From Gammaproteobacteria bacterium (GTDB lineage: Bacteria > Pseudomonadota > Gammaproteobacteria > HK1): a stretch of 60,895 bases of DNA. The notes below the pieces were generated by a model. It was not told the origin of the DNA. It made no database searches and saw only the letters and a program-made list of their open reading frames with translations. Shown here in pieces: positions 1-60,895 of the stretch. The first letter of the stretch is position 1. The number at the start of each line of letters is the position of its first letter. The position numbers were made by a program, and so were the translations under genes. The stretch is from the NCBI GenBank assembly GCA_021773795.1, contig JAJFJT010000018.1, positions 1-60,895 on the forward strand, written 5' to 3'.

Positions 1-142
1 CAAAGGCCTTGGCGTCACCACCATGGGTCAGTGACAACACTTTGGTCATGGCCGCCGTCAGCGTGGTTTTACCATGGTCAACGTGTCCGATGGTTCCGAC
101 ATTTACGTGCGGCTTTGTCCGCTGAAATTTTTCCTTCGACAT
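1..142 (-). CDS. tuf: Elongation factor Tu, N-terminal fragment (cut by window edge)
   Basis: Only the first 47 codons are inside the window. They read [16 protein letters not shown] and include the G1 P-loop GHVDHGKT, which is diagnostic of EF-Tu, the GTPase that delivers aminoacyl-tRNA to the ribosome. The gene follows three tRNA genes (Tyr, Gly, Thr) on the same strand, the arrangement of the tufB-type locus in gammaproteobacteria, so it is probably co-transcribed with them. About 106 bases separate tRNA-Thr from the start codon. The rest of the gene lies beyond base 1. Confidence 0.97.
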
Positions 143-248
143 TAAACTGGCCTCCCCCGCAGTGCTAATAGATCAGGCTGTAATACAGCCCCTGAGTACC
201 AAGGTGTACGAAAACCCAACCACACACCTTGTATTGCTACATAAAATA

Positions 249-324
<76 letters not shown>

Positions 325-362
325 AGAAAACACCCTGCTTTACCTAAACCACACCGAAAACC

Positions 363-436
363 TGGAGCGGGTGATGGGAATCGAACCCACGTATTCAGCT
401 TGGAAGGCTGAAGTTCTACCATTGAACTACACCCGC
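363..436 (-). tRNA. tRNA-Gly (TCC anticodon)
   Basis: A 74-nt cloverleaf on the minus strand has acceptor stem GCGGGTG, anticodon loop CTTCCAA (TCC), T-loop GGTTCGATTCC and encoded CCA. It is the middle gene of the Tyr-Gly-Thr-tuf cluster, matching the order around tufB in related bacteria. Confidence 0.97.
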
Positions 437-484
437 CTGAAATCGAGCCCAAGCTATACCAGCGCCCACCTAAATCAGGTCCAG

Positions 485-569
485 TGGTGGAGGGGGGAGG
501 ATTCGAACCTCCGAAGGCTGAGCCGTCAGATTTACAGTCTGATCCCTTTGGCCACTCGGGAACCCCTCC
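485..569 (-). tRNA. tRNA-Tyr (GTA anticodon)
   Basis: An 85-nt class II tRNA with a long variable arm lies on the minus strand. The acceptor stem GGAGGGG pairs with CCCCTCC, the anticodon loop is CTGTAAA (GTA), and CCA is encoded. It is the first gene of the tRNA-tuf transcription unit and starts roughly 15 bases downstream of a good promoter. Confidence 0.97.
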
Positions 570-585
570 AAAAAGCAAGCAGCGT

Positions 586-614
586 ATTTTGTTTGAGGGG
601 CGTCCGCCTGTCAA
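586..614 (-). promoter_or_regulatory. Sigma-70-type promoter of the tRNA-tuf operon
   Basis: On the minus strand a perfect -35 hexamer TTGACA (609-614) is followed, 17 bases later, by CAAAAT (586-591), a 4/6 match to the -10 consensus. The next bases, ACGCTGC, form a GC-rich discriminator, a feature known in stringently controlled stable-RNA promoters. Transcription would start just upstream of tRNA-Tyr. The hexamers are seen; use and regulation are inferred. Confidence 0.75.
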
Positions 615-669
615 GATAAAGCGGAGATGAAAATGAGGCTGTTTGGAAAGGGGGTGCCGAGGCCCTTAT

Positions 670-1611
<942 letters not shown>

Positions 1612-3918
1612 TCAGCTGGAAGATTCCTCCGCCGGATCCTCCAGCGACAAACTATAGGAACATTCCTTCTGCGGACACACCTTCTCCCGTCCCCGCCGTT
1701 TGGTGGTCTTGATGGTTAACAGCGGCCAGCTGCAATCGGGGCAGGGCTCCGCCACCGGCTCATTCCAGACCGCATATTTACACTCGGGGTAGCGGGCGCA
1801 GGAATAAAAAACCTTGCCACGACGGGATTTCCGTTCCAGTAGATTCGCCTTACTGCACTCCGGACACAAAACACCGGTATCCCGTGGCTTCTCCAGCGGC
1901 TCCATATGCTTGCATTTCGGATAGGCGGTACAGCCGATAAACTTGCCGTAACGTCCACGTTTGACTGCCAGCGGAGATTCACACTCCGGACACTGACGGC
2001 CTTCCACGATCTCGGGCTCATCGTTATCCCCATCCGCATCGTCTCCCAAATTACGGGTATAGGTGCATTCGGGATAAGCGGTACAGCCAATGAAGCGCCC
2101 GCGCCGACCAAGACGAATGGATAAAGGACTACTGCAACGCGGACATTTTTCGTCCATCTTTTCCTGCGTCACATCGCTACGTTGTACGCTCTCGGCCTTG
2201 TCGTCCACACGTTTTTTAAAATCCCCCCAGAAGGCATCCAGTACCGGTTTCCACGCTTTTTCACCACGTGAAATCGCATCCAGCTCATCCTCCAGCCCGG
2301 CGGTAAATTTATAATCCACATAGGGGGTGAAATGCTCCGTGAGAAAACGGCTCACCACCCGCCCCACGTCGGTGGGCTGAAAGCGGCGCTTCTCCAGGGT
2401 GACGTATTCACGCTGCTGCAGGGTGGAGATGATGCTGGCATAAGTAGAAGGGCGACCAATTTCGTACTCTTCCAGGGTCTTCACCAGGCTGGCCTCGGAA
2501 AAACGCGGTGGTGGCTCGGTAAAGTGCTGGATGGACCGTATTTCAACCAGATCGACCTCATCGCCTTTCTCCAGCGGCGGCAGCCGATTCTCCTTGCCAG
2601 AGGCCGACGGGGCGTTATCGCTACCCTCTTCATAAACCTTCAGAAAGCCAGCGGAAACGATGGTGGAACCCACGGCCCGAAAACTGTTGCCCTCGCCACA
2701 GTCCAGGGTAACGGCGACCGTATCCATTACCGCCACTTCCATCTGGCAAGCGACTGCCCGCTTCCAGATAAGGCTATAGAGTTTGAGCTGCTCGGCGGTC
2801 AGGGCGGCACTGAGGTCCCCGGGGCGACGCAATACTGAGGTGGGTCTGACCCCCTCATGCGCCTCTTGAGCGTTCTTCGCCTTGGTTTTGAAAACCCGCG
2901 GACTTTTGGGCACATCTTCCGCGCCGTACTCGCTAGCGATAAAACTGCGGATCTCCTCCACCGCCTCCTGGGCGAGATTAACCGAGTCGGTACGCATATA
3001 GGTGATCAACCCGGTCGGGCCGTCATCGGTCTGGATTCCCTCATAAAGCTGTTGCGCCACTCGCATGGTACGCTGGGCGGTAAAGCTGAGCTTGCGCGCC
3101 GCCTCCTGCTGCAAGGTTGAGGTAGTAAAGGGAGGGGCTGGGTTCCGCCGGCGTTTGCGTTTCTTAACCTCACTGACCTGCAGCTTGCCATCAGCGTGCT
3201 GGCGCAAGGCTTTTTCCACCGCCAGGGTCTGATCCTCATTTTCCAGACTGAACTGACTGAGTTTGTTGCCCTGATAAGTGTGCAGCTTGGAGAGAAAGGC
3301 CTGCTCTGAACGCGAAAGATCCGCCTCAACAGTCCAGTACTCGCGGGCCACAAAGCGCTCAATCTCTTCCTCACGCTCGACAATCATCCGCAGCGCAGGA
3401 CTCTGCACCCGACCAGCGGAAAGGCCACGCCGAATCTTTTTCCACAACAGTGGCGAGAGATTAAAACCCACCAGATAATCCAGCGCGCGCCGAGCCTGCT
3501 GGGCATTGACCAAATCTGTAGCCAGATCCCGCGCAGCCTCCATCGCCTCCAGAATTGCACGCTTGGTGATCTCGTGAAAGACCACCCGCCGGACCACCTT
3601 GTCCTTTAGCGCTTTGCGTTCCTTGAGGATTTCCACCAAATGCCATGAAATAGCCTCACCCTCGCGATCCGGGTCAGTTGCCAGATAAATTTCCTCGGCT
3701 TTCTTGGCGGCGCGCACGATGGCAGTGACATGCTTTTCGCTTTTCTCGATGACCTCATAATGCATGGCAAAGCCGTCATCCGGGTCTACCGCCCCCTCCT
3801 TGGGGCGCAGGTCCCGCACGTGCCCATAGGAGGCCATCACCTCGAAGCCCTTGCCGAGATACTTTTTGATCGTCCGCGCCTTCGCCGGCGATTCTACGAT
3901 GAGTAATTGCTTGGCCAT
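1612..3918 (-). CDS. topA: DNA topoisomerase I (type IA)
   Basis: The product (768 aa) relaxes negative supercoils through a 5'-phosphotyrosyl intermediate. The N-terminal TOPRIM domain has the VESPAKA glutamate (E9) and TDPDREGE acidic cluster (D82, D84, E86). The active-site tyrosine is Y307 in GLITYMRTDSVNL. The C-terminal quarter holds four zinc-ribbon-like modules with paired CPxC and C-x-x-x-x-EC ends; the last one (CPDCSW to CPQKEC) is divergent. It sits downstream of smg, as in the common dprA-smg-topA order, and 18 bases upstream of hemF. Confidence 0.98.
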   Translation of the reverse strand: MAKQLLIVESPAKARTIKKYLGKGFEVMASYGHVRDLRPKEGAVDPDDGFAMHYEVIEKSEKHVTAIVRAAKKAEEIYLATDPDREGEAISWHLVEILKERKALKDKVVRRVVFHEITKRAILEAMEAARDLATDLVNAQQARRALDYLVGFNLSPLLWKKIRRGLSAGRVQSPALRMIVEREEEIERFVAREYWTVEADLSRSEQAFLSKLHTYQGNKLSQFSLENEDQTLAVEKALRQHADGKLQVSEVKKRKRRRNPAPPFTTSTLQQEAARKLSFTAQRTMRVAQQLYEGIQTDDGPTGLITYMRTDSVNLAQEAVEEIRSFIASEYGAEDVPKSPRVFKTKAKNAQEAHEGVRPTSVLRRPGDLSAALTAEQLKLYSLIWKRAVACQMEVAVMDTVAVTLDCGEGNSFRAVGSTIVSAGFLKVYEEGSDNAPSASGKENRLPPLEKGDEVDLVEIRSIQHFTEPPPRFSEASLVKTLEEYEIGRPSTYASIISTLQQREYVTLEKRRFQPTDVGRVVSRFLTEHFTPYVDYKFTAGLEDELDAISRGEKAWKPVLDAFWGDFKKRVDDKAESVQRSDVTQEKMDEKCPRCSSPLSIRLGRRGRFIGCTAYPECTYTRNLGDDADGDNDEPEIVEGRQCPECESPLAVKRGRYGKFIGCTAYPKCKHMEPLEKPRDTGVLCPECSKANLLERKSRRGKVFYSCARYPECKYAVWNEPVAEPCPDCSWPLLTIKTTKRRGREKVCPQKECSYSLSLEDPAEESSS

Positions 3919-4062
3919 TCTTTAGACTGTGCTCTTCTATAAGTGTGGGTACCGCCACGGTTGGCTGTATAGCGCCACCTCCGTGGACGGGTACGAAAAA
4001 AACGAAACAGCCCTGATTAGCGAACTGCCTTGGTCTTGCCGGAGAATATTCCGATGAAACGG

Positions 4063-4539
4063 CTAATGCATGCTACCGCTACCAGAAAAAACCAGGTCCT
4101 CCATCCAGTGAGCCGTCTCGCGACTACCGGGACGATTGAAGAGCACCATCAACACCACCCATTTAAGTTGTTCCAGGTCGAAGTCTTCCACTTCCAGCGC
4201 CATGGCCTTGGCAATCACACACTCTCTTGCCACCGGATCCAGCACCCCGACCTGCTCCAGGAAAAGTAGAAAACCGCGGCCCTCAATCTCCAGCCTGTCC
4301 GCCTCTTCCGAGGTGTAGATCCGCATCGCCTGGTCTTGCTTTCGGGAGCCATGGGGAAAGGCTTCCGGCTGCTCATGCAAATCCTCCAACCAGGCAAAGG
4401 CCTTGCTGATCTGCCCTTCAGGAAAACCCGCTTGGCTCAGCTCCTGGCGCAGCACATCCTCGTCGGAATCCACATTGACCTCTTCATCCATATAGTGCTC
4501 AAAGAGATACATGAGGACATCCAAAACATTTTCTTTCAT
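4063..4539 (-). CDS. smg: Smg family protein (DUF494)
   Basis: A 158-aa acidic protein beginning MKENVLDVLMYLFEHYMD, the conserved N-terminus of Smg/DUF494 proteins. They are almost always encoded between dprA and topA; their molecular role is not established. The helix-rich sequence, with a second conserved block near the end (ELEQLKWVV-like), is full length. The ATG lies only three bases past the TA end of the inverted-repeat element at 4543-4811. Removing that element would put the ATG in a 4-base overlap with the dprA stop. The only Shine-Dalgarno-like sequence now available, CAGG, comes from the element's tip. Confidence 0.93.
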   Translation of the reverse strand: MKENVLDVLMYLFEHYMDEEVNVDSDEDVLRQELSQAGFPEGQISKAFAWLEDLHEQPEAFPHGSRKQDQAMRIYTSEEADRLEIEGRGFLLFLEQVGVLDPVARECVIAKAMALEVEDFDLEQLKWVVLMVLFNRPGSRETAHWMEDLVFSGSGSMH

Positions 4540-4542
4540 CTG

Positions 4543-4811
4543 TAGGGCCTGTTAATACTATTTATATCGCAGCGACGGCGGCCATTTTTCGACCCGCCAA
4601 GGCGCAGCAATTGCCGTGTACTTACTGTACACAAGTGAGCTGCAACGCAGACGGGTGGAAAAATGGCCCCATCCCTTCGGGTTGCGCCCCAAATCGGGCC
4701 AGCCTGCGTTGCTCGTCGTTCATTTAGAATCACTAAACTTCTCTCCTTGCGCCTTGCCTGGCCCGATTTGGGTCAGCAACGCTGTGATAGAAATAGTATT
4801 AACAGGCCCTA
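4543..4811. mobile_element. 265-bp TA-flanked inverted-repeat element, copy 1 (MITE-like)
   Basis: A 265-bp unit (4545-4809) is bounded by TA on each side (4543-4544, 4810-4811), consistent with a TA target duplication. Its ends are ~32-bp inverted repeats starting GGGCCTGTTAATAC, with two mismatches. Inside are two more stems: GGCCATTTTTC to GAAAAATGGCC, whose arm is topped by GTGTAC-TTACT-GTACAC, and a 15-bp stem CCCAAATCGGGCCAG topped by TTTAG-AATCA-CTAAA. No transposase is encoded. A second copy of identical length lies at 24740-25008. It separates dprA from smg, and its first G plus the TA supply the dprA stop codon. TA duplication resembles IS630/mariner-type insertion; the mobilising enzyme is unknown. 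Confidence 0.88.
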
Positions 4812-5915
4812 GTTCCTTTGTGTACAGCGGCTGTAGACGCCACCGGCCGCACACGCGACGGCACCCTGTAATTCGAGGCGCAACAGCATGGAGGAAAGCA
4901 TATCGGCCGTCAATCCGGTGCGCTCCACCAATATATCGATGGGTGTAGGCTCATATCCGAGGGCCTCCAGTAGCTGCAAATATTCCGGGTCCAGAGGTTC
5001 TTTAACCCGGTTTTCTTCTGGTATTTCAGGCGTTGTGGACGCCTCTAGCAGGCCTCTGGCCTGGACCGCAATCTCCTCGAGAATATCGCTTTCCGTCTGC
5101 ACCAGTTTGGCGCCGTCCCGGATCAGCCGGTTACAACCGCGGGCAAGAGGGTTATGGATGGAACCGGGAATGGCAAAAATCTCTCGACCCTGCTCACCGG
5201 CCAGCCGCGCGGTAATCAGGGCGCCGCTGCGCTCAGCCGCCTCTACCACCAGGACCCCGAGCGACAAACCACTGACGATGCGATTACGGCGGGGAAAATT
5301 AGATGCTGATGGCGGCGTCCCCACGGGAAATTCTGAAATAACCGCACCGCTTTCCGCTATCTCCCGAGCCAACTCCCGGTGGGCTGCAGGATAGATACGA
5401 TCCGGCCCACAACCGGTCACTGCCACCGTTTCACCCCCGGCGGCCAGCGCCCCGCGATGGGCCGCAGCATCAATACCGCGCGCCAGACCACTGATTATCG
5501 TCAAACCACTATGCGCCAGCTTTTTGGCAAAGGCGCGGGCAGTTTCGCGCCCTACCACGGTGGGATTTCTAGCCCCTACAATACCGATTTGTACCGACTG
5601 CAGAGCCTCGGGATGACCGTCTATGAAGAGTATCGGGGGCGGATCCGAAATCTCACGCAATATCGGAGGATAATCGAGGTCCTGGAGGGTCAGCAGGTGA
5701 TGTCCGGGCAGGGAAAGCCACTCCAAATCCAGGTCCACCGCACGCCAGTCCGGGGTCTGGATGGCAGCAATACTTTCAGCCCCAATCCGTAACGCCTGCA
5801 ACTCGGCCGCTCGCGCCTGAAAAACCGCTTGGGGGTTTGAAAAATGTGCCAGCAGGCCGGCAAAGCGACGACTGCCAATGCCGGGCGTTCGGTGTAGCGC
5901 CAACCAGTATTTCAC
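4809..5915 (-). CDS. dprA: DNA-processing protein DprA
   Basis: The product (368 aa) binds incoming single-stranded DNA and loads RecA in natural transformation. The Rossmann-like core is clear: GARNPTVVG, SGLARGIDAAAHRGAL, VTGCGPDRIYP, the EFPVGTPPSASNFPRRNRI block and AIPGSIHNP. A short winged-helix-like C-terminus ends in GGVYSRCTQRN. The start is GTG; no good ribosome site precedes it. The TAG stop is built from the TA flank and first G of the 265-bp element. Without the element the frame would run on two residues (Tyr-Arg) to a TGA overlapping the smg start, so the insertion trimmed the tail almost harmlessly. Confidence 0.96.
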   Translation of the reverse strand: MKYWLALHRTPGIGSRRFAGLLAHFSNPQAVFQARAAELQALRIGAESIAAIQTPDWRAVDLDLEWLSLPGHHLLTLQDLDYPPILREISDPPPILFIDGHPEALQSVQIGIVGARNPTVVGRETARAFAKKLAHSGLTIISGLARGIDAAAHRGALAAGGETVAVTGCGPDRIYPAAHRELAREIAESGAVISEFPVGTPPSASNFPRRNRIVSGLSLGVLVVEAAERSGALITARLAGEQGREIFAIPGSIHNPLARGCNRLIRDGAKLVQTESDILEEIAVQARGLLEASTTPEIPEENRVKEPLDPEYLQLLEALGYEPTPIDILVERTGLTADMLSSMLLRLELQGAVACAAGGVYSRCTQRN

Positions 5916-6000
5916 GGCGCAACCAACACGCAGGCTGATATAGAACTATGCAGCTTTCGCATCCTGCATCCTTGCAGCAAGCTGAAAAGGCGATTTTAGC

Positions 6001-7176
6001 CTAGGGATTACGGACCTTGTCGGCAATGTGCATGGGCCGAATCGCGTCCATAATTAATGCATAACTTACCCGTTCAAAAGGGCGGAATACCATCAATATG
6101 CCGGCACGTTCTTCTGGCAAGCGCACCTTCTGCAGACTCTTGTCCCTCGGGGTCAATGCCTGTTGGATACTTTGAACCAACCGATCTGCGGATGCAAAGA
6201 AGCCAGCGAAACCGCCCTGCCTGTCCGCATCACTGTCCTTGACCGTATTCAAGTCCTTGGAAACCCGGACGGTGGCCCGGGGATCCTTCACTTCTACGCC
6301 ACGCTGGTAGACCGCCATAACATGGCCCACCTCCATGCCCTCACGCTCGCCCAGATTCAGCACCACAACCTGATACTGGCCCACCTGGGTTACACCGTCG
6401 AGTACCGCAATGATTTCACCGTTAATAGAAGGCCCGGGTGTGTGCGGCATGAAATTCTGATCGGCACGCTGATCCTGTACCGGCAGCAAGCGATCACCGA
6501 TGCGAACCTCACGCGTGGAGGATGTCAGGTGCATGGTAGAGGGGTCACCACTTTGCTTGAGCAATGCATCAGCAACATGCACGGCTTCATAGCCAAGAAT
6601 CTCTTCCTTACCATTCACCGTCTGGGTGTAGGCCGGGCCGCTACGCAATACGGCGTAACGTGAGGCATCACTATCCTTGATGCCACGCACATAAACCGAA
6701 TAGTCCTTACCAGCCAGCAAATGCTCCTTACCCACGGAGACGATATAGGGCGCCGCATCCAGTTCCCCCTCATTCACTACCCGCGGACGGCTGAGAAACT
6801 GCTTGATGGCATCCAAGGGAATGGCGGGAATGGCGCCGGTTTCCTGCGGCAAAGTCCGCACGCCTGGAGAAAGCTTGACGGTGGGACGGCCACGCCGATG
6901 AACTCGCAATACCGGCTTCCCGTCTTTGTAGCTCAGGGTAATTTCATCGCCAGGGTAAATCAGATGTGGATTACGAATCTGGGGGTTGACCTCCCAGATT
7001 TCCGGCCAGCGCCAGGGTTCGGTCAGAAAGCGCCCGGAAATATCCCAAAGCGTGTCACCCTTGACGACCACATGGCGCTCTGGATGCGTCGGGTTCAGGG
7101 TGAGCGTGTCGGCCAAGGCCACTCCCGAGGCCAATAAAAGGCACCAAGACAGGACAAGGATCTTCTTTAAAGACAT
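6001..7176 (-). CDS. LysM-domain secreted protein
   Basis: A 391-aa protein with a signal peptide (about residues 1-22, ending GVALA), then one LysM module near residues 35-85 (VVVKGDTLWDISGRFL through NPHLIYPGDEITLSY) that should bind peptidoglycan. The remaining ~300 residues form a conserved periplasmic region of unknown role. Genes of this type commonly lie upstream of dprA and divergent from def, as here. Specific function is not known; a structural or cell-wall-anchoring role is the most one can say. Confidence 0.9.
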   Translation of the reverse strand: MSLKKILVLSWCLLLASGVALADTLTLNPTHPERHVVVKGDTLWDISGRFLTEPWRWPEIWEVNPQIRNPHLIYPGDEITLSYKDGKPVLRVHRRGRPTVKLSPGVRTLPQETGAIPAIPLDAIKQFLSRPRVVNEGELDAAPYIVSVGKEHLLAGKDYSVYVRGIKDSDASRYAVLRSGPAYTQTVNGKEEILGYEAVHVADALLKQSGDPSTMHLTSSTREVRIGDRLLPVQDQRADQNFMPHTPGPSINGEIIAVLDGVTQVGQYQVVVLNLGEREGMEVGHVMAVYQRGVEVKDPRATVRVSKDLNTVKDSDADRQGGFAGFFASADRLVQSIQQALTPRDKSLQKVRLPEERAGILMVFRPFERVSYALIMDAIRPMHIADKVRNP

Positions 7177-7350
7177 GGTCTCCCCCCCAAAACGGTAATC
7201 AGTGGCTTCACACGAAAGCCCGCAACACTTAGCACAATGGTCTAAATATAGGCCATATTACACTGAAATTTCAATAAAAGAATGGGGGTGGGCTCACACT
7301 ATGACGGCATATGTAGGAAGCATTTTCATCATCATCAATGCTCCGTGCTC

Positions 7351-7619
7351 TAGGAGCCTGTCGGATTTAGGCGTCCATAGTGAGGAAAAGCTATTTTGTG
7401 CAGCGATGCACATATGCCGCGGCAGTATGGCCGCTCCCGCATATCCTGTACTCCGCGACCTAAGGCCATCCATGGACAAAGATGCCAAGGAGCGGTGATT
7501 GAGACAGATTTTTTGATCGTTTGAGGATAAGAGTCACTCTGTTAGACGAATAAGGCCGGGCAACAGGGCCAATTAGGGCTTTTCCGTAGTAGGGCAGTCC
7601 TAAATCCGACAGACTCCTA
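7351..7619. mobile_element. 265-bp TA-flanked inverted-repeat element, second family
   Basis: A unit from 7353 to 7617 is flanked by TA (within CTAG on both sides) and ends in inverted repeats of ~19 bp, GGAGYCTGTCGGATTTAGG, with one mismatch. It encodes no protein. It fills most of the 484-base gap between the divergent LysM and def genes; its right edge is 41 bases before the def ATG, so it may affect def transcription. The tips GGAGYCTGT resemble the GGGYCTGT tips of the elements at 4.5 and 24.7 kb, and all three are 265 bp, but the interiors look unrelated. The remaining gap (7177-7350) shows nothing clear. Confidence 0.8.
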
Positions 7620-7660
7620 GTATAGTGATTGGCTAAATATCATTTTTCACAATCTTGCCC

Positions 7661-8164
7661 ATGGCCATACTCCCAATCCTCCATTTTCCCGACCCAAGAT
7701 TACGCGAAACTGCGCACGCAGTTAGCGCGGTGGACGACAAACTGCGTGAACTCGTCGACGATATGCTTGAGACCATGTACGGCGCACCGGGTGTTGGCTT
7801 GGCTGCCACCCAAGTTGGGGTGGCCAAGCGGCTCATCGTATTCGATATCTCCGAGGCACGGGATACGCCGCAGTGCCTGTTTAACCCGCAGATCCTGGCC
7901 ACAGACGGGATTTCCGAGCGTGAAGAGGGTTGCCTGTCGGTTCCCGGGGTTTATGAAACTGTCACGCGGGCCGAAAGCGTGCGCGTGCGGGGGAGGGATC
8001 GGGATGGAAAAACAGTGGAATTTGAGGCTGAAGGGTTTCTCAGTCACTGCATACAACATGAAATAGACCATCTGAATGGAAAACTCTTTGTCGATTATCT
8101 CTCCGGCCTCAAACGCTCAAGGATCCGCAAACAGGCACTGAAACACCGACGGGAAAAGCTGTAA
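7661..8164 (+). CDS. def: Peptide deformylase
   Basis: The product (167 aa) removes the formyl group from the initiator methionine of new proteins and uses a metal ion. All three family motifs are present: [19 protein letters not shown] (metal-binding Cys) and QHEIDHLNG (two metal-binding His and the catalytic Glu). The ATG giving [14 protein letters not shown] is chosen over an upstream TTG because it matches the family's N-terminus; neither has a strong ribosome site. It starts the def-fmt-rsmB run, a conserved order for co-translational processing and rRNA modification. Confidence 0.97.
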
Positions 8165-8195
8165 GCACCCGGCAGCCCACAAAAAACCAACCTCC

Positions 8196-9137
8196 ATGAA
8201 CCACCCCCATTCCCTGATTTTTGCTGGCACCCCTGATTTCGCTGCCACTATTCTCGCCGGCCTGCTAAGCGCAAATTATCGTGTACTGGCAGTGCTAACC
8301 CAGCCCGACCGGCCCGCCGGACGTGGCCGGAAACCGCGGCCAAGTGCGGTCAAGCAACTCGCGGACCAATACGACATCCCGATACTGCAGCCACAAAGCC
8401 TGAAAGATGAGGAGGTCCAGAGTCAGCTAACCGCACTCGCCCCCGAGGCCCTCGTGGTGGCCGCCTACGGCCTGCTCCTGCCGCCTGCCGTGCTGTCGTT
8501 GCCACGTTATGGTTGTATCAACGTACACGCCTCGCTGCTGCCACGCTGGCGTGGTGCTGCGCCCATACAGCGCGCGCTGCTCGCCGGCGATAAAGAAAGT
8601 GGGATTTCCATCATGCAAATGGATGAGGGACTCGATACCGGCGACATCCTTACACTCGCCCGCTGCCCTGTTTTTCCCGAAGATACTGCTGGCAGTCTGC
8701 ACGACCGCCTCGCCAAGTTAGGTAGCCAGACCCTGAACAGCACCCTCGAGCAGTTGGGTAGTGAGCCGCTGCGGGCTAGCGCCCAGGATAACCTTCAGGC
8801 CAACTACGCCGAGCGCCTTAGCAAGCAGGAGGGCGAACTGAACTGGAAGCTGCCGGCGGCAACACTCGAACGTCAGGTTCGCGCCTTTAACCCCTGGCCC
8901 GTGAGCTACACCACCTGCGACCAGTCCCGGCTGCGGATTTGGCAGGCAAGGTACATTCCACATGACACTGGCGAACCACCAGGAACCGTGATTGCAACCT
9001 CGGCTGACGGCATTGATGTGGCGACTGGCGACGGTTTGCTACGACTGCAGACGGTGCAGCGTCCCGGGGGGCGTGCATTAAAAGCCAGGGACTATCTCAA
9101 TGCAGTGTCGCTGCCTATTGGCGCCCAACTTGGATAA
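8196..9137 (+). CDS. fmt: Methionyl-tRNA formyltransferase
   Basis: The product (313 aa, typical length) formylates Met-tRNAi using 10-formyl-tetrahydrofolate, the step that Def later reverses. It has the N-terminal FAGTPDFA motif, the catalytic SLLPRWRGAAPIQRAL segment with the preceding NVHAS, and the IMQMDEGLDTGDIL block, then a C-terminal tRNA-binding domain (RAFNPWPVSYT). It follows def by 31 bases. Confidence 0.98.
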   Translation: MNHPHSLIFAGTPDFAATILAGLLSANYRVLAVLTQPDRPAGRGRKPRPSAVKQLADQYDIPILQPQSLKDEEVQSQLTALAPEALVVAAYGLLLPPAVLSLPRYGCINVHASLLPRWRGAAPIQRALLAGDKESGISIMQMDEGLDTGDILTLARCPVFPEDTAGSLHDRLAKLGSQTLNSTLEQLGSEPLRASAQDNLQANYAERLSKQEGELNWKLPAATLERQVRAFNPWPVSYTTCDQSRLRIWQARYIPHDTGEPPGTVIATSADGIDVATGDGLLRLQTVQRPGGRALKARDYLNAVSLPIGAQLG

Positions 9138-9174
9138 ATCCCCCCAACTTCCCACCGGTAACTGATACACAAAC

Positions 9175-10494
9175 ATGGCCCGAAAAAAAACTAAACTCCG
9201 TGCCCGTGGCTTTGCCCTGCAGGCCCTGCTTGAGGTCCTGCACCAGGGCCATTCCCTGTCCCGTGCCCTGGCCGAACGCAGCACGGCACTTTCCGATCCC
9301 CGGGAGCAGGGGCTCGCCGGGGAGCTCAGCCACGGGGTATTGCGCTGGCTGCCGCAACTGGAAGCGATCATTGGAAAATGCCTCCATCGGCCCATGAAGG
9401 CACGGGATCGTGATCTGCGCATCGTACTGATGCTGGGGACCTACCAACTGCTACATACGCGCATCCCACCCCACGCGGTGCTAGCAGAAACCGTGGCTCT
9501 GGCCGAGACCTTGGGCAAAGGCTGGGCCAAAGGTTTTGTCAACGGTACGCTGCGTGGCTTACAACGCCAACAAGAGCAGATTCTGACCGCCATTAAGGCG
9601 GATCCAGTGGCTAACCTGGCCCATCCTGCCTGGCTGATTGACACCATAAAAGAGGCTTGGCCGGAGCATTGGCAGGCGGTCCTGAAAGCCAATCTGGCCC
9701 GCGCTCCCATGACCCTGCGCGTTAACATCCAGCGCCAGAGCCGCAAGCATTACCTCCAGCGGCTGGCGGAGGCGGGCCACAGCGGTCGGGCCGCAAGCCA
9801 TGCCAAGGCCGCCATTCACCTGGATGAGCCCTGCTCGGTCCAGGCCCTGCCCGGCTTTGCCGAGGGGGACGTCTCGGTTCAGGATGCCGCCGCCCAGCTA
9901 GCCGCCCCCTTGCTCGACCCACAAGCGGGACAACGGGTGCTCGATGCCTGCGCCGCGCCGGGGGGCAAAACCGCCCACCTGCTAGAATACGCCCCCGCCA
10001 TCAAAACCCTCACCACGCTGGAATACGATCCCGAGCGCATTCCACGCCTGGAAGAAAACCTGCAAAGGCTGGGACTGCAGGCGGACACGCTCTGCGCCGA
10101 CGCCACCAAAACCGCTGACTGGTGGGACGGACAACCCTATGAACGCATCCTCGTGGATGCACCCTGTTCAGGCACCGGCGTTATCCGTCGCCATCCCGAT
10201 ATCAAGGTGCTGCGCCGCGCTGGCGACGTTCCACGACTCGCCCATACCCAGCATCTGATGCTGGAGGCCCTGTGGCCCCTGCTGGCTCAGGGCGGAGTGC
10301 TGCTATACGCTACCTGCTCCACACTACCGGCGGAAAACCAGCAGCTGGCAAGGAATTTTCTGCAGCAACACAGTGATGCCAAGGTACAAATCATCGACGC
10401 AAGCTGGGGCCACGCCAGAGCGCCAGGACGGCAAATTCTGCCTTCTGAAGATGACATGGACGGATTCTTTTATGCTCGTTTCCAAAAACACTAA
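9175..10494 (+). CDS. rsmB: 16S rRNA m5C967 methyltransferase RsmB
   Basis: The product (439 aa) methylates C967 of 16S rRNA. The N-terminal ~140 residues form a NusB-like RNA-binding fold (ARGFALQALLEVL, LSHGVLRWLP). The C-terminal half is the methyltransferase: SAM motif LDACAAPGGKTAHLL and the two catalytic cysteines of RNA m5C enzymes in VDAPCSGTGVIRRHPDIK and YATCSTLPAEN. The gene lies 37 bases after fmt. Confidence 0.97.
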   Translation: MARKKTKLRARGFALQALLEVLHQGHSLSRALAERSTALSDPREQGLAGELSHGVLRWLPQLEAIIGKCLHRPMKARDRDLRIVLMLGTYQLLHTRIPPHAVLAETVALAETLGKGWAKGFVNGTLRGLQRQQEQILTAIKADPVANLAHPAWLIDTIKEAWPEHWQAVLKANLARAPMTLRVNIQRQSRKHYLQRLAEAGHSGRAASHAKAAIHLDEPCSVQALPGFAEGDVSVQDAAAQLAAPLLDPQAGQRVLDACAAPGGKTAHLLEYAPAIKTLTTLEYDPERIPRLEENLQRLGLQADTLCADATKTADWWDGQPYERILVDAPCSGTGVIRRHPDIKVLRRAGDVPRLAHTQHLMLEALWPLLAQGGVLLYATCSTLPAENQQLARNFLQQHSDAKVQIIDASWGHARAPGRQILPSEDDMDGFFYARFQKH

Positions 10495-10529
10495 AAGCCA
10501 CCGGGCGAGGATCAGGGCCAGACCGTAAT

Positions 10530-11093
10530 ATGCACCGTGGAAATATACTGATTTGGAGCTGCTTCTGTGCCCTCTGCCTGATCGCCCAGGCAGCCACGGC
10601 CCAGGCCTTCATCGTGCAAGAGGCCAGCACGCGATTATCCAATGACGTCTATCTGCTCAATGCCAAAATTGAACTCAATCTCAGCACCGAAAGTCTGGAA
10701 GCACTGGAAAATGGGGTTCCGCTCACCATCGGCCTGGAGATCGAAATACGGCAGCAGCGCAAGCTGCTGTGGCCAAAGCGCGTGGCCCGGGTAAACACCC
10801 ACCACCAGCTAAAATTTCATGCTCTAAGCAAGCAATATCTGTTGAAAAATCTGAATACAGGCGTAACCACAAGCTTCAGGTTACTGGTAGATGCCCTGGA
10901 GGCCCTGGGTAGCTGGCAGGATTTTCCACTCATTGATGGCACCCTGCTGCAGGCTGAAAAGCACTATCTTGGCCGCCTGCGCCTGCGCCTCGACATCGGT
11001 GCACTGCCTGCACCGCTACGCTTGGTGGCCTATCTGAGTCCGGCATGGCGGATGAAAAGCGACTGGTATCAATGGCCACTTCAGCATCCCTAA
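10530..11093 (+). CDS. DUF4390 periplasmic protein
   Basis: A 187-aa protein with a signal peptide (hydrophobic residues 6-24, ending ATAQA) followed by a beta-rich domain typical of DUF4390 (RLSNDVYLLNAKIELNLS, later GSWQDFPLIDG). It lies between rsmB and an NtrY-like kinase, its usual neighbourhood in gammaproteobacteria. This suggests, without proof, a role linked to the envelope stress or signal sensed by that kinase. No catalytic motif is visible. Confidence 0.88.
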   Translation: MHRGNILIWSCFCALCLIAQAATAQAFIVQEASTRLSNDVYLLNAKIELNLSTESLEALENGVPLTIGLEIEIRQQRKLLWPKRVARVNTHHQLKFHALSKQYLLKNLNTGVTTSFRLLVDALEALGSWQDFPLIDGTLLQAEKHYLGRLRLRLDIGALPAPLRLVAYLSPAWRMKSDWYQWPLQHP

Positions 11094-11117
11094 GACTTTG
11101 GCCATGAGACTCCATCC

Positions 11118-13301
11118 ATGAAACGTTGGCTAAAGGGCGCAGGTCCCGCCATTTGTCTGGTCCTGCTCATCCTCAGCTCGCTATTTCTCATGAGCGAGGC
11201 GACGCAAAATTCAGCCCGCTTTGGGGAACTCTATTTACTGCTATTTCTCGCCAATGCCCTGGCGTTGCTATTTCTCGCCTTCCTCATCGGCTGGAAACTG
11301 GTTGGTCTTCTACGTCAGGTACGCCAAGGTGTCGGCGGCGCCCAACTCACCATGCGCCTGGTGGCCATGTTCGTGCTCCTCTCCCTGACTCCGGTGGTTG
11401 TTCTGTATGCCTTTTCCCTGCAATTCCTGCAACGCGGTATCGATAGCTGGTTTGATGTACGCATAGAAAAGGCCCTTGAAAGCTCGCTGGAACTAAGCCG
11501 CGGCGCACTTGGCAGCCGCATGCGAGAGCGTCACAGGCAAACCGAATTGATGGCAGAAGAATTGAGCCTCTCTCCGGCGGAATATATTGCCGGCCAGCTT
11601 GATGAAGTACGCCGCCGTGGCGATGCCTCCGAACTGGTGCTGATGTCCACTGCACAACAGATAGTGGCCATGAGCAGCGCAGACCCCACCGCCATCTTGC
11701 CGCACCTGCCGGAGGAGGCCATCCTGCTGCAACTGCGCCAGACCGGACGTTATATCGGGCTTGATCCCATTGCTGGTGCCGGACTGCATATCCGTATTAT
11801 TTTGTCTCTCCCCAACGCCTCGGCCACCCAGAATGCACCACTACTCCAGGCCCTGTTTCCGGTCACCCCGCGGCTAAACGAATTAGCCAACGAGGTGCAA
11901 TCTGCCTTTGCCCAATACCGTGAACTCGCCTATCTGCGCAAACCGCTCAAGCTCAGTTTTATCCTCACCCTTTCGCTGGTGTTGCTTCTCAGTGTTCTGG
12001 GGGCCATTTGGGCGGCCTTCTACTCCGCCCACCGCCTGGTGGCTCCGCTGCGGGATTTAGCCCAAGGCACCCGTGCAGTGGCAGGGGGTGATTACGAAAC
12101 CCGACTGCCGGGGTCGGGTAGCGACGAGATCGGCTTTCTGGTGGATTCCTTCAATGACATGACCGGAAAGCTCGGCCGCGCCCGCGATGAAACTCGCCTC
12201 AGCCAGCAGCAGGTAGAGGAGCAAAGGAGCTATCTGGAGGCCATCCTGAGCCACATGTCTGCCGGCGTGCTTACCCTGGATCAACAGGGACGACTGCACA
12301 CCGCGAACCAGCGTGCCGGACAGATCCTGAGCCTTGATCTAGAGGGGCAGGAGGGTCGTGGTCTCGCCGATCTGGCCAAACAATATCCCCATATCCTCGA
12401 TCTCGTAGCGAGCGTGCAGGAAAAACTGGAACAGCAAAGCGCGGACTGGAGTGAAGAAATCAGCCTGCAGGGAGAAAGTGCTCGCCAGGTGCTCATGTGC
12501 CGGGGCACACCACTCACCACCGCAGACGGCCCCTCACCCGGGCACGTCATCGTCTTCGAGGATATAACGGCCCTGGTCCAGGCCCAGCGCAATGCCGCCT
12601 GGAGCGAGGTGGCACGGCGTTTGGCCCACGAAATTAAAAATCCTTTGACCCCGATTCAGCTGTCTGCCGAACGCCTGCGACATAAATACCTGCCCATCCT
12701 CACGGACGATCAGGGCGCCACTCTGGATCGTCTCACTCATACTATTGTGCAACAGGTAGAGGCCCTGAAAGGCATGGTAAATGCCTTCTCCAGCTACGCC
12801 CGCAGCCCCCAAAGCCACCCACGCGCCCTTGATCTTGGCAATCTGGTAAACGACGTCACCGAGCTCTACCGCAGTAATCGTGCCGGCACCACCGTCCACT
12901 GCCATATTGAAAAAAACCTGCCCTTAATAGAGGCGGATCCGGACCGCCTCCGGCAAGTGCTACACAATCTCGTCCGCAACGCCCTCGAGGCAGATACTGG
13001 TGACGACGCAACAGAGATAACCATCGTGGTCGGGCGCTACCAGCACCGTGGTCAAGAAAGCATTGAGTTGCGCGTACGTGACCAGGGCAGTGGTTTCCCC
13101 GAAGATTTGCTAGCTCAGGCCTTCGAGCCTTATGTCACTACCAAAACCAAGGGCAATGGCCTCGGCCTTGCCATCGTCAAGAAGATTGTGGAGGAGAATG
13201 GCGGCATGGTCTGGGCAGAAAACAACCCGCAGCAAGGCGCAAGCATCATCTTGCGTTTTCCGCTAAGCCGCCTGGCAACAAAACAAAAGGCCAATTTATG
13301 A
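11118..13301 (+). CDS. NtrY-like membrane sensor histidine kinase
   Basis: A 727-aa kinase. Transmembrane segments lie near residues 10-27, 37-62, 83-103 and 279-300. A large periplasmic segment (about 104-278) precedes the last one; then come a HAMP linker (303-355), a PAS domain (about 370-490), the phospho-acceptor H504 in RLAHEIKNPLTPIQLSAERL and the ATP-binding domain (N box NLVRNALEA, G1 DQGSGF, G2 TKGNGLGLAIV). The PLTPIQLSAERL box is the NtrY type. The stop overlaps the next gene's start as ATGA, so kinase and regulator are translationally coupled. Confidence 0.93.
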   Translation: MKRWLKGAGPAICLVLLILSSLFLMSEATQNSARFGELYLLLFLANALALLFLAFLIGWKLVGLLRQVRQGVGGAQLTMRLVAMFVLLSLTPVVVLYAFSLQFLQRGIDSWFDVRIEKALESSLELSRGALGSRMRERHRQTELMAEELSLSPAEYIAGQLDEVRRRGDASELVLMSTAQQIVAMSSADPTAILPHLPEEAILLQLRQTGRYIGLDPIAGAGLHIRIILSLPNASATQNAPLLQALFPVTPRLNELANEVQSAFAQYRELAYLRKPLKLSFILTLSLVLLLSVLGAIWAAFYSAHRLVAPLRDLAQGTRAVAGGDYETRLPGSGSDEIGFLVDSFNDMTGKLGRARDETRLSQQQVEEQRSYLEAILSHMSAGVLTLDQQGRLHTANQRAGQILSLDLEGQEGRGLADLAKQYPHILDLVASVQEKLEQQSADWSEEISLQGESARQVLMCRGTPLTTADGPSPGHVIVFEDITALVQAQRNAAWSEVARRLAHEIKNPLTPIQLSAERLRHKYLPILTDDQGATLDRLTHTIVQQVEALKGMVNAFSSYARSPQSHPRALDLGNLVNDVTELYRSNRAGTTVHCHIEKNLPLIEADPDRLRQVLHNLVRNALEADTGDDATEITIVVGRYQHRGQESIELRVRDQGSGFPEDLLAQAFEPYVTTKTKGNGLGLAIVKKIVEENGGMVWAENNPQQGASIILRFPLSRLATKQKANL

Positions 13302-14650
13302 GCGCTTATATACTGGTGATAGACGACGAGCCGGACATCCGGCTGTTGGTACAGGAAATTCTTCAGGATGAGGGCTACGAGGTAGTGGTGGCAGAAAATG
13401 CGGCCTCGGCCCGTGAGGCCCGCCAGGCACGCCGCCCCGATCTTATCCTGCTGGATATCTGGATGCCGGATACCGACGGCATCAGCCTGTTGCGGGAATG
13501 GACCGAAAGTGGCCAGCCCAACCCACCCGTCATCATGATGTCTGGTCATGGCACGGTAGAAACCGCCGTGGAGGCAACCCGCCACGGAGCCTACGATTTC
13601 CTCGAAAAACCGCTCTCCCTGGCCAAGCTGCTACTAACCGTCCGCCACGCCCTGGAAAATACCCAGCTCGTTCAGGAGAACATTGGCCTCAAAGGCACCA
13701 ACCATGCCCTCGCTGAACCCATCGGCCACAGCGAGGCCATGCAGCAGCTACGCACCCAAATCCAGCGCATCGGCGGTCACGACACCCCGGTGTTATTGAC
13801 GGGCGAAGCAGGCAGCGGCAAAGAAGTCTGCGCCCACTATCTGCACCAGCAAAGCACCCGCCGTGAAGGTCCCTACATACGAGTCGCGGTGGCTGGTAAG
13901 GGCAGTGCCAACGCCCTCACGGAGTTATTTGGCAGCGAAGCCGGCGAAGAGATCAATTTTGGCTCCCTGGAGCAGGCCAATGGGGGCACGGTACTGCTCT
14001 CGGATATAGCCGACATGGATGACGAAACCCAGCTCAAGCTGCTTGGAGCCCTGCAACATGGCAGCTTCCTGCGCGCCGGTGGCAGTGAAGCCGTTAAGGT
14101 CGATATTCGCATCATCAGCGCCACTCACCGCGATCTTGCCATGGAGGTCAAAAACGGACGCTTTCGTGAGGACCTCTACTACCACCTGAATGTACTGCCA
14201 CTGACCGTGCCTCCCCTGCGGGAACATGCCGAAGACATCCCGGAGCTGCTGGAATACAACGTCAACCTGCTGGCCGCCCGCGAGCAACTTCCCTATCGCC
14301 ACTTCAGTGTGGCCGCCCAAAATCGGCTGCGTCACTACCCATGGCCTGGAAATGTTCGCGAGCTAAGCAATATCGTCCAGCGCCTGTTGATCCTCGGTAA
14401 CGGCCCGGAAATTGATGCCGCCGAAGTAGACCAGGCACTGGGGGAGGGTAACGATGCCTCCATCAACACCACCAGCCCGGATCTGGGGATTCCCCTGAAA
14501 GAGGCCAGAGAAAACTTTGAGCGCAGCTATCTGGAACAGCAGCTACGTGAGGCCGGTGGCAGCATCAGCGAGGCAGCTCGGCGTAGCGGGTTGGAACGCA
14601 CCCATCTCTACCGTAAGCTGCGCAGCCTCGGCATCCAGCGCCGCAGCTAA
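13298..14650 (+). CDS. NtrX-like response regulator with degenerate AAA+ domain
   Basis: A 450-aa protein with a receiver domain (phospho-acceptor D53, switch residues in MMSGHG and the KP at 104-105), an AAA+ core (150-380) and a C-terminal Fis-type helix-turn-helix (GSISEAARRSGLERTHLYRKL). Walker A is intact (GEAGSGKE, 169-176). The GAFTGA loop needed to contact sigma-54 is missing: after ELFG comes SEAGEEINFGSLEQA. Walker B, normally LDE, reads LSD at 234-236. Sensor I, Arg-rich and PGNVREL segments remain. It is coupled to the NtrY-like kinase by an ATGA overlap. DNA binding is likely; sigma-54 activation is doubtful. Confidence 0.92.
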   Translation: MSAYILVIDDEPDIRLLVQEILQDEGYEVVVAENAASAREARQARRPDLILLDIWMPDTDGISLLREWTESGQPNPPVIMMSGHGTVETAVEATRHGAYDFLEKPLSLAKLLLTVRHALENTQLVQENIGLKGTNHALAEPIGHSEAMQQLRTQIQRIGGHDTPVLLTGEAGSGKEVCAHYLHQQSTRREGPYIRVAVAGKGSANALTELFGSEAGEEINFGSLEQANGGTVLLSDIADMDDETQLKLLGALQHGSFLRAGGSEAVKVDIRIISATHRDLAMEVKNGRFREDLYYHLNVLPLTVPPLREHAEDIPELLEYNVNLLAAREQLPYRHFSVAAQNRLRHYPWPGNVRELSNIVQRLLILGNGPEIDAAEVDQALGEGNDASINTTSPDLGIPLKEARENFERSYLEQQLREAGGSISEAARRSGLERTHLYRKLRSLGIQRRS

Positions 14651-14719
14651 TCGTTTAGACTTTCCCATGCTATTTTCGCAGAATGCCTGCTGGCCGTTAT
14701 CAGGGGTGCTTTTTCAGCT

Positions 14720-16093
14720 ATGAAAATCATCATTCTCGGTGCGGGACAGGTGGGCAGTTCGCTTGCCGCCAGCCTCGCCAATGAAGCCAATGACATTACC
14801 GTGGTAGACGAAGACGGGGAGCAGCTACGTACCCTCCAGGATCATCTCGATCTGCGTACTGTCCGCGGACACGCCGCTTACCCCCATATACTGGAGCAGG
14901 CGGGCGCTGAAGATGCCGATATGCTGGTCGCCGTCACCAATAGTGACGAGACCAATATGATCGCCTGCCAGGTGGCCTACACGCGGTTTCACACCCCCAC
15001 CAAAATTGCCCGCATCCGCGCGCCTGAATTTGCCACCGAAAAGGCCCTGTTCTGCCAAGAGGCGCTGCCCATAGACGTGCTCATCAGCCCCGAGCAACTG
15101 GTTACCCACGCGGTCCAGCGCCTCATCGAAACTCCCGGTGCGCTACAGGTAATGGATTTTGCCAACGGCAAGGTCCGGCTGGTGGCGGTTAAGGTCTACC
15201 ACGAGGGTGCGCTCGCCGGCCATAAGCTCAAATCCATCTCGGCACTGGTGCCCGAGATCGAGATGCGTATCGTAGCCATCTTTCGCCGTGGGGAATCCAT
15301 TATTCTCAAGCGCGACACCGAGCTCGAGGGCGACGATGAAGTCTTCTTCCTGGCCGCTCGGGAACACATTGCCGTGCTGATTCACAAGCTGGTAAAAATG
15401 GATGAGCCGGTACGCAATGTGATCCTTGCCGGGGGTGGCAACATTGGCAAACGGCTGGCGCTGGCGCTGGAAAACGATTATCAGGTAAAACTCATCTGTC
15501 ATCGCCGCCCACGGGCCAAAGAACTCTCCCATGAGTTGGTGAATACCATTGTGCTGCAGGGCGACGCGGCCGATGAAGAACTGTTACGAGATGAAAATAT
15601 CGAGCGTACAGACGTATTCTGCGCGGTCACCAACGATGACCAGGTCAATATCCTCTCGGCTATGCTGGCCAAGCGCATGGGTGCCCATAAGGTCATGGCC
15701 CTGATTAACCGGCCGGCCTATGTGGACCTGGTGCAGAGCGACATGCTGGATATTGCCATCTCGCCGCAACAGGCCACCATCAGCGGCCTACTCACCCACG
15801 TACGCAAGGGTGACGTCGTTGCCGTACATTCCCTGCGCCGCGGTGCCGCAGAGGCCATTGAAGCCGTTGCCCACGGCGACACCAAAACCTCGCGTGTGGT
15901 TGGCAAACGTATCGAGCAACTGAAACTTCCCAAGGGCTGTGCCGTCGGCGCCATCGTGCGCGGGGAGGAGGTAGTCATCCCGCACCACGAAACCGTCATC
16001 GACGCCGATGACCACCTTATCCTGTTCCTGGTAGACAAACGCCGGGTAGCAGAAGTGGAGCGGCTATTTGCGGTCGGGATTGGCTTCTTTTGA
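14720..16093 (+). CDS. trkA: Trk potassium uptake regulatory subunit TrkA
   Basis: The product (457 aa) is the peripheral NAD(H)-binding subunit that gates the TrkH channel. Two RCK repeats are visible, each starting with a Rossmann glycine motif (GAGQVGSSLAASL at residue 7; GGGNIGKRLALAL near 237), each followed by a TrkA-C domain. It is followed by trkH 27 bases downstream, giving a complete transporter core. It lies 69 bases after the ntrX-like gene. Confidence 0.97.
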   Translation: MKIIILGAGQVGSSLAASLANEANDITVVDEDGEQLRTLQDHLDLRTVRGHAAYPHILEQAGAEDADMLVAVTNSDETNMIACQVAYTRFHTPTKIARIRAPEFATEKALFCQEALPIDVLISPEQLVTHAVQRLIETPGALQVMDFANGKVRLVAVKVYHEGALAGHKLKSISALVPEIEMRIVAIFRRGESIILKRDTELEGDDEVFFLAAREHIAVLIHKLVKMDEPVRNVILAGGGNIGKRLALALENDYQVKLICHRRPRAKELSHELVNTIVLQGDAADEELLRDENIERTDVFCAVTNDDQVNILSAMLAKRMGAHKVMALINRPAYVDLVQSDMLDIAISPQQATISGLLTHVRKGDVVAVHSLRRGAAEAIEAVAHGDTKTSRVVGKRIEQLKLPKGCAVGAIVRGEEVVIPHHETVIDADDHLILFLVDKRRVAEVERLFAVGIGFF

Positions 16094-16120
16094 GCCCCAT
16101 AGCCGGATCCATCAGTATCC

Positions 16121-17572
16121 ATGCGTAGACCCGCCATACAACGCATCCTTGGGCTCTTGCTCATGGTTTTTAGCCTCACCATGCTCGCGCCCTATGGAGT
16201 TTCCCGCTGGTATGCAGACGGGGCCGATGAAGCCTTTCTCACTGCCTTCGTAGTCATTTTTGGTGGTGGAATACTGCTCTGGCTACCAGTCTGCCGGGTG
16301 CGCCGGGAACTGAAGCTCCGGGACGGCTTTATCGTCGTGCTGCTGTTCTGGGTAGGGCTGAGTCTCTCGGGAGCGGTTCCCCTGATGCTGGCCGAACATC
16401 CTCACATGCGCCTTGCTGATGCGGTCTTTGAATCGGTATCCGGACTCACCACCACTGGTGCCACAGTGCTTACCGGCATAGACGAACTGCCGCGCTCGAT
16501 CCTGTTCTACCGTCAGTTCCTGCAATGGCTGGGCGGCATGGGCATCATCGTGCTGGCGGTCGCCATCCTGCCACTGCTTGGCATCGGTGGCATGCAGCTC
16601 TATCGCGCCGAGACCCCGGGGCCCATGAAGGATCATAAGCTTACGCCTCGCATTGCTGAAACCGCCAAGGCGCTATGGTATATCTACCTCTCCCTCACCA
16701 TCCTCTGCGCCGGGGCCTACTGGCTAGCCGGGATGACGCCCTTTGATGCCATCGGGCACAGCTTCTCCACCGTAGGTATCGGCGGATTTTCCACCCATGA
16801 TGCCAGCCTCGGTTACTTTGATAGCCCGTTAATTGAAGGCATTGCCGTAGTTTTTATGACCGTAGCCGGGATCAACTTTGCCCTCCACTACGCCGCCTGG
16901 CATTCGCTCAGCATCCGCGCTTATCGTGGCGAAGAGGAACTAAAGACCTACCTGTTCCTGCTCCTTGGGCTCGCCATAATTGCCACTCTCTACCTATACT
17001 TTTCCGGCACCTTCAGTGGTTTCCTCAATGCCGCCCGCTTCGGTATCTTCCAGGCCGTTTCCATCAGCACCACCACCGGATTTACCACGGCTGGCTATTA
17101 CGTATGGCCCAGCTTCCTGCCGGTATTATTGCTGTTTGCCAGCTTTGTCGGCGGCTGCGCCGGTTCCACCGGGGGCGGCCTCAAGGTGATTCGGATATTA
17201 CTGCTGTTCAAACAGGGGATGCGCGAGGTTCTCCGCCTTATCCATCCCAATGCGGAGGTCCCTATTCGTGTCGGCGGCGCGGCCTTGCCGGACCGGGTGG
17301 TGGATGCGGTATGGGGGTTTTTTGCAACCTATGTGGCGATCTTTTCATTCCTGCTGCTGGCTCTGATGGCCACTGGCCTGGATCAGGTAACCGCCTTCTC
17401 GGCAGTGGCCGCGAGCATGAATAATCTGGGGCCGGGACTCGGTGATGTCGGCGCCAATTACGGCACCATCAGCGATACCGCCAAGTGGTTGCTGTCCCTT
17501 GGCATGCTGCTCGGCCGCCTGGAAATATTTACCCTGCTGGTTATCCTCTCTCCAAGCTTCTGGCGCCCCTAA
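16121..17572 (+). CDS. trkH: Trk potassium uptake membrane subunit TrkH
   Basis: A 483-aa polytopic membrane protein that conducts K+. It has the four pseudo-repeat selectivity-filter segments with conserved glycine: [33 protein letters not shown] and [11 protein letters not shown]. The stretch [14 protein letters not shown], typical of TrkH, precedes the last repeat. It ends the def-to-trkH gene run. The gap to the convergent pyrD-like gene is filled with repeats. Confidence 0.97.
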
Positions 17573-17573
17573 T

Positions 17574-17656
17574 TTGGCCAGGGATGGCCTTATGTCGTAA
17601 AGCACAAGGATGTGCGAGAACGACGCTTGGCCAGGGGCACCCTTATATCGTAAAGC
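17574..17656 (+). repeat. Tandem degenerate 30-bp repeats with GGA-loop hairpins
   Basis: Two 30-bp units (17574-17603 and 17627-17656, about 25 of 30 identical, period 53) begin TTGGCCAGGG and end TCGTAAAGC. They start at the stop of trkH. Hairpins on the plus strand are GGCCA-GGGA-TGGCC (17576-17589), GCACA-AGGA-TGTGC (17602-17615) and AGGG-GCA-CCCT (17633-17643). The second matches the core of the CsrA/RsmA recognition consensus (ACARGGAUGU). They may belong to the 3' untranslated region of trkH. Function is unknown. Confidence 0.6.
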
Positions 17657-17667
17657 TAGTGGCTTAT

Positions 17668-17745
17668 GTTGGGTTACGCTGCACTAACCCAACCTACGGT
17701 GGGTTTTGAGGTCGAGTAGGTCGGATTAGCGTAGCGTAATCCGAC
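17668..17745. repeat. REP-like palindromic pair
   Basis: Two short imperfect palindromes lie in the convergent gap after trkH. One at 17668-17693 has a 9-bp stem GTTGGGTTA/TAACCCAAC with an 8-base loop. The other, at 17720-17745, has stem GTCGGATTA/TAATCCGAC with loop GCGTAGCG. Both carry the GTAGGT-like and ACGCT/AGCGT signature of repetitive extragenic palindromes frequent in gammaproteobacteria. No RAYT transposase is in the window. They may act as transcription-end or mRNA-stabilising structures. Confidence 0.75.
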
Positions 17746-17751
17746 AACGGT

Positions 17752-18708
17752 CTAGCCAGAGCCGTGTAGCACTAACTGGCCGGTGAGCTCGGTAACACTT
17801 CCAAGATCGTGACGGACAAGGTATTCCAGCAGTCCGGCATTGATCTTCGGGCACACCAGCGGATCGTAAAACAGTGCTGTTCCCACGCCCACGGCACTCG
17901 CGCCGGCAAGCAAAAATTCTATCGCATCCCCCGCTGTACGCACCCCACCCTGACCGATGATGGGCACACCGTGGGGATAAGCAACCTGATAAACCTGATG
18001 TACTTTTAACAAGGCCACCGGTTTAATTGCCGGGCCGGAAAGACCACCCTGATTGTTGCCCAACTGCGGTCGCCAGGTCTCAATATCGATAGCCATACCG
18101 GCCAGCGTATTGATTACTGAGAAGGCACTGGTCCCGGCATCAATACACCGGCGCGCGCACTCAGCAATATCGGTCTGATTGGGGGAGAGTTTGGTAATCA
18201 GCGGCTTGTTAGTCACCGCCCGGCAGGCCGCCACCACCCGCGCCGACATCTCCGGGTCATTGCCAAACTGCTGGCCACCGGCACGGACATTGGGGCAGGA
18301 GATATTGATCTCGATGGCATCAATTGGGGAGTCGTCAAACAGCCGTGCGACCTCCGCATACTGCGCCAGCGTAGCTCCAGCAATATTAGCGATGTAGCGG
18401 GTTTCGGAAAAATCCAGGCGCGGCAGGATGGTTTCTATTACATGCTTTGCGCCAGGGTTTTGCAGCCCGATAGCGTTCAACATACCGCCCGTGGCCTCAT
18501 AGACACGATGGGTTGGATTGCCGAGACGCGCCTCCAGGGTAGTGCCTTTTAGACACACGGCGCCGGCATCGGTGTTGGAAAAGCCCTGGACCCGCGTGTA
18601 CTCTTCACCGAAGCCGACGCAGCCCGAGAGCAAAACCAGTGGCGTGGTGAGATTCAAACCACAAAAATCTACCGCCAGCCTTGTCTTATACGATTCAACT
18701 GCCACCAT
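17752..18708 (-). CDS. pyrD: Dihydroorotate dehydrogenase, class 1B catalytic subunit
   Basis: The product (318 aa) oxidises dihydroorotate to orotate in pyrimidine synthesis and is an FMN protein of the soluble class 1B: KGTT near residue 54, catalytic cysteine C138 in EINISCPN (class 2 enzymes use serine), and the phosphate-binding GGVRTAGDAIEFLLAGA region. Class 1B enzymes usually need a PyrK electron-transfer partner; none is encoded nearby. The ATG shares two bases with the divergent trmL ATG; an AGAGGA ribosome site lies inside trmL. GTG one codon later is an alternative start. Confidence 0.88.
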   Translation of the reverse strand: MVAVESYKTRLAVDFCGLNLTTPLVLLSGCVGFGEEYTRVQGFSNTDAGAVCLKGTTLEARLGNPTHRVYEATGGMLNAIGLQNPGAKHVIETILPRLDFSETRYIANIAGATLAQYAEVARLFDDSPIDAIEINISCPNVRAGGQQFGNDPEMSARVVAACRAVTNKPLITKLSPNQTDIAECARRCIDAGTSAFSVINTLAGMAIDIETWRPQLGNNQGGLSGPAIKPVALLKVHQVYQVAYPHGVPIIGQGGVRTAGDAIEFLLAGASAVGVGTALFYDPLVCPKINAGLLEYLVRHDLGSVTELTGQLVLHGSG

Positions 18709-19168
18709 GTTCCACGTCGTCCTCTACCAACCCGAAATCCCGCCCAATACCGGCAACATTATACGCCTGTGCGCCAATGCCGGGGCCGCGCTCCACCTCA
18801 TCCATCCGCTGGGTTTCGCCATGGATGACCGCAAGCTAAAGCGCGCCGGGCTCGACTACCACGAGTGGGCCAAGATAATGGAACATCCGGATTTCAAAAG
18901 CTTTCAGAGCAGTATTTCGCCTCACCGACTACTCGCCTTTTCCACCCGCGGAACGTGCCGCTACGACGACTTCAGCTTCCAGCCGGGTGATGCCCTGCTA
19001 TTCGGCCCGGAAACCCGCGGGCTGCCAACGGAGCTCCTTGCCGAGGTCCCGGAGCAGCAGTGCCTGCGAATCCCCATGCGCCCGGACAATCGCAGCCTGA
19101 ATCTATCCAATGCCGTGGCCATCGTCCTCTACGAGGCCTGGCGGCAAACGGATTTTTCAGGCTCCTAG
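18707..19168 (+). CDS. trmL: tRNA (cytidine(34)-2'-O)-methyltransferase TrmL
   Basis: The product (153 aa) is a SPOUT-fold enzyme that 2'-O-methylates the wobble base of tRNA-Leu isoacceptors. It starts MFHVVLYQPEIPPNTGNIIR, has the LGFAMDD and LLFGPETRGLP segments and the C-terminal knot NRSLNLSNAVAIVLYEAWRQ. The start is fixed by the family N-terminus. An upstream in-frame extension lies inside the opposite pyrD-like gene and is not considered real. No clear ribosome site is seen. Confidence 0.95.
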   Translation: MFHVVLYQPEIPPNTGNIIRLCANAGAALHLIHPLGFAMDDRKLKRAGLDYHEWAKIMEHPDFKSFQSSISPHRLLAFSTRGTCRYDDFSFQPGDALLFGPETRGLPTELLAEVPEQQCLRIPMRPDNRSLNLSNAVAIVLYEAWRQTDFSGS

Positions 19169-19189
19169 GATTTGCGCCTGCACCAGAAC

Positions 19190-21115
19190 ATGGCGCGCGA
19201 TTTCGCAGGCTTGCTGCTGCTATTTTCTGCCCTCGTAGTGAGCCTGGTTTACAACGGCATTCATCTGCAGTACTTCGCCGTCGCCATCGCGCTGTTGTTA
19301 TGCGCCTTGACCTACGGCCTGCTGGCCAGCTACCGCGACGGTGTTGTTTTTTCCATCACCCGGGTCACCTTCAGCCTGTTGCTGTTCTGGGCCTGGCTGG
19401 GACTGAGTATTTTCTGGAGCGTGACACCCTATGTCAGCGTCATCATGTTCTGGTGGCTGGGCGCGCTACCGCTTGCCTTTCTGAGCTGGGTGTTGCTTCC
19501 CTCAACACTGCGCTGGAAAAGCCTCTTTCCGCTTATCCAATGCCTCGGCCTCGCCCTGGCACTATTTGCGCTGTATCAAAATTTTTTTCTGCACACGGAC
19601 CCTCGCTCGATCTTCTTGAACCGCAACTCCCACGCCGCCTTTTTGAATCTCATCGCACTGGCCGGCATGGGTACGTTGCTGCATGCCCTCGCAGCCAAGC
19701 GCGCCAGCGCGCTGTGGTACGCCGTGGTACTTTTCCTGCTTGCTCTGGCGGTCTTTCTTACGGGTAGTCGTGGCGCCACCCTGGCACTTCTCATCGGTAG
19801 CGTGATTGTGCTCCGACCACACCGCCCCAAACTGTCCGGCCATGCCGAGCTGATAGTTATCCTGCTATTGGTCTGCGCTTATGCCCTGACCAATCTTGGT
19901 TTTATGGCGGGACAGTCCAATGTCGACCGACTGCTTAACCTCTACACGCCGGGCAGTGCGGGGCTCAGCCGCTTTGTTATCTGGGAGGCGGGCTGGCGCA
20001 TGTTTGCCGATGCGCCGTGGCTGGGGTGGGGAGCGGGCACCTTCTGGCTGGCCTTTCCCCAATATCGCCACGCCACAGATATGAGCGCCGGCTTTTATGC
20101 CCACAACGACTACCTGCAACTGGCCATAGAGAACGGTCTTATCGGCCTCGTGCTATTTCTGGCCCTGCTCGTGGCGGTGCTGCGACTCTACGCCCGGGCG
20201 CGGCACCTCGAAGCGGGAAATGCCTCCCGGAATCGGGAGATTTCCGCGTTATTCGCGGCCCTCGCAGCAACTGCCCTGCACAGCTTTTTTACCTTCAACC
20301 TCTACGTCTTTCCCATCGCCATACTCGTGGGCCTCATACTTGGCCGACTGCATCAGTTAGCCTATACAAAACCGCAACCGGCAGGATGGTCCTTCTCTCC
20401 AGCCAGGTTTTTCCGGCCCCTACCCTATCGGCTCATGATTATATTGGGCAGCGCCATACCTCTCGTCTACCTGTTGAGTCTGGGGCTGGCCTATCACCTG
20501 TCCATGGAGGCCCGCGGGCTACTGAATCAGGGCCAATATCGACAAGCGCTCACTACCCTGAAGCAAGCCCAACGCTATGGTCCCGAGATTCATGTGTCGC
20601 TGTTGGAAGAGGCGCGGATATATACCCTCTTGCTGAAACGGAAAACAGAAATGCCCGCCGAGCAGCGTGCCATCCTCTATGCTGAGGCCCAGCGCCTGCT
20701 GGATAAGGCCCAGAACAATAACCCCCTCTCACCCGATAATTATTATTACCGGGCGCGCCTGACCCAGACTATGCAAACACTTGCGAGCACTGACTGGAAA
20801 GCCCGAACTACGCATTTCTACCGCGAAGCGCTAAGAGTGGATCCGCTGTACTACCAGGCCCGTGTGGCCTACGCCCGTTTCTTGTTAGCGGATTCAAAGG
20901 CACCCAGGGCATTGGCGATACTGGAGGGTGGGAGCCGCTACCCCTATCCGCCCAGCATGGCGGTATTACGCTACTACCACCTGCTGGCCGAGCAAAACCG
21001 GGCTGCCGGAAATCTTAAAAGAACGACAAAGGTCGAGGCCCGTTACCATGAGTTAGCAGCGCAACTCATCACTATGGGGATATTGCTTAAGAAGGAAGGT
21101 AGCATCACGGAATAA
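19190..21115 (+). CDS. O-antigen ligase / O-oligosaccharyltransferase-like membrane protein
   Basis: A 641-aa protein with about ten to twelve transmembrane segments in residues 1-440, then a soluble TPR-like helical tail (ALTTLKQAQRYGPEI, EALRVDPLYYQARVAYARFLL). The Wzy_C signature is clear: LTGSRGATLALLIG, GWGAGTFWLAFP and AHNDYLQLAIENGLIG, where the histidine is conserved in WaaL/PglL enzymes. Such proteins transfer lipid-linked glycans to lipid A, or to pilins in the PglL/PilO group. It ends 91 bases from mshP, tail to tail. ATG 19190 is preferred over an upstream TTG with AGGA too close. Acceptor unknown. Confidence 0.85.
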   Translation: MARDFAGLLLLFSALVVSLVYNGIHLQYFAVAIALLLCALTYGLLASYRDGVVFSITRVTFSLLLFWAWLGLSIFWSVTPYVSVIMFWWLGALPLAFLSWVLLPSTLRWKSLFPLIQCLGLALALFALYQNFFLHTDPRSIFLNRNSHAAFLNLIALAGMGTLLHALAAKRASALWYAVVLFLLALAVFLTGSRGATLALLIGSVIVLRPHRPKLSGHAELIVILLLVCAYALTNLGFMAGQSNVDRLLNLYTPGSAGLSRFVIWEAGWRMFADAPWLGWGAGTFWLAFPQYRHATDMSAGFYAHNDYLQLAIENGLIGLVLFLALLVAVLRLYARARHLEAGNASRNREISALFAALAATALHSFFTFNLYVFPIAILVGLILGRLHQLAYTKPQPAGWSFSPARFFRPLPYRLMIILGSAIPLVYLLSLGLAYHLSMEARGLLNQGQYRQALTTLKQAQRYGPEIHVSLLEEARIYTLLLKRKTEMPAEQRAILYAEAQRLLDKAQNNNPLSPDNYYYRARLTQTMQTLASTDWKARTTHFYREALRVDPLYYQARVAYARFLLADSKAPRALAILEGGSRYPYPPSMAVLRYYHLLAEQNRAAGNLKRTTKVEARYHELAAQLITMGILLKKEGSITE

Positions 21116-21206
21116 CAATGAAAGCTTTCCCGGAAGCTAACAGCACCATAATACGTGGCATATCATGGCGCTTGGCCGGGATGATGAAGGGAGTGCCCGC
21201 CACCCG

Positions 21207-21599
21207 CTACGGGAAAACGACGGTGGCCAGCACTTGGCGGGAGACGAAGCTGTGGTCGCCCAGACTGCCACGGCTGGCGGTGGCAATGAGGTTATAAACC
21301 GTGTAGTTGGTAGCACCCTCGACAACCGCTTGGCTAACACAATCCACACTTAATGCGTGTCCATCCAGACCGAAGGCCACGGAGCCAGGGCAAGTGAGTG
21401 AGGACGCAGCATTGTTGACGATATCAGCAGTGGCCCATTCGATACCGCTACGGGCTGCAAAATGGGCCCGCGTACCCAGCACCGACAGCATGCCACTAGT
21501 CTGCTGCGTCCCACTAAGGCTGGCCATGTAGCCACCCAATGCCGCGAGCACCACGAGTAAAAAGATGGCGCTTACTAGTGCAAAGCCCTGCTGTCTCAT
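21207..21599 (-). CDS. mshP: MSHA biogenesis protein MshP
   Basis: A 130-aa pseudopilin-like protein beginning MRQQGFALVSAIFLLVVLAAL: a short basic leader, a prepilin-like G/F cleavage site and a hydrophobic helix that lacks the usual Glu at position 5, as in MshP and PilX. It is the last gene of the msh operon. Its start overlaps the mshO stop (ATGA). Confidence 0.85.
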   Translation of the reverse strand: MRQQGFALVSAIFLLVVLAALGGYMASLSGTQQTSGMLSVLGTRAHFAARSGIEWATADIVNNAASSLTCPGSVAFGLDGHALSVDCVSQAVVEGATNYTVYNLIATASRGSLGDHSFVSRQVLATVVFP

Positions 21600-22483
21600 G
21601 GCACGTTACTGACGTGAACCTGTTGCATCAGGGCCACGCGCTCCCCCTGATTCGATACCGTAATGCGCAATGTGAGTAAACCGCCACGAGTAGCGGTACC
21701 CGCCTGATAGCTGAAACTGCAGGCAGTAATGCCATCTGCCAGCAAATGGCCGACAGCGCCTGCTCCCGTCAACTCGGCAGCACTATCCACGTTAGCCTGA
21801 ATCGGAGTAACCACGTGACCCGCATAGCGGGTCACGCTACCTGCCCCCAGGTTGCAGAGATAGGCCACCGGCCCATCGACGATATAAAAGCGCTGTCCGG
21901 GGGAAGTCAGGGGAAAAGGCGCGGCACGAGTGAAACCAACGGACGCAGCCGTCACGGTCTGTAAAGCTGCCACGTTATCCAAGGCGTAAAAATCGGCACC
22001 CACCTGGCCAGTGTTGTAGATGACCAGGCAGTCTACCGTTCCAGTGGCGCAATCCCCTGGTACTGCACCCGGGTTGCTAATGATCAAACCCGGAGTAAGC
22101 AGATTGGGGAGTACTCCAAGCACTTCGAAGGTATCGGTAACGGCGGTGAAATCCAAAAAATCTTCCGTGCCTAAGGGACCGACCTCAGCACGATAGCGCG
22201 CACCACTCACGGTACGGGCAAACTCAATCACTCGACCCGTGCCATCCACACGAATACTGTTGGGCAAGGCCAGTCGAATCTCGCGGCTCATGCGCTCAAG
22301 GCTAACCGATGCCACGTCCACCAGTTGCGCACGGCGGCTGAGATCCATGAAGCCCTGGATGGGTTTGGTAATAAAGCGCCCCACCACCACGGCAACGATA
22401 CCCGTGATCATGATCACCATGATCATCTCAATGAGGGTAAAGCCCCGCCCTTGGAAATTGGCCGGGAAGCTAGAAATTGGCAC
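21596..22483 (-). CDS. mshO: MSHA minor pilin MshO (PilW-like)
   Basis: A 295-aa prepilin. The start is GTG; a leader of 14 residues ends in a glycine before FTLIEMIMVIMITGIVAVVV, the type III signal with Glu5. The long C-terminal beta region contains cysteine pairs (GDCATGTVDC, YLCNLG, TACSF). It overlaps the mshD end by 14 bases. It probably belongs to the initiating tip complex of the MSHA pilus. Confidence 0.88.
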   Translation of the reverse strand: MPISSFPANFQGRGFTLIEMIMVIMITGIVAVVVGRFITKPIQGFMDLSRRAQLVDVASVSLERMSREIRLALPNSIRVDGTGRVIEFARTVSGARYRAEVGPLGTEDFLDFTAVTDTFEVLGVLPNLLTPGLIISNPGAVPGDCATGTVDCLVIYNTGQVGADFYALDNVAALQTVTAASVGFTRAAPFPLTSPGQRFYIVDGPVAYLCNLGAGSVTRYAGHVVTPIQANVDSAAELTGAGAVGHLLADGITACSFSYQAGTATRGGLLTLRITVSNQGERVALMQQVHVSNVP

Positions 22484-22970
22484 GGTACCCCGTAAGGGTG
22501 ATACCCACCCCCGGCACCCGTGTATAACCCACGGTCACCTCTACGCGTTGTACCGGAGCGCCGTTCAGGGTGGCCGCGACCACGCTGACGCCAACCGTAT
22601 AGTCGGGCAAATCATCGATGGGTGCACCAAACTGATCGCAGGCACAACTACCCAGTACCGGGCAAGCCGTGCTGGTGCTCAGACAGCCATTGTTAGCCAG
22701 CGAATGGTAATCATCCACATCATCAAAAATTGCCCGATTGGCACCTTCAGTGTCGGCATCGGGATCGGCGAAGTCCCGCAGCAGGATCTCTTCCAGATAA
22801 GACTGGGCAATGGCCAGGGACTGCATCCTTAAAATTGGGTCCGCACTCTTTGCGGTCGTCAGGTTCATCACCGCAAGTATCCCCACCAGACCCACTGAGA
22901 TGATCACGATACTGATCACCAGCTCAATGAGGGTCGCGCCGTGCTGGCCACGGCGGCGGTCAGAGCGCAT
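22470..22970 (-). CDS. mshD: MSHA minor pilin MshD (PilV-like)
   Basis: A 166-aa prepilin starting MRSDRRRGQHGATLIELVISIVIISVGLVG: cleavage after Gly, Ala at +1 and Glu5. The body has SYLEEILLRDFADPDAD, typical of MshD/PilV-class proteins, and several cysteines in the middle. The internal ATG at 22970 is chosen because everything upstream in frame lies within mshC and lacks a pilin-like leader. It overlaps mshC by 11 bases. Confidence 0.88.
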   Translation of the reverse strand: MRSDRRRGQHGATLIELVISIVIISVGLVGILAVMNLTTAKSADPILRMQSLAIAQSYLEEILLRDFADPDADTEGANRAIFDDVDDYHSLANNGCLSTSTACPVLGSCACDQFGAPIDDLPDYTVGVSVVAATLNGAPVQRVEVTVGYTRVPGVGITLTGYRANF

Positions 22971-23430
22971 GGGCGTAGCCGGTTCCTGCTTCAATACGCA
23001 GACCGAGGGAACCGATGGACAGATTAGTGGCCGCGCCCAGGATGTTTCCGGAACCTGGGTCTCGTGGCCGCCCGGCGCGGTCGAAATAGAGGCTCGCCGT
23101 ACTCCCCACGCTAATGCCCGCTGGCGGACTGGCAGCAAAGCCGCCAACCCGCGTCGGATGGGCAATGGCCACGCTAAAGGCACCGCTGCGACAGCCACCA
23201 TTGCGCCGATTCAGACTGTAGCCGCCGGCATTGACGCTCAATTGCACATCACAACCCGAAGCCAGCGCCACCTTCTGTGCATAGCGGGCCGCTGCCAGGG
23301 TCTCCTCAAAGAAGCCACGCTCGTCGAAGACGCCCTGATTGAAAAAACGCGGCAAGGCCACCACAGCAAGGATCCCGGTGATGCTAATGACCATCACCAG
23401 TTCCATGAGGCTAAAGCCAGCAGAGGCCAT
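22960..23430 (-). CDS. mshC: MSHA minor pilin MshC
   Basis: A 156-aa prepilin whose best start (23430) gives MASAGFSLMELVMVISITGILAVVALPRFF: a 5-residue leader, G/F site and Glu5. The C-terminal domain has CDVQLSVN and NGGCRSGAFSV, probably one disulfide. A longer in-frame reading begins 40 codons upstream but gives an implausibly long leader. A 243-base gap with no strong signal (only a CCTGC/GCAGG hairpin without T-run) separates it from mshA. Confidence 0.87.
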   Translation of the reverse strand: MASAGFSLMELVMVISITGILAVVALPRFFNQGVFDERGFFEETLAAARYAQKVALASGCDVQLSVNAGGYSLNRRNGGCRSGAFSVAIAHPTRVGGFAASPPAGISVGSTASLYFDRAGRPRDPGSGNILGAATNLSIGSLGLRIEAGTGYAHAL

Positions 23431-23673
23431 CGCCCCCTGATATGGATTTGGGAGGCCCTGCACGATCCTTCCGACAAGCGGGCACAGACCTTGCCTCAAC
23501 ACAGGCTGATGCTCACGCAACAAAACGAAAACGGCTGATTGGCAGGTCACTCCGAAGGCGGCGCAGAGAAGAACCGGAGTCCGTTGAAATACCGCAACGT
23601 ACTCCTATGCCCCCCACATCACCTGCGGAGCAGGCTTTGTGAAAATAACGGGGTCCAGACCAACCAGCGTTTC

Positions 23674-24048
23674 CTAGTTGATGCCGTGACCGATAAAGGT
23701 TGCACTGGTAGACGTTGGACCATTCAAGGTACAGGTCGTCGTGCCTCCGGCCGAAATACCAGCAGGAGTAATGGTATAGCCAGCCGAAGGTAAGCCTCCA
23801 TCAAGAGTGCCGTCGAGAACGTCACAATCAGCTACTGCAATGCTATCGGTCGTATTGCCTACACTGCGCACAGCCACATTAATAGCCGAACCGGAACCCA
23901 GCGCTCCCGCCACGCCTGCAGTAGTCGCCTGTTGGGCCTCGTCAGAAAGATCAACGAATTTTGGTATCGCAGTGGCCGCCAGTATACCGAGGATGACGAT
24001 TACCATTACCAACTCAATCAGGGTAAAACCCGCTTGTTGCTTACTCAT
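23674..24048 (-). CDS. mshA: MSHA major pilin MshA
   Basis: A 124-aa prepilin, MSKQQAGFTLIELVMVIVILGILAATAIPKFVDLSDEAQQAT, matching MshA/MshB pilins over the whole N-terminal helix. Two cysteines (VADCDV and TTTCTL) should form the C-terminal disulfide. The tail is rich in Ser and Thr. The second of two nearby ATGs is chosen: AAGGAG (24055-24060) sits six bases before it, but directly against the first. It has the best ribosome site in the operon plus a leader hairpin, as expected for the major subunit. Only one MshA/B-type pilin is present. Confidence 0.92.
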   Translation of the reverse strand: MSKQQAGFTLIELVMVIVILGILAATAIPKFVDLSDEAQQATTAGVAGALGSGSAINVAVRSVGNTTDSIAVADCDVLDGTLDGGLPSAGYTITPAGISAGGTTTCTLNGPTSTSATFIGHGIN

Positions 24049-24054
24049 TTCCAT

Positions 24055-24078
24055 CTCCTTTGATCGGGGCATTGCCCC
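24055..24078 (-). promoter_or_regulatory. mshA leader: hairpin plus strong ribosome site
   Basis: Just upstream of mshA the minus strand has a compact hairpin GGGGC-AAT-GCCCC (24066-24078), then the Shine-Dalgarno sequence AAGGAG (24055-24060), six bases from the ATG. A stable 5' hairpin close to a strong ribosome site could protect a highly expressed pilin message. The structure is read directly; the role is inferred. No convincing promoter hexamers were found in the 94-base gap. Confidence 0.5.
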
Positions 24079-24142
24079 ACCTTTGTGGATGGCATAAAGC
24101 TATACCATCCGATTTAACAAAACTTCTAACAACCGCACATAT

Positions 24143-24736
24143 TCAGTGACTACCATCCGTCTTGGCGCTCCAGTGATAGGGCTCACGCGGAACCAGATGG
24201 ATAGCCGAAAAGCCGTCTGTCCCCGGGTCATAACGACCATTACCATCCACGTCGGTATAGCGTAGATGCGCCTGGAAGCGCGCCCTTTTTGGCCCCGGCA
24301 ACTCGCTGTAAAAAGAGCCCTCATGGTTAACCCGGTACACCAGACTGGCTTCACCGGCATCGAAATACCAGCTTCCGCCCGCAACGCTGCCCGGGTCCAT
24401 GTCGTGTAACTCGCCCAAATAATTAGCAGAGCGCTGAAGTGGCGAAACCATAGCATCGCCCTGCTGCGAACTCCGCAACTTGATAGCAAAGGGATTGCTG
24501 TGCTCCAGCTCGGCAATGGCCGCATAATCCTGATGTATTAAACGACTCAGGGCGGTCATCCCCAGGGCCTGCTGAAGGTTATAGAGCGTCGCCTCCATGC
24601 TGCTTTGCTCTGCCCGTGCCATCAGCGTGCGCATCTTGTGGATACCCACCACGATAAGCACCAACACGATAGCAGTCACCATGCCCAATTCCATCAGGCT
24701 CAGCTGCCGCTGAATATGTTGACTAAAAAGGGCCAT
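24143..24736 (-). CDS. mshF: MshF-like pseudopilin
   Basis: A 197-aa protein with an N-terminal leader and hydrophobic helix (LSLMELGMVTAIVLVLIVVG) resembling a prepilin, then a globular domain with GGSWYFDAGEASLVYRVN and the acidic loop DVDGNGRYDPGTDG, possibly Ca-binding. Position between mshG and mshA identifies it as MshF. The residue before the putative mature N-terminus is Gln, not Gly, so processing by the prepilin peptidase is uncertain. Its ATG lies three bases beyond the TA end of the 265-bp element and has no clear ribosome site. Confidence 0.75.
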   Translation of the reverse strand: MALFSQHIQRQLSLMELGMVTAIVLVLIVVGIHKMRTLMARAEQSSMEATLYNLQQALGMTALSRLIHQDYAAIAELEHSNPFAIKLRSSQQGDAMVSPLQRSANYLGELHDMDPGSVAGGSWYFDAGEASLVYRVNHEGSFYSELPGPKRARFQAHLRYTDVDGNGRYDPGTDGFSAIHLVPREPYHWSAKTDGSH

Positions 24737-24739
24737 GAC

Positions 24740-25008
24740 TAGGGTCTGTTAACTCTATTGGCATCACAGCGACGGTGGCCATTTTTCTGCCCGCCAAGGC
24801 GCAGCGATTGCCGTGTACTTACGGTACACAAGTGAGTTGCAACGCAGGCGGGTAGAAAAATGGCCCCGTCCCTTCGGGTTGCGCCAAAAATCCAGCCAGC
24901 CTGCATTGCTCGTCGTTCATTTAGAGTCACTAAACTTCTCTCCTCGCGCCTTGCCTGACCGGATTTTTGGCAGCAACGCTGTGATGCCAATAGAGTTAAC
25001 AGACCCTA
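24740..25008. mobile_element. 265-bp TA-flanked inverted-repeat element, copy 2 (MITE-like)
   Basis: Unit 24742-25006, exactly 265 bp, flanked by TA. Its 32-bp terminal repeats, beginning GGGTCTGTTAACTC, are perfect. It keeps the two internal arms of copy 1: GGCCATTTTTC to GAAAAATGGCC with apex GTGTAC/GTACAC, and CCAAAAATCC to GGATTTTTGG with apex TTTAG/CTAAA. It interrupts the msh operon between mshG and mshF without breaking either frame: mshG's TAG is formed by the TA and the element's first G, and mshF's ATG begins three bases after the other TA. Orientation relative to transcription is the same as copy 1. Confidence 0.9.
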
Positions 25009-26232
25009 GCGCTGGGTCGCCGCCGCGCCCAAATCCCACATGGGCAGGAAGACGCCTAGGGCAAGTATCAATACCATGCCCCCCACCGCCACCAAAAGGA
25101 TTGGCTCGATGGTGGCACTGAGGTTTCTGATGTCGTAACTCACCTCACGCTCGTAAAAACCCGCCACCTCCTCCAACATATCATCCACCGCGCCGGTTTC
25201 CTCCCCCACCGCAATCATTTGCAACACCAGCGGTGTGAACATACCGGTGGCCGCAGCGGTACGTGACAGGGAGTCACCGCGCTCAATACCATTGCGCATT
25301 TCCAGCACCCGATCCCCCACATATTCGTTATCCACCGCCCGCGCCACCACCGCGAGAGCCTGAATCAGGGGCACGCCGGAGCGCGCGGTGATGGAAAAGG
25401 CACGGGCAAAACGCCCCAGCGTGGCGCGCTCAAGAATCCCGCCCACCACCGGGATGCGCAGCTTCCACTTATCCCAACGGTAGCGCCCCTCCTCGGTCCG
25501 CACCCAGGCACGGACACCAATAAAAGCGAGTACCAGCAGACCCAGCATATGCGGCCAGTAACTGACGAAGAACGCTGAAACAGACATCAGGATTTGGGTG
25601 GCCCAGGGCAATTCGGCATTAAACTGGGCAAAAACCTTGGCAAAGGCGGGAATCACAAACACATTGATGATCCCCATGGCGATGGTGATGGCGATGATGA
25701 CGAATATCGGGTAACGAAGGGCCGCCTTGATGGCATCCCGGGTCTCTCGTTCCAGCTCCAGATACTGGGTGATACGCAAAAAGGCCTCATCCAGCTGTCC
25801 GGTATTCTCCCCCACCCGCACCAGGCTGATGAACAGGCTGCCGAAGATGTCATCATAGCGGGCCAGAGAATTGCCTAATTCCTGGCCTGACTCCAGGTTT
25901 TCCCTTACCTCGTCCAGAATTTCCACCATGCGTGGATTGCGCGAGGACTCGGAGAGCCGGCGCAGGCCACGAATCAACGGCACCCCCGCCTTCATCAGGG
26001 TGTACATCTGACGGCTGAAGAGAATCAGATCCCCCAGATCCGGGTCCCGTGCGGTAAGGCGTGCATTCAAGGTCGCCAACACATCCGAGTGCACAGTCTC
26101 CTCACGGATGTCTACTGGCGTCACACCGCCATTCAGCAGTTGAGCAGCCACCGCGTCAGCGGAAAGAGCATCGATCTGCCCCTCCAGCAAATCACCGCGG
26201 CTACCCCGTGCCTTGTAGTTATAAAGCGGCAT
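25006..26232 (-). CDS. mshG: MSHA inner-membrane platform protein MshG (GspF/PilC family)
   Basis: A 408-aa platform protein with two GspF repeats and three transmembrane segments. It begins MPLYNYKARGSRGDLLEGQI, has the first repeat LILFSRQMYTLMKAGVPLIRGL and second LGRFARAFSITARSGVPLIQAL, and ends ILALGVFLPMWDLGAAATQR. It would couple the MshE motor to pilin extraction from the membrane. It is four bases downstream of mshE. The stop codon abuts the 265-bp element. Confidence 0.95.
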   Translation of the reverse strand: MPLYNYKARGSRGDLLEGQIDALSADAVAAQLLNGGVTPVDIREETVHSDVLATLNARLTARDPDLGDLILFSRQMYTLMKAGVPLIRGLRRLSESSRNPRMVEILDEVRENLESGQELGNSLARYDDIFGSLFISLVRVGENTGQLDEAFLRITQYLELERETRDAIKAALRYPIFVIIAITIAMGIINVFVIPAFAKVFAQFNAELPWATQILMSVSAFFVSYWPHMLGLLVLAFIGVRAWVRTEEGRYRWDKWKLRIPVVGGILERATLGRFARAFSITARSGVPLIQALAVVARAVDNEYVGDRVLEMRNGIERGDSLSRTAAATGMFTPLVLQMIAVGEETGAVDDMLEEVAGFYEREVSYDIRNLSATIEPILLVAVGGMVLILALGVFLPMWDLGAAATQR

Positions 26233-26235
26233 AAG

Positions 26236-28014
26236 CTAGTTCCCGGACTCCGCCATGGGCATTGACGGGAGCTCAGTAGCAACCCCGGTCTTCGGCAGCT
26301 CCGCCTCCGACTCATCCAGAGTCCCCATGAGGCCCATAGCCTCCTCCAGGGTTGTTTCACCAACGAGCGCCAGTGCCGCCGCATTGTGTGCCAGGGTACA
26401 GCCAGCCATCTGCTCCGCAGCCAGGCGGGCAAAAGACTCGGTATCATCATTGCGCAGGGCTTTTTGTAGCGCCGGGTTGATCTCCAGAATTTCGAATACA
26501 CCGCGCCGACCTGAATAGCCCGTGTGATTGCAATGAGTACACCCCTTCCCATGCAGCAGTTGCTTGCCCTCCAACTGCCCATCCAGCATTTGTTCCAGCC
26601 ACGCAGTTTCGTGTTCCGTAGCCTGGTATGGCTGTACACAACTCTGACAGATGCGACGCACCAGGCGCTGCGCAACCACGGCGTTTAACGAGGATGCGGT
26701 GAGATAGCCCTTGGCCCCCATGTCGAGCAGGCGACTCACGGTACCCACCGCGTCATTGGTGTGTAGTGTGGACAGCACCATGTGGCCGGTCATGGCCGCA
26801 CGCAGGCCAATCTCTACGGTCTCCTCATCTCGCATTTCGCCCACCAGCACCACATCCGGATCCTGACGCAGCACGGCGCGTAACACCCGCGCAAAGGTCA
26901 GATCGATTTCCGGATTCACCTGCACCTGGTTGACCCGCGGCAGGCGATACTCCACCGGGTTTTCTACGGTAATCAGCTTGGTTTCCGGACGATTGAGATG
27001 AGATAGTGCGGCATACAGCGTGGTGGTCTTGCCGCTGCCAGTGGGACCGGTCACCAGCACCATGCCATGGGGCCGTTCTATCGCCGTCTGGTAACGCTGG
27101 CGCTCCTCATCGCTCATACCGATCTGGTCCATACTGATGAGACCGGCAGACTGGTCGAGCAAACGCATAACCACGGATTCACCATGCAGTACTGGCATGG
27201 TAGAGAGCCGCACATCCAGCGACTGTTCGCGTATTTTCAGACTAAAGCGTCCGTCCTGAGGCAGGCGTTTTTCCGAAATATCCAGCCCCGCCATGAGCTT
27301 GAGACGCACCACCAGTGCCGAGGCGATACGCTTCTCATCCATCACCTGCTCCTGCAACACCCCATCCACGCGCTGGCGGATACGTAATACGGTTTCATCC
27401 GGCTCAATATGGATATCCGAGGCATGAATTTGCAAGGCATCCTCAAACAGGGTACGGATGAGCTTGACCACCGGCGCGCCGGCGATGTCATCACTTTCTG
27501 CGAGATCCTCCAGATCGATGTCACGATCGGAGAGTTCCTCCCGCAATTCCTCGGCAAGCGAGGAGATTTCCTCGGTGCGTCGGTAGATGGCATCAAAGTT
27601 CTGCAGCAACTCAATTTCACTAACCACCGCCACCTGCACCGGGCAGCGCAACTGACGCACAATCTCATCGTAGGCAAAGATGTCGGTCGGATCCGCCATG
27701 CCCACGAGCACCCCGCCATCCACCTCCTCCAATACCAGCGTCCGGTGACGCCGGGCCTGGATCTCCGGCAGGCGATGAATAACCTCCGGGTTGAAAGAAA
27801 AATGTTTGAGGTCCACGTAAGGGACGTCGAGCTGGCGGGCGAGAAACTCCAGCAGGGCCTGCTCAGCAATATAACCGTTATCGATGAGCACTCGCCCCAG
27901 CTTGCGCCCGCTCTTCTTCTGGTCCTTGAGCGCCACGGTAAGCTGAGCTTCCGAGATCACCTTGTGCTGAACCAGCAGGTCACCGATACGAATTTTTAGT
28001 CGTTTTAAAGCCAT
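26236..28014 (-). CDS. mshE: MSHA extension ATPase MshE with c-di-GMP-binding domain
   Basis: A 592-aa GspE/PilB-family motor. Residues 9-32 and 38-61 are two 24-residue MshEN motifs joined by a 5-residue spacer, the known c-di-GMP-binding arrangement. Motif 1 departs from consensus with Ile for Leu at position 2 and Lys for Gly at position 10; motif 2 has Lys for Arg at position 1. The ATPase has Walker A GPTGSGKTT (323-331), Asp box, Walker B DVVLVGEMRD and His box STLHTNDAV. Zinc cysteines are C456, C459, C492 and C495. It should power MSHA polymerisation under c-di-GMP control. Confidence 0.95.
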   Translation of the reverse strand: MALKRLKIRIGDLLVQHKVISEAQLTVALKDQKKSGRKLGRVLIDNGYIAEQALLEFLARQLDVPYVDLKHFSFNPEVIHRLPEIQARRHRTLVLEEVDGGVLVGMADPTDIFAYDEIVRQLRCPVQVAVVSEIELLQNFDAIYRRTEEISSLAEELREELSDRDIDLEDLAESDDIAGAPVVKLIRTLFEDALQIHASDIHIEPDETVLRIRQRVDGVLQEQVMDEKRIASALVVRLKLMAGLDISEKRLPQDGRFSLKIREQSLDVRLSTMPVLHGESVVMRLLDQSAGLISMDQIGMSDEERQRYQTAIERPHGMVLVTGPTGSGKTTTLYAALSHLNRPETKLITVENPVEYRLPRVNQVQVNPEIDLTFARVLRAVLRQDPDVVLVGEMRDEETVEIGLRAAMTGHMVLSTLHTNDAVGTVSRLLDMGAKGYLTASSLNAVVAQRLVRRICQSCVQPYQATEHETAWLEQMLDGQLEGKQLLHGKGCTHCNHTGYSGRRGVFEILEINPALQKALRNDDTESFARLAAEQMAGCTLAHNAAALALVGETTLEEAMGLMGTLDESEAELPKTGVATELPSMPMAESGN

Positions 28015-28035
28015 GTTTTATGTGGTGTGGTTGCG

Positions 28036-29382
28036 CTAAGGAGCAACTGCCAGTTTCTGCTCCACAAATTGCAATACCTTGCCCTTCAAGCTACCGCTAC
28101 CTTGAGCCTTCGCATACGCGTAACGTGCCTGCGCGGACTCACCCAATGCCTCTAGTGAAAGCCCCAACCCCATCCACCAGGTACCGGAAGCCGGTCGTGA
28201 TAACAATAGGGCGCGGTATACCTCTACCACCTCCCGATGATGACCAGCACGCTGTAATACAGCCGCGTGCAAGGCATGGTATTGCTCATTTCCGGCCACC
28301 GGTGGAGAAGCTAACTTCAGAATTTCAAGGGCCCGGAGCAACTCACCCTGCTCCACCAACAGCCGTGCCCACATAGCAGCAAAACGGGGTTCGCCAGGAA
28401 CTGCTCGCAGACCGCCCTCAAGCAGTTTTTCCGCCCCGGACAGATCGCCGTTACTGGCCAGACGTGCCGCCAAAAGCTCACGTGCATCGATATGCCCAGG
28501 ATACAGGGCCAATGCTGTCCTCAGCCCCACATTGCCCCGCTCTCCCGCTCCGGCCCGCAATAGCTCCCTGGCCCGGGAAAATTCCCGTTCCGCCTGCTCT
28601 TGAGGGCTCAGTGGCACCAGGGTCTTGATGAGCCGAGTTGCCCGTTTTTTAGCCTGTTGCCGGGGTGCCGGAACACCAGAATTCGTTTTTATAGCTCCCG
28701 ATTTTGCAGGCTTTTCTGGAACTGCCTCGCTTTGGGTAGTCACCACAGCTGGCTGTGGGCCCTTGATCAGCGCAGGTATTTGTGTGGATGCTGGGAGTCT
28801 GGAAGCCAACTTTGCAGCAGGTGATTTCAGCTGCTTTTCTGGTAGTGCATTGCGCTGGCTGGTCTCCACAGGAAGCGGGATCGGCCTGGCTACTGCTGCC
28901 ACGGAAACGGCGGCCACCTCCCGGACCACAGCGGTCGGCGAAGCGGGTTTCGGCGTCCGTGTCAGACTGTGGGCAAGTCTTAAACGATGCTGCCGCGTTG
29001 GCATGGGTGACAAAACCTGCACAGGTTTCGGGGACTTCACGGCCTCAACCGGAGCCACCTCAATTTTAGCTGGCACCGATGCCACCGCTCGCAGCACCAC
29101 AGGCTTCGGGACCGGTGTGCTTTCCGAACGGATACTCACAGGAACCGGACCAAGCTGCCATGGCCACGTGATTTCCAGTGGAGCACCTCCACGCCAAATC
29201 GCGCCCATCCACAAACCAATAGCCAGCACCAAAATCAATCCATAGATACCGCGAAAGCCACCAGCCCTAGCCGGTGGCATCCTGGTGGCACTCAATTCCG
29301 TCAGCACCTCACCACTACCGGCCACCACACCGCCAGCCTGACGTCGTTCGAGGTCCTGTAACATCTGGTTGACTAGACTCAT
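28036..29382 (-). CDS. mshN: MSHA biogenesis protein MshN (TPR)
   Basis: A 448-aa protein: a short cytoplasmic N-terminus (MSLVNQMLQDLERRQ, typical of MshN), one transmembrane segment (about residues 46-65), a long low-complexity linker rich in Pro, Val, Ala and Lys, and a C-terminal TPR array (FSRARELLRAGAG, GHIDARELLAARLASNGD, SARYAYAKA region). Start 29382 is chosen because it gives the conserved N-terminus; a longer in-frame reading runs into mshM. It likely forms part of the inner-membrane assembly complex. Confidence 0.88.
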   Translation of the reverse strand: MSLVNQMLQDLERRQAGGVVAGSGEVLTELSATRMPPARAGGFRGIYGLILVLAIGLWMGAIWRGGAPLEITWPWQLGPVPVSIRSESTPVPKPVVLRAVASVPAKIEVAPVEAVKSPKPVQVLSPMPTRQHRLRLAHSLTRTPKPASPTAVVREVAAVSVAAVARPIPLPVETSQRNALPEKQLKSPAAKLASRLPASTQIPALIKGPQPAVVTTQSEAVPEKPAKSGAIKTNSGVPAPRQQAKKRATRLIKTLVPLSPQEQAEREFSRARELLRAGAGERGNVGLRTALALYPGHIDARELLAARLASNGDLSGAEKLLEGGLRAVPGEPRFAAMWARLLVEQGELLRALEILKLASPPVAGNEQYHALHAAVLQRAGHHREVVEVYRALLLSRPASGTWWMGLGLSLEALGESAQARYAYAKAQGSGSLKGKVLQFVEQKLAVAP

Positions 29383-29392
29383 AAGAAAATGC

Positions 29393-30313
29393 CTAGAGCT
29401 GCCAGACGGCGGTAATAGCCAGGCCCAGCAACAGGCCCATGGAAGCCACGCCGCCGCGTCGCCAATTCCATGGCCAACGCGTACCCTGACCACTCCGATG
29501 CTCGCGCACGCTGGCGGTATCCACCACTGCCATCTGCAGCAATTTCCGATTTACCTGCTTCACGCCCTTACCGTAGGCGGCCATCAGCGCCTTGTGACAT
29601 AACACATTGATCAACCGTGGCGTACCGCCACTGTGGCGATAGAGCAACCTGAGGGCGCCACGATCAAAACAAGGTGCTCCCTGATAGCCCGCCAGCACCA
29701 TGCGTCGGGTGACATAGGCGTCGGTCGCCGGCCGATTCATCGGTAACAGACGATAGGAGAAAGTGATGCGCTGAGTCAGCTGACGCACATTCTTGCTACG
29801 CAGCAACACATCCAGCTCCGGCTGCCCGAAGAGCACCACCTGCAGCAATTTGCGCTTCTCGGTCTCCAAGTTGGTAAGCAAGCGTAGCACCTCCAGGGTC
29901 TCCACCGGCATCGCCTGCACCTCATCGAGACACAGCACCACCCGTCGGCCCTCATCATGGACCGCCACCAGGCGTTCCCCGAGCTGCTTGAGCAACAGAT
30001 GCTGCCCGGCACCGGGGTCTACCGTCAGCGACAGTTCATCGGCCACTGCATGTAGTAATGAAGGAGGATCCAGATAGGGGTTATGAATGTAGGCGGTGAC
30101 AAAATCACCACCCAGAATATTCAGCAGCTTGCGGCAAAGCAGGGTCTTGCCGGTACCCACCTCCCCCACCACCTTGACGAAGCCCTCGCCGTTGCGGAGC
30201 GCCACCAGCAAGACATTAAGGGCATCCTGATAACCCGCATGATTGATAAAAAAGGAGGTGTCCGGGGTCAGGCTGAAGGGACTTTCCCGAAGACCAAAGT
30301 GTTCAAGATACAT
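29393..30313 (-). CDS. mshM: MSHA AAA ATPase MshM (ExeA-like)
   Basis: A 306-aa AAA+ protein beginning MYLEHFGLRESPFSLTPD, the ExeA/MshM N-terminus. Walker A is GEVGTGKT, Walker B VVLCLDEVQ, and there is a sensor region VVLFGQPELD. A C-terminal hydrophobic segment (ASMGLLLGLAITAVW) probably anchors it in the membrane. ExeA-type ATPases help place the secretin through peptidoglycan; MshM is thought to act likewise for MshL, encoded just upstream. Confidence 0.9.
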   Translation of the reverse strand: MYLEHFGLRESPFSLTPDTSFFINHAGYQDALNVLLVALRNGEGFVKVVGEVGTGKTLLCRKLLNILGGDFVTAYIHNPYLDPPSLLHAVADELSLTVDPGAGQHLLLKQLGERLVAVHDEGRRVVLCLDEVQAMPVETLEVLRLLTNLETEKRKLLQVVLFGQPELDVLLRSKNVRQLTQRITFSYRLLPMNRPATDAYVTRRMVLAGYQGAPCFDRGALRLLYRHSGGTPRLINVLCHKALMAAYGKGVKQVNRKLLQMAVVDTASVREHRSGQGTRWPWNWRRGGVASMGLLLGLAITAVWQL

Positions 30314-30378
30314 GCGCCACCTCCCGATTCAGCATGAGCCGCTATGCCCCGACTGTATCCGTGCATAAGCCGTCATTT

Positions 30379-32142
30379 TTATTGCCCGGACATTCCCGCT
30401 TTGCGCTTGCTACCTGGATTACCATTTTCTTTACTCATATTACCGAGGCGCTTTTTTGCCCTACGCATATCATCGGCCCACTGCCGCCCGCTATCGACCA
30501 CCGTCGGCCGGAGCAAAATAACCAGTTCACTTTTACGCACGCTCTTGCGCTTTTGGCGGAACAAGCCACCGATACCCGGAATATCACCCACACCCGGCAC
30601 CCGGGCATCATCATCCGCGGCACGGTTTTGCATCAACCCGCCGATGACCACCACCTGGCCATTTTTGGCGCGGATAATGCTGTCGGATTCACGCACACTG
30701 CTAAGCGCCAGAGGCAGCGTCTGGGTCGTACTACCTACGGTGATTAATTTCTGCTGATCAACCACCTCGCTGATAGCGGGATGCACGTGCAGGGTGACCG
30801 CACCGTCCGCACTGATCTGTGGGGTCACATCAAGGGCGATGCCAGAGAAGAAGGGGGTCAGCTCGATAGAAGGCGTGGTGGTGCTGCTGGTGCCCGTCAC
30901 CGTGGTGCTGGAAACATCGGTGACGAAGAATTCATCCGAGCCCACCTTAATCACCGCCTTCTGGTTGTTCATGGTGGCAATACGGGGACTCGACAACACA
31001 TGCACCGAGCCCTGGGTTTCCAGCAATTCGATGAAGGCGTTGAAATCGCTCAGCGCAAGGGCCGCGGTAAACATGCCACCAAAAGCCGAGGCGGCGGTTC
31101 CCAGGATGGGCGCTAATGCCGCCGGATTCAGGTTTCCGGTATTTCCACCAATGATGCTGGTGTTGGTGGGACTCGCGATGATCGATCCACCGCCGGTTTG
31201 ACCGAGGGTCAGGGTCTTGCCGTCCACGCCCACGACCCCGGCCCAGTTAATCCCCTGCTGGGCGCCGTCACGCAATTCTACCTCGATAATCTTGGCCTCC
31301 AGGATCACCTGACGCTCAACAATGTTCTGGGTCACACGCAGGTATTCCTCCACCTCTCGCAGTTCCTCGGGCATGGCACGCACCACTACCACGCCAGACT
31401 GCGGGTTGACCACCACACTGCGTCCCGGAGCACCACCCAGAATGGCCCCGATGGACCGCGCCAGCTCTTCCCAAAAGCTGGTTTCCGGTTGTGAGGTATT
31501 GATCTCACTACCGGAAATGCTCAGGCCCTGCTGTGTTCCGTCGCTGCCTCCAGCGTCTTCATCGCTGCTCGTAGTATTGGAATCTGCTCCACCACCATCG
31601 GCAATACGCCCGGAACTGACCCGGGTTCGGGAAGTACCGGTACGGCGCATGTTGAGAAAATCCACCTGAAAAACTCGGGAGCGGATACGGGCAGGCAACA
31701 CCTCATAACCAAAACGGGTGCGCCGGAAATCGTAACCATACACATCACGCAGAATCTCCATCACATCGTTCACGCCAACGTTCTTGAGCTCCAGGGTAAT
31801 GGTGCCACTGACCTCTGGATGAACCACCATATTGAGGGAAGTGCCCTCCACCAAGCTCATGAAAAACTGCTTGGCCGGTGAATTGTGTACGGTTATCTCG
31901 AAGCGCTCCTCCACCCCAGGACGTTCACTGCCACCGCCAACGGCAATCTTTGGCATCAGCGCTGCCGCGACTTCGGGAGGCGGCAGCGGCATCGCCGGCT
32001 GTGACGCGATTCCCTGCTCCAGGCTACGATCCATTTGCTTTACCACCTCATCGGTGCGCACTGAGGTGCTCTCACAAGCACTCAACAAAGCGAAACCCAG
32101 ACAGATTCCTAGAACCTTACTCTTCCGTCCCCAGGTCCTCAT
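30379..32142 (-). CDS. mshL: MSHA outer-membrane secretin MshL
   Basis: A 587-aa lipoprotein secretin. The signal peptide ends in a lipobox (LLSAC). Then come an STN-like domain (VHPEVSGTITLELKNVGVNDVMEILRDVYGYDFR), a Ser/Gly/Asp-rich linker, an N-domain with VVVNPQSGVVVVRAMPEELREVEEYL and the secretin core (VILEAKIIEVELRDGAQQGINWAG, VHVLSSPRIATMNNQKAVIKVG, VVIGGLMQ). It forms the outer-membrane channel. Its start overlaps the mshK stop (ATGA). Confidence 0.95.
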   Translation of the reverse strand: MRTWGRKSKVLGICLGFALLSACESTSVRTDEVVKQMDRSLEQGIASQPAMPLPPPEVAAALMPKIAVGGGSERPGVEERFEITVHNSPAKQFFMSLVEGTSLNMVVHPEVSGTITLELKNVGVNDVMEILRDVYGYDFRRTRFGYEVLPARIRSRVFQVDFLNMRRTGTSRTRVSSGRIADGGGADSNTTSSDEDAGGSDGTQQGLSISGSEINTSQPETSFWEELARSIGAILGGAPGRSVVVNPQSGVVVVRAMPEELREVEEYLRVTQNIVERQVILEAKIIEVELRDGAQQGINWAGVVGVDGKTLTLGQTGGGSIIASPTNTSIIGGNTGNLNPAALAPILGTAASAFGGMFTAALALSDFNAFIELLETQGSVHVLSSPRIATMNNQKAVIKVGSDEFFVTDVSSTTVTGTSSTTTPSIELTPFFSGIALDVTPQISADGAVTLHVHPAISEVVDQQKLITVGSTTQTLPLALSSVRESDSIIRAKNGQVVVIGGLMQNRAADDDARVPGVGDIPGIGGLFRQKRKSVRKSELVILLRPTVVDSGRQWADDMRRAKKRLGNMSKENGNPGSKRKAGMSGQ

Positions 32143-32534
32143 TTACGAATCCTCGTTTTTTTCATAAAGCCCGTGTTTCCATCAGAAGATAGTCCACCGC
32201 CCAATTGCACCTGAACCTGCTCGCCAGCCCACTCCAACAGCACCCCGGTAGAATGAATTTTCAGAATCTTGGCCTCTTCCACCACATCACCCTCGTGCAC
32301 CCGTCGACCATTGAGTAATGCGCTGCGCACCACCGGAGTGATACGCACCAGACGCAAGTCCCAGATGGGTGAAATCCGCGGCTCTGCGCCAACCATATCC
32401 ACCTCCAGCGGCTCGAATCCAGCCGGTGGTTGGGTGGGGTCGCCAAGCGATTCAGCACGGCACCACGGCGCCATCACGCCAAAGATCAGCATGAATATCC
32501 AAGACCCGCCGTGCTTTCTCAAGGCACCCATCAC
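32139..32534 (-). CDS. mshK: MSHA biogenesis protein MshK
   Basis: A 131-aa periplasmic protein with signal peptide (to about residue 27) and the DPTQPP motif shared by MshK, PilP and GspC-type linkers, followed by a small beta-domain (RVHEGDVVEEAKILKIHSTGVLLEW). It probably bridges the inner-membrane MshI/J complex to the MshL secretin. It overlaps both neighbours by four bases. Confidence 0.87.
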   Translation of the reverse strand: MMGALRKHGGSWIFMLIFGVMAPWCRAESLGDPTQPPAGFEPLEVDMVGAEPRISPIWDLRLVRITPVVRSALLNGRRVHEGDVVEEAKILKIHSTGVLLEWAGEQVQVQLGGGLSSDGNTGFMKKTRIRK

Positions 32535-33211
32535 AGCCCAATCCAGCCTTCATCCAGACTAACGGAATATACCGCCAGCGCGGTCTTGGTGCGTGGATGA
32601 TGCTGTACGTCGAGACTCACCCGCTCCCAAAGAAAATGCCAGGGCAGTGCCTCAAGGGCTCGAAAGTAGCCCAGCATATCCATATAACCACCAGCAAATA
32701 CTGCCTCCAGGCCATGCTTGTAGAGGCTAAGCTCCGGCGCTGTCACCGCCGGTTTTTCTGTCTTTGTCTTGGCTGCTTTAATCGGAGCCAGCAAAAGCTT
32801 GGCTCCCAATCCACGCAAGCGCATCAGATGCAGGCCACTGCCACGGTTAACCACCGCCTGCAGCACCTTGGCCATCTCTGCTGGCGGTACCAGCCGACTG
32901 GCAAATTTCTGCAGTGCTGTGGACAACTCCCCAGCCTCCTTACGAAGCACCACAAGCCGAGCCTTATTTTCCACATCTGGGTCGCGGCTGCGTACCGCCA
33001 CCTGATACTTCACTTGGGCATTGAGACCCGTGATCTCTTTTTTCAACGCTGAAATTCTATCCTCCAAGCCCTGCTGGCGAACCCCAAGCGGCTGCATTAA
33101 CCAGGCATCCCAGCCCCCCCAAAGCAGCCCCAGAATTACCACCAGCATAATCCCCCGCTCCCTCAGGCTAAGCGCATCCACACGCTCCATGTATTTTTGT
33201 AGCATCAGCAT
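32531..33211 (-). CDS. mshJ: MSHA biogenesis protein MshJ (PilO-like)
   Basis: A 226-aa protein: short cytoplasmic start, one transmembrane helix (GIMLVVILGLLWGGWDAWLM), coiled coil (EDRISALKKEITGLNAQVKYQ) and a C-terminal ferredoxin-like domain (YMDMLGYFRALEALPWHFLWERVSLDV), the layout of PilO/GspM. Start 33211 is taken because a longer reading crosses the upstream pilN-like gene; a second ATG lies two codons in. It partners the PilN-like product. Confidence 0.88.
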   Translation of the reverse strand: MLMLQKYMERVDALSLRERGIMLVVILGLLWGGWDAWLMQPLGVRQQGLEDRISALKKEITGLNAQVKYQVAVRSRDPDVENKARLVVLRKEAGELSTALQKFASRLVPPAEMAKVLQAVVNRGSGLHLMRLRGLGAKLLLAPIKAAKTKTEKPAVTAPELSLYKHGLEAVFAGGYMDMLGYFRALEALPWHFLWERVSLDVQHHPRTKTALAVYSVSLDEGWIGL

Positions 33212-33215
33212 CCCG

Positions 33216-33818
33216 CTAACCTTCTGCCTTGACGGTGGAGAGTCTGAAATCAAAAATAATGGAATCTCCCTGGGCGCGCTCAAGTTCCAGAGTGTGAAAC
33301 TGTAAACCGCCAAACACAGCCTCACGAGAAAGGCGCTCCACCAGCACCGGCACCAGCTCGGGCCGTAGCGCACTGCCCTGCAGACTCAGTGCCTTGCCCC
33401 CCTGACTAATCTCGATATTGCGTAACCACAAGCCCTCTACCCGCTGCCGCGCCAGACCTTCGAAATAGACTGAAAAGCCCCCTCGCTGTCCGGCTACCCC
33501 CTCTGAAAGTGCGGCCACCACCCGGCGTTTCTGTCCCAACTCCTTATCCAGACGACCGAGTTCCGCCAGTAACAACTTGCTTTGCCCGCGCTTGGGCAGG
33601 CGTTGCTCCAGCCCCGCAAGTGTTTGCCGTGCTACCTCGGCCTGAGCATTGAGGCCCGCCACTTCATCCGCCAGCAATCCAACCTGTGAGCGTCCATAGC
33701 CATAGAGCAGTCCAAGTCCGAGAATAATGAGCCCGGCGCAGGCCAGCATAGCCTTGGCAGAAAACACTCGCCGTTCATGGCGAAACATCGGCTGATATAG
33801 ATTGATCTGCTGAATCAC
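33216..33818 (-). CDS. MSHA PilN-like inner-membrane protein (MshI2)
   Basis: A 200-aa protein starting MIQQINLYQP, the PilN motif that docks into PilM/MshI, then one membrane helix (ACAGLIILGLGLLYGYG), a coiled coil and a fimbrial-assembly (PilN) domain with GLWLRNIEISQGGKALSLQGSA. In some MSHA loci this gene is called mshI2. It overlaps the mshI stop by four bases. Confidence 0.87.
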   Translation of the reverse strand: MIQQINLYQPMFRHERRVFSAKAMLACAGLIILGLGLLYGYGRSQVGLLADEVAGLNAQAEVARQTLAGLEQRLPKRGQSKLLLAELGRLDKELGQKRRVVAALSEGVAGQRGGFSVYFEGLARQRVEGLWLRNIEISQGGKALSLQGSALRPELVPVLVERLSREAVFGGLQFHTLELERAQGDSIIFDFRLSTVKAEG

Positions 33819-34780
33819 AGACTGCGCTCCTCAGTCCGTAAAGCGGCCCCTAATGCCGGAAAACAGCGGGCCCCGATAATGGGGTCCACCGTTTCCCCGC
33901 AATCGATCAGGCTGTCCAAATCCAGCATACGACCCTGCAAACCCAATTGTTGGGCGAGATAATCCGCCATGCCCGGCACCGCCATCTCCAGCGGCGCAAT
34001 CGCCAAATGACCAATGGGAGGCTGGGAAAAGTGGCTCTCGTAATAGTCGAGTGAACGCTGAACCTCCACCACCAGACCATCCATCCACTGCTGCACCGGC
34101 TCAGATGCACTGCCCGCCTCAGCATCTGCCACCAACGGGAAGCTGCGCAGCCCAAAATCTAATCGGCGAGCCAGAAACAGTTGGGATTGGCGGGTGAGCG
34201 TGATCGCGCCCGAATCCATGCCAAGATGAATCAAGGCCATCCCCGACACATCCTCTGGCAGCTCCGCGGCAATATTGCGCATTGCCAGCTCGGGGATATC
34301 CACCACCGTCAGCTCCAAACCCGCCTGCTCGGCCAGTTCCGTGAGCGCACCCACTTGTGGAATACGAGCGGCCACCACATACATCATCCGCGCGCCGGCC
34401 TTCTGATCGGGGATATCGAAGACGTCAATTACCGCATCATCTATATGAAAATCAATGAGTTCTCGTACTCTCCAGCGTATCGCAGCACGGATTTCATCAG
34501 GCGGGACTGAGGGCGCCTCTACCATTAACAGGCTGTAGGATTCGGGCTCCACCAGCAAAGTACAGGCGCCATTGTCGAGCTTTTGCGCACGCCGCAAGGC
34601 CGTCAGCGCCTGCAAGCGACTATGACCTTCCCTCACCGCCTGGAAGGCACAACTTTCCAGCACCGGTGGGGCATCGGCTGGACGCTGCACCCGGGCCACG
34701 GAAACCCCCTCTGCGCTAAATGCCACGGCATTGAGCACATCCCGGGAGCCAGCTTTTTTAAACCAGGGAAACACGTTCAC
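33815..34780 (-). CDS. mshI: MSHA biogenesis protein MshI (PilM-like)
   Basis: A 321-aa cytoplasmic actin-like protein of the PilM/GspL-N type (EIRAAIRWRVRELIDFHIDDAVIDVFDIP, MALIHLGMDSGAITLTRQSQLFLARRLDFG). The start is GTG, reading MNVFPWFKK. It is the first gene of the contiguous msh assembly block and lies 60 bases from the end of the mshQ-like gene, so a promoter could lie there, or the unit may continue from upstream. Confidence 0.9.
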   Translation of the reverse strand: MNVFPWFKKAGSRDVLNAVAFSAEGVSVARVQRPADAPPVLESCAFQAVREGHSRLQALTALRRAQKLDNGACTLLVEPESYSLLMVEAPSVPPDEIRAAIRWRVRELIDFHIDDAVIDVFDIPDQKAGARMMYVVAARIPQVGALTELAEQAGLELTVVDIPELAMRNIAAELPEDVSGMALIHLGMDSGAITLTRQSQLFLARRLDFGLRSFPLVADAEAGSASEPVQQWMDGLVVEVQRSLDYYESHFSQPPIGHLAIAPLEMAVPGMADYLAQQLGLQGRMLDLDSLIDCGETVDPIIGARCFPALGAALRTEERSL

Positions 34781-34840
34781 TATAGCGGCGCTTAGAGTCT
34801 TCTCTTGAGAAATTGCTTGAACTCTAATACAGCGCGCTAA

Positions 34841-37408
34841 TTATTGCCACGGTTCGCGAATATGGATGAAGTACTGGGAGCCTTGGAAAATACCGAAGGT
34901 AGCCCGTCCCTGGGGGTTGTCATCACCGGAAATTCCGTCCCAATCGAACTGCAGCCAGGGCAGATTGGCACCGCTACCGGAGAGATCTACCGTGATGTCT
35001 GTATAACCGGTATTGTCAGCCCCCGGGGCGGAAAAGGAGAGTCCGCTGTCGCCCGCCGCCAGCGGTGCATTGGCAATGGTCGCGGTAGTCGTTACCGCAC
35101 CGATGGCAATATCCCCGTCAGTCTGTCCGGCCTCAAGGTTGTTGGAAAGGGTCAGGTCGGAAATTCCCAGTAGCGTGCAATTGTCACTACTATTGGTGAT
35201 AAATCCAGCCGTGGTGAAGTGTTGAGCCACCAGAGGCACAGCCAACGGCAGCAGCTCAGATCCATGGGCATTGCTGATGGCAAGACGGCCGTAGCGCTGC
35301 TCCTTGCCACCGGAAAAGGCGATGCCGTTACCCGCCGTGGCATCAGCGAATTTCGCTGGATTACTGCCATGACTGACGCCATCCTCATCCACCACGTCAA
35401 TTTGCAGACTGATCTCGGCATCGAAGGGCGCGACCGCCGCGCCACGGATAAAGGCAATACCGCCACCATCAGCAAAAACCAGGCTTCCCGTGCCATTGCC
35501 GTTATCGGTGATAACCGGGTCAGGATTAGGAATCAGCGCCAAGTCCAGCGTCCCAGCCAGTACGCTATAGCTCTTGTTGCCCTTACCAAGTCCGCTGGCC
35601 GCCAGCAGCGCGTCCGTTATCTTCCACCACACCCCAGCATAATTTTGGGTCACGCCACCAGCCGCATTGCGTGCATTCAGGTTGATTAAAGGTGCTGTGG
35701 TATAGCTGAAACCCTGTCCGAGATAACCAAAACTGCCACAGGCAGTACCAAATCCCGGGCTATTCTGTGCGATGCCAAAATCGAAGGGGGTAAAACGCCC
35801 CACGTTGCCACTGGGTGTTCCCGTGACGTCACCGGCGCCCAGATAACTTCCATCACCCACACTTCCCGTAAGCTGGATAACGCCCACCTCACCCCAACTG
35901 AAGTCTGCGCCCGTCGCCACCCCGGAGGAAAAGGCAGGGAAACCTGTAGTGAACAGAATCGCCGGATTATTGACTCCGCCCGCTGCCACCAGGCTCGGGG
36001 TCAGCAAGACATCCTCGACCGGTGTCTCCTGCCCGTAATTTGGGGTAGTGCTGCCCTCGGCATCCTTGGCGGTAACCGTCACCGTGAACGGATTACCCGC
36101 CTTGATGAAGACCGTACCATTCTCATCTGCGGCCCCGGGATTAGCGAAGGCATCACTGCTGCGCTGAATGGCACTCAACACAAAATCAGCGGGTTTAACG
36201 ACAAAGGCGTTGCTGCCGCCTCGGATTCCATTGGGCAAAGCAGGATCAGCGACACTGTCATCCTTCATGGCGATCTGGATGCTGCCCGTATCCTTGTATT
36301 TCACCGTCACCTGCGCCCGCCCCGACGAGAAGGCCACATTCTGATTCGCCGCACTACCTTCCACCGTGGCAACAGCCGAACCATCGATGGACACCGCGAT
36401 GGTCCCGGTGGCGGGGTTGCTATAGCTGGACCAAAACTTCAGGTTCTTCGGCCCATCGTAACTCTCAATTACACCACAGGTGGGATCCGTCGGGGTCTGG
36501 CCAAAGGCCGTCAGGTGTAGCGCAAAGTTGCTTCCAGCAGTCTGTGTTGGAATCGCATTGATGGTTCCCGGTGGTCCCGCATCCGGAGTGACGGTGAAGC
36601 CGCTAGGGCCAAAGCTCAATAACCCCTCGCTGTTATCGTCGAAGGCCATGCCATCACTCACCCCAATATTGATAGGCGTCGGGCCCTGCTGGTAATCAAG
36701 GGCAAAACTCGCGGTGCCGTTATCGGCCGCGCTGAAGGCGTAGGTTGCGAAGCCATCGCCCGGAGTGCCCCCTAGAAAGGTGCCATTCCCGAAAACCAGG
36801 GACCAGGTTCCGCTGCCACTCTGGGTGTTGAGCACGATATTTCCGGTGTAACCGGGGATCGGATTGTTGCCACCATCCATGGCAGTTACGGTGATGGTTT
36901 CCGGTAAGCAGGAAATGCCAAAGCCATCGTGGCCAATGAGAAAATGGTCAGCGCCCTGAACGATGACCTTGAGAGTATCGATGATCAGGGTGCCTCCATC
37001 AGAAATCCCTGTATAGGTGACGGTATAGCTACCAGGCGCTGAGTAGGCATGACTGCGCGGGGTGAAAGTCGCACCACAGGCGCTGGCGGTAGAAGTCTCC
37101 ACCGGACTGCCATCACCGTAATCCCACTGCTGGGTTACACCCCCCACCCGCACCTGCAGGGTACTGATGAAAAAACCCGGATCGGCCACCCCGTCGTTGT
37201 CACAATCTACCTGTGCAGTCACCGTGACCGTATAGATCCCTGCGGTGTTGTACTGGTGCGCGGCAATCGCCGGTTTGGTGCCCGCGGTCCAGGGCGGAAC
37301 GTTGAAGACCTCGTTGCTGCCATCGCCGTAGTCGACAAGATAGATCGCCTGTGCCCCGCTGCCCCAGAGCAGGGCAAGTGCGGTGAGTAGCCGGAGAAGA
37401 TGCTGCAT
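34841..37408 (-). CDS. mshQ: MshQ-like PKD/DUF6701 surface protein
   Basis: An 855-aa secreted protein. After a signal peptide (about residues 1-21) come two PKD-like repeats, each with a YGDGS motif (near residues 27 and 95), then a long beta-rich region with an Ig-like segment, and a C-terminal DUF6701 domain (RYGRLAISNAHGSELLPLAVPL, LPWLQFDWDG, GRATFGIFQGSQYFIHIRE) characteristic of MshQ. Start 37408 is chosen because it begins a signal peptide. In Vibrio-type loci mshQ is at the operon's 3' end; here it precedes mshI. A pilus-associated adhesin or tip protein is a plausible role. Confidence 0.85.
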   Translation of the reverse strand: MQHLLRLLTALALLWGSGAQAIYLVDYGDGSNEVFNVPPWTAGTKPAIAAHQYNTAGIYTVTVTAQVDCDNDGVADPGFFISTLQVRVGGVTQQWDYGDGSPVETSTASACGATFTPRSHAYSAPGSYTVTYTGISDGGTLIIDTLKVIVQGADHFLIGHDGFGISCLPETITVTAMDGGNNPIPGYTGNIVLNTQSGSGTWSLVFGNGTFLGGTPGDGFATYAFSAADNGTASFALDYQQGPTPINIGVSDGMAFDDNSEGLLSFGPSGFTVTPDAGPPGTINAIPTQTAGSNFALHLTAFGQTPTDPTCGVIESYDGPKNLKFWSSYSNPATGTIAVSIDGSAVATVEGSAANQNVAFSSGRAQVTVKYKDTGSIQIAMKDDSVADPALPNGIRGGSNAFVVKPADFVLSAIQRSSDAFANPGAADENGTVFIKAGNPFTVTVTAKDAEGSTTPNYGQETPVEDVLLTPSLVAAGGVNNPAILFTTGFPAFSSGVATGADFSWGEVGVIQLTGSVGDGSYLGAGDVTGTPSGNVGRFTPFDFGIAQNSPGFGTACGSFGYLGQGFSYTTAPLINLNARNAAGGVTQNYAGVWWKITDALLAASGLGKGNKSYSVLAGTLDLALIPNPDPVITDNGNGTGSLVFADGGGIAFIRGAAVAPFDAEISLQIDVVDEDGVSHGSNPAKFADATAGNGIAFSGGKEQRYGRLAISNAHGSELLPLAVPLVAQHFTTAGFITNSSDNCTLLGISDLTLSNNLEAGQTDGDIAIGAVTTTATIANAPLAAGDSGLSFSAPGADNTGYTDITVDLSGSGANLPWLQFDWDGISGDDNPQGRATFGIFQGSQYFIHIREPWQ

Positions 37409-37413
37409 CCTCA

Positions 37414-38049
37414 CTACCAGGTGACCGTAAGTACCTGCACGTAATCGATCCCCGCATCGTCGCGCCAAGTAACGGTAAATTCCACTTGGGTGCCTGCGGT
37501 CATGGGATCGATCTTGTCCCCACCGGCATCCACAAATTCCATTTCATTGATGTCCACTACCTGGCCGGGAGCCACATCAAGCCAAGGGTTACCGTAGATA
37601 TTACCAGCGCCACCACTACCCACATTTCTATCGAAGGGCGTGACCGGAAAGCTCGTGGGTGCCGGGCTCATGGCATCATAGATTTTTTTCGCCGCGTTGA
37701 CTGGATCGTCAAACTTCAGATAATCAAAGCGCCAACTGCCACAGTCGCCTCCCGGGTCATTGAGGCACACCCAGTCCACGCCAAAGGCCACCAGACGGAT
37801 AGTGGCCGGAGAATCGTTGCGGATTTGCCATTCAACTTCAGATTCTGGGTCTCCGCCTTTGGGGCCTTCGGAGCCCGGCACGGCTATCAACAGGTCATCG
37901 CAGATCACCGCCGCATCAAAGGTAACGGTGGCGCCTACCGCGACCACAATGGGGCCATTGCTACCCCCCGAGGTGATGTCCACACTGGCAGCCTGCACCG
38001 CCCCGATACCGAGACCGGCAAACAAGAAAAATAATATCAGCCTGTTCAT
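37414..38049 (-). CDS. Secreted protein of unknown function upstream of mshQ
   Basis: A 211-aa protein with signal peptide (MNRLILFFLFAGLGIGAVQAAS) and an acidic beta-rich body containing two cysteines in VCLNDPGGDCGSW and one earlier (VICDDLL). It ends VTFTVTWRDDAG-like and VQVLTVTW. GGGGGAAG precedes the ATG. It lies five bases from the mshQ-like start and is surely co-transcribed. No family is recognised. The context suggests a periplasmic or surface partner of the MshQ-like protein. Confidence 0.75.
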   Translation of the reverse strand: MNRLILFFLFAGLGIGAVQAASVDITSGGSNGPIVVAVGATVTFDAAVICDDLLIAVPGSEGPKGGDPESEVEWQIRNDSPATIRLVAFGVDWVCLNDPGGDCGSWRFDYLKFDDPVNAAKKIYDAMSPAPTSFPVTPFDRNVGSGGAGNIYGNPWLDVAPGQVVDINEMEFVDAGGDKIDPMTAGTQVEFTVTWRDDAGIDYVQVLTVTW

Positions 38050-38191
38050 GTCTTCCCCCAACCGGCGTCACCGGCACGGTGTTTTCCCGCCATCTGTCCC
38101 AAAGTGTACGCCACCGCGCGGCCTATCGTTGAGATACCGTGCGCCTCCATCAAACAAGGCGTCGCGATGACGATCGCAGTCTTTAGTGAAG

Positions 38192-38284
38192 TCAGGCTAA
38201 AACATCGGCGAAATAGCCGGGATCTTTAGCCAGTTCCAACTCTCCCACCATTAAGGAATAGGAGGTACGAACACGAATACGCAT
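38192..38284 (-). CDS. Possible 30-residue open frame in the pilE-mshQ gap
   Basis: In the 245-base gap between pilE and the secreted-protein gene the minus strand offers a 30-codon frame starting MRIRVRTSYSLMVGELELA, with GGAA 9 bases upstream. It starts ten bases after the pilE stop. There is no recognisable homology or signal, so it may be chance. The rest of the gap holds a GCCGGTGACGCCGGT-type hairpin just before the next gene. Confidence 0.2.
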   Translation of the reverse strand: MRIRVRTSYSLMVGELELAKDPGYFADVLA

Positions 38285-38294
38285 GATTTTTCCA

Positions 38295-38711
38295 TTACCA
38301 GCACTGGGCCAACGTACCGGCGGTTTGCCCCTTGATCAGTTGATTGCTAAGGGTCAGCGTTGCGCAAGCGTCGGTTGCCTGTGCGTTGACCGGGATCGCC
38401 TGGAGTACATAGGTGGTTGCAGTGAGGGTGCCTGCAGGGATGGACAAATTGTAGGTGGCGGCACTGCCGTCGAGCGGGCAGGTTGCGGAGAAGTCACCCA
38501 GGGTGATGATGTCCCGATACTGGTTGTTCCGTGAGAAATCCCTTTCCATTGCGCCCGCCAGTTGCATCAGCGCCCCCGCACAATCCGCTCGCCGTGTTTG
38601 CAGCATGTAGTTGCGATAGGAGGGATAGGCGACAGCCGCGAGTATACCGATGATAAGCACCACGATCATCAGCTCCACCAAGGTGAAGCCGGCACATTTT
38701 TCTTCGGTCAT
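38295..38711 (-). CDS. pilE: Type IV pilin PilE
   Basis: A 138-aa prepilin, MTEEKCAGFTLVELMIVVLIIGILAAVAYPSYRNYMLQTRR, with an eight-residue leader, G/F site and Glu5. The C-terminal domain has CPLDG, DACATL and LAQCW cysteines. AGGA lies 8 bases before this ATG, which is preferred to an in-frame ATG ten codons upstream that would give a long leader. In Pseudomonas the matching gene closes the fimU-pilVWXY1Y2E operon and encodes a minor pilin; the order here is the same. Confidence 0.93.
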   Translation of the reverse strand: MTEEKCAGFTLVELMIVVLIIGILAAVAYPSYRNYMLQTRRADCAGALMQLAGAMERDFSRNNQYRDIITLGDFSATCPLDGSAATYNLSIPAGTLTATTYVLQAIPVNAQATDACATLTLSNQLIKGQTAGTLAQCW

Positions 38712-38737
38712 TGGCTCATCCTGAGACGTGTTCTGAT

Positions 38738-39097
38738 TCATTTGTCCGAACTCTCGGCATAGCCACGCGAGGCTTTCCAGTTTGCGGGTAGTATCCATAT
38801 CTCATCGACGGCGGGTGTCTCCGTACTGCGGGCACCTGCACGTGGGTTAAAGCCGACTTTGTGGCCGCGCCGGATATCCGTGAGCACCGCCTTGCGCCGC
38901 TTGCCCTTATGCACCAGCGTCTTTTCGTTGGTCCGGAAAACCAGATCTTCCACCACCAGTGTCCCGGTGCGCCGGTCAAAGGAATTGACCTCGCCAAAAA
39001 ACCCGAAGCTTTGCTGGCGCTCGGCGTGGGCAGAAAATGCGCCTGCCGTTAGTACAACCGCCAGTAGTGATGTCGTAAACAGAGTCTGCAGTTTCAT
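38738..39097 (-). CDS. pilY2: PilY2-like periplasmic protein
   Basis: A 119-aa protein with signal peptide (MKLQTLFTTSLLAVVLTAGAF, cleaved near AHA) and a small basic domain (GEVNSFDRRTGTLVVEDLVFR). Position between pilY1 and pilE matches PilY2 of Pseudomonas, a small periplasmic protein whose biochemical role is unclear. Identification rests mainly on position, size and the GxVxxxDxxxGTLVV pattern. Confidence 0.68.
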   Translation of the reverse strand: MKLQTLFTTSLLAVVLTAGAFSAHAERQQSFGFFGEVNSFDRRTGTLVVEDLVFRTNEKTLVHKGKRRKAVLTDIRRGHKVGFNPRAGARSTETPAVDEIWILPANWKASRGYAESSDK

Positions 39098-39147
39098 GGC
39101 ATATTTCTCAGGTCGTTATTAGCGGGAACGGGATATTCCGCTATTTG

Positions 39148-42100
39148 CTAGGGCGCATCCAGTTCACTCCAGGACATGCGCGCTGGCAGCAGCGGCAAGC
39201 CGGGCTGGATGTTGTCGATGGTGATGGCCCCGGTGGAGTCCGCCGTTACCCGCTTGTTGGAAATAAAGCGGCTCTCGGCGGGCACCCCGTTTGATTGAGT
39301 GCCGACCACCGATGCTCCCGCCAGTTGGTCGTCGGAATCGAATACGCCATTGTTATCGACATCGATGGGCACGAAGGCCGGTGCGCCGCCGCTCAGCAAA
39401 TCCACCGCCATCAGCCAGCCGGAGCCACCCACGCTGCACAGATTGCTGCTTGATGTGGTGGGGATCACGGTATTGAAAAAGACCACCGAGCCAAATGCCA
39501 GCGGGTTGGTAACTGATCGCTCTCCACTGGTGGGCAGGTCTATGAGCCAGCCCTTTGCACTACCTGAGTAGGCGACCGTATTTGAGGAAATGGTCCGGAC
39601 GGTGCCAAGAACCGCGTCACTGGTGGCCGTAATAGTCTGTGACTGGAGCGAACTACGATCCAGATTGCCGGCATTTGAATCCCAGACGCCGTAGAAGGAC
39701 TGTTGCTGCGTATTGGCATTGTCAGCCTGGGTCAAGTATTGGCCGGTACCAATAAATACCAGCAGATTCGGGGCCGTGGAAAAAGCGGTCTTGTAAGGAT
39801 GCAGCACCACATCAGGCTCCGACATGATGGGCTGGCGATTGCTGCTGGTGCAGGGCGTGCCGGAACAGGCCTTGAATAATGGATTGGAGCCATAAGCGGA
39901 CACCCAGTTGGCCGTGGTGCTTGTGTCCACCACATTGAAGGCCCATAGATTGCCGTGCAGGTCACCAGCATAGATACGGTCAACAGTACCGTCGCCATTC
40001 ATATCCACCAGTCGCGGGGTGCCAAGACCGTTACAGTCACTGGCTGGATCCGCGCAGTCCTTGCTGGTGGCATCCAGGCTGCCAGCACCGGTGTCAATGA
40101 TGATGGGACTGGAGATATTGGAGCCGTCCAAATACAGGATAAACAGCTTGGCGCGACCATCACCTGCCGGATCATTGTTGTAGCCGTTACCGAACATCAT
40201 GGCCCATTTTCCATTGTTCATCTTGCCGATACGGAGATCGCTGAAGGTAAAGCCGAGATTCGCATGGGTGAACTCCCACAGCACCTTGCTGGCGGCGCTA
40301 CTGGCCAGCGCGGACGGATCGGTCACATCCATTGCGAACAGACCCTTACCGCCACCACGCAGAGCACCGACGAGCACGCTGCGCCACTGGGTCACTGCGC
40401 CCAGGGTGATGTAGACATCCTGTACCGTCGGCGACAGATCCACGTAATAACTATGCACATAGCCGGGAGCGCTCAGATAATGGAGTCCGGCAGCGGCAAC
40501 GGTGGAAAACAGTGAGCCAGGAATATAGCCGAATACCTCCACGCCATTTTCATCAAGGGCATGCAGCATGCCGTCGTTGGCGCCGACATAAGTCATTCCG
40601 GCGCGGCTGCTATTGCTGGCGACAAAGGCCGAGTAGGGGGCCGCGGATTCTATACTGTCCGGATAGGGCGTCGTCGGCGGGCCGACGAAGAATGGGCTGG
40701 AATGGACAATATCGCCCAGTGCACTGTTACGTGGACGTAGAGACTTGCTGCTGAATACCAGGCCATCTGCGTCACTACCGGTAGCCGGATAGAGACAGGC
40801 GCCTGGGCCACTACTTTCACAACTTCGATCACCGCGCAGGTAGCCGAGCCGGGCCATGCCGCTGGCCTCACTGTCGGGGGTGCCACTGCCGTCAGTACGC
40901 AGGTCATTTTTCTGCGCACTGTTGAGTGACGCCCAGTCGAGTGTGATGCCGTTGCCGGTGACGCTATCGTAAGTGATCAACTGACGCGAGGCGGGGGTGC
41001 TGCCATCGATGTCGGTTGATGCCTGCCAGGCCGTACCACTGATACTGGCAATGCCGGTCACCGGGTCAACGATAATATCCTTGGCCAGCAGGTCTCCGGA
41101 CCAGCGCGAGGAATCAAAGATGGCCTGAAAGACACGGCTGCCGGCCTGCAGGCTAGTGGAATTGAAGCTGACCGCCGCCGCAGTACCGGTGCGTGACTGG
41201 ATATCGGAAATATACTGATCCAGCGAGTTGATTAATTCCTGTGGGTCCTCGGCGCTGAGGAACTGCCCACGACCATTGAACGCAGCGTGGCGCATGTCAT
41301 CAATGGTGGTCAACGCATTGGCAACGGGTTGCGGCCAGCCGGTAAAGCCTGGCTCACCGGGCAATTGGTTAGCCGTCAGGGTGCCATTGACCCCGAAACC
41401 AACTGTATAGGTCACCATATGCTGGGTGTTATTTTCGTCCACACCGGCGATCACAGGTACCGCATTAGCCAGCGCCGACAAGTCGGTTTCGTAGTACTCC
41501 ATAGCCACGTCAGCAAGGGTTTCGCTAAAGGTGTCGGCGTAAAGCCCGCCGTCAAACGGGCCGGTACCATTCGTATCGGTATTGCCGACGCTGGGACTGT
41601 TGCCATTCCACGCGCCGTCGGACATCAGGATAGTAAAATTCTGCTGGCATTCGCCACCCTGGCCAGCCGGCAGGATGGGTGTGGACCCCCAGGAAGAATT
41701 ATCCGCGTAATACTCGCCGGCATCACGCAACGACTGCCGGAGCGGGGTACCACCGCTTGAATTGATGCGAAACAGATTGCGCAGCAGTGCCGTTTTATTC
41801 GTCTGTGCGGTGGCATCGATCGGGGTACTGATGTCATCGATATCCGTTACCAGGGTACGCACGGCATTATTGTTATGTAGCGTGGCGAGCCCCATACGGG
41901 CATCGGAGTTTTCGATGATCGGAGACAACGCACGCTTGGCCACATACTCACGCTTGCGGTAATAGCTGTACCAGTTGGCAAAGTTGGCCTGCTGGGCCGT
42001 CGTCATGACATTGACCGGACCAAAACCCGCGACGGTAGCCACCAACTGATTGTTGTAGTCGTAGCCGGCAATACCCGGATCCGGGCACTCACCCAGCTCA

Positions 42101-42624
42101 AAGACACCGTCACCATCATCAACCCAGGTCATGTAGCCCGGCGGATCCCCGAAACCTTCATCACTGGTGAGATCCCGAGTGCCCGATGCAGGATTGTAAG
42201 GGTCGTTGAGTGCTGTGTTGATGCTCTGGTTCTGATAGGCATTGCCATTGATATCCACCCCCGCCCAAGGCGTATAGGTCTTGGTCGGGTCGTAATAGAG
42301 CACGTTGTAACCGACGCAGGATTCCAACATCTCGTCCCGATCGCCACGGGTGGGGGTGATATCCAGATTACCGCTCGTTGGAAAACCGCTGTAGGCACCG
42401 ATCGCCAATGAACCGGTCGAACGGAGCACCTCCCAGTCCATGCTGCCCGAATCATCAATCATGAAAAAGATATTGGGTTGTACCGCCCCACTTTGCAGAA
42501 ACAACGGACTGGTGGCGAGTGTTCCCGGAGCAGCAGGCGAGTGAACCACCGGACCCAGCATCAGCATTGTGGCCATACCCGTGGAGGCCAGCAGGCGCCT
42601 GTGGTTGAGCTTCAAAATATTCAT
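39148..42624 (-). CDS. pilY1: Type IV pilus tip adhesin/assembly factor PilY1
   Basis: A 1158-aa secreted protein. After the signal peptide, an N-terminal von Willebrand A-like region has a MIDAS-type DDSGSMDWE and later ILMSDGAWNG. The C-terminal beta-propeller includes YVGANDGMLHALDENGVEVFGYIP and ALRGGGKGLFAMDV, with an EF-like Ca site DMNGDGTVDRIYAGDLHGNLWAF that in Pseudomonas PilY1 controls pilus extension and retraction. Two RGD triplets occur (TRGDRD, LRGDRS). Start 42624 follows GAGGT by seven bases. It is expected at the pilus tip with minor pilins and to mediate adhesion and surface sensing. Confidence 0.95.
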   Translation of the reverse strand: MNILKLNHRRLLASTGMATMLMLGPVVHSPAAPGTLATSPLFLQSGAVQPNIFFMIDDSGSMDWEVLRSTGSLAIGAYSGFPTSGNLDITPTRGDRDEMLESCVGYNVLYYDPTKTYTPWAGVDINGNAYQNQSINTALNDPYNPASGTRDLTSDEGFGDPPGYMTWVDDGDGVFELGECPDPGIAGYDYNNQLVATVAGFGPVNVMTTAQQANFANWYSYYRKREYVAKRALSPIIENSDARMGLATLHNNNAVRTLVTDIDDISTPIDATAQTNKTALLRNLFRINSSGGTPLRQSLRDAGEYYADNSSWGSTPILPAGQGGECQQNFTILMSDGAWNGNSPSVGNTDTNGTGPFDGGLYADTFSETLADVAMEYYETDLSALANAVPVIAGVDENNTQHMVTYTVGFGVNGTLTANQLPGEPGFTGWPQPVANALTTIDDMRHAAFNGRGQFLSAEDPQELINSLDQYISDIQSRTGTAAAVSFNSTSLQAGSRVFQAIFDSSRWSGDLLAKDIIVDPVTGIASISGTAWQASTDIDGSTPASRQLITYDSVTGNGITLDWASLNSAQKNDLRTDGSGTPDSEASGMARLGYLRGDRSCESSGPGACLYPATGSDADGLVFSSKSLRPRNSALGDIVHSSPFFVGPPTTPYPDSIESAAPYSAFVASNSSRAGMTYVGANDGMLHALDENGVEVFGYIPGSLFSTVAAAGLHYLSAPGYVHSYYVDLSPTVQDVYITLGAVTQWRSVLVGALRGGGKGLFAMDVTDPSALASSAASKVLWEFTHANLGFTFSDLRIGKMNNGKWAMMFGNGYNNDPAGDGRAKLFILYLDGSNISSPIIIDTGAGSLDATSKDCADPASDCNGLGTPRLVDMNGDGTVDRIYAGDLHGNLWAFNVVDTSTTANWVSAYGSNPLFKACSGTPCTSSNRQPIMSEPDVVLHPYKTAFSTAPNLLVFIGTGQYLTQADNANTQQQSFYGVWDSNAGNLDRSSLQSQTITATSDAVLGTVRTISSNTVAYSGSAKGWLIDLPTSGERSVTNPLAFGSVVFFNTVIPTTSSSNLCSVGGSGWLMAVDLLSGGAPAFVPIDVDNNGVFDSDDQLAGASVVGTQSNGVPAESRFISNKRVTADSTGAITIDNIQPGLPLLPARMSWSELDAP

Positions 42625-42674
42625 GATGTACCTCGCGTACAAATATTCGCTGGATAACTGCATTCAGTCGCCGC

Positions 42675-43301
42675 CTAAAGCAGCGGCATCCGGAAACTGC
42701 TCTGGACCAGATAACGAGCGGTCGGTGCGGCGCCCTCACCCCAGCCGATGGCGGTGACCCGAAAGCCATACTGGCGGGTATCCGGCTTTTTGTTGCTGTA
42801 GCTTGTGGGCGGCGGCGCGCCGACCCGCCCGATATATTCAATGAGGTAGCGAGGTTGTTGGGCCACATTAGTCACACCGGCAACCGATACTGCGTTGCCG
42901 ACTGCCAGCCAGTCGGAGTCTTTATAAATATCCGAGAGCAACACGCGCATCGGCGCCCCCGTCACCGGCGGGCGCTGAGAATACAGGCCGGTTACCGGGG
43001 TTGCGGCGTTGAAGTTTATGGCGAGTACCGCAGCGCTGGTGATGTTGGTTGCCAGAAAAGTTTCGGCCGCACGCAAGGCTACTTCTGCGGCCTGAAAGGC
43101 GACCTGGCGCTGGCGGTTATTGTTTGCCATGCGCTCCTGCAAGGTGGTGGTTCCCATGGAGGCGATACCCAGCACCGTCATAACCAGCAGGATGAGCAGA
43201 CTCACGATTAGCGCCGCACCCTGCTGATGCTCGCCAAATCGCTTTGTGGCAGATATACGTCCGGGATAATTCACCCTGCAGCGCCTCCTGTTCATAGCCA
43301 T
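42675..43301 (-). CDS. pilX: Minor pilin PilX
   Basis: A 208-aa protein with a long basic leader and hydrophobic segment (GAALIVSLLILLVMTVLGIASMGTTTLQERMANN), the PilX_N signature including MGTTTLQERM; it lacks Glu5, as PilX proteins do. The ATG at 43301 is preceded by GGGGAG four bases before it. It starts one base after the pilW stop. It is part of the minor-pilin priming complex with PilV, PilW and FimU. Confidence 0.92.
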   Translation of the reverse strand: MAMNRRRCRVNYPGRISATKRFGEHQQGAALIVSLLILLVMTVLGIASMGTTTLQERMANNNRQRQVAFQAAEVALRAAETFLATNITSAAVLAINFNAATPVTGLYSQRPPVTGAPMRVLLSDIYKDSDWLAVGNAVSVAGVTNVAQQPRYLIEYIGRVGAPPPTSYSNKKPDTRQYGFRVTAIGWGEGAAPTARYLVQSSFRMPLL

Positions 43302-43302
43302 G

Positions 43303-44310
43303 TCACTCCCCCCGATTGCGCAGGCGCACGGTGGTAATAAATGGTTTGATGAGGGCGCCGCCGGGAACATTCTGGATGGAATCAAAGGTCAGCGTCATGC
43401 GTACACTGACCACACTGTTCCAGCGATTGGCCGCCGTTACCTGGGCCGCACTTCGGTACTCGTTGGCGCCGGCAGTGGTGTCCGTATCCACCCCATAGAC
43501 AAGCTGCATATCCTGTACCCCTGCAACCAATTCATTGTTCTGGTTGCCACAGGCATTGATAAATAGCGAGTTGCCAGTACCGGAGATACTGGGACAGAGG
43601 AGGTATGTGGTCGTACCTACCCGAAAGGCACCAGCCACGGAGGTGGTATCGGAGCCGTACACCGCCCCCAAGTCACCCGCGATATTAGACTGGCCAAGAT
43701 TAGGGCCGTCATCCGCCACCACGCCGGCGGCGTGCAGCAAGGTGCCGGCACTGGTGGTGGGATCGTTGGTGATCATGAACACTGATGCGGTACTGCAATC
43801 ACCCACGATAAGAATGTCGTATTGCTCGAGCCCATTGTAGGCACCATCCGTGGGATCCAGCTGCAGTGCAGATACCGAGGTGTTCATTGGCGCCGTCAGC
43901 TGGATGCCAACCCGCCCACCAGCACGGCTGATGCTGATGGTGTCACTGCCATTCGCGCCCGTGCTATCGGTGCCAAATAGCGGAGTGGCAAAATCGTATC
44001 CCGAGCCAGCCGCTTTGTTGGTGAGATCGTTGGTGAATGGGCGGGCGGGTGTCTCACTGTCCAGACAACCGAGATAGCCGGCAGCGCTGATATCCTGGGA
44101 CAGACGGCGCAGCGCATAGCGTGCATTTTCCTGCAGGCGGGAGTTCCCTTCCTGTACCGTATAGCTCGCTTTGGTGCCGACGAATATCTGAATCACACCG
44201 GCCATCAGCAATGCGCTGATCACCAGGGCGACCATAAGTTCCACCAGCGAGAAGCCCGCAAGGTGCCGGCGGAACCGGTGATTGGCGGGCATTGAAGTCG
44301 ACTTAATCAT
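43303..44310 (-). CDS. pilW: Minor pilin PilW
   Basis: A 335-aa prepilin with leader ending RRHLAG before FSLVELMVALVISALLMAGVIQIFVGTK, then the PilW body (YALRRLSQDISAAGYLGCLD, VQDMQLVYGVDTD). It overlaps the pilV stop as ATGA. A second start six codons in (MPANHRF) would give a shorter leader. Confidence 0.92.
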   Translation of the reverse strand: MIKSTSMPANHRFRRHLAGFSLVELMVALVISALLMAGVIQIFVGTKASYTVQEGNSRLQENARYALRRLSQDISAAGYLGCLDSETPARPFTNDLTNKAAGSGYDFATPLFGTDSTGANGSDTISISRAGGRVGIQLTAPMNTSVSALQLDPTDGAYNGLEQYDILIVGDCSTASVFMITNDPTTSAGTLLHAAGVVADDGPNLGQSNIAGDLGAVYGSDTTSVAGAFRVGTTTYLLCPSISGTGNSLFINACGNQNNELVAGVQDMQLVYGVDTDTTAGANEYRSAAQVTAANRWNSVVSVRMTLTFDSIQNVPGGALIKPFITTVRLRNRGE

Positions 44311-44813
44311 GGCTGCGTCACAATCGTCAGACAGCGCAGATCGGTAACGACATCAGGATCGCAGCCGGTACCGGTGGCGCCGTTGCGCCGCTCATCCCAG
44401 CGCACCGTGACGGAAAACAACCCGCCACCCAGTGCCACGACCGCTCCCTGTCCGGCGGGTAGCGTTGCGACCGCCTGATTCCACTCGAACAGATCGTTGG
44501 CGACCATTTGCGTGGAGGTGCAACCGCCAGCCGCATAGCAACTGGTATTTTGAGCAGGAGCTGTGCCGGGATAGGCGGCCAGGGCTGCGGCGCTTGCGTT
44601 GGCACGCAGGCGGTCGGCCATATCGTTGGCAATAGTGGTCGCCTGAGTCTGCATATATGAATCATTGTTAAAGCGCAGACTGGTGGCTTGGAGGCCGGCC
44701 ATGCCGAGCAGACCCACAGACAAGACAAGCAGTGCGATAAGCACTTCGAACAGGGTAAATCCCGCAGAACGGAACGTACGTGAAGGCGATGATTTTTGGG
44801 CGGGAATATTCAT
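44307..44813 (-). CDS. pilV: Minor pilin PilV
   Basis: A 168-aa prepilin, leader ending RSAG before FTLFEVLIALLVLSVGLLGMAGLQ, with the PilV body (QTQATTIANDMADRLRAN) and C-terminal WDERRNGATGTGC. Start 44813 is chosen over an upstream GTG that overlaps fimU; neither has a strong ribosome site, so translation may be coupled to fimU. Confidence 0.9.
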   Translation of the reverse strand: MNIPAQKSSPSRTFRSAGFTLFEVLIALLVLSVGLLGMAGLQATSLRFNNDSYMQTQATTIANDMADRLRANASAAALAAYPGTAPAQNTSCYAAGGCTSTQMVANDLFEWNQAVATLPAGQGAVVALGGGLFSVTVRWDERRNGATGTGCDPDVVTDLRCLTIVTQP

Positions 44814-44824
44814 GGAGGAAATAC

Positions 44825-45337
44825 CTAGCCACACCCAAACTGGCTGTTCAGGCTGACACCACCAGTCGCCATGATGCGCAGTTGCCGACCAGTCTCTCCA
44901 GTCCGATCATCGCAGATGGTGAGGGTGACATTGGGGCTGCTTACCGCACCCTGCGCATCCACCTGGAAGTTGCTCTGCACGCTATTCACCGTAATAGCAC
45001 TCGAAAGCGGCTCTGCTATCCGAACAATTTCGCCCGGGGCATCAAGAACCCCATCGGCGTCACTGTCCACCCAAACCAGCCAGCCAAGCCCCCAGTCTGT
45101 ACCGGAGCAAGTCGCTTGGTCTGCACTTACGCATAGCCGTGCATTACGCCCCTGTTTGATCGCTTCACTACGGGCGATGTTGAGGGAAGACACGAAGGTA
45201 TTGGTCGCCGCGCTCAACCGGTTATCATTGATCAGACTGCGCATACCGGGCATGCCGAGGGCCACCACGATGGCCGCAACGGCCAGTGTTGCCATCAACT
45301 CTATGAGGGTGAATCCATGTGTTTTTGTTTTCATCAT
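44825..45337 (-). CDS. fimU: Minor pilin FimU/FimT (GspH family)
   Basis: A 170-aa prepilin, MMKTKTHGFTLIELMATLAVAAIVVALGMP, with GspH-type body (NRLSAATNTFVSSLNIARSEAIKQGRNARLCVS, GWLVWVDSDADGVLD) and C-terminal SLNSQFGCG. It opens the seven-gene minor-pilin operon. The operon promoter should lie in the 366-base gap upstream. Confidence 0.9.
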   Translation of the reverse strand: MMKTKTHGFTLIELMATLAVAAIVVALGMPGMRSLINDNRLSAATNTFVSSLNIARSEAIKQGRNARLCVSADQATCSGTDWGLGWLVWVDSDADGVLDAPGEIVRIAEPLSSAITVNSVQSNFQVDAQGAVSSPNVTLTICDDRTGETGRQLRIMATGGVSLNSQFGCG

Positions 45338-45703
45338 GATCTATTTCTAGCTGTGGAATAGCGGCTTGTAAATCAAATTCTGACGGGCGGTAGCTCAATA
45401 CAGACGAGTGGTGTATTAGCCATTTTAGTCAATATTTTCATAGTGATATGCGTCACAATAAAAGTGAGAACTGGTTCACGCAGACGTCGGGAAAACAGTG
45501 CAACGGTTCGAGCCTGTGTTGCGAAATACCTTCATTGAACGCGCACCAAAAATTTTTCGTTCCCGGCGATCACCACCGTTTATCCGTCATTTTCAGTACA
45601 TGTCCTCGTGCGTTGAAGCGTGTTTTCTGCGCACACGCCCTAAAGGAACTAAATGTCCGGCCGCTAAATACTCCCCACGAGGACTTTTGCCGGGAGTGTC
45701 CAC
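45338..45703. other. Divergent intergenic region between fimU and the sensor gene
   Basis: 366 bases with no gene. It must hold the start signals of the leftward minor-pilin operon and the rightward sensor gene. TTGACT occurs on the minus strand about 85 bases from fimU but without a well-spaced -10, and no clear sigma-54 -24/-12 pair was found. An AT-rich patch lies near 45415-45465. Near the right end is the hairpin listed separately. Confidence 0.5.
45670..45697 (+). promoter_or_regulatory. Hairpin that could sequester the ribosome site of the sensor gene
   Basis: ACTCCC (45670-45675) can pair with GGGAGT (45692-45697), which contains the only Shine-Dalgarno-like sequence before the ATG at 45704. 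Pairing would hide the ribosome site. The six pairs are seen; regulation is a guess. Confidence 0.35.
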
Positions 45704-46309
45704 ATGACAACCTTTATTCAAAGCCGCCAATTCAGCCTGCGACCACCACAACGCGATGCCGATGCCCTGACAGGCGGCATGCCAATGTCTCACCTGCCGC
45801 GCGGGTTGCTGGTTATTTTTTTCGCTGCTGCAATAGTTGCCAGTGGTCTGGGCTACCTCCATTACAACGCCAAACGACTGAGTGAGTACCACGGAGCTCA
45901 ACTCCATGCGATCGTAGATCTCACGCACTACGCCATCATGGCCCACCGCGGGGATAACGAACTTCTAAGTGGCGATCGGTCGGAGTCCATATCTACCGTA
46001 CGCGGTTTGTTTACCAGAGCGGAATGGTATGCCCAGGCACTGCTGAATGGCGGGGAAAATGGGCGGGGGAAAATACTTCCGTTCGACGGCTCCGTTAAAC
46101 GTGAGCAGGCCCTGCAGCTACGCAAAATGATCGGCTTTCTGCGCCATCTGAGCGAGCAACGTTACACTGCCGGCGCCGCGGATCGGACTGAGCTGGATCG
46201 CCGCTATGATGACCTCTTTGTTCAACTCATCAAGCTCAACCAAAGCCTGGCGCACAGCATCTCCAACGAGATGAAGGGAGCTCTACAGCAATTTCTTATC
46301 ACGGCATAG
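45704..46309 (+). CDS. Membrane sensor-only protein homologous to the GGDEF-EAL sensor domain
   Basis: A 201-aa protein with one transmembrane segment (RGLLVIFFAAAIVASGLGYLHY, about residues 32-53) and a helical periplasmic region. That region aligns with residues ~58-185 of the GGDEF-EAL protein encoded next: shared blocks include HAI-D near the start, STVRGLFTRAEWYAQALLNGGE versus NTIRELFDEAEEYATALLKGGE, and LRHLSEQRYTA versus LRHQSEQRFAA. It stops where the other protein enters its second membrane helix, so it has no output domain. It may be a free sensor, an inhibitor or a decayed duplicate; the intact frame favours a functional or recent copy. Confidence 0.7.
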   Translation: MTTFIQSRQFSLRPPQRDADALTGGMPMSHLPRGLLVIFFAAAIVASGLGYLHYNAKRLSEYHGAQLHAIVDLTHYAIMAHRGDNELLSGDRSESISTVRGLFTRAEWYAQALLNGGENGRGKILPFDGSVKREQALQLRKMIGFLRHLSEQRYTAGAADRTELDRRYDDLFVQLIKLNQSLAHSISNEMKGALQQFLITA

Positions 46310-46579
46310 GCTGAGACAAGGAATTGTTGTTTATTTAACGACGTGTTTCGCTGCTGGCGCTCATTCCCTGCGCCCCCCGGCCCCGCAAGCTGGTTTCTCG
46401 CGCCAAAACCCCGGCTTGAGACATTTGAATACCCGGGATCCGACATCAATGTTTCGCCAGCCATCTCATGGTCCAGGTATTAAAAAAACCGGGGGCTTGT
46501 AAACCGGCCATTAAAGAAATGAAGAGACAGGCCGTTATCTCTGGTCTACCGGTATCACTGAATTTCCCTGGAGTCCCTG

Positions 46580-49399
46580 TTGCCTGGATCACGGTTGCAA
46601 CACGCCGCAAGCTCGACTACGCCCGCCATCAGCACCTCACGACTGCGGAACCTGTTGCTGGGGGCCTTTATTGCCACCGCCACTCTGCTGGGCAGCCTCG
46701 GCATTTTCTACTATCAGGCAGAGCGGCAAATCACCTACCACGCCCCTCATCAGCACGCGATATTGGATATTGTCCAATACACCACCCTGGCAAACCTCTG
46801 GCTTGAGGGAATTATCAAGGGCGACAAACACGCAGATATCAACACCATCCGCGAGCTCTTTGACGAGGCAGAGGAATACGCAACCGCGCTGCTCAAAGGA
46901 GGCGAACAAAGTGATGAGGGCGAACAAATTCTTGCCCTGGAGCCGGCCTCGCCCCTACGCCAACAGGCCGGTGAACTCATCAAACTACTAGGCAGCCTGC
47001 GCCACCAAAGCGAGCAACGCTTTGCCGCTTACGTACTGCCGGATAGCCATCCGTTAGATCACGATACCGATAACCTCTTTTCCAGCTTCATTGCCAGCGC
47101 CGAGAAGTTGAAAGATGCGGTTGAAGAAAAGGCACTGTTAGCCCGCCTGCGCTTCAAACACATCGCCTGGAATATCATGGGTGGATTGTTTACCTGCGCC
47201 CTGCTGGTCAGTTTCCTTATCGTTCGTTTTGAAAGGCAACGTGGTCAGGACTTACTAGCGCTCCAGCGCGCGGCCCGGGAAAGTGATGTACAAAGTGAGG
47301 CCCTGCGAGACCGTACCCAGCGCCTGAACCTGGCACTTGAGGCAGCACAGGGCGGTGTCTACGAATATAGCGTACCCACGGGACAACTAGACTATGCAGG
47401 CGAGGGCTTTGCCAAACATCTAAGCCTGGATGACACGCAACTTACTGATATCCAGCACTACACCCGTTGGCTGGAAGAACGGGCACATCCGGATGACCGC
47501 GCCAGCTTGCATCAGGCCTTCGAGAAGTTTCATCTCGGGGTAGAGGGCAAATTTAACTTTCTCTGCCGCATCTATCGCCAGGGCCAATGGGCCTATCTCC
47601 AGTTTCGTGCCCGTGCCCTGGAAAAAAATACGCGTGGTCACGTGCTGCGGGCCAATGGTGTGGTTACCGATCGTACTGAGCGCATGCGCTTTGAAAATGC
47701 CCTGTCTGAGGAAAAGGAACGTCTTCAGGTCACCCTGCATTCCATTGGTGATGGTGTCATTTCCACCGATCCCAAGGGCTGCATTGAGTATCTGAATCCC
47801 GCAGCCGAACGCCTGACCGGATGGGAGGCAAGCAAGGCAGCGGGAGAAAGTCTGAGCACAGTATTCAACATCGTCGATGAAGACAGCGGAAAACCAATAC
47901 AAAGCCCGCTGGAGCACTGCCTGGAACAGAAAAATGTGGTGCAGCTTCCAGCACCAACGCTACTCTTGGCAGACGGCGGTGAAGAGTATGCGATCCAGTA
48001 CACCGCTGCCCCCATCCACGCGCCTGACGGCGCGATCCACGGTGTCGTACTGGTATTCAAGGATGTCACTGAGGCTCGGCGCATGGAGCAAGAGCTCAGC
48101 TATCAAGCCACCCACGATCCACTAACTGGCCTAGTCAATCGCAAGGAATTCGGCCACCGCCTGCACACCGCACTCAACATCACCCGTGAAAGTGGTGCGG
48201 TCCATACCCTGCTGTTTCTGGACCTTGATCAATTCAAACTGGTCAACGACACCGCCGGACACCTTGCCGGTGACGCCCTATTGCAGGAGATATCAAAACT
48301 GCTACAGAGCAAAATCCGCACCCACGATACCCTGGCCCGTCTGGGTGGCGATGAATTCGGCGTACTACTGGAAGGCTGCCCCCGGGAAAAGGGCCAGGGA
48401 ATTGCCCAATCCATGGTCACGACATTGCGCAGCCACCGCTTCGAGTGGGAAGGAAAGAGCTTTGGTATCGGTGTCAGCATCGGCCTGGTACCCGTCAATG
48501 GGGACACCCTGGATACGGTGGAGCTCATGAGCCAGGCGGACGTGGCCTGCTACGCAGCCAAAGACGCAGGACGCAACCGGGTTCAGGTCTATGAATCAGA
48601 TGGTAGCGAACTCAGCCCCGGACATAATGAAATCCTGCGTGCCACCGAGCTTTCCCACCATCTGGAGAATGAGCGTTTTTGTCTCTATGCCCAAGCCATC
48701 GCGCCCTTGAATGACGTGCAAGCGCCGCTCCACCTGGAGATTCTCGTGCGCCTGCTCAGCGATGAAGGTGACATTCTGTCACCGGCATCCTTTATTCCCG
48801 CCGCCGAACGCTTCGGAATCATGGCGGCCATCGATCGCTGGATCATCAAAACCACACTGGCGCAATTCCACGCGGTAACTACATCGGTGGGCGAGGTTAT
48901 CATCGCCATTAATCTCTCCGGAAATTCCCTTACCGACGATGACTTGCTGGATTTCGTACTGAAGCAGCTTGCAATCAACAAGGTACCACCGGAGCAGATC
49001 TGCTTCGAGATTACCGAAACTGCCGCCATTGCCAATCTGAATCAGGCCTCCCACTTTATTCGCCAGCTCCGCCGCCACGGCTGCCGTTTTGCCCTGGACG
49101 ATTTTGGCAGCGGCCTGTCCTCCTTCTCCTATCTGAAGAACCTGCCCATCGACTATCTCAAGATCGATGGCAGTTTTGTACGGGATCTGGTGGACGACCC
49201 TATTGACCACGCCATGGTCGCAGCCATCAATCAGGTGGGGAAAATTATGGGTATAAAAACTATCGCGGAATGGGTAGAAAATCCAGAGACCATGCGAGCA
49301 CTACAGGAACTGGGAGTGGACTACGCACAGGGCTACGCCATCGGCAAACCGGTACCCCTGGAGGAGATACGCCGCCCTGCTATCCAGCTGGCGAGCTAG
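46580..49399 (+). CDS. Membrane PAS-PAS-GGDEF-EAL c-di-GMP enzyme
   Basis: A 939-aa inner-membrane protein: helix 25-45, periplasmic sensor 46-195, helix 198-216, PAS domains (about 245-370 and 380-500), GGDEF (510-670) with intact GGDEF at 589-593 and RxxD inhibitory site R580-D583, and EAL (690-935). The EAL motif reads EIL (720-722), but LSGNSL, FEITET, DDFGSG, YLKIDGSF and AEWVEN catalytic blocks remain, so both c-di-GMP synthesis and breakdown are possible. The start is TTG with GGAG six bases upstream; no ATG occurs until codon 200. Its TAG shares CTAG with the convergent gpsA stop. Confidence 0.9.
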   Translation: MPGSRLQHAASSTTPAISTSRLRNLLLGAFIATATLLGSLGIFYYQAERQITYHAPHQHAILDIVQYTTLANLWLEGIIKGDKHADINTIRELFDEAEEYATALLKGGEQSDEGEQILALEPASPLRQQAGELIKLLGSLRHQSEQRFAAYVLPDSHPLDHDTDNLFSSFIASAEKLKDAVEEKALLARLRFKHIAWNIMGGLFTCALLVSFLIVRFERQRGQDLLALQRAARESDVQSEALRDRTQRLNLALEAAQGGVYEYSVPTGQLDYAGEGFAKHLSLDDTQLTDIQHYTRWLEERAHPDDRASLHQAFEKFHLGVEGKFNFLCRIYRQGQWAYLQFRARALEKNTRGHVLRANGVVTDRTERMRFENALSEEKERLQVTLHSIGDGVISTDPKGCIEYLNPAAERLTGWEASKAAGESLSTVFNIVDEDSGKPIQSPLEHCLEQKNVVQLPAPTLLLADGGEEYAIQYTAAPIHAPDGAIHGVVLVFKDVTEARRMEQELSYQATHDPLTGLVNRKEFGHRLHTALNITRESGAVHTLLFLDLDQFKLVNDTAGHLAGDALLQEISKLLQSKIRTHDTLARLGGDEFGVLLEGCPREKGQGIAQSMVTTLRSHRFEWEGKSFGIGVSIGLVPVNGDTLDTVELMSQADVACYAAKDAGRNRVQVYESDGSELSPGHNEILRATELSHHLENERFCLYAQAIAPLNDVQAPLHLEILVRLLSDEGDILSPASFIPAAERFGIMAAIDRWIIKTTLAQFHAVTTSVGEVIIAINLSGNSLTDDDLLDFVLKQLAINKVPPEQICFEITETAAIANLNQASHFIRQLRRHGCRFALDDFGSGLSSFSYLKNLPIDYLKIDGSFVRDLVDDPIDHAMVAAINQVGKIMGIKTIAEWVENPETMRALQELGVDYAQGYAIGKPVPLEEIRRPAIQLAS

Positions 49400-50409
49400 G
49401 AGGCTATCTCGGGGCGACTGTCCCGGCTCAGCAAATTGTCCACTGCGCATTCGGGAGACAAGTCACCATCAAGCACCCGCGCTACCTGCTTTGAAATCGG
49501 CACTTCGAGATCCAGCGCCTCGGCACGGCGCACCACCTCATAAACCGTATCCGCACCCTCTGTTGCCCGCCCCACGTGCTCACGTGCATCCTCAAGATTC
49601 ATGCCGCGGGCCAGCGCAAGCCCCAGTTGCCGATTGCGCGACTGGTCATCGGTACAAGTGAGCACCAAATCACCCAGGCCAGAAAGCCCCATAAGGGTCT
49701 CACGGCGCCCGCCCAGGGCATCACCCAGACGCACCAGCTCCGCCAGCCCCCGGGTAATCAGTGCAGCACGCGCGTTGGCCCCATAACCCAGGCCATCGGC
49801 GATACCGGCGGCGATGGCCAATACGTTTTTTACCGCGCCCCCCACCTGCACACCCACCACATCATCGCTGCTATAAACGCGAAAACGAGGGGAATGAAAG
49901 CGGGCGGCAAATTGCTCCCGAAAACACTCATCATTGGAGGCTATGGTAACGGCTGCAGGCAAATCAGCCGCCACCTCTGCCGCAAAGCTGGGGCCGGAGA
50001 GTACGGCCAGCGGGCGCTCCTTGCCCGTCACCTCGGCCGCCACCTGGTGCAGCAGCTTGCCACTGCCGGGCTCAAAGCCCTTGGTAGCCCAGGCAATGCG
50101 GCTGTCCGCAGCCAATAATGGGGTGATGTCCTGCAACAGACGGCGAAAGGCGTGACTCGGCACCACTAACAACAGATCGCGAGCCGTAGAAACTGCTGTC
50201 TCCAGGTCCGACTCCAGATTGATTTCCGGCGACAAGGGGTAATCCGGCAGAAAAACCTCGTTACAGCGCTTTGTCACCATCGCCGCCATGGACGCCGCGC
50301 CCCTGCCCCAAAGTACCGGGCACTCGCCATTGCGAGCAAGTAATATCGCCAGCGCGGTTCCCCAGGAACCCGCCCCGAGAACTGCTATGCCAGTGCGGGT
50401 TTGCGCCAT
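49396..50409 (-). CDS. gpsA: Glycerol-3-phosphate dehydrogenase [NAD(P)+]
   Basis: The product (337 aa) reduces dihydroxyacetone phosphate to sn-glycerol 3-phosphate for phospholipid synthesis. It has the N-terminal GAGSWGTALA dinucleotide motif, the catalytic lysine in GGAVKNVLAIAAGI and the GLSGLGDLVLTCTDDQSRNR block. It is downstream of secB by 55 bases, a common pairing. Its TAG stop and that of the convergent GGDEF-EAL gene share one CTAG. Confidence 0.97.
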   Translation of the reverse strand: MAQTRTGIAVLGAGSWGTALAILLARNGECPVLWGRGAASMAAMVTKRCNEVFLPDYPLSPEINLESDLETAVSTARDLLLVVPSHAFRRLLQDITPLLAADSRIAWATKGFEPGSGKLLHQVAAEVTGKERPLAVLSGPSFAAEVAADLPAAVTIASNDECFREQFAARFHSPRFRVYSSDDVVGVQVGGAVKNVLAIAAGIADGLGYGANARAALITRGLAELVRLGDALGGRRETLMGLSGLGDLVLTCTDDQSRNRQLGLALARGMNLEDAREHVGRATEGADTVYEVVRRAEALDLEVPISKQVARVLDGDLSPECAVDNLLSRDSRPEIAS

Positions 50410-50464
50410 GTCCGTAATATCTTAATAAAAACAGTCTGTTGAATGCTCTTCAGGCAGCCTGCAA

Positions 50465-50962
50465 TCAGTGTACTGCTTCCTCAGACCCCTGCTCGGCCTC
50501 TTGGGCCTTCTGCATATGCTGGGCATAGAGCGCGTCAAAATTAACCGGTGTCAGCAGCAATTGTGGAAAACCGCCCCGGGTCACCACATCAGAAATGGTT
50601 TCGCGCGCATAGGGGAACAGGATATTGGGGCAAAAGCTGCCTAGCATGGGCCCCATCTGCTCATTGGCAAAGCCCTTGAGGCCAAAGATACCCGCAGTTT
50701 TTGTCTCCACCAGATAGGCTGTCTGGTCTTCCAGCTTGGCCGTAAGCGTCAGGGTCAGAACCACTTCAAATAAATTACCCTCGATACGACTGGCCTCATT
50801 ATTGATCTCCAGCTTGATGTCCGGTTTCCACTCGGTGCGGAATACTGCCGGTGAATCCGGGCTCTCAAAGGACATATCCTTCAGATAGATCTTCTGGATG
50901 GAAAACTCGCCCTGAACAGCTTCCTGTCCCGTTTGTGCGTTGGTATCAGTCTCGTCACTCAT
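50465..50962 (-). CDS. secB: Protein-export chaperone SecB
   Basis: A 165-aa acidic chaperone that keeps preproteins unfolded for SecA. It shows FSIQKIYLKDMSFESPDSP, the VVLTLTLTAKL strand, AGIFGLKGF and CPNILFPYARETISDVVTRGGFPQLLLTPVNFDALY, all typical SecB blocks. It is next to gpsA, with a rhodanese gene upstream. The grxC gene often found between them is absent. Confidence 0.97.
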   Translation of the reverse strand: MSDETDTNAQTGQEAVQGEFSIQKIYLKDMSFESPDSPAVFRTEWKPDIKLEINNEASRIEGNLFEVVLTLTLTAKLEDQTAYLVETKTAGIFGLKGFANEQMGPMLGSFCPNILFPYARETISDVVTRGGFPQLLLTPVNFDALYAQHMQKAQEAEQGSEEAVH

Positions 50963-51041
50963 GGATGAACTCCCGATGTTCGTAAAATAATCAATGGCAC
51001 TGAGCCTGCAGCAGAAAACAGCCGCCGCCTAGCTCCAGCCC

Positions 51042-51467
51042 CTATTTCCTGCTTAAGGGCAAATTGGCGTTCTGCCAGGCCAGGGTGCCTCCGCCCAGCA
51101 CATGCACCCGGCTGAAACCTTGCTTGCTTAGCTTCGTGCCAGCACTCGCCGAGCTTTGCCCGGTACGACAACTCATGAGGATCGGCTGCTCGCGGTATTT
51201 CTCCAGTTTGGGCAAGGCTTTTTCAAGACTGGCCATGGGAATATGCCGGGCATCAAGGATGTGCCCCTGTTGAAATTCGCCCTCGGGCCCTACATCAATC
51301 ACAATTGCGCCCTCACGGTTGATCAGCTCAGTGGCCGCCATGGGGCTTAATTTGCGCACCCCGCGAAAATGGCCTTCCAGAAAAGAAGCGCCTACCAATA
51401 GAGCGAGCGCTACAAAGGCTAGGGACAATACCCAGTGATTTACCAGAAATTGAGTCAGTTGCTCCAT
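51042..51467 (-). CDS. Membrane-anchored rhodanese-like protein (YibN type)
   Basis: A 141-aa protein with an N-terminal transmembrane helix (VLSLAFVALALLVGASFL) and a cytoplasmic rhodanese domain whose active loop is SCRTGQSSASA with catalytic Cys in MSCRTG. Start 51467 (MEQLTQFLVNHWVL) gives the YibN-like length. YibN proteins lie beside secB and grxC in many gammaproteobacteria; their substrate is not defined. Confidence 0.9.
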   Translation of the reverse strand: MEQLTQFLVNHWVLSLAFVALALLVGASFLEGHFRGVRKLSPMAATELINREGAIVIDVGPEGEFQQGHILDARHIPMASLEKALPKLEKYREQPILMSCRTGQSSASAGTKLSKQGFSRVHVLGGGTLAWQNANLPLSRK

Positions 51468-51546
51468 CGTGTTTCCAAAGGAATAGCCAAGAACCAAAAG
51501 CGAGCCAGGACAAGCCCGCCAGCAAACGCGTTAGTATAACCGAAGC

Positions 51547-52779
51547 ATGCCAGACCACACCCCTCTATCCAGGCCCTCCAATCGGTACGGCCCGAGCCTG
51601 TTCACCGCGCTGCTGTTCTGCCTGCTGGGTGCTTTTACCCTGCCCAAGGATGTCCGTGCAGGAGAACGGGAAACCAAAAATCAGCTACAAAACCTCGGGC
51701 GCAAAATCGGTGGCCTGCGCCAGCAACTAAAAAGCCAGCGTGCCTCAAGGAAACTAACTGCTGCGCGCCTGCGCAAGACCGAGTTACGCCTCGGTGCCCT
51801 GGGTCGTCAACTGCGAGATATCGAGACCGGGTTGGCGCACAAGTCAGGCTTGCTCAAAGTGCTCCGGAAGCGTCATGCCAAGCAGCGAGATAAATTGCAG
51901 CAAATGCGAAGCGAGCTTGCGCGCCAGTTGCGTGCCGCTTATGCCACCGGACGCGAGGACTACCTCAAGGTGATACTTAACCAGGAGGATCCCCATGCTC
52001 TGGCGCGGGTGATGACCTACTACCAGTATTTTAGCCAAGCCCGGGCTCGCCAAATCACGGAACTCCAGCAGCAGATCCGGCAATTAAAGGAGACCGAAGC
52101 CACTATCGGGCTCGAAAAAGCCGCCCTCGCCCATCTGCAATCACGCAAGACCCTTTCCCGGGCTGAAGTGGAAACACAACGCCATCAACGACACCTGATT
52201 CTTGGCCGCATGGACGTGGGGATTCGAGACGACCGGGCTCAGCTTAAGCAGCTACTGCGAAATAAAAAACAATTGGAACAATTGCTGCAAGAATTGGGTC
52301 GAAAGTTATCGGATATTCCGGAGACGCCCCAGACCAGTCAGCGCTTTCCCGAGCACCGGGGTAAATTGCCCTGGCCCTCACGGGGGCGCCTCATCCAGCG
52401 ATTTGGAACTCTGAGTGCTGGTGGAAACCTAAGCCATCAGGGGGTAAGGATCGCCGCTCCCTACGGTGCGGTGGTCAGCAGTATTTTCCGTGGCCGCGTG
52501 GCCTTTTCAGATTGGCTTCGCGGCTTCGGCCTGTTGCTTATCATTGACCACGGTGACGGCTTCATGAGCCTCTATGGTCACAACGAAAGTTTGCTAAAGG
52601 AAGCGGGTGACTGGGTCGATCAAGGCGAGACCATAGCTAATGTCGGTGACAGCGGAGGCCAGGCCAAGAGCGGCCTGTATTTTTCCATTCGCCGTAATGG
52701 CAAGCCGATCAATCCGCAAAAATGGTGTCGTAGGGGTAAGCCACGAGCAACGCTAGCCAGAGCCACCCGTCACCAATGA
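51547..52779 (+). CDS. envC: Murein hydrolase activator EnvC
   Basis: A 410-aa periplasmic protein: signal peptide, long coiled coil (about residues 40-270) and a C-terminal LytM domain (HQGVRIAAPYGAVV, HGDGFMSLYGHNESLLKEAGD). The metal-binding HxH of active M23 peptidases is replaced by LYFSIRRNG, so it should be an activator of amidases at the septum rather than an enzyme. It starts the envC-ctpA-yibQ run, divergent from the rhodanese gene. Confidence 0.94.
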   Translation: MPDHTPLSRPSNRYGPSLFTALLFCLLGAFTLPKDVRAGERETKNQLQNLGRKIGGLRQQLKSQRASRKLTAARLRKTELRLGALGRQLRDIETGLAHKSGLLKVLRKRHAKQRDKLQQMRSELARQLRAAYATGREDYLKVILNQEDPHALARVMTYYQYFSQARARQITELQQQIRQLKETEATIGLEKAALAHLQSRKTLSRAEVETQRHQRHLILGRMDVGIRDDRAQLKQLLRNKKQLEQLLQELGRKLSDIPETPQTSQRFPEHRGKLPWPSRGRLIQRFGTLSAGGNLSHQGVRIAAPYGAVVSSIFRGRVAFSDWLRGFGLLLIIDHGDGFMSLYGHNESLLKEAGDWVDQGETIANVGDSGGQAKSGLYFSIRRNGKPINPQKWCRRGKPRATLARATRHQ

Positions 52780-52868
52780 TCCGTGGCGGGCACTGACGCT
52801 TGTACGCTTTCCGGCGGCACCTGTATCCTTGCGCCTTACTGTTTTAGAGAGTTTTTCTGGAGAACACG

Positions 52869-54188
52869 ATGAGAACGCCTTTTCGTCATTACGCCATACT
52901 TGCAACCGGGCTAGTGCTCGGTTTTCTGCTTTCCCTGGGACAAGGGGTGCTGGCAGAACGCAAAGGGCCGAGCACCTTGCCACTAGACGACTTGCGCATT
53001 TTTTCCGAGATATTCAGCAAGATAAAATCAGATTATGTCGAGCCCATAGAGGATAAGGCGCTACTACAAAATGCTATCCGCGGCATGTTGTCCGGGCTGG
53101 ACCCCCACTCCGCCTATCTCATTCCGGATGAGTACAAGGACCTCAGGATCGGCACATCGGGCGAGTTTGGTGGCCTCGGCATAGAGGTCGGCATGGAAAA
53201 CGGCTTTGTAAAGGTGATCGCCCCCATCGACGACACTCCCGCCCAGCGCGCTGGCATGAAGTCGGGTGATCTGATCATCCGACTTGACGACACCCCGGTA
53301 AAAGGCATGAGCCTTAATGACGCAGTAAAGATTATGCGTGGCAAACCGGGTGAAGAGATCATCCTCACGGTACTGCGTAACGGTGAAGACAAACCACTCA
53401 AAATCACCATCGTGCGTGCAGTCATCCGGGTAACCAGCGTCAGAAGCCGAATACTGGAATCAGGCTACGGCTATCTTCGTATCAGCCAGTTTCAGACCCG
53501 CACCAGCGAGGCCCTGCAGCAGGCAATCTCGAAAATTAAGAAAGAGAGCAAAACCGACATCAAGGGACTGGTACTGGATCTGCGCAATAATCCCGGTGGT
53601 GTGCTCAGTGGCGCGGTGGCCGTTTCCGATGCTTTCCTGAAAAAAGGCCTCATCGTCTACACCGAGGGCCGTATGACCGATTCGCAACTGAAATTTAATG
53701 CCAAGCCCACGGATGTACTCGATGGTGCGCCCATGGTGGTGCTGGTGAACGGTGGCTCCGCCTCGGCATCGGAAATCGTGGCCGGCGCACTGCAAGATCA
53801 TAAGCGCGCCGTCATCATGGGCAGCAAAACCTTTGGCAAGGGCTCGGTGCAAACCATCCTGCCGATGGAAAATGGCTCAGCACTGAAATTGACCACAGCC
53901 CGCTACTACACCCCCTCAGGAACCTCCATCCAGGCCGAGGGTATTACCCCGGATATCGTGTTGGAAGATGTCAGCGTTTCCAGCAAAAAGGACGCAGGTA
54001 TAGCCCGCATCAAGGAGGCGGATCTGGCACGCCACCTGGATAATGGCAACGGAAAAAATGGCAAGAAGAAAACGGTAAAGGATGCCAAGAAGACGAAAAA
54101 ACCCGAGTCGCTCGCGCGTACTGACTTCGCACTCTATCAGGCGCTTAATCTGCTTAAAGGACTGAATATTCTCAGCGCTCAGCGCTGA
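52869..54188 (+). CDS. ctpA: Carboxyl-terminal processing protease (S41 family)
   Basis: A 439-aa periplasmic protease with signal peptide, PDZ domain (about 95-180; FGGLGIEVGMENGFVKVIAPIDDTPAQRAGMKSGDLI) and S41 catalytic domain. Catalytic Ser lies in NGGSASASEIVAG and Lys in GSKTFGKGSVQT. A Lys-rich tail (GKNGKKKTVKDAKKTKKPES) follows. TGGAG lies just upstream of the ATG. Such enzymes trim periplasmic proteins, including cell-wall hydrolase regulators, which suits its place after envC. Confidence 0.95.
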   Translation: MRTPFRHYAILATGLVLGFLLSLGQGVLAERKGPSTLPLDDLRIFSEIFSKIKSDYVEPIEDKALLQNAIRGMLSGLDPHSAYLIPDEYKDLRIGTSGEFGGLGIEVGMENGFVKVIAPIDDTPAQRAGMKSGDLIIRLDDTPVKGMSLNDAVKIMRGKPGEEIILTVLRNGEDKPLKITIVRAVIRVTSVRSRILESGYGYLRISQFQTRTSEALQQAISKIKKESKTDIKGLVLDLRNNPGGVLSGAVAVSDAFLKKGLIVYTEGRMTDSQLKFNAKPTDVLDGAPMVVLVNGGSASASEIVAGALQDHKRAVIMGSKTFGKGSVQTILPMENGSALKLTTARYYTPSGTSIQAEGITPDIVLEDVSVSSKKDAGIARIKEADLARHLDNGNGKNGKKKTVKDAKKTKKPESLARTDFALYQALNLLKGLNILSAQR

Positions 54189-54193
54189 AATTA

Positions 54194-55015
54194 ATGATGG
54201 TCAGGAAGCTAGCCTACATGCAGTGGCTATATTGCTTGCTGGCAAGTTTATTGGCCTTGGGACTTGCGCCTTCAGTCCACGCCACGGATTTAGGAACCCA
54301 CCGCACGCCCATCGCCATCATCATTGATGATATGGGCAACCAGAGGGACCTCGGGCTACGAGCACTTGAGTTACCGGGTTCAGTCACCTACGCCTTTTTG
54401 CCACATACCCCCTACGCAACGCGTTTTGCCCGCCTCGCCCATTTGCTCGACCGGGAAGTCATGCTGCACCTGCCGATGGAGGCAGAGGCTGGATTGCATC
54501 TCGGCCCCGGTGGGTTAACCAGTACCCAGAGCCATCAGGAACTGCTCGAAAAACTGGGACAAAATCTACTGGCCGTCCCCTATATTCGTGGCGTCAACAA
54601 TCATATGGGTAGCCTGCTTACCCAGCATTTACGGCCTATGCACTGGGTGATGCAGGAGTTGAAGAAAAATCCACGGCTGTTTTTTGTCGACAGCCGAACC
54701 AGCCCGGATACGGTTGCCGGAAAGGCCGCAGTACTAAACGGGGTACCCACCCTGGCCCGGGATATTTTCCTGGATCACATTCAAGACCCAGCCGCCATTA
54801 CCCTTCAATTCCAACGCCTGATTGCCTTGGCCAAATTACAGGATGGTGCGCTTGCCATTGGTCACGCCCATACGGAAACACTCGCCGTGCTGGAAACCGA
54901 ACTCCGGCGCCTGGATGAGTACGGTGTGCACCTGGTACCAGTCTCCAGCCTGCTCACCATGAATACCAGACCTAAACCTTCCATACCCCGGCAACGACTC
55001 GCTATTAATCCCTGA
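54194..55015 (+). CDS. Divergent polysaccharide deacetylase family protein (YibQ)
   Basis: A 273-aa periplasmic protein with signal peptide (ending VHATD) and the divergent deacetylase core: IAIIIDDMGNQRDLGLRAL, LHLPMEAEA, RGVNNHMGS, FFVDSRTS and AIGHAH. Acidic and histidine residues of a metal site remain. It starts five bases after ctpA. YibQ-type genes follow envC in many gammaproteobacteria; enzymatic activity is not established. Confidence 0.92.
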   Translation: MMVRKLAYMQWLYCLLASLLALGLAPSVHATDLGTHRTPIAIIIDDMGNQRDLGLRALELPGSVTYAFLPHTPYATRFARLAHLLDREVMLHLPMEAEAGLHLGPGGLTSTQSHQELLEKLGQNLLAVPYIRGVNNHMGSLLTQHLRPMHWVMQELKKNPRLFFVDSRTSPDTVAGKAAVLNGVPTLARDIFLDHIQDPAAITLQFQRLIALAKLQDGALAIGHAHTETLAVLETELRRLDEYGVHLVPVSSLLTMNTRPKPSIPRQRLAINP

Positions 55016-55070
55016 AGCAGTCTCTCTACCCTCATCGTTCTGCTATCTTTTAGTTAGGAATCTCTACTTT

Positions 55071-55088
55071 CATGGCATGCGTGCCATG
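55071..55088. other. Perfect 7-bp-stem palindrome before the small-protein gene
   Basis: CATGGCA-TGCG-TGCCATG forms a perfect hairpin 24 bases upstream of the 58-residue gene. No T-run follows, so it is not an intrinsic terminator. It could be an operator or a processing signal. Confidence 0.35.
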
Positions 55089-55111
55089 CGTGACGATAAG
55101 GAGAATCAGCC

Positions 55112-55288
55112 ATGTCCAACCTGACATTTAGCCCACAGGAACAAGCCTTGCTGCACGAGGTAGTGGAACGTTTTCTCACTGATCTGCGCACCGAGATCGC
55201 CGATACCGATAACTTCGACTATCGAAACGGACTCAAGGAAAAACGGGACACCCTGACTGCGCTTGGAGAGCGACTCGCTGTCCACTGA
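55112..55288 (+). CDS. Small conserved-looking protein, 58 residues
   Basis: An open frame with a strong ribosome site (AAGGAG ten bases before ATG) encodes MSNLTFSPQEQALLHEVVERF and continues to TALGERLAVH. It is acidic and predicted helical, with no signal peptide. The pattern, a short helical protein ending in a leucine-rich helix, is common in proteobacterial genomes, but no function is known. Its end overlaps the presumed start of the GIY-YIG gene by 26 bases, suggesting coupling. Confidence 0.75.
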   Translation: MSNLTFSPQEQALLHEVVERFLTDLRTEIADTDNFDYRNGLKEKRDTLTALGERLAVH

Positions 55289-55757
55289 AGCGGCCCGCCT
55301 GATCGGGGGAACGCACAAGGGCAGCTATGCGGTGATACTGCGCTCGACCGCAGAGGGGGGCATTCGTGTGGGTCGGGGAGGGGTACTGGCGCAAACACCG
55401 GGCTACTACGTCTATCTGGGCAGCGCCTTTGGTCCAGGTGGAGTGGCAGCGCGGGTAGGCCACCACCTGCACGTCACCCATAAACCACACTGGCATATCG
55501 ACTATCTACGCCGACACACGGCGCCGACAGAAGTGTGGTGGAGTTTTGACCCGCTTGCGCGCGAACATCACTGGGCTGCAGTGCTCGGAAGCTCCCCGCG
55601 CACCCGCATACCGCTAGCGGGTTTTGGGGCCTCGGATTGCAACTGTCGGAGCCACCTGTTTTTCAGCCCGGGGCACCCTTCGTTCCGCGCCTTTAGCCGG
55701 CGCCTGCATCGAGCCTTTCCCGGACATGGACGGATCTATCACCAGATCGTCGATTGA
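55263..55757 (+). CDS. GIY-YIG family protein (DUF123)
   Basis: A protein of up to 164 aa whose core matches DUF123 GIY-YIG proteins: GSYAVILRS, GYYVYLGSAFGPGGVAARVGHHL and HWHIDYLRRH, then CNCRSHLFF near the end with cysteines. These are small nuclease-like proteins of unknown target. The start is unsure: a TTG at 55263 overlapping the previous gene is the only common start codon near the conserved region. Confidence 0.82.
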   Translation: MESDSLSTEAARLIGGTHKGSYAVILRSTAEGGIRVGRGGVLAQTPGYYVYLGSAFGPGGVAARVGHHLHVTHKPHWHIDYLRRHTAPTEVWWSFDPLAREHHWAAVLGSSPRTRIPLAGFGASDCNCRSHLFFSPGHPSFRAFSRRLHRAFPGHGRIYHQIVD

Positions 55758-55763
55758 ATCGCC

Positions 55764-56108
55764 TCAGGAAGTGCTGGAACTCCCGCCGGGAGGATAACCT
55801 GTGGCTGGAAAGGCGGTCACATTGGCGGCCCCATCTCCACCACTGATAATTTTATTGGCCCCGCCCTTCTCCACCTCGTCAATGCGAATAACCGCATGCA
55901 AGGGAACGTGAGTACGCTTTACCGCCGCAAATTCAGCCTTGAGACGCTCCTCGGAGGGATCCACCAACACCCCGCTGCGCTCGCCAAAAATAATCTCTCC
56001 CAGTTCCACGAATCCATATAACTCACCCTGACTCACGCTGCGTGCGTAGAGCTCATAGATCTTTCCCTGATTGTGGAATAGCACCCTGTAAACGTGTTTC
56101 TTGGCCAT
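55764..56108 (-). CDS. DUF1820 family protein
   Basis: A 114-aa protein starting MAKKHVYRVLFHNQGKIYELYARSVSQGELYGFVELGEIIFGE, the DUF1820 signature, followed by DPSEERLKAEF and VIRIDEVEKGG and a low-complexity tail. A small SH3-like cytoplasmic protein of unknown role. The ATG at 56108 gives the conserved N-terminus. Confidence 0.9.
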   Translation of the reverse strand: MAKKHVYRVLFHNQGKIYELYARSVSQGELYGFVELGEIIFGERSGVLVDPSEERLKAEFAAVKRTHVPLHAVIRIDEVEKGGANKIISGGDGAANVTAFPATGYPPGGSSSTS

Positions 56109-56366
56109 GGTTCTGTGTCGGTTTCCGTTGTACGGTGGAGCGCGGATTATACGGCAACTGCGGCGGGTGATAGCCAGGCAGATGAGCCACAACGAGTAAG
56201 GAAAGTTCTGATCTATTCGTGAACTCGTATCTTGCGCCCAAAATGCCCCTCTTTATCGTTGCTGCTCTTCGCAATAGATTGACTATTCCGTGTGACCAGC
56301 GCCTCAAAGCTGAACATTTTGAATCACAATCTACTTCGCCCAGAATAAATCAGAGCTTCCTAAATA

Positions 56367-57263
56367 ATGAAATACAAGGATTACTACAAAATTCTCGGCC
56401 TTAAACGCGGCGTGGACGAGAAGGAAATGAAGAAGGCCTACCGCCGCCTGGCCAGAAAATATCATCCGGATGTCAGCAAAGAACCGAGGGCAGAGGAACG
56501 CTTTAAGGCGGTGCAAGAGGCCTATGCGGTGCTCAAAGACCCGGAGAAACGACGTGCCTACGATCAGCTTGGAGCAAACTGGCAGGCCGGGCAGGAATTT
56601 CGGGCACCACCGGGTTGGCAAACCCCGCGGCACGGCTTTGGTCAGGCCGCGGGTGGCGCAGATCCCTTCAGCGATTTTTTCTCCTCACTGTTTGGTGGCG
56701 GCACGGCAAATGGCGGCAGACGCCCGCGCCAGCAACGCAGTGAACCGGTAACGGTCCGCATCAGTCTCGAAGAGGCCTTTGCCGGCACCGAGCGAAATTT
56801 AAGACTCAGCAGCCCCAATGGTGGCCCCGCCCGTACCCTGAAGGTACGCATACCCGCTGGCGTCATTGCCGGCCAGCAGATACGCCTCCCCGGCCAGGGC
56901 GGTGGCGGCATCGGTAGATCTGGCGATCTGTTTCTGAAAATAGAGTTAAACCCCCACCCGTTATTTCGGGTAGAAAACAGGGATATCCACCTGCAACTTC
57001 CAGTCACCCCGTGGGAAGCCGCCCTCGGCGCCAAGATCCAGGTCCCCACTCTCAAGGGAGCAGTGCAATTGAGCATTCCAGCGGCCTCCAATGGCGGCAG
57101 CCGACTACGCCTCAAAGGGCGTGGCCTGGGGGGGGAAAGGGCAGGAAGCCAATATGTCAGCCTAGAGATTAAAATCCCACCCGCAGATACCGAGGCGGCG
57201 CGCGAAGCCTACCGCCAATTCGCCGAAAAACTTCCATTCAATCCCCGCACGAATATAAAATAA
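56367..57263 (+). CDS. cbpA: DnaJ-like co-chaperone CbpA
   Basis: A 298-aa J-domain protein: J domain 1-70 with HPD in KYHPDVSKEP, a Gly/Phe-rich linker (about 75-125; FSDFFSSLFGGG) and C-terminal substrate-binding domains (VTVRISLEEAFAGTERNL, KVRIPAGVIAGQQIRLPGQGGG, LNPHPLFRVENRDIHL). The DnaJ zinc-finger repeats are absent, as in CbpA. It stimulates DnaK. It is followed by degQ on the same strand. Confidence 0.93.
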   Translation: MKYKDYYKILGLKRGVDEKEMKKAYRRLARKYHPDVSKEPRAEERFKAVQEAYAVLKDPEKRRAYDQLGANWQAGQEFRAPPGWQTPRHGFGQAAGGADPFSDFFSSLFGGGTANGGRRPRQQRSEPVTVRISLEEAFAGTERNLRLSSPNGGPARTLKVRIPAGVIAGQQIRLPGQGGGGIGRSGDLFLKIELNPHPLFRVENRDIHLQLPVTPWEAALGAKIQVPTLKGAVQLSIPAASNGGSRLRLKGRGLGGERAGSQYVSLEIKIPPADTEAAREAYRQFAEKLPFNPRTNIK

Positions 57264-57318
57264 CGATATGTTTCATGCGCTTGAAGAGAACACCACGTAC
57301 CACCACAAAGGACAATCC

Positions 57319-58680
57319 ATGCTTCGTCCAGGCAGCATCCTGTTCATCATCATGTGTTTCTTGGCCCTCAATGCACAGGCTGGCCTGCCCACTGCCATAG
57401 GCGGCACCCCCCTTCCGAGCCTGGCCCCGATGCTGGAGCAGACGACGCCGGCAGTGGTTAATATCGCGGCTCGCGGCACCGTTGTGGTAAGGGAAAATCC
57501 ACTCCTGAGCGATCCCTTTTTTCGCCGCTTCTTCAATGTCCCGGACCGTCCGCGAAAACGCCACACCCAGAGCCTCGGCTCAGGCGTCATCGTCGATGCC
57601 GCCGAGGGCTATATCCTCACCAATAACCACGTCATTCAGCACGCCCAGGAAATCAGTGTCACCCTGCGCGACGGGCGGCGTTTTGCAGCAAAATTGGTGG
57701 GCACCGATCCGGATACCGACGTGGCGGTGATCCGCATCGCGGCGGAAAATCTGAGCGCCCTGCCATTGGCTAATTCCGATGGCCTGCGGGTGGGTGATTT
57801 CGTGGTCGCCATCGGCAACCCCTTTGGCCTCGGTCAAACCGTCACCTCGGGCATCGTCAGTGCCCTGGGTCGTAGCGGGCTCGGTATTGGAGGATTTGAA
57901 GATTTCATCCAGACCGATGCCTCCATCAATGTCGGTAATTCCGGTGGTGCGCTGGTAAATCTGCGTGGCGAATTGGTGGGCATCAACTCCGCAATCTTCG
58001 CCCGTGGCGGTGGCAGTATCGGCATCGGTTTTGCCATCCCCAGCAATATGGCGCGTGACATCATGACCCAGTTGGTGACCTTCGGTGAGGTACGCCGTGG
58101 ATTGCTCGGGGCATCAGCACAGGACCTGACCCCCGCCCTCGCCGAGGCCTTCGGGATTGCCGAGACCGAGGGCGCCGTGGTGGTTGAAGTGGCCGATGGC
58201 TCACCGGCGAACAAGGCGGGCCTCAAACCCGGCGATATCGTCACCCGGGTCAATCGGCGCCCGATCCGCTCCGCCTCCGATGTGCGTAACGCCATTGCGC
58301 TATTACGGGTGGGTCAGACGGTACAGCTGGAAATATTACGCAACACCAAAATGCTTAACCTGCAGGCAATGATCACGGAAAACCGTCAGCAGATGGTTTC
58401 CGGCGATAACTTTCATCCACGCCTGTCTGGGGCAGCCTTTGCCGATATCGTCGAGGGCAGTCCGCTCTACGGCAAATTGGAGGGCGTCGTGGTACTGGAC
58501 GTGGAGGCCAACGCCCCGGCGGCGCGCTCGGGTCTGCGCAAGGGTGACATCGTCACTGCGGTAAACCGCACGCGCATACGCAGCATGAAGGAATTCCAGC
58601 ACCTCGCCCGCAAGGGAGGCGACGCACTGGTCCTCAATGTGCGCCGCGGCCGTGGCTCGGTGTTTATTCTGATTCGCTAG
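57319..58680 (+). CDS. degQ: Periplasmic serine endoprotease DegQ/DegP
   Basis: A 453-aa HtrA protease: signal peptide (to about residue 22), trypsin-like domain with His in LTNNHVI, Asp in DTDVAVIRI and Ser in NVGNSGGALVN, then two PDZ domains (LGASAQDLTPALAEAFG; VVVLDVEANAPAARSGLRKGD). The start is placed at 57319, after AAAGGA, where the signal peptide begins; an upstream in-frame reading adds 17 unlikely residues. The short LA loop and length fit DegQ better than DegP. It ends 17 bases inside convergent rmuC. Confidence 0.93.
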   Translation: MLRPGSILFIIMCFLALNAQAGLPTAIGGTPLPSLAPMLEQTTPAVVNIAARGTVVVRENPLLSDPFFRRFFNVPDRPRKRHTQSLGSGVIVDAAEGYILTNNHVIQHAQEISVTLRDGRRFAAKLVGTDPDTDVAVIRIAAENLSALPLANSDGLRVGDFVVAIGNPFGLGQTVTSGIVSALGRSGLGIGGFEDFIQTDASINVGNSGGALVNLRGELVGINSAIFARGGGSIGIGFAIPSNMARDIMTQLVTFGEVRRGLLGASAQDLTPALAEAFGIAETEGAVVVEVADGSPANKAGLKPGDIVTRVNRRPIRSASDVRNAIALLRVGQTVQLEILRNTKMLNLQAMITENRQQMVSGDNFHPRLSGAAFADIVEGSPLYGKLEGVVVLDVEANAPAARSGLRKGDIVTAVNRTRIRSMKEFQHLARKGGDALVLNVRRGRGSVFILIR

Positions 58681-59983
58681 GCGATTCGTCGGGGCCAATC
58701 GCCGCGGCAATGCCGGGGGCGGCCCCCTCAAGTTCGACCTTTTCGATCTTGATAAAGCGACTGCTGATTTTGCGGGCCGAGGTATGCACCTGCTCCACAT
58801 CTTTATGGGCGGCATTGATATGCTGGGACAGCTTGTCCATGCGTAGCTGAAAACGGTCAAAATCCTTGGCTAACATGCCCAAATGCTCCTGAATAACATG
58901 GACCTGCTCGCGGGTTGCCTCGTCCTTTAGCACCGCACGCGCAGTGTTAAGCACCGCCATCAGGGTGGTGGGTGAAACGACCCATACACGGCTCTTCTGC
59001 GCCTCCTCCACGAGATCCGGATGGTGAGCCTGAATCTCGGCAAACACCGCCTCCGCCGGCAGGAACATCATGGCGCCATTGGCCGTTTCCCCCGGAAGAA
59101 CATATTTCGCGGAGATATCCTGAATGTGTTTACGAATATCAACTTTAAACTGCCGCTCCGCCGCCTTCCGTTCACCGCTATCAAGGCTGTTATCGGTCAT
59201 GCACCGATAGGACTCCAGGGGAAATTTGGCGTCGATGGCGACATTGCCCGTCGGTGACGGCAGGAACAACACGCAGTCCGCAATCTTGCCGTTGCTCAGC
59301 GTGTGCTGGAAAGCAAAACTACTCTCCGGCAATACGTTACGCACCAGTCCCGCCAGTTGCACCTCGCCAAAGGCACCTCGGGAGCGCTTGTCATCCAGCA
59401 CCTGCTGCAGACTGACCACATGGGTAGATAACTCGGTGATCTTTTGCTGTGCCGCGTCGATAAGCGCCAGGCGTTTGACGATATCCGCAAAGGTGGCAGT
59501 GGTCTTCTCGAAGCCTTCGCTAAGCCGTTTTTCCACCTGGCCGCTGATTTCTTTCAGGCGCTGATCCGCGGTCTCGGTCAATCCTTCCACCTGCTTCACC
59601 AGCTTTTCGGTGTTGCGCTCCAGCGCCTCGGTTAATTTACTATCAAGCGTCAACAACCCTTTTTGTAACACCTCCTGCAGGCTGTTCAGCGCCTCTCCCT
59701 GACGACGCTCGAAACGCTGGCGGAAATCACCGAGGCGCTCCCCCATCTCTTCTCGCGCCACTGCTCGGTCCTCACGCAGCGCTCGGTCAAGGTCCCGCAC
59801 CAGCGCCTCCAGCGCACTGCTCCGCTCCTCCATACGCTTAGTATGCTCCTGCAAACGGGTCTCGAAGCGCACCGTGGCATCGCGTTGCGCCGCGGCATCC
59901 CCGGCACGGCGGACCAGGAACCAGAGCCCAAGGAGAAGCACGGCAAGAGTTCCCAACTGTAGCCACAACATTGCGTTAGCCAT
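58664..59983 (-). CDS. rmuC: RmuC family protein
   Basis: A 439-aa protein with N-terminal membrane helix (LGTLAVLLLGLWFLV), long coiled coil (about 40-180) and a RmuC nuclease-like domain (RGAFGEVQLAGLVRNVLPESSFAFQHTL, DAKFPLESYRCM, VLPGETANGAMMFLPAEAVFAEI). RmuC limits DNA inversion at short repeats in E. coli. The ATG at 59983 follows GGAG by five bases. It overlaps degQ tail to tail by 17 bases. Confidence 0.93.
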   Translation of the reverse strand: MANAMLWLQLGTLAVLLLGLWFLVRRAGDAAAQRDATVRFETRLQEHTKRMEERSSALEALVRDLDRALREDRAVAREEMGERLGDFRQRFERRQGEALNSLQEVLQKGLLTLDSKLTEALERNTEKLVKQVEGLTETADQRLKEISGQVEKRLSEGFEKTTATFADIVKRLALIDAAQQKITELSTHVVSLQQVLDDKRSRGAFGEVQLAGLVRNVLPESSFAFQHTLSNGKIADCVLFLPSPTGNVAIDAKFPLESYRCMTDNSLDSGERKAAERQFKVDIRKHIQDISAKYVLPGETANGAMMFLPAEAVFAEIQAHHPDLVEEAQKSRVWVVSPTTLMAVLNTARAVLKDEATREQVHVIQEHLGMLAKDFDRFQLRMDKLSQHINAAHKDVEQVHTSARKISSRFIKIEKVELEGAAPGIAAAIGPDESPSESE

Positions 59984-60004
59984 ATTCACTCCATGTCCCC
60001 AAAA

Positions 60005-60286
60005 TCAATCATCCAACGACCGCTCGCCACTGCCTATCAGAATTTCCATTCCTTCCACATCGCCCGCCGTGGAAAGTGGCAGACGCAGCTTGCCAAAGCA
60101 ATCCACCCGCCCCGCTTCACAACCGGAACCCTGCATCAATATCTCCTCAAAGCGCACCGTAGCAATCACCTCTGAATCATTTTGTTCGAGAACTTCTACC
60201 TCCAGAGTATCGTTATCCGGCCAGCCATTTTGCGTGCACAAACGACTGATCTCCCGGCAGTTCAACAAGTATTCCCGAATCTTCAT
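60005..60286 (-). CDS. Small hypothetical protein beside rmuC
   Basis: A 93-aa protein, MKIREYLLNCREISRLCTQNGW onward, with three to four cysteines (NCREISRLC, GSGCEAGRVDC) and a beta-strand pattern (TLEVEVLEQNDSEVIATVRFEEILMQ). GGAG lies just before the ATG. It ends 21 bases upstream of rmuC and is likely co-transcribed with it. No family recognised. Confidence 0.75.
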   Translation of the reverse strand: MKIREYLLNCREISRLCTQNGWPDNDTLEVEVLEQNDSEVIATVRFEEILMQGSGCEAGRVDCFGKLRLPLSTAGDVEGMEILIGSGERSLDD

Positions 60287-60403
60287 TGCTCCGCCCCAAT
60301 CTAGGCCCATGTGTAAGGATTGGGAGTCTCTCTGATTTAGGAGTTTGTAGCGAGGGAAACAAGACAAAAGACTATTTTGCCATCGTCCGGAGAATGACTA
60401 TCT

Positions 60404-60507
60404 GTAGCCTGGATGAAACGAAGTGAAATCCGGGGTGGGGTCCATTGCCGTGCCAACCCACACCGCTCCTATCTTCCCGGATTCCGCTCACGTTGCATCC
60501 AGGCTAC
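60404..60507. repeat. Inverted-repeat intergenic element (GTAGCCTGGATG type)
   Basis: Two ~32-bp arms (60404-60435 and 60476-60507) are inverted copies: each begins GTAGCCTGGATG from its outer end and runs to an ATCCGGG-like inner end, with about 26 of 32 positions matching. A 40-base spacer lies between. It resembles short palindromic repeats scattered in gammaproteobacterial intergenic regions. The flanking bases 60287-60403 and 60508-60560 show nothing clear. Confidence 0.75.
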
Positions 60508-60560
60508 GGGCTGACTAGTGTACGTGCGAACGAAAGCGGACTCGTGGGGAGATAACGCAA

Positions 60561-60587
60561 TAAAAAAACGGCCCTTTCGGACCGTTT
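60561..60587 (-). terminator. Second copy of the tRNA-Gln terminator
   Basis: The same hairpin as at 60722-60746 (AACGGTCC-GAAA-GGGCCGTT on the minus strand), here followed by seven T. It belongs to a 52-bp exact direct repeat (60564-60615 and 60723-60774) that includes the last 19 bases of tRNA-Gln. Confidence 0.85.
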
Positions 60588-60596
60588 CTATTAGCA

Positions 60597-60722
60597 TGGC
60601 TGGGGGACAAGGATTACTCCGCACATCCTGTGCTCCACCCCTGCGGGGCCCGCCTTTGGCGGTTCAAAATTGCTCCCGGCAATTTTGTCGAACCCGGTTC
60701 TCACCCTTGCCCCCCAGCCAAT
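60597..60722. repeat. Hairpin-chain insert between duplicated tRNA-Gln 3' ends
   Basis: 60597-60615 repeats the last 19 bases of tRNA-Gln; 60705-60720 carries a near-perfect inverted copy of its final 16 bases. Between them are four consecutive hairpins: GCAC-ATCCT-GTGC (60621-60633), CCCC-TGC-GGGG (60638-60648), CCGCC-TTT-GGCGG (60650-60662) and AAAATTGC-TCCCG-GCAATTTT (60666-60686). On the minus strand the first and last loops contain GGA. No protein is encoded. It looks like an insertion or duplication event at the tRNA 3' end. Confidence 0.7.
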
Positions 60723-60746
60723 AAAAACGGCCCTTTCGGACCGTTT
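60722..60746 (-). terminator. Intrinsic terminator of tRNA-Gln (and perhaps rpsI)
   Basis: On the minus strand AACGGTCC-GAAA-GGGCCGTT forms an 8-bp stem with a GNRA-type loop and is followed by a T-run. It begins about ten bases after the CCA end of tRNA-Gln. Confidence 0.88.
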
Positions 60747-60755
60747 CTATTAGCA

Positions 60756-60829
60756 TGGCTGGGGGACAAGGATTCGAACCTTGGTTGGCGGAGTCAGAGT
60801 CCGCAGTCCTACCACTAGACGATCCCCCA
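60756..60829 (-). tRNA. tRNA-Gln (CTG anticodon)
   Basis: A 74-nt cloverleaf on the minus strand: acceptor TGGGGGA/TCCCCCA with the U1-A72 pair typical of tRNA-Gln, anticodon arm GCGGA-CTCTGAC-TCCGC (anticodon CTG), T-loop GGTTCGAATCC and encoded CCA. It begins only nine bases after the rpsI stop codon, so the two may share a transcript. Confidence 0.95.
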
Positions 60830-60838
60830 AATTGCGGT

Positions 60839-60895
60839 TTAGCGCTTGGAGAACTGTGGCCGCTTGCGCGCCTTGTGTAGCCCCACCTTCTTACG
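60839..60895 (-). CDS. rpsI: 30S ribosomal protein S9, C-terminal fragment (cut by window edge)
   Basis: The last 18 codons read RKKVGLHKARKRPQFSKR and stop, the invariant C-terminus of S9, which reaches the ribosomal P site. The rest of the gene is outside the window. A tRNA-Gln gene follows almost directly. Confidence 0.95.
   Translation of the reverse strand, partial: RKKVGLHKARKRPQFSKR

Follow-up and report, generated by a model that had tools for sequence, protein, structure and literature searches.

Transfer RNA-linked repeats (TLR/RtT) have been described since 1978. At the tyrT locus of Escherichia coli, three such units follow tyrV, each with the order spacer, anti-tail, GGTTCGA, hairpins, GAGTA, ATCC and tail (GGTTCGG in one of the three), and the number of annotated RtT units under the tyrT match is 1, 2 or 3 (20 E. 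coli rows of 4682 records). As reported in the consulted part of PMC8144298, E. coli K-12 contains 22 TLRs at ten loci, whose hallmark is a 3′ stretch of 18–19 bp identical to the end of the tRNA or rRNA gene upstream; in that part of the source they are repeats without known function.

The feature analysed here lies near the end of a window of 60,895 nucleotides (contig JAJFJT010000018.1 of the gammaproteobacterial assembly GCA_021773795.1, taken as a whole), and is a tRNA-linked repeat of this known kind in a host where the anatomy had to reveal it. As for the E. coli repeats, it is positioned directly downstream of its parent gene on the same strand, and 19 nt are identical to the 3′ end of that gene. 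The unit is 159 bp long compared with about 178 in tyrT, shares the borders GGTTCGAC..GAGTAATCC and a chain of hairpins with the tyrT units, and has the GGTTCGA–hairpin chain–GAGTAATCC architecture of the tyrT repeat. The two-terminator layout resembles that of E. coli RrA, RrB and RrF, as far as these are described in the consulted part of PMC8144298. The Rfam model RF00391 (RtT) spans positions 60725–60597 of the minus strand end to end, but at 28.9 bits the match falls below the curated cut-off of 45, in which the window unit differs from the E. coli repeats; 45.6 bits are attained in a genome of another family (G030). The Rfam model favours tails of the form ATCC...CCA because it contains a Tyr-like tail.

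The second difference concerns interpretation. The unit is a T-loop (TTCGA^ATCC) that is split by a 73-nt core of four hairpins, and no such interpretation of TLRs was found in the literature searched, including the consulted parts of PMC8144298, PMC4986893 and PMC2965389. Our overall reading, to which we assign a probability of roughly 0.7, is that of a TLR/RtT with its T-loop split by a separable core that would itself be a miniature mobile element.

Anatomy of the locus

On the minus strand, rpsI is followed by tRNA-Gln(CTG) and a terminator-like hairpin; beyond an insert of 107 bp, the tRNA tail and the same hairpin appear a second time (Table 1). The two copies of the repeat are identical over 52 bp and start 159 bp apart, and each consists of the last 19 nt of tRNA-Gln and the 33 nt downstream; the chance expectation of 52-bp repeats in 60 kb is about 1e-22. 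The insert begins with an inverted copy of the tRNA tip, which matches positions 60597–60612 over 16 nt with 94% identity, and continues with a short AACC/GGTT hairpin ending in GGTTCGA, the core, and finally ATCC with the remainder of the tail.

Table 1. Features of the tRNA-Gln locus in window coordinates
Feature	Position	Strand	Basis or remark
rpsI 3′ end, leaves the window	60839..60895	-	whole frame in overlapping contig C30 (L002:85-477 minus)
tRNA-Gln(CTG), intact	60756..60829	-	Rfam RF00005, 61.3 bits
52-bp repeat, gene-proximal copy: last 19 nt of tRNA-Gln and terminator-like hairpin (60723-60746)	60723..60774	-	exact repeat; fold
Anti-tail, inverted tRNA-tip copy pairing with the distal tail copy	60705..60720	-	inverted-repeat match, 94%; fold
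GGTTCGA, 5′ half of T-arm, loop split at this point	60688..60694	-	sequence
Core: 73 nt, four hairpins (P3–P6), GGA in two apical loops	60615..60687	-	model R1, 70.9 bits (by construction, the window core being in the model seed)
Last 18 nt of tRNA-Gln, distal copy: 3′ half of split T-arm and acceptor strand	60597..60614	-	sequence
52-bp repeat, distal copy with second terminator-like hairpin (60564-60587)	60564..60615	-	exact repeat

The initial annotation had reported the exact duplication with a terminator and the last 19 nt of tRNA-Gln in each copy, four back-to-back hairpins and an inverted tRNA tip in the 107 bp between, and the absence of an integrase or cargo gene, and all of these observations hold. 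The four hairpins constitute the core, to which RNA folding of the 107 bp adds the short AACC/GGUU hairpin as a fifth. The terminators are assigned as terminator-like hairpins from the predicted fold, and were not flagged by a consensus terminator scan of the window. The insert contains no integrase-sized or cargo frame, and is overlapped only by frames of 62–76 aa. For 206 nt of the minus strand, the fold stability corresponds to a z of -8.0 relative to shuffled sequences, none of 200 shuffles being as good.

Genomes are denoted G000 for the window's own genome, G001 and G002 for two of the same genus, and G006 for one of the same family. The same layout is present in G001 (L034), which makes an assembly artefact unlikely. 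Compared with the full-length split tRNA copies found elsewhere, the window copy is a truncated form that comprises the anti-tail and the T-arm. Within G000, and likewise within G001, the 52-bp copies match each other exactly; between the genomes they differ, both copies carrying the same changes, a pattern suggestive of homogenisation or re-duplication more than of a recent target-site duplication. Judging from these sequences, recombination between units would be the simplest cause of both the tail identity and the varying unit number; acting between the 52-bp repeats, it would keep the two tails identical and alter the copy number.

The last 141 bases of the window (60755–60895) are identical to C30:1–141, and C30 starts one base past the 3′ end of tRNA-Gln. 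The contig break at this end may reflect population variation there or in rpsI. Elsewhere in the window, a REP-like inverted repeat, GTAGCCTGGATGAAACG / CGTTGCATCCAGGCTAC, is located at 60404–60507.

Related units and the split T-loop

Matches to RF00391 (E <= 1e-3) occur in at least 65 of 369 class genomes, with at least 23 above the cut-off; the survey gives a lower bound, with up to eight candidates scored per genome under stricter filters, and missed the copy in the window's own genome. Among the 125 matches examined (127 were listed, two of them without locus sequence), 101 have a tRNA or tmRNA gene no more than 1200 nt upstream on the same strand, these parent genes being Ser (47), Gln (33), Tyr (10), Arg (6), Glu (3), Val (1) and tmRNA (1). 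The last 18 nt are exactly those of the parent gene in 74 of the 101, and deviate by at most two mismatches in 84, compared with 0 and 1, respectively, of 6756 pairings in a cross-isotype control. The earlier suggestion that a minimal repeat accompanies tRNA 3′ ends is borne out by copies at the tRNA genes of relatives throughout the class. The remaining 24 matches, which have no upstream gene, lie at contig edges or in split tRNA copies, apart from a few.

Pattern scans, in which the pattern ends at ATCC, gave 149 matches in 122 stretches among the matches listed, 113 with a tRNA or tmRNA gene within 1500 nt upstream and 36 without; again among the matches listed, tails are exact in 68 of the 113 at the best of five offsets. 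These scans are no census, and comprise at least 120 stretches in class genomes and two from viral contigs. Of 30 tRNA-Gln loci listed, that of the window among them, three have a direct copy of the tail after the gene: those of G000 and G001, and that of G030 from another family. The initial annotation had proposed a comparison with the empty site downstream of tRNA-Gln; no pair of filled and empty sites was found for the window copy itself, its orthologue being filled in G001 and decayed in G002.

Two further observations concern the parent genes. One RtT unit (L122, G064:C182:1578–1716) lies downstream of tmRNA and repeats its last 18 nt. The RtT matches at tRNA-Ser(GCT) are often near csrA on the same contig (G027, G061, G103, G137, G148 and G348, among others).

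In 116 of the 125 class matches, an exact GTTCGA precedes the hairpins, and the ATCC of the tail follows them; the two flanks form a single T-arm, interrupted within its loop. The nine matches without an exact GTTCGA at the required place were excluded, which leaves a core set of 116, of which 104 are distinct, free of N and at least 60 nt long. In certain genomes, it is an otherwise complete tRNA copy that is split. In Photorhabdus caribbeanensis (L258), two intact tRNA-Lys genes are followed by seven copies that are each split by a 64-nt core at TTCGA^ATCC, with a truncated eighth, and in G137 three split tRNA-Gln copies are located upstream of one intact tRNA-Gln. When the flanks were joined by script, a tRNA call spanning the junction was obtained in six rows of the RtT match set (three from L159, and one without isotype) and in 10 of 97 tested pattern matches (six from L258). 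ARAGORN annotates six of the split copies in L258 as tRNAs, and tRNA annotation therefore calls for caution where core-split copies are present. Insertion of a separable element into the T-loop would explain why each TLR repeats exactly the last 18–19 nt of its own tRNA.

The predicted stems of the core are supported by covariation, with double changes in 11 of 15 predicted pairs in an alignment of 21 cores (A2). A first alignment of 73 cores (A1, MAFFT) was set aside, since its stems were misaligned and RNAalifold returned 7 pairs compared with 15 from A2. When stem partners are swapped between the 104 distinct cores, pairing falls to 0.49–0.63, the pairing of each core with its own partner being 1.00 by construction.

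On average, an anti-tail fits the tail of its own tRNA more closely than it does other tails (mean score 9.2 vs 6.2, 77 units, p 9e-11), which can be due either to selection on the helix or to template switching. This fit, together with the duplicated and homogenised tails and terminators, would suit a plain tandem duplication of the tRNA 3′ end in which the inverted arm stems from template switching and the hairpins from drift. However, the same core architecture is encountered at unrelated tRNAs, at tmRNA and at non-tRNA sites, and a core that recurs in this way did not arise afresh by drift each time; we consider a plain duplication very improbable.

The core as a separable unit

Contexts outside the T-loop were identified with a core-only model (R1, 21 sequences including that of the window; L301–L334 are outside the R1 search), and were read by eye for 60 hand-picked matches out of 128 and 90 displayed. 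Read in this way, cores are present in the D-loops of tRNA-Ser copies (L397, L110, L141 and L253) and in the anticodon loops of tRNA-Ser(CGA) copies (L395 in G035 and L179 in G314). Chance or decay may explain the contexts at L184, L231, L232 and L250, and the core ends given by the model are a few bases off at L179, L264 and L132.

Cores are also found inside other cores. In G002 (L035), a second complete core is placed between TTTGGA and ACAATTTTG in the first hairpin (P3 loop) of the tRNA-Gln unit that is orthologous to that of the window, and is detected separately by R1 (L035:1723–1792, 49.6 bits). G001, a sister species, provides the empty site, where the sequence is TTTGGAACAATTTTG. This junction derives from direct reading of the sequences, since the insert was not placed cleanly by an automatic global alignment of L034 and L035. 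A similar nested core is present in a tRNA-Arg unit of G001.

A different setting is found in G006, which has at least 34 R1 core matches; of 20 stretches with such matches, most align as a dispersed repeat with ends like AGAAGCTGTTTTAAAA. The flanks of this repeat are present without a core in at least 43 places, 36 of these 43 being uninterrupted across the junction, which reads GGCGA^AGAACC when empty and GGCGA-core-ACAACC when filled; these counts are lower bounds, with 40 of 269 flank candidates scored and up to 128 matches in the R1 search. There is no tRNA in the 20 G006 stretches (0.7–2.1 kb, some ended by contig edges). Copies far from tRNA genes without flanking duplication had at first been taken as grounds for abandoning a repeat that targets tRNA ends; such copies do exist in part, and widen the reading rather than sink it. 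Filled and empty sites of core size, as defined for a miniature mobile element, are thus observed for relatives of the window core at the nested site of G002 and G001 and in the G006 repeat. The filled copies in G006 could represent one insertion carried along by the host repeat, or the empty ones could have arisen by precise loss.

Tyrosine-integrase elements cross over in the T-loop and regenerate the tRNA end. The initial annotation likened the locus to such an insertion, and with the tails as attL and attR and the core as an att arm, it could be the scar or minimal form of an integrase element at the tRNA 3′ end, a proposal with which the exact direct repeats in the window agree. This picture is only half right. 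Cores occupy full-length tRNA copies, D- and anticodon loops, other cores and an unrelated repeat; what separates is not the 159-bp unit as a whole but its 73-nt core, placed in the T-loop, and elsewhere the core recurs without a tail or att repeat. The lack of an integrase-sized or cargo frame in the insert also speaks against an integrase element, as do the viral contigs, where the pattern scan gave two stretches, both RtT-like without an upstream tRNA, and the TLR region L116 of G002, which has no match in the phage database. Altogether, we find an integrase origin improbable, and carriage by phages was rejected on the latter two results. No transposase or integrase tied to the core was identified.

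The core occurs in three kinds of tRNA loop (T, D and anticodon), within other cores, and in a dispersed repeat that is interrupted in some places and uninterrupted in others, and so acts like a non-coding element that is separable and probably mobile. Its flanks suggest a short target motif. In the non-T-loop contexts outside G006, GA is found on the 5′ side in 22 of 30 and A on the 3′ side in 20 of 30 (p 1e-20 for GA against 1/16, some of the contexts being related), whereas GA precedes the core in just 10 of 18 distinct flanks in G006. Hairpin loops as a general target were rejected, as the enrichment is not significant over 30 contexts (p 0.14) or for those that are neither tRNA nor nested (p 0.45). 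Both sets of 30 contexts are hand-picked and overlapping rather than samples, and in the GA set repeated left flanks were dropped and related ones kept.

Within-genome likeness of cores bears on the question of movement. Mean identity is higher between cores at different tRNAs of one genome (0.687 over 70 pairs) than between cores of different genomes that have the same tail (0.644 over 891 pairs; p 5e-5, the pairs not being independent). Closely alike cores at different tRNAs are found in G031 (Gln/Val, 95%) and G278 (Ser-copy/Arg-copy, 94%), and the Gln core of G001 is more similar to an Arg core of G002 (92%) than the orthologous Gln cores of G000 and G001 are to each other (85%). In addition, the chimera L262 combines the 5′ part of a tRNA-Gln with a core and a tail of the Ser type. 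Likeness of this kind could result from gene conversion instead of transposition; nested cores and filled and empty copies of a repeat are not readily made by gene conversion.

If the core is a miniature non-coding mobile element, we infer that it would move as DNA with GA^A as its entry site, T-loops of tRNAs being the commonest location, and that such an event would have given rise to the window copy. The core would persist in the T-loop because an intact tRNA copy remains, and mobilisation might, as a guess, follow a single-strand DNA route of the Y1/RAYT type. More tentatively, the RtT/TLR core may constitute an unrecognised class of miniature mobile elements that have no gene, measure some 60–85 nt and share a conserved fold of four hairpins. 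Structured RNA genes would be their preferred targets, with entry at GA^A into T-, D- and anticodon loops and into the hairpin loops of the element itself, and a single-stranded DNA or an RNA might serve as the intermediate. The usual destination of such an element would be the interior of a tRNA gene. Origin and mobility of TLRs would become testable in E. coli, where the number of tyrT units varies among the strains listed.

REP/BIME sequences with RAYT (Y1) transposases and miniatures derived from IS200/IS605 are short, geneless, dispersed hairpin DNAs that insert by a short motif with no evident target duplication. The core is similar in these respects, and differs in its four hairpins and its own conserved borders. 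Mobile hairpin elements of organelles and Rickettsia (double-hairpin elements, GC clusters and RPE) are geneless, tens of nucleotides long, and inserted at scattered positions. The core is comparable to these in size, hairpins and lack of a gene, whereas hosts, sequences and targets differ. BIME-associated elements in Enterobacteria are described as resembling rtT in the consulted part of PMC2965389. As for MITEs, the core is a small non-coding dispersed repeat, and in G006 rides inside one, but neither a pair of terminal inverted repeats nor a clear target duplication was seen for the core.

Several other sequences in G000 touch on the core. At G000:C4:110689–110767 (L385), a decayed tRNA-Ser(CGA) copy that is split by a core lies 60 nt upstream of the intact tRNA-Ser(CGA), as it does in G002 (L390). 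The core at G000:C29:41079–41149 (L386) is opposite in strand to a nearby tRNA-Phe, with comparable placements in G024 (L394) and G030 (L400). Downstream of tRNA-Arg(ACG) on contig C24 (L084), there is an apparent decayed second TLR, recognisable by an antisense T-arm, by GAGTTCGAC and by a tail copy that deviates at 3 positions. The last hairpin of the window core has a counterpart in a separate dispersed repeat (e.g., L009, L011, L012, L014 and L017), the common hairpin being GCACAGGATGTGC or one very like it. The 15-mer CCGCACATCCTGTGC is found in 27 places (<=2 mismatches) compared with 2 for a reversed control, and was rejected as a marker of element copies, since about ten of the places belong to another dispersed repeat and others are single places.

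GGA loops and a possible RNA function

GGA occurs in an apical loop in 52 of the 104 distinct cores, compared with TCC in 1 of 104, and two or more GGA hairpins are present in 37 cores, compared with 0 of 104 on the reverse complement. With two such hairpins, the window core has the sequence and fold features (GGA in at least two apical hairpins) by which CsrA-binding sRNAs are recognised, and csrA is present in its genome. These features would suit a functional sRNA gene that is under selection and inherited vertically, in which case the core would be an RNA fold that might serve as a CsrA/RsmA sponge tied to transcription of the tRNA, and its mobility an illusion created by gene conversion. 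In the consulted part of PMC8144298, the rRNA-linked RrA, RrB and RrF of E. coli are transcribed by read-through, processed, and bound by Hfq and CsrA (CsrA in vitro), with RrB binding CsrA via a GGA motif. Likewise, RtT RNAs give Northern signals in Actinobacillus pleuropneumoniae, one of them being reported as conserved over most Pasteurellaceae (PMC4986893, in the part consulted), which a functional RNA fits better than a bare mobile element. Nevertheless, csrA is present in 36 of the 41 genomes with GGA loops and in 19 of the 21 without (p = 1; 62 of 66 genomes, those with a scored core), and the CsrA-binding score is below 0.01 for 19 E. coli TLRs in tRNA operons according to the same part of PMC8144298. 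Nested cores, cores in D- and anticodon loops, and cores in an unrelated repeat are also hard to square with vertically inherited sRNA genes, and we therefore regard an sRNA gene as an unlikely account of the family.

Given a mobile core, E. coli TLRs would be T-loop insertions that are tolerated thanks to a remaining intact copy of the tRNA, some of them having been recruited as sRNAs, and an RNA of the RrB type would be a by-product or a later-acquired sRNA. A CsrA sponge was rejected as the explanation of the family, as the GGA loops are striking but independent of the presence of csrA. Binding of CsrA by the window copy is possible, but would not be the reason for the family.
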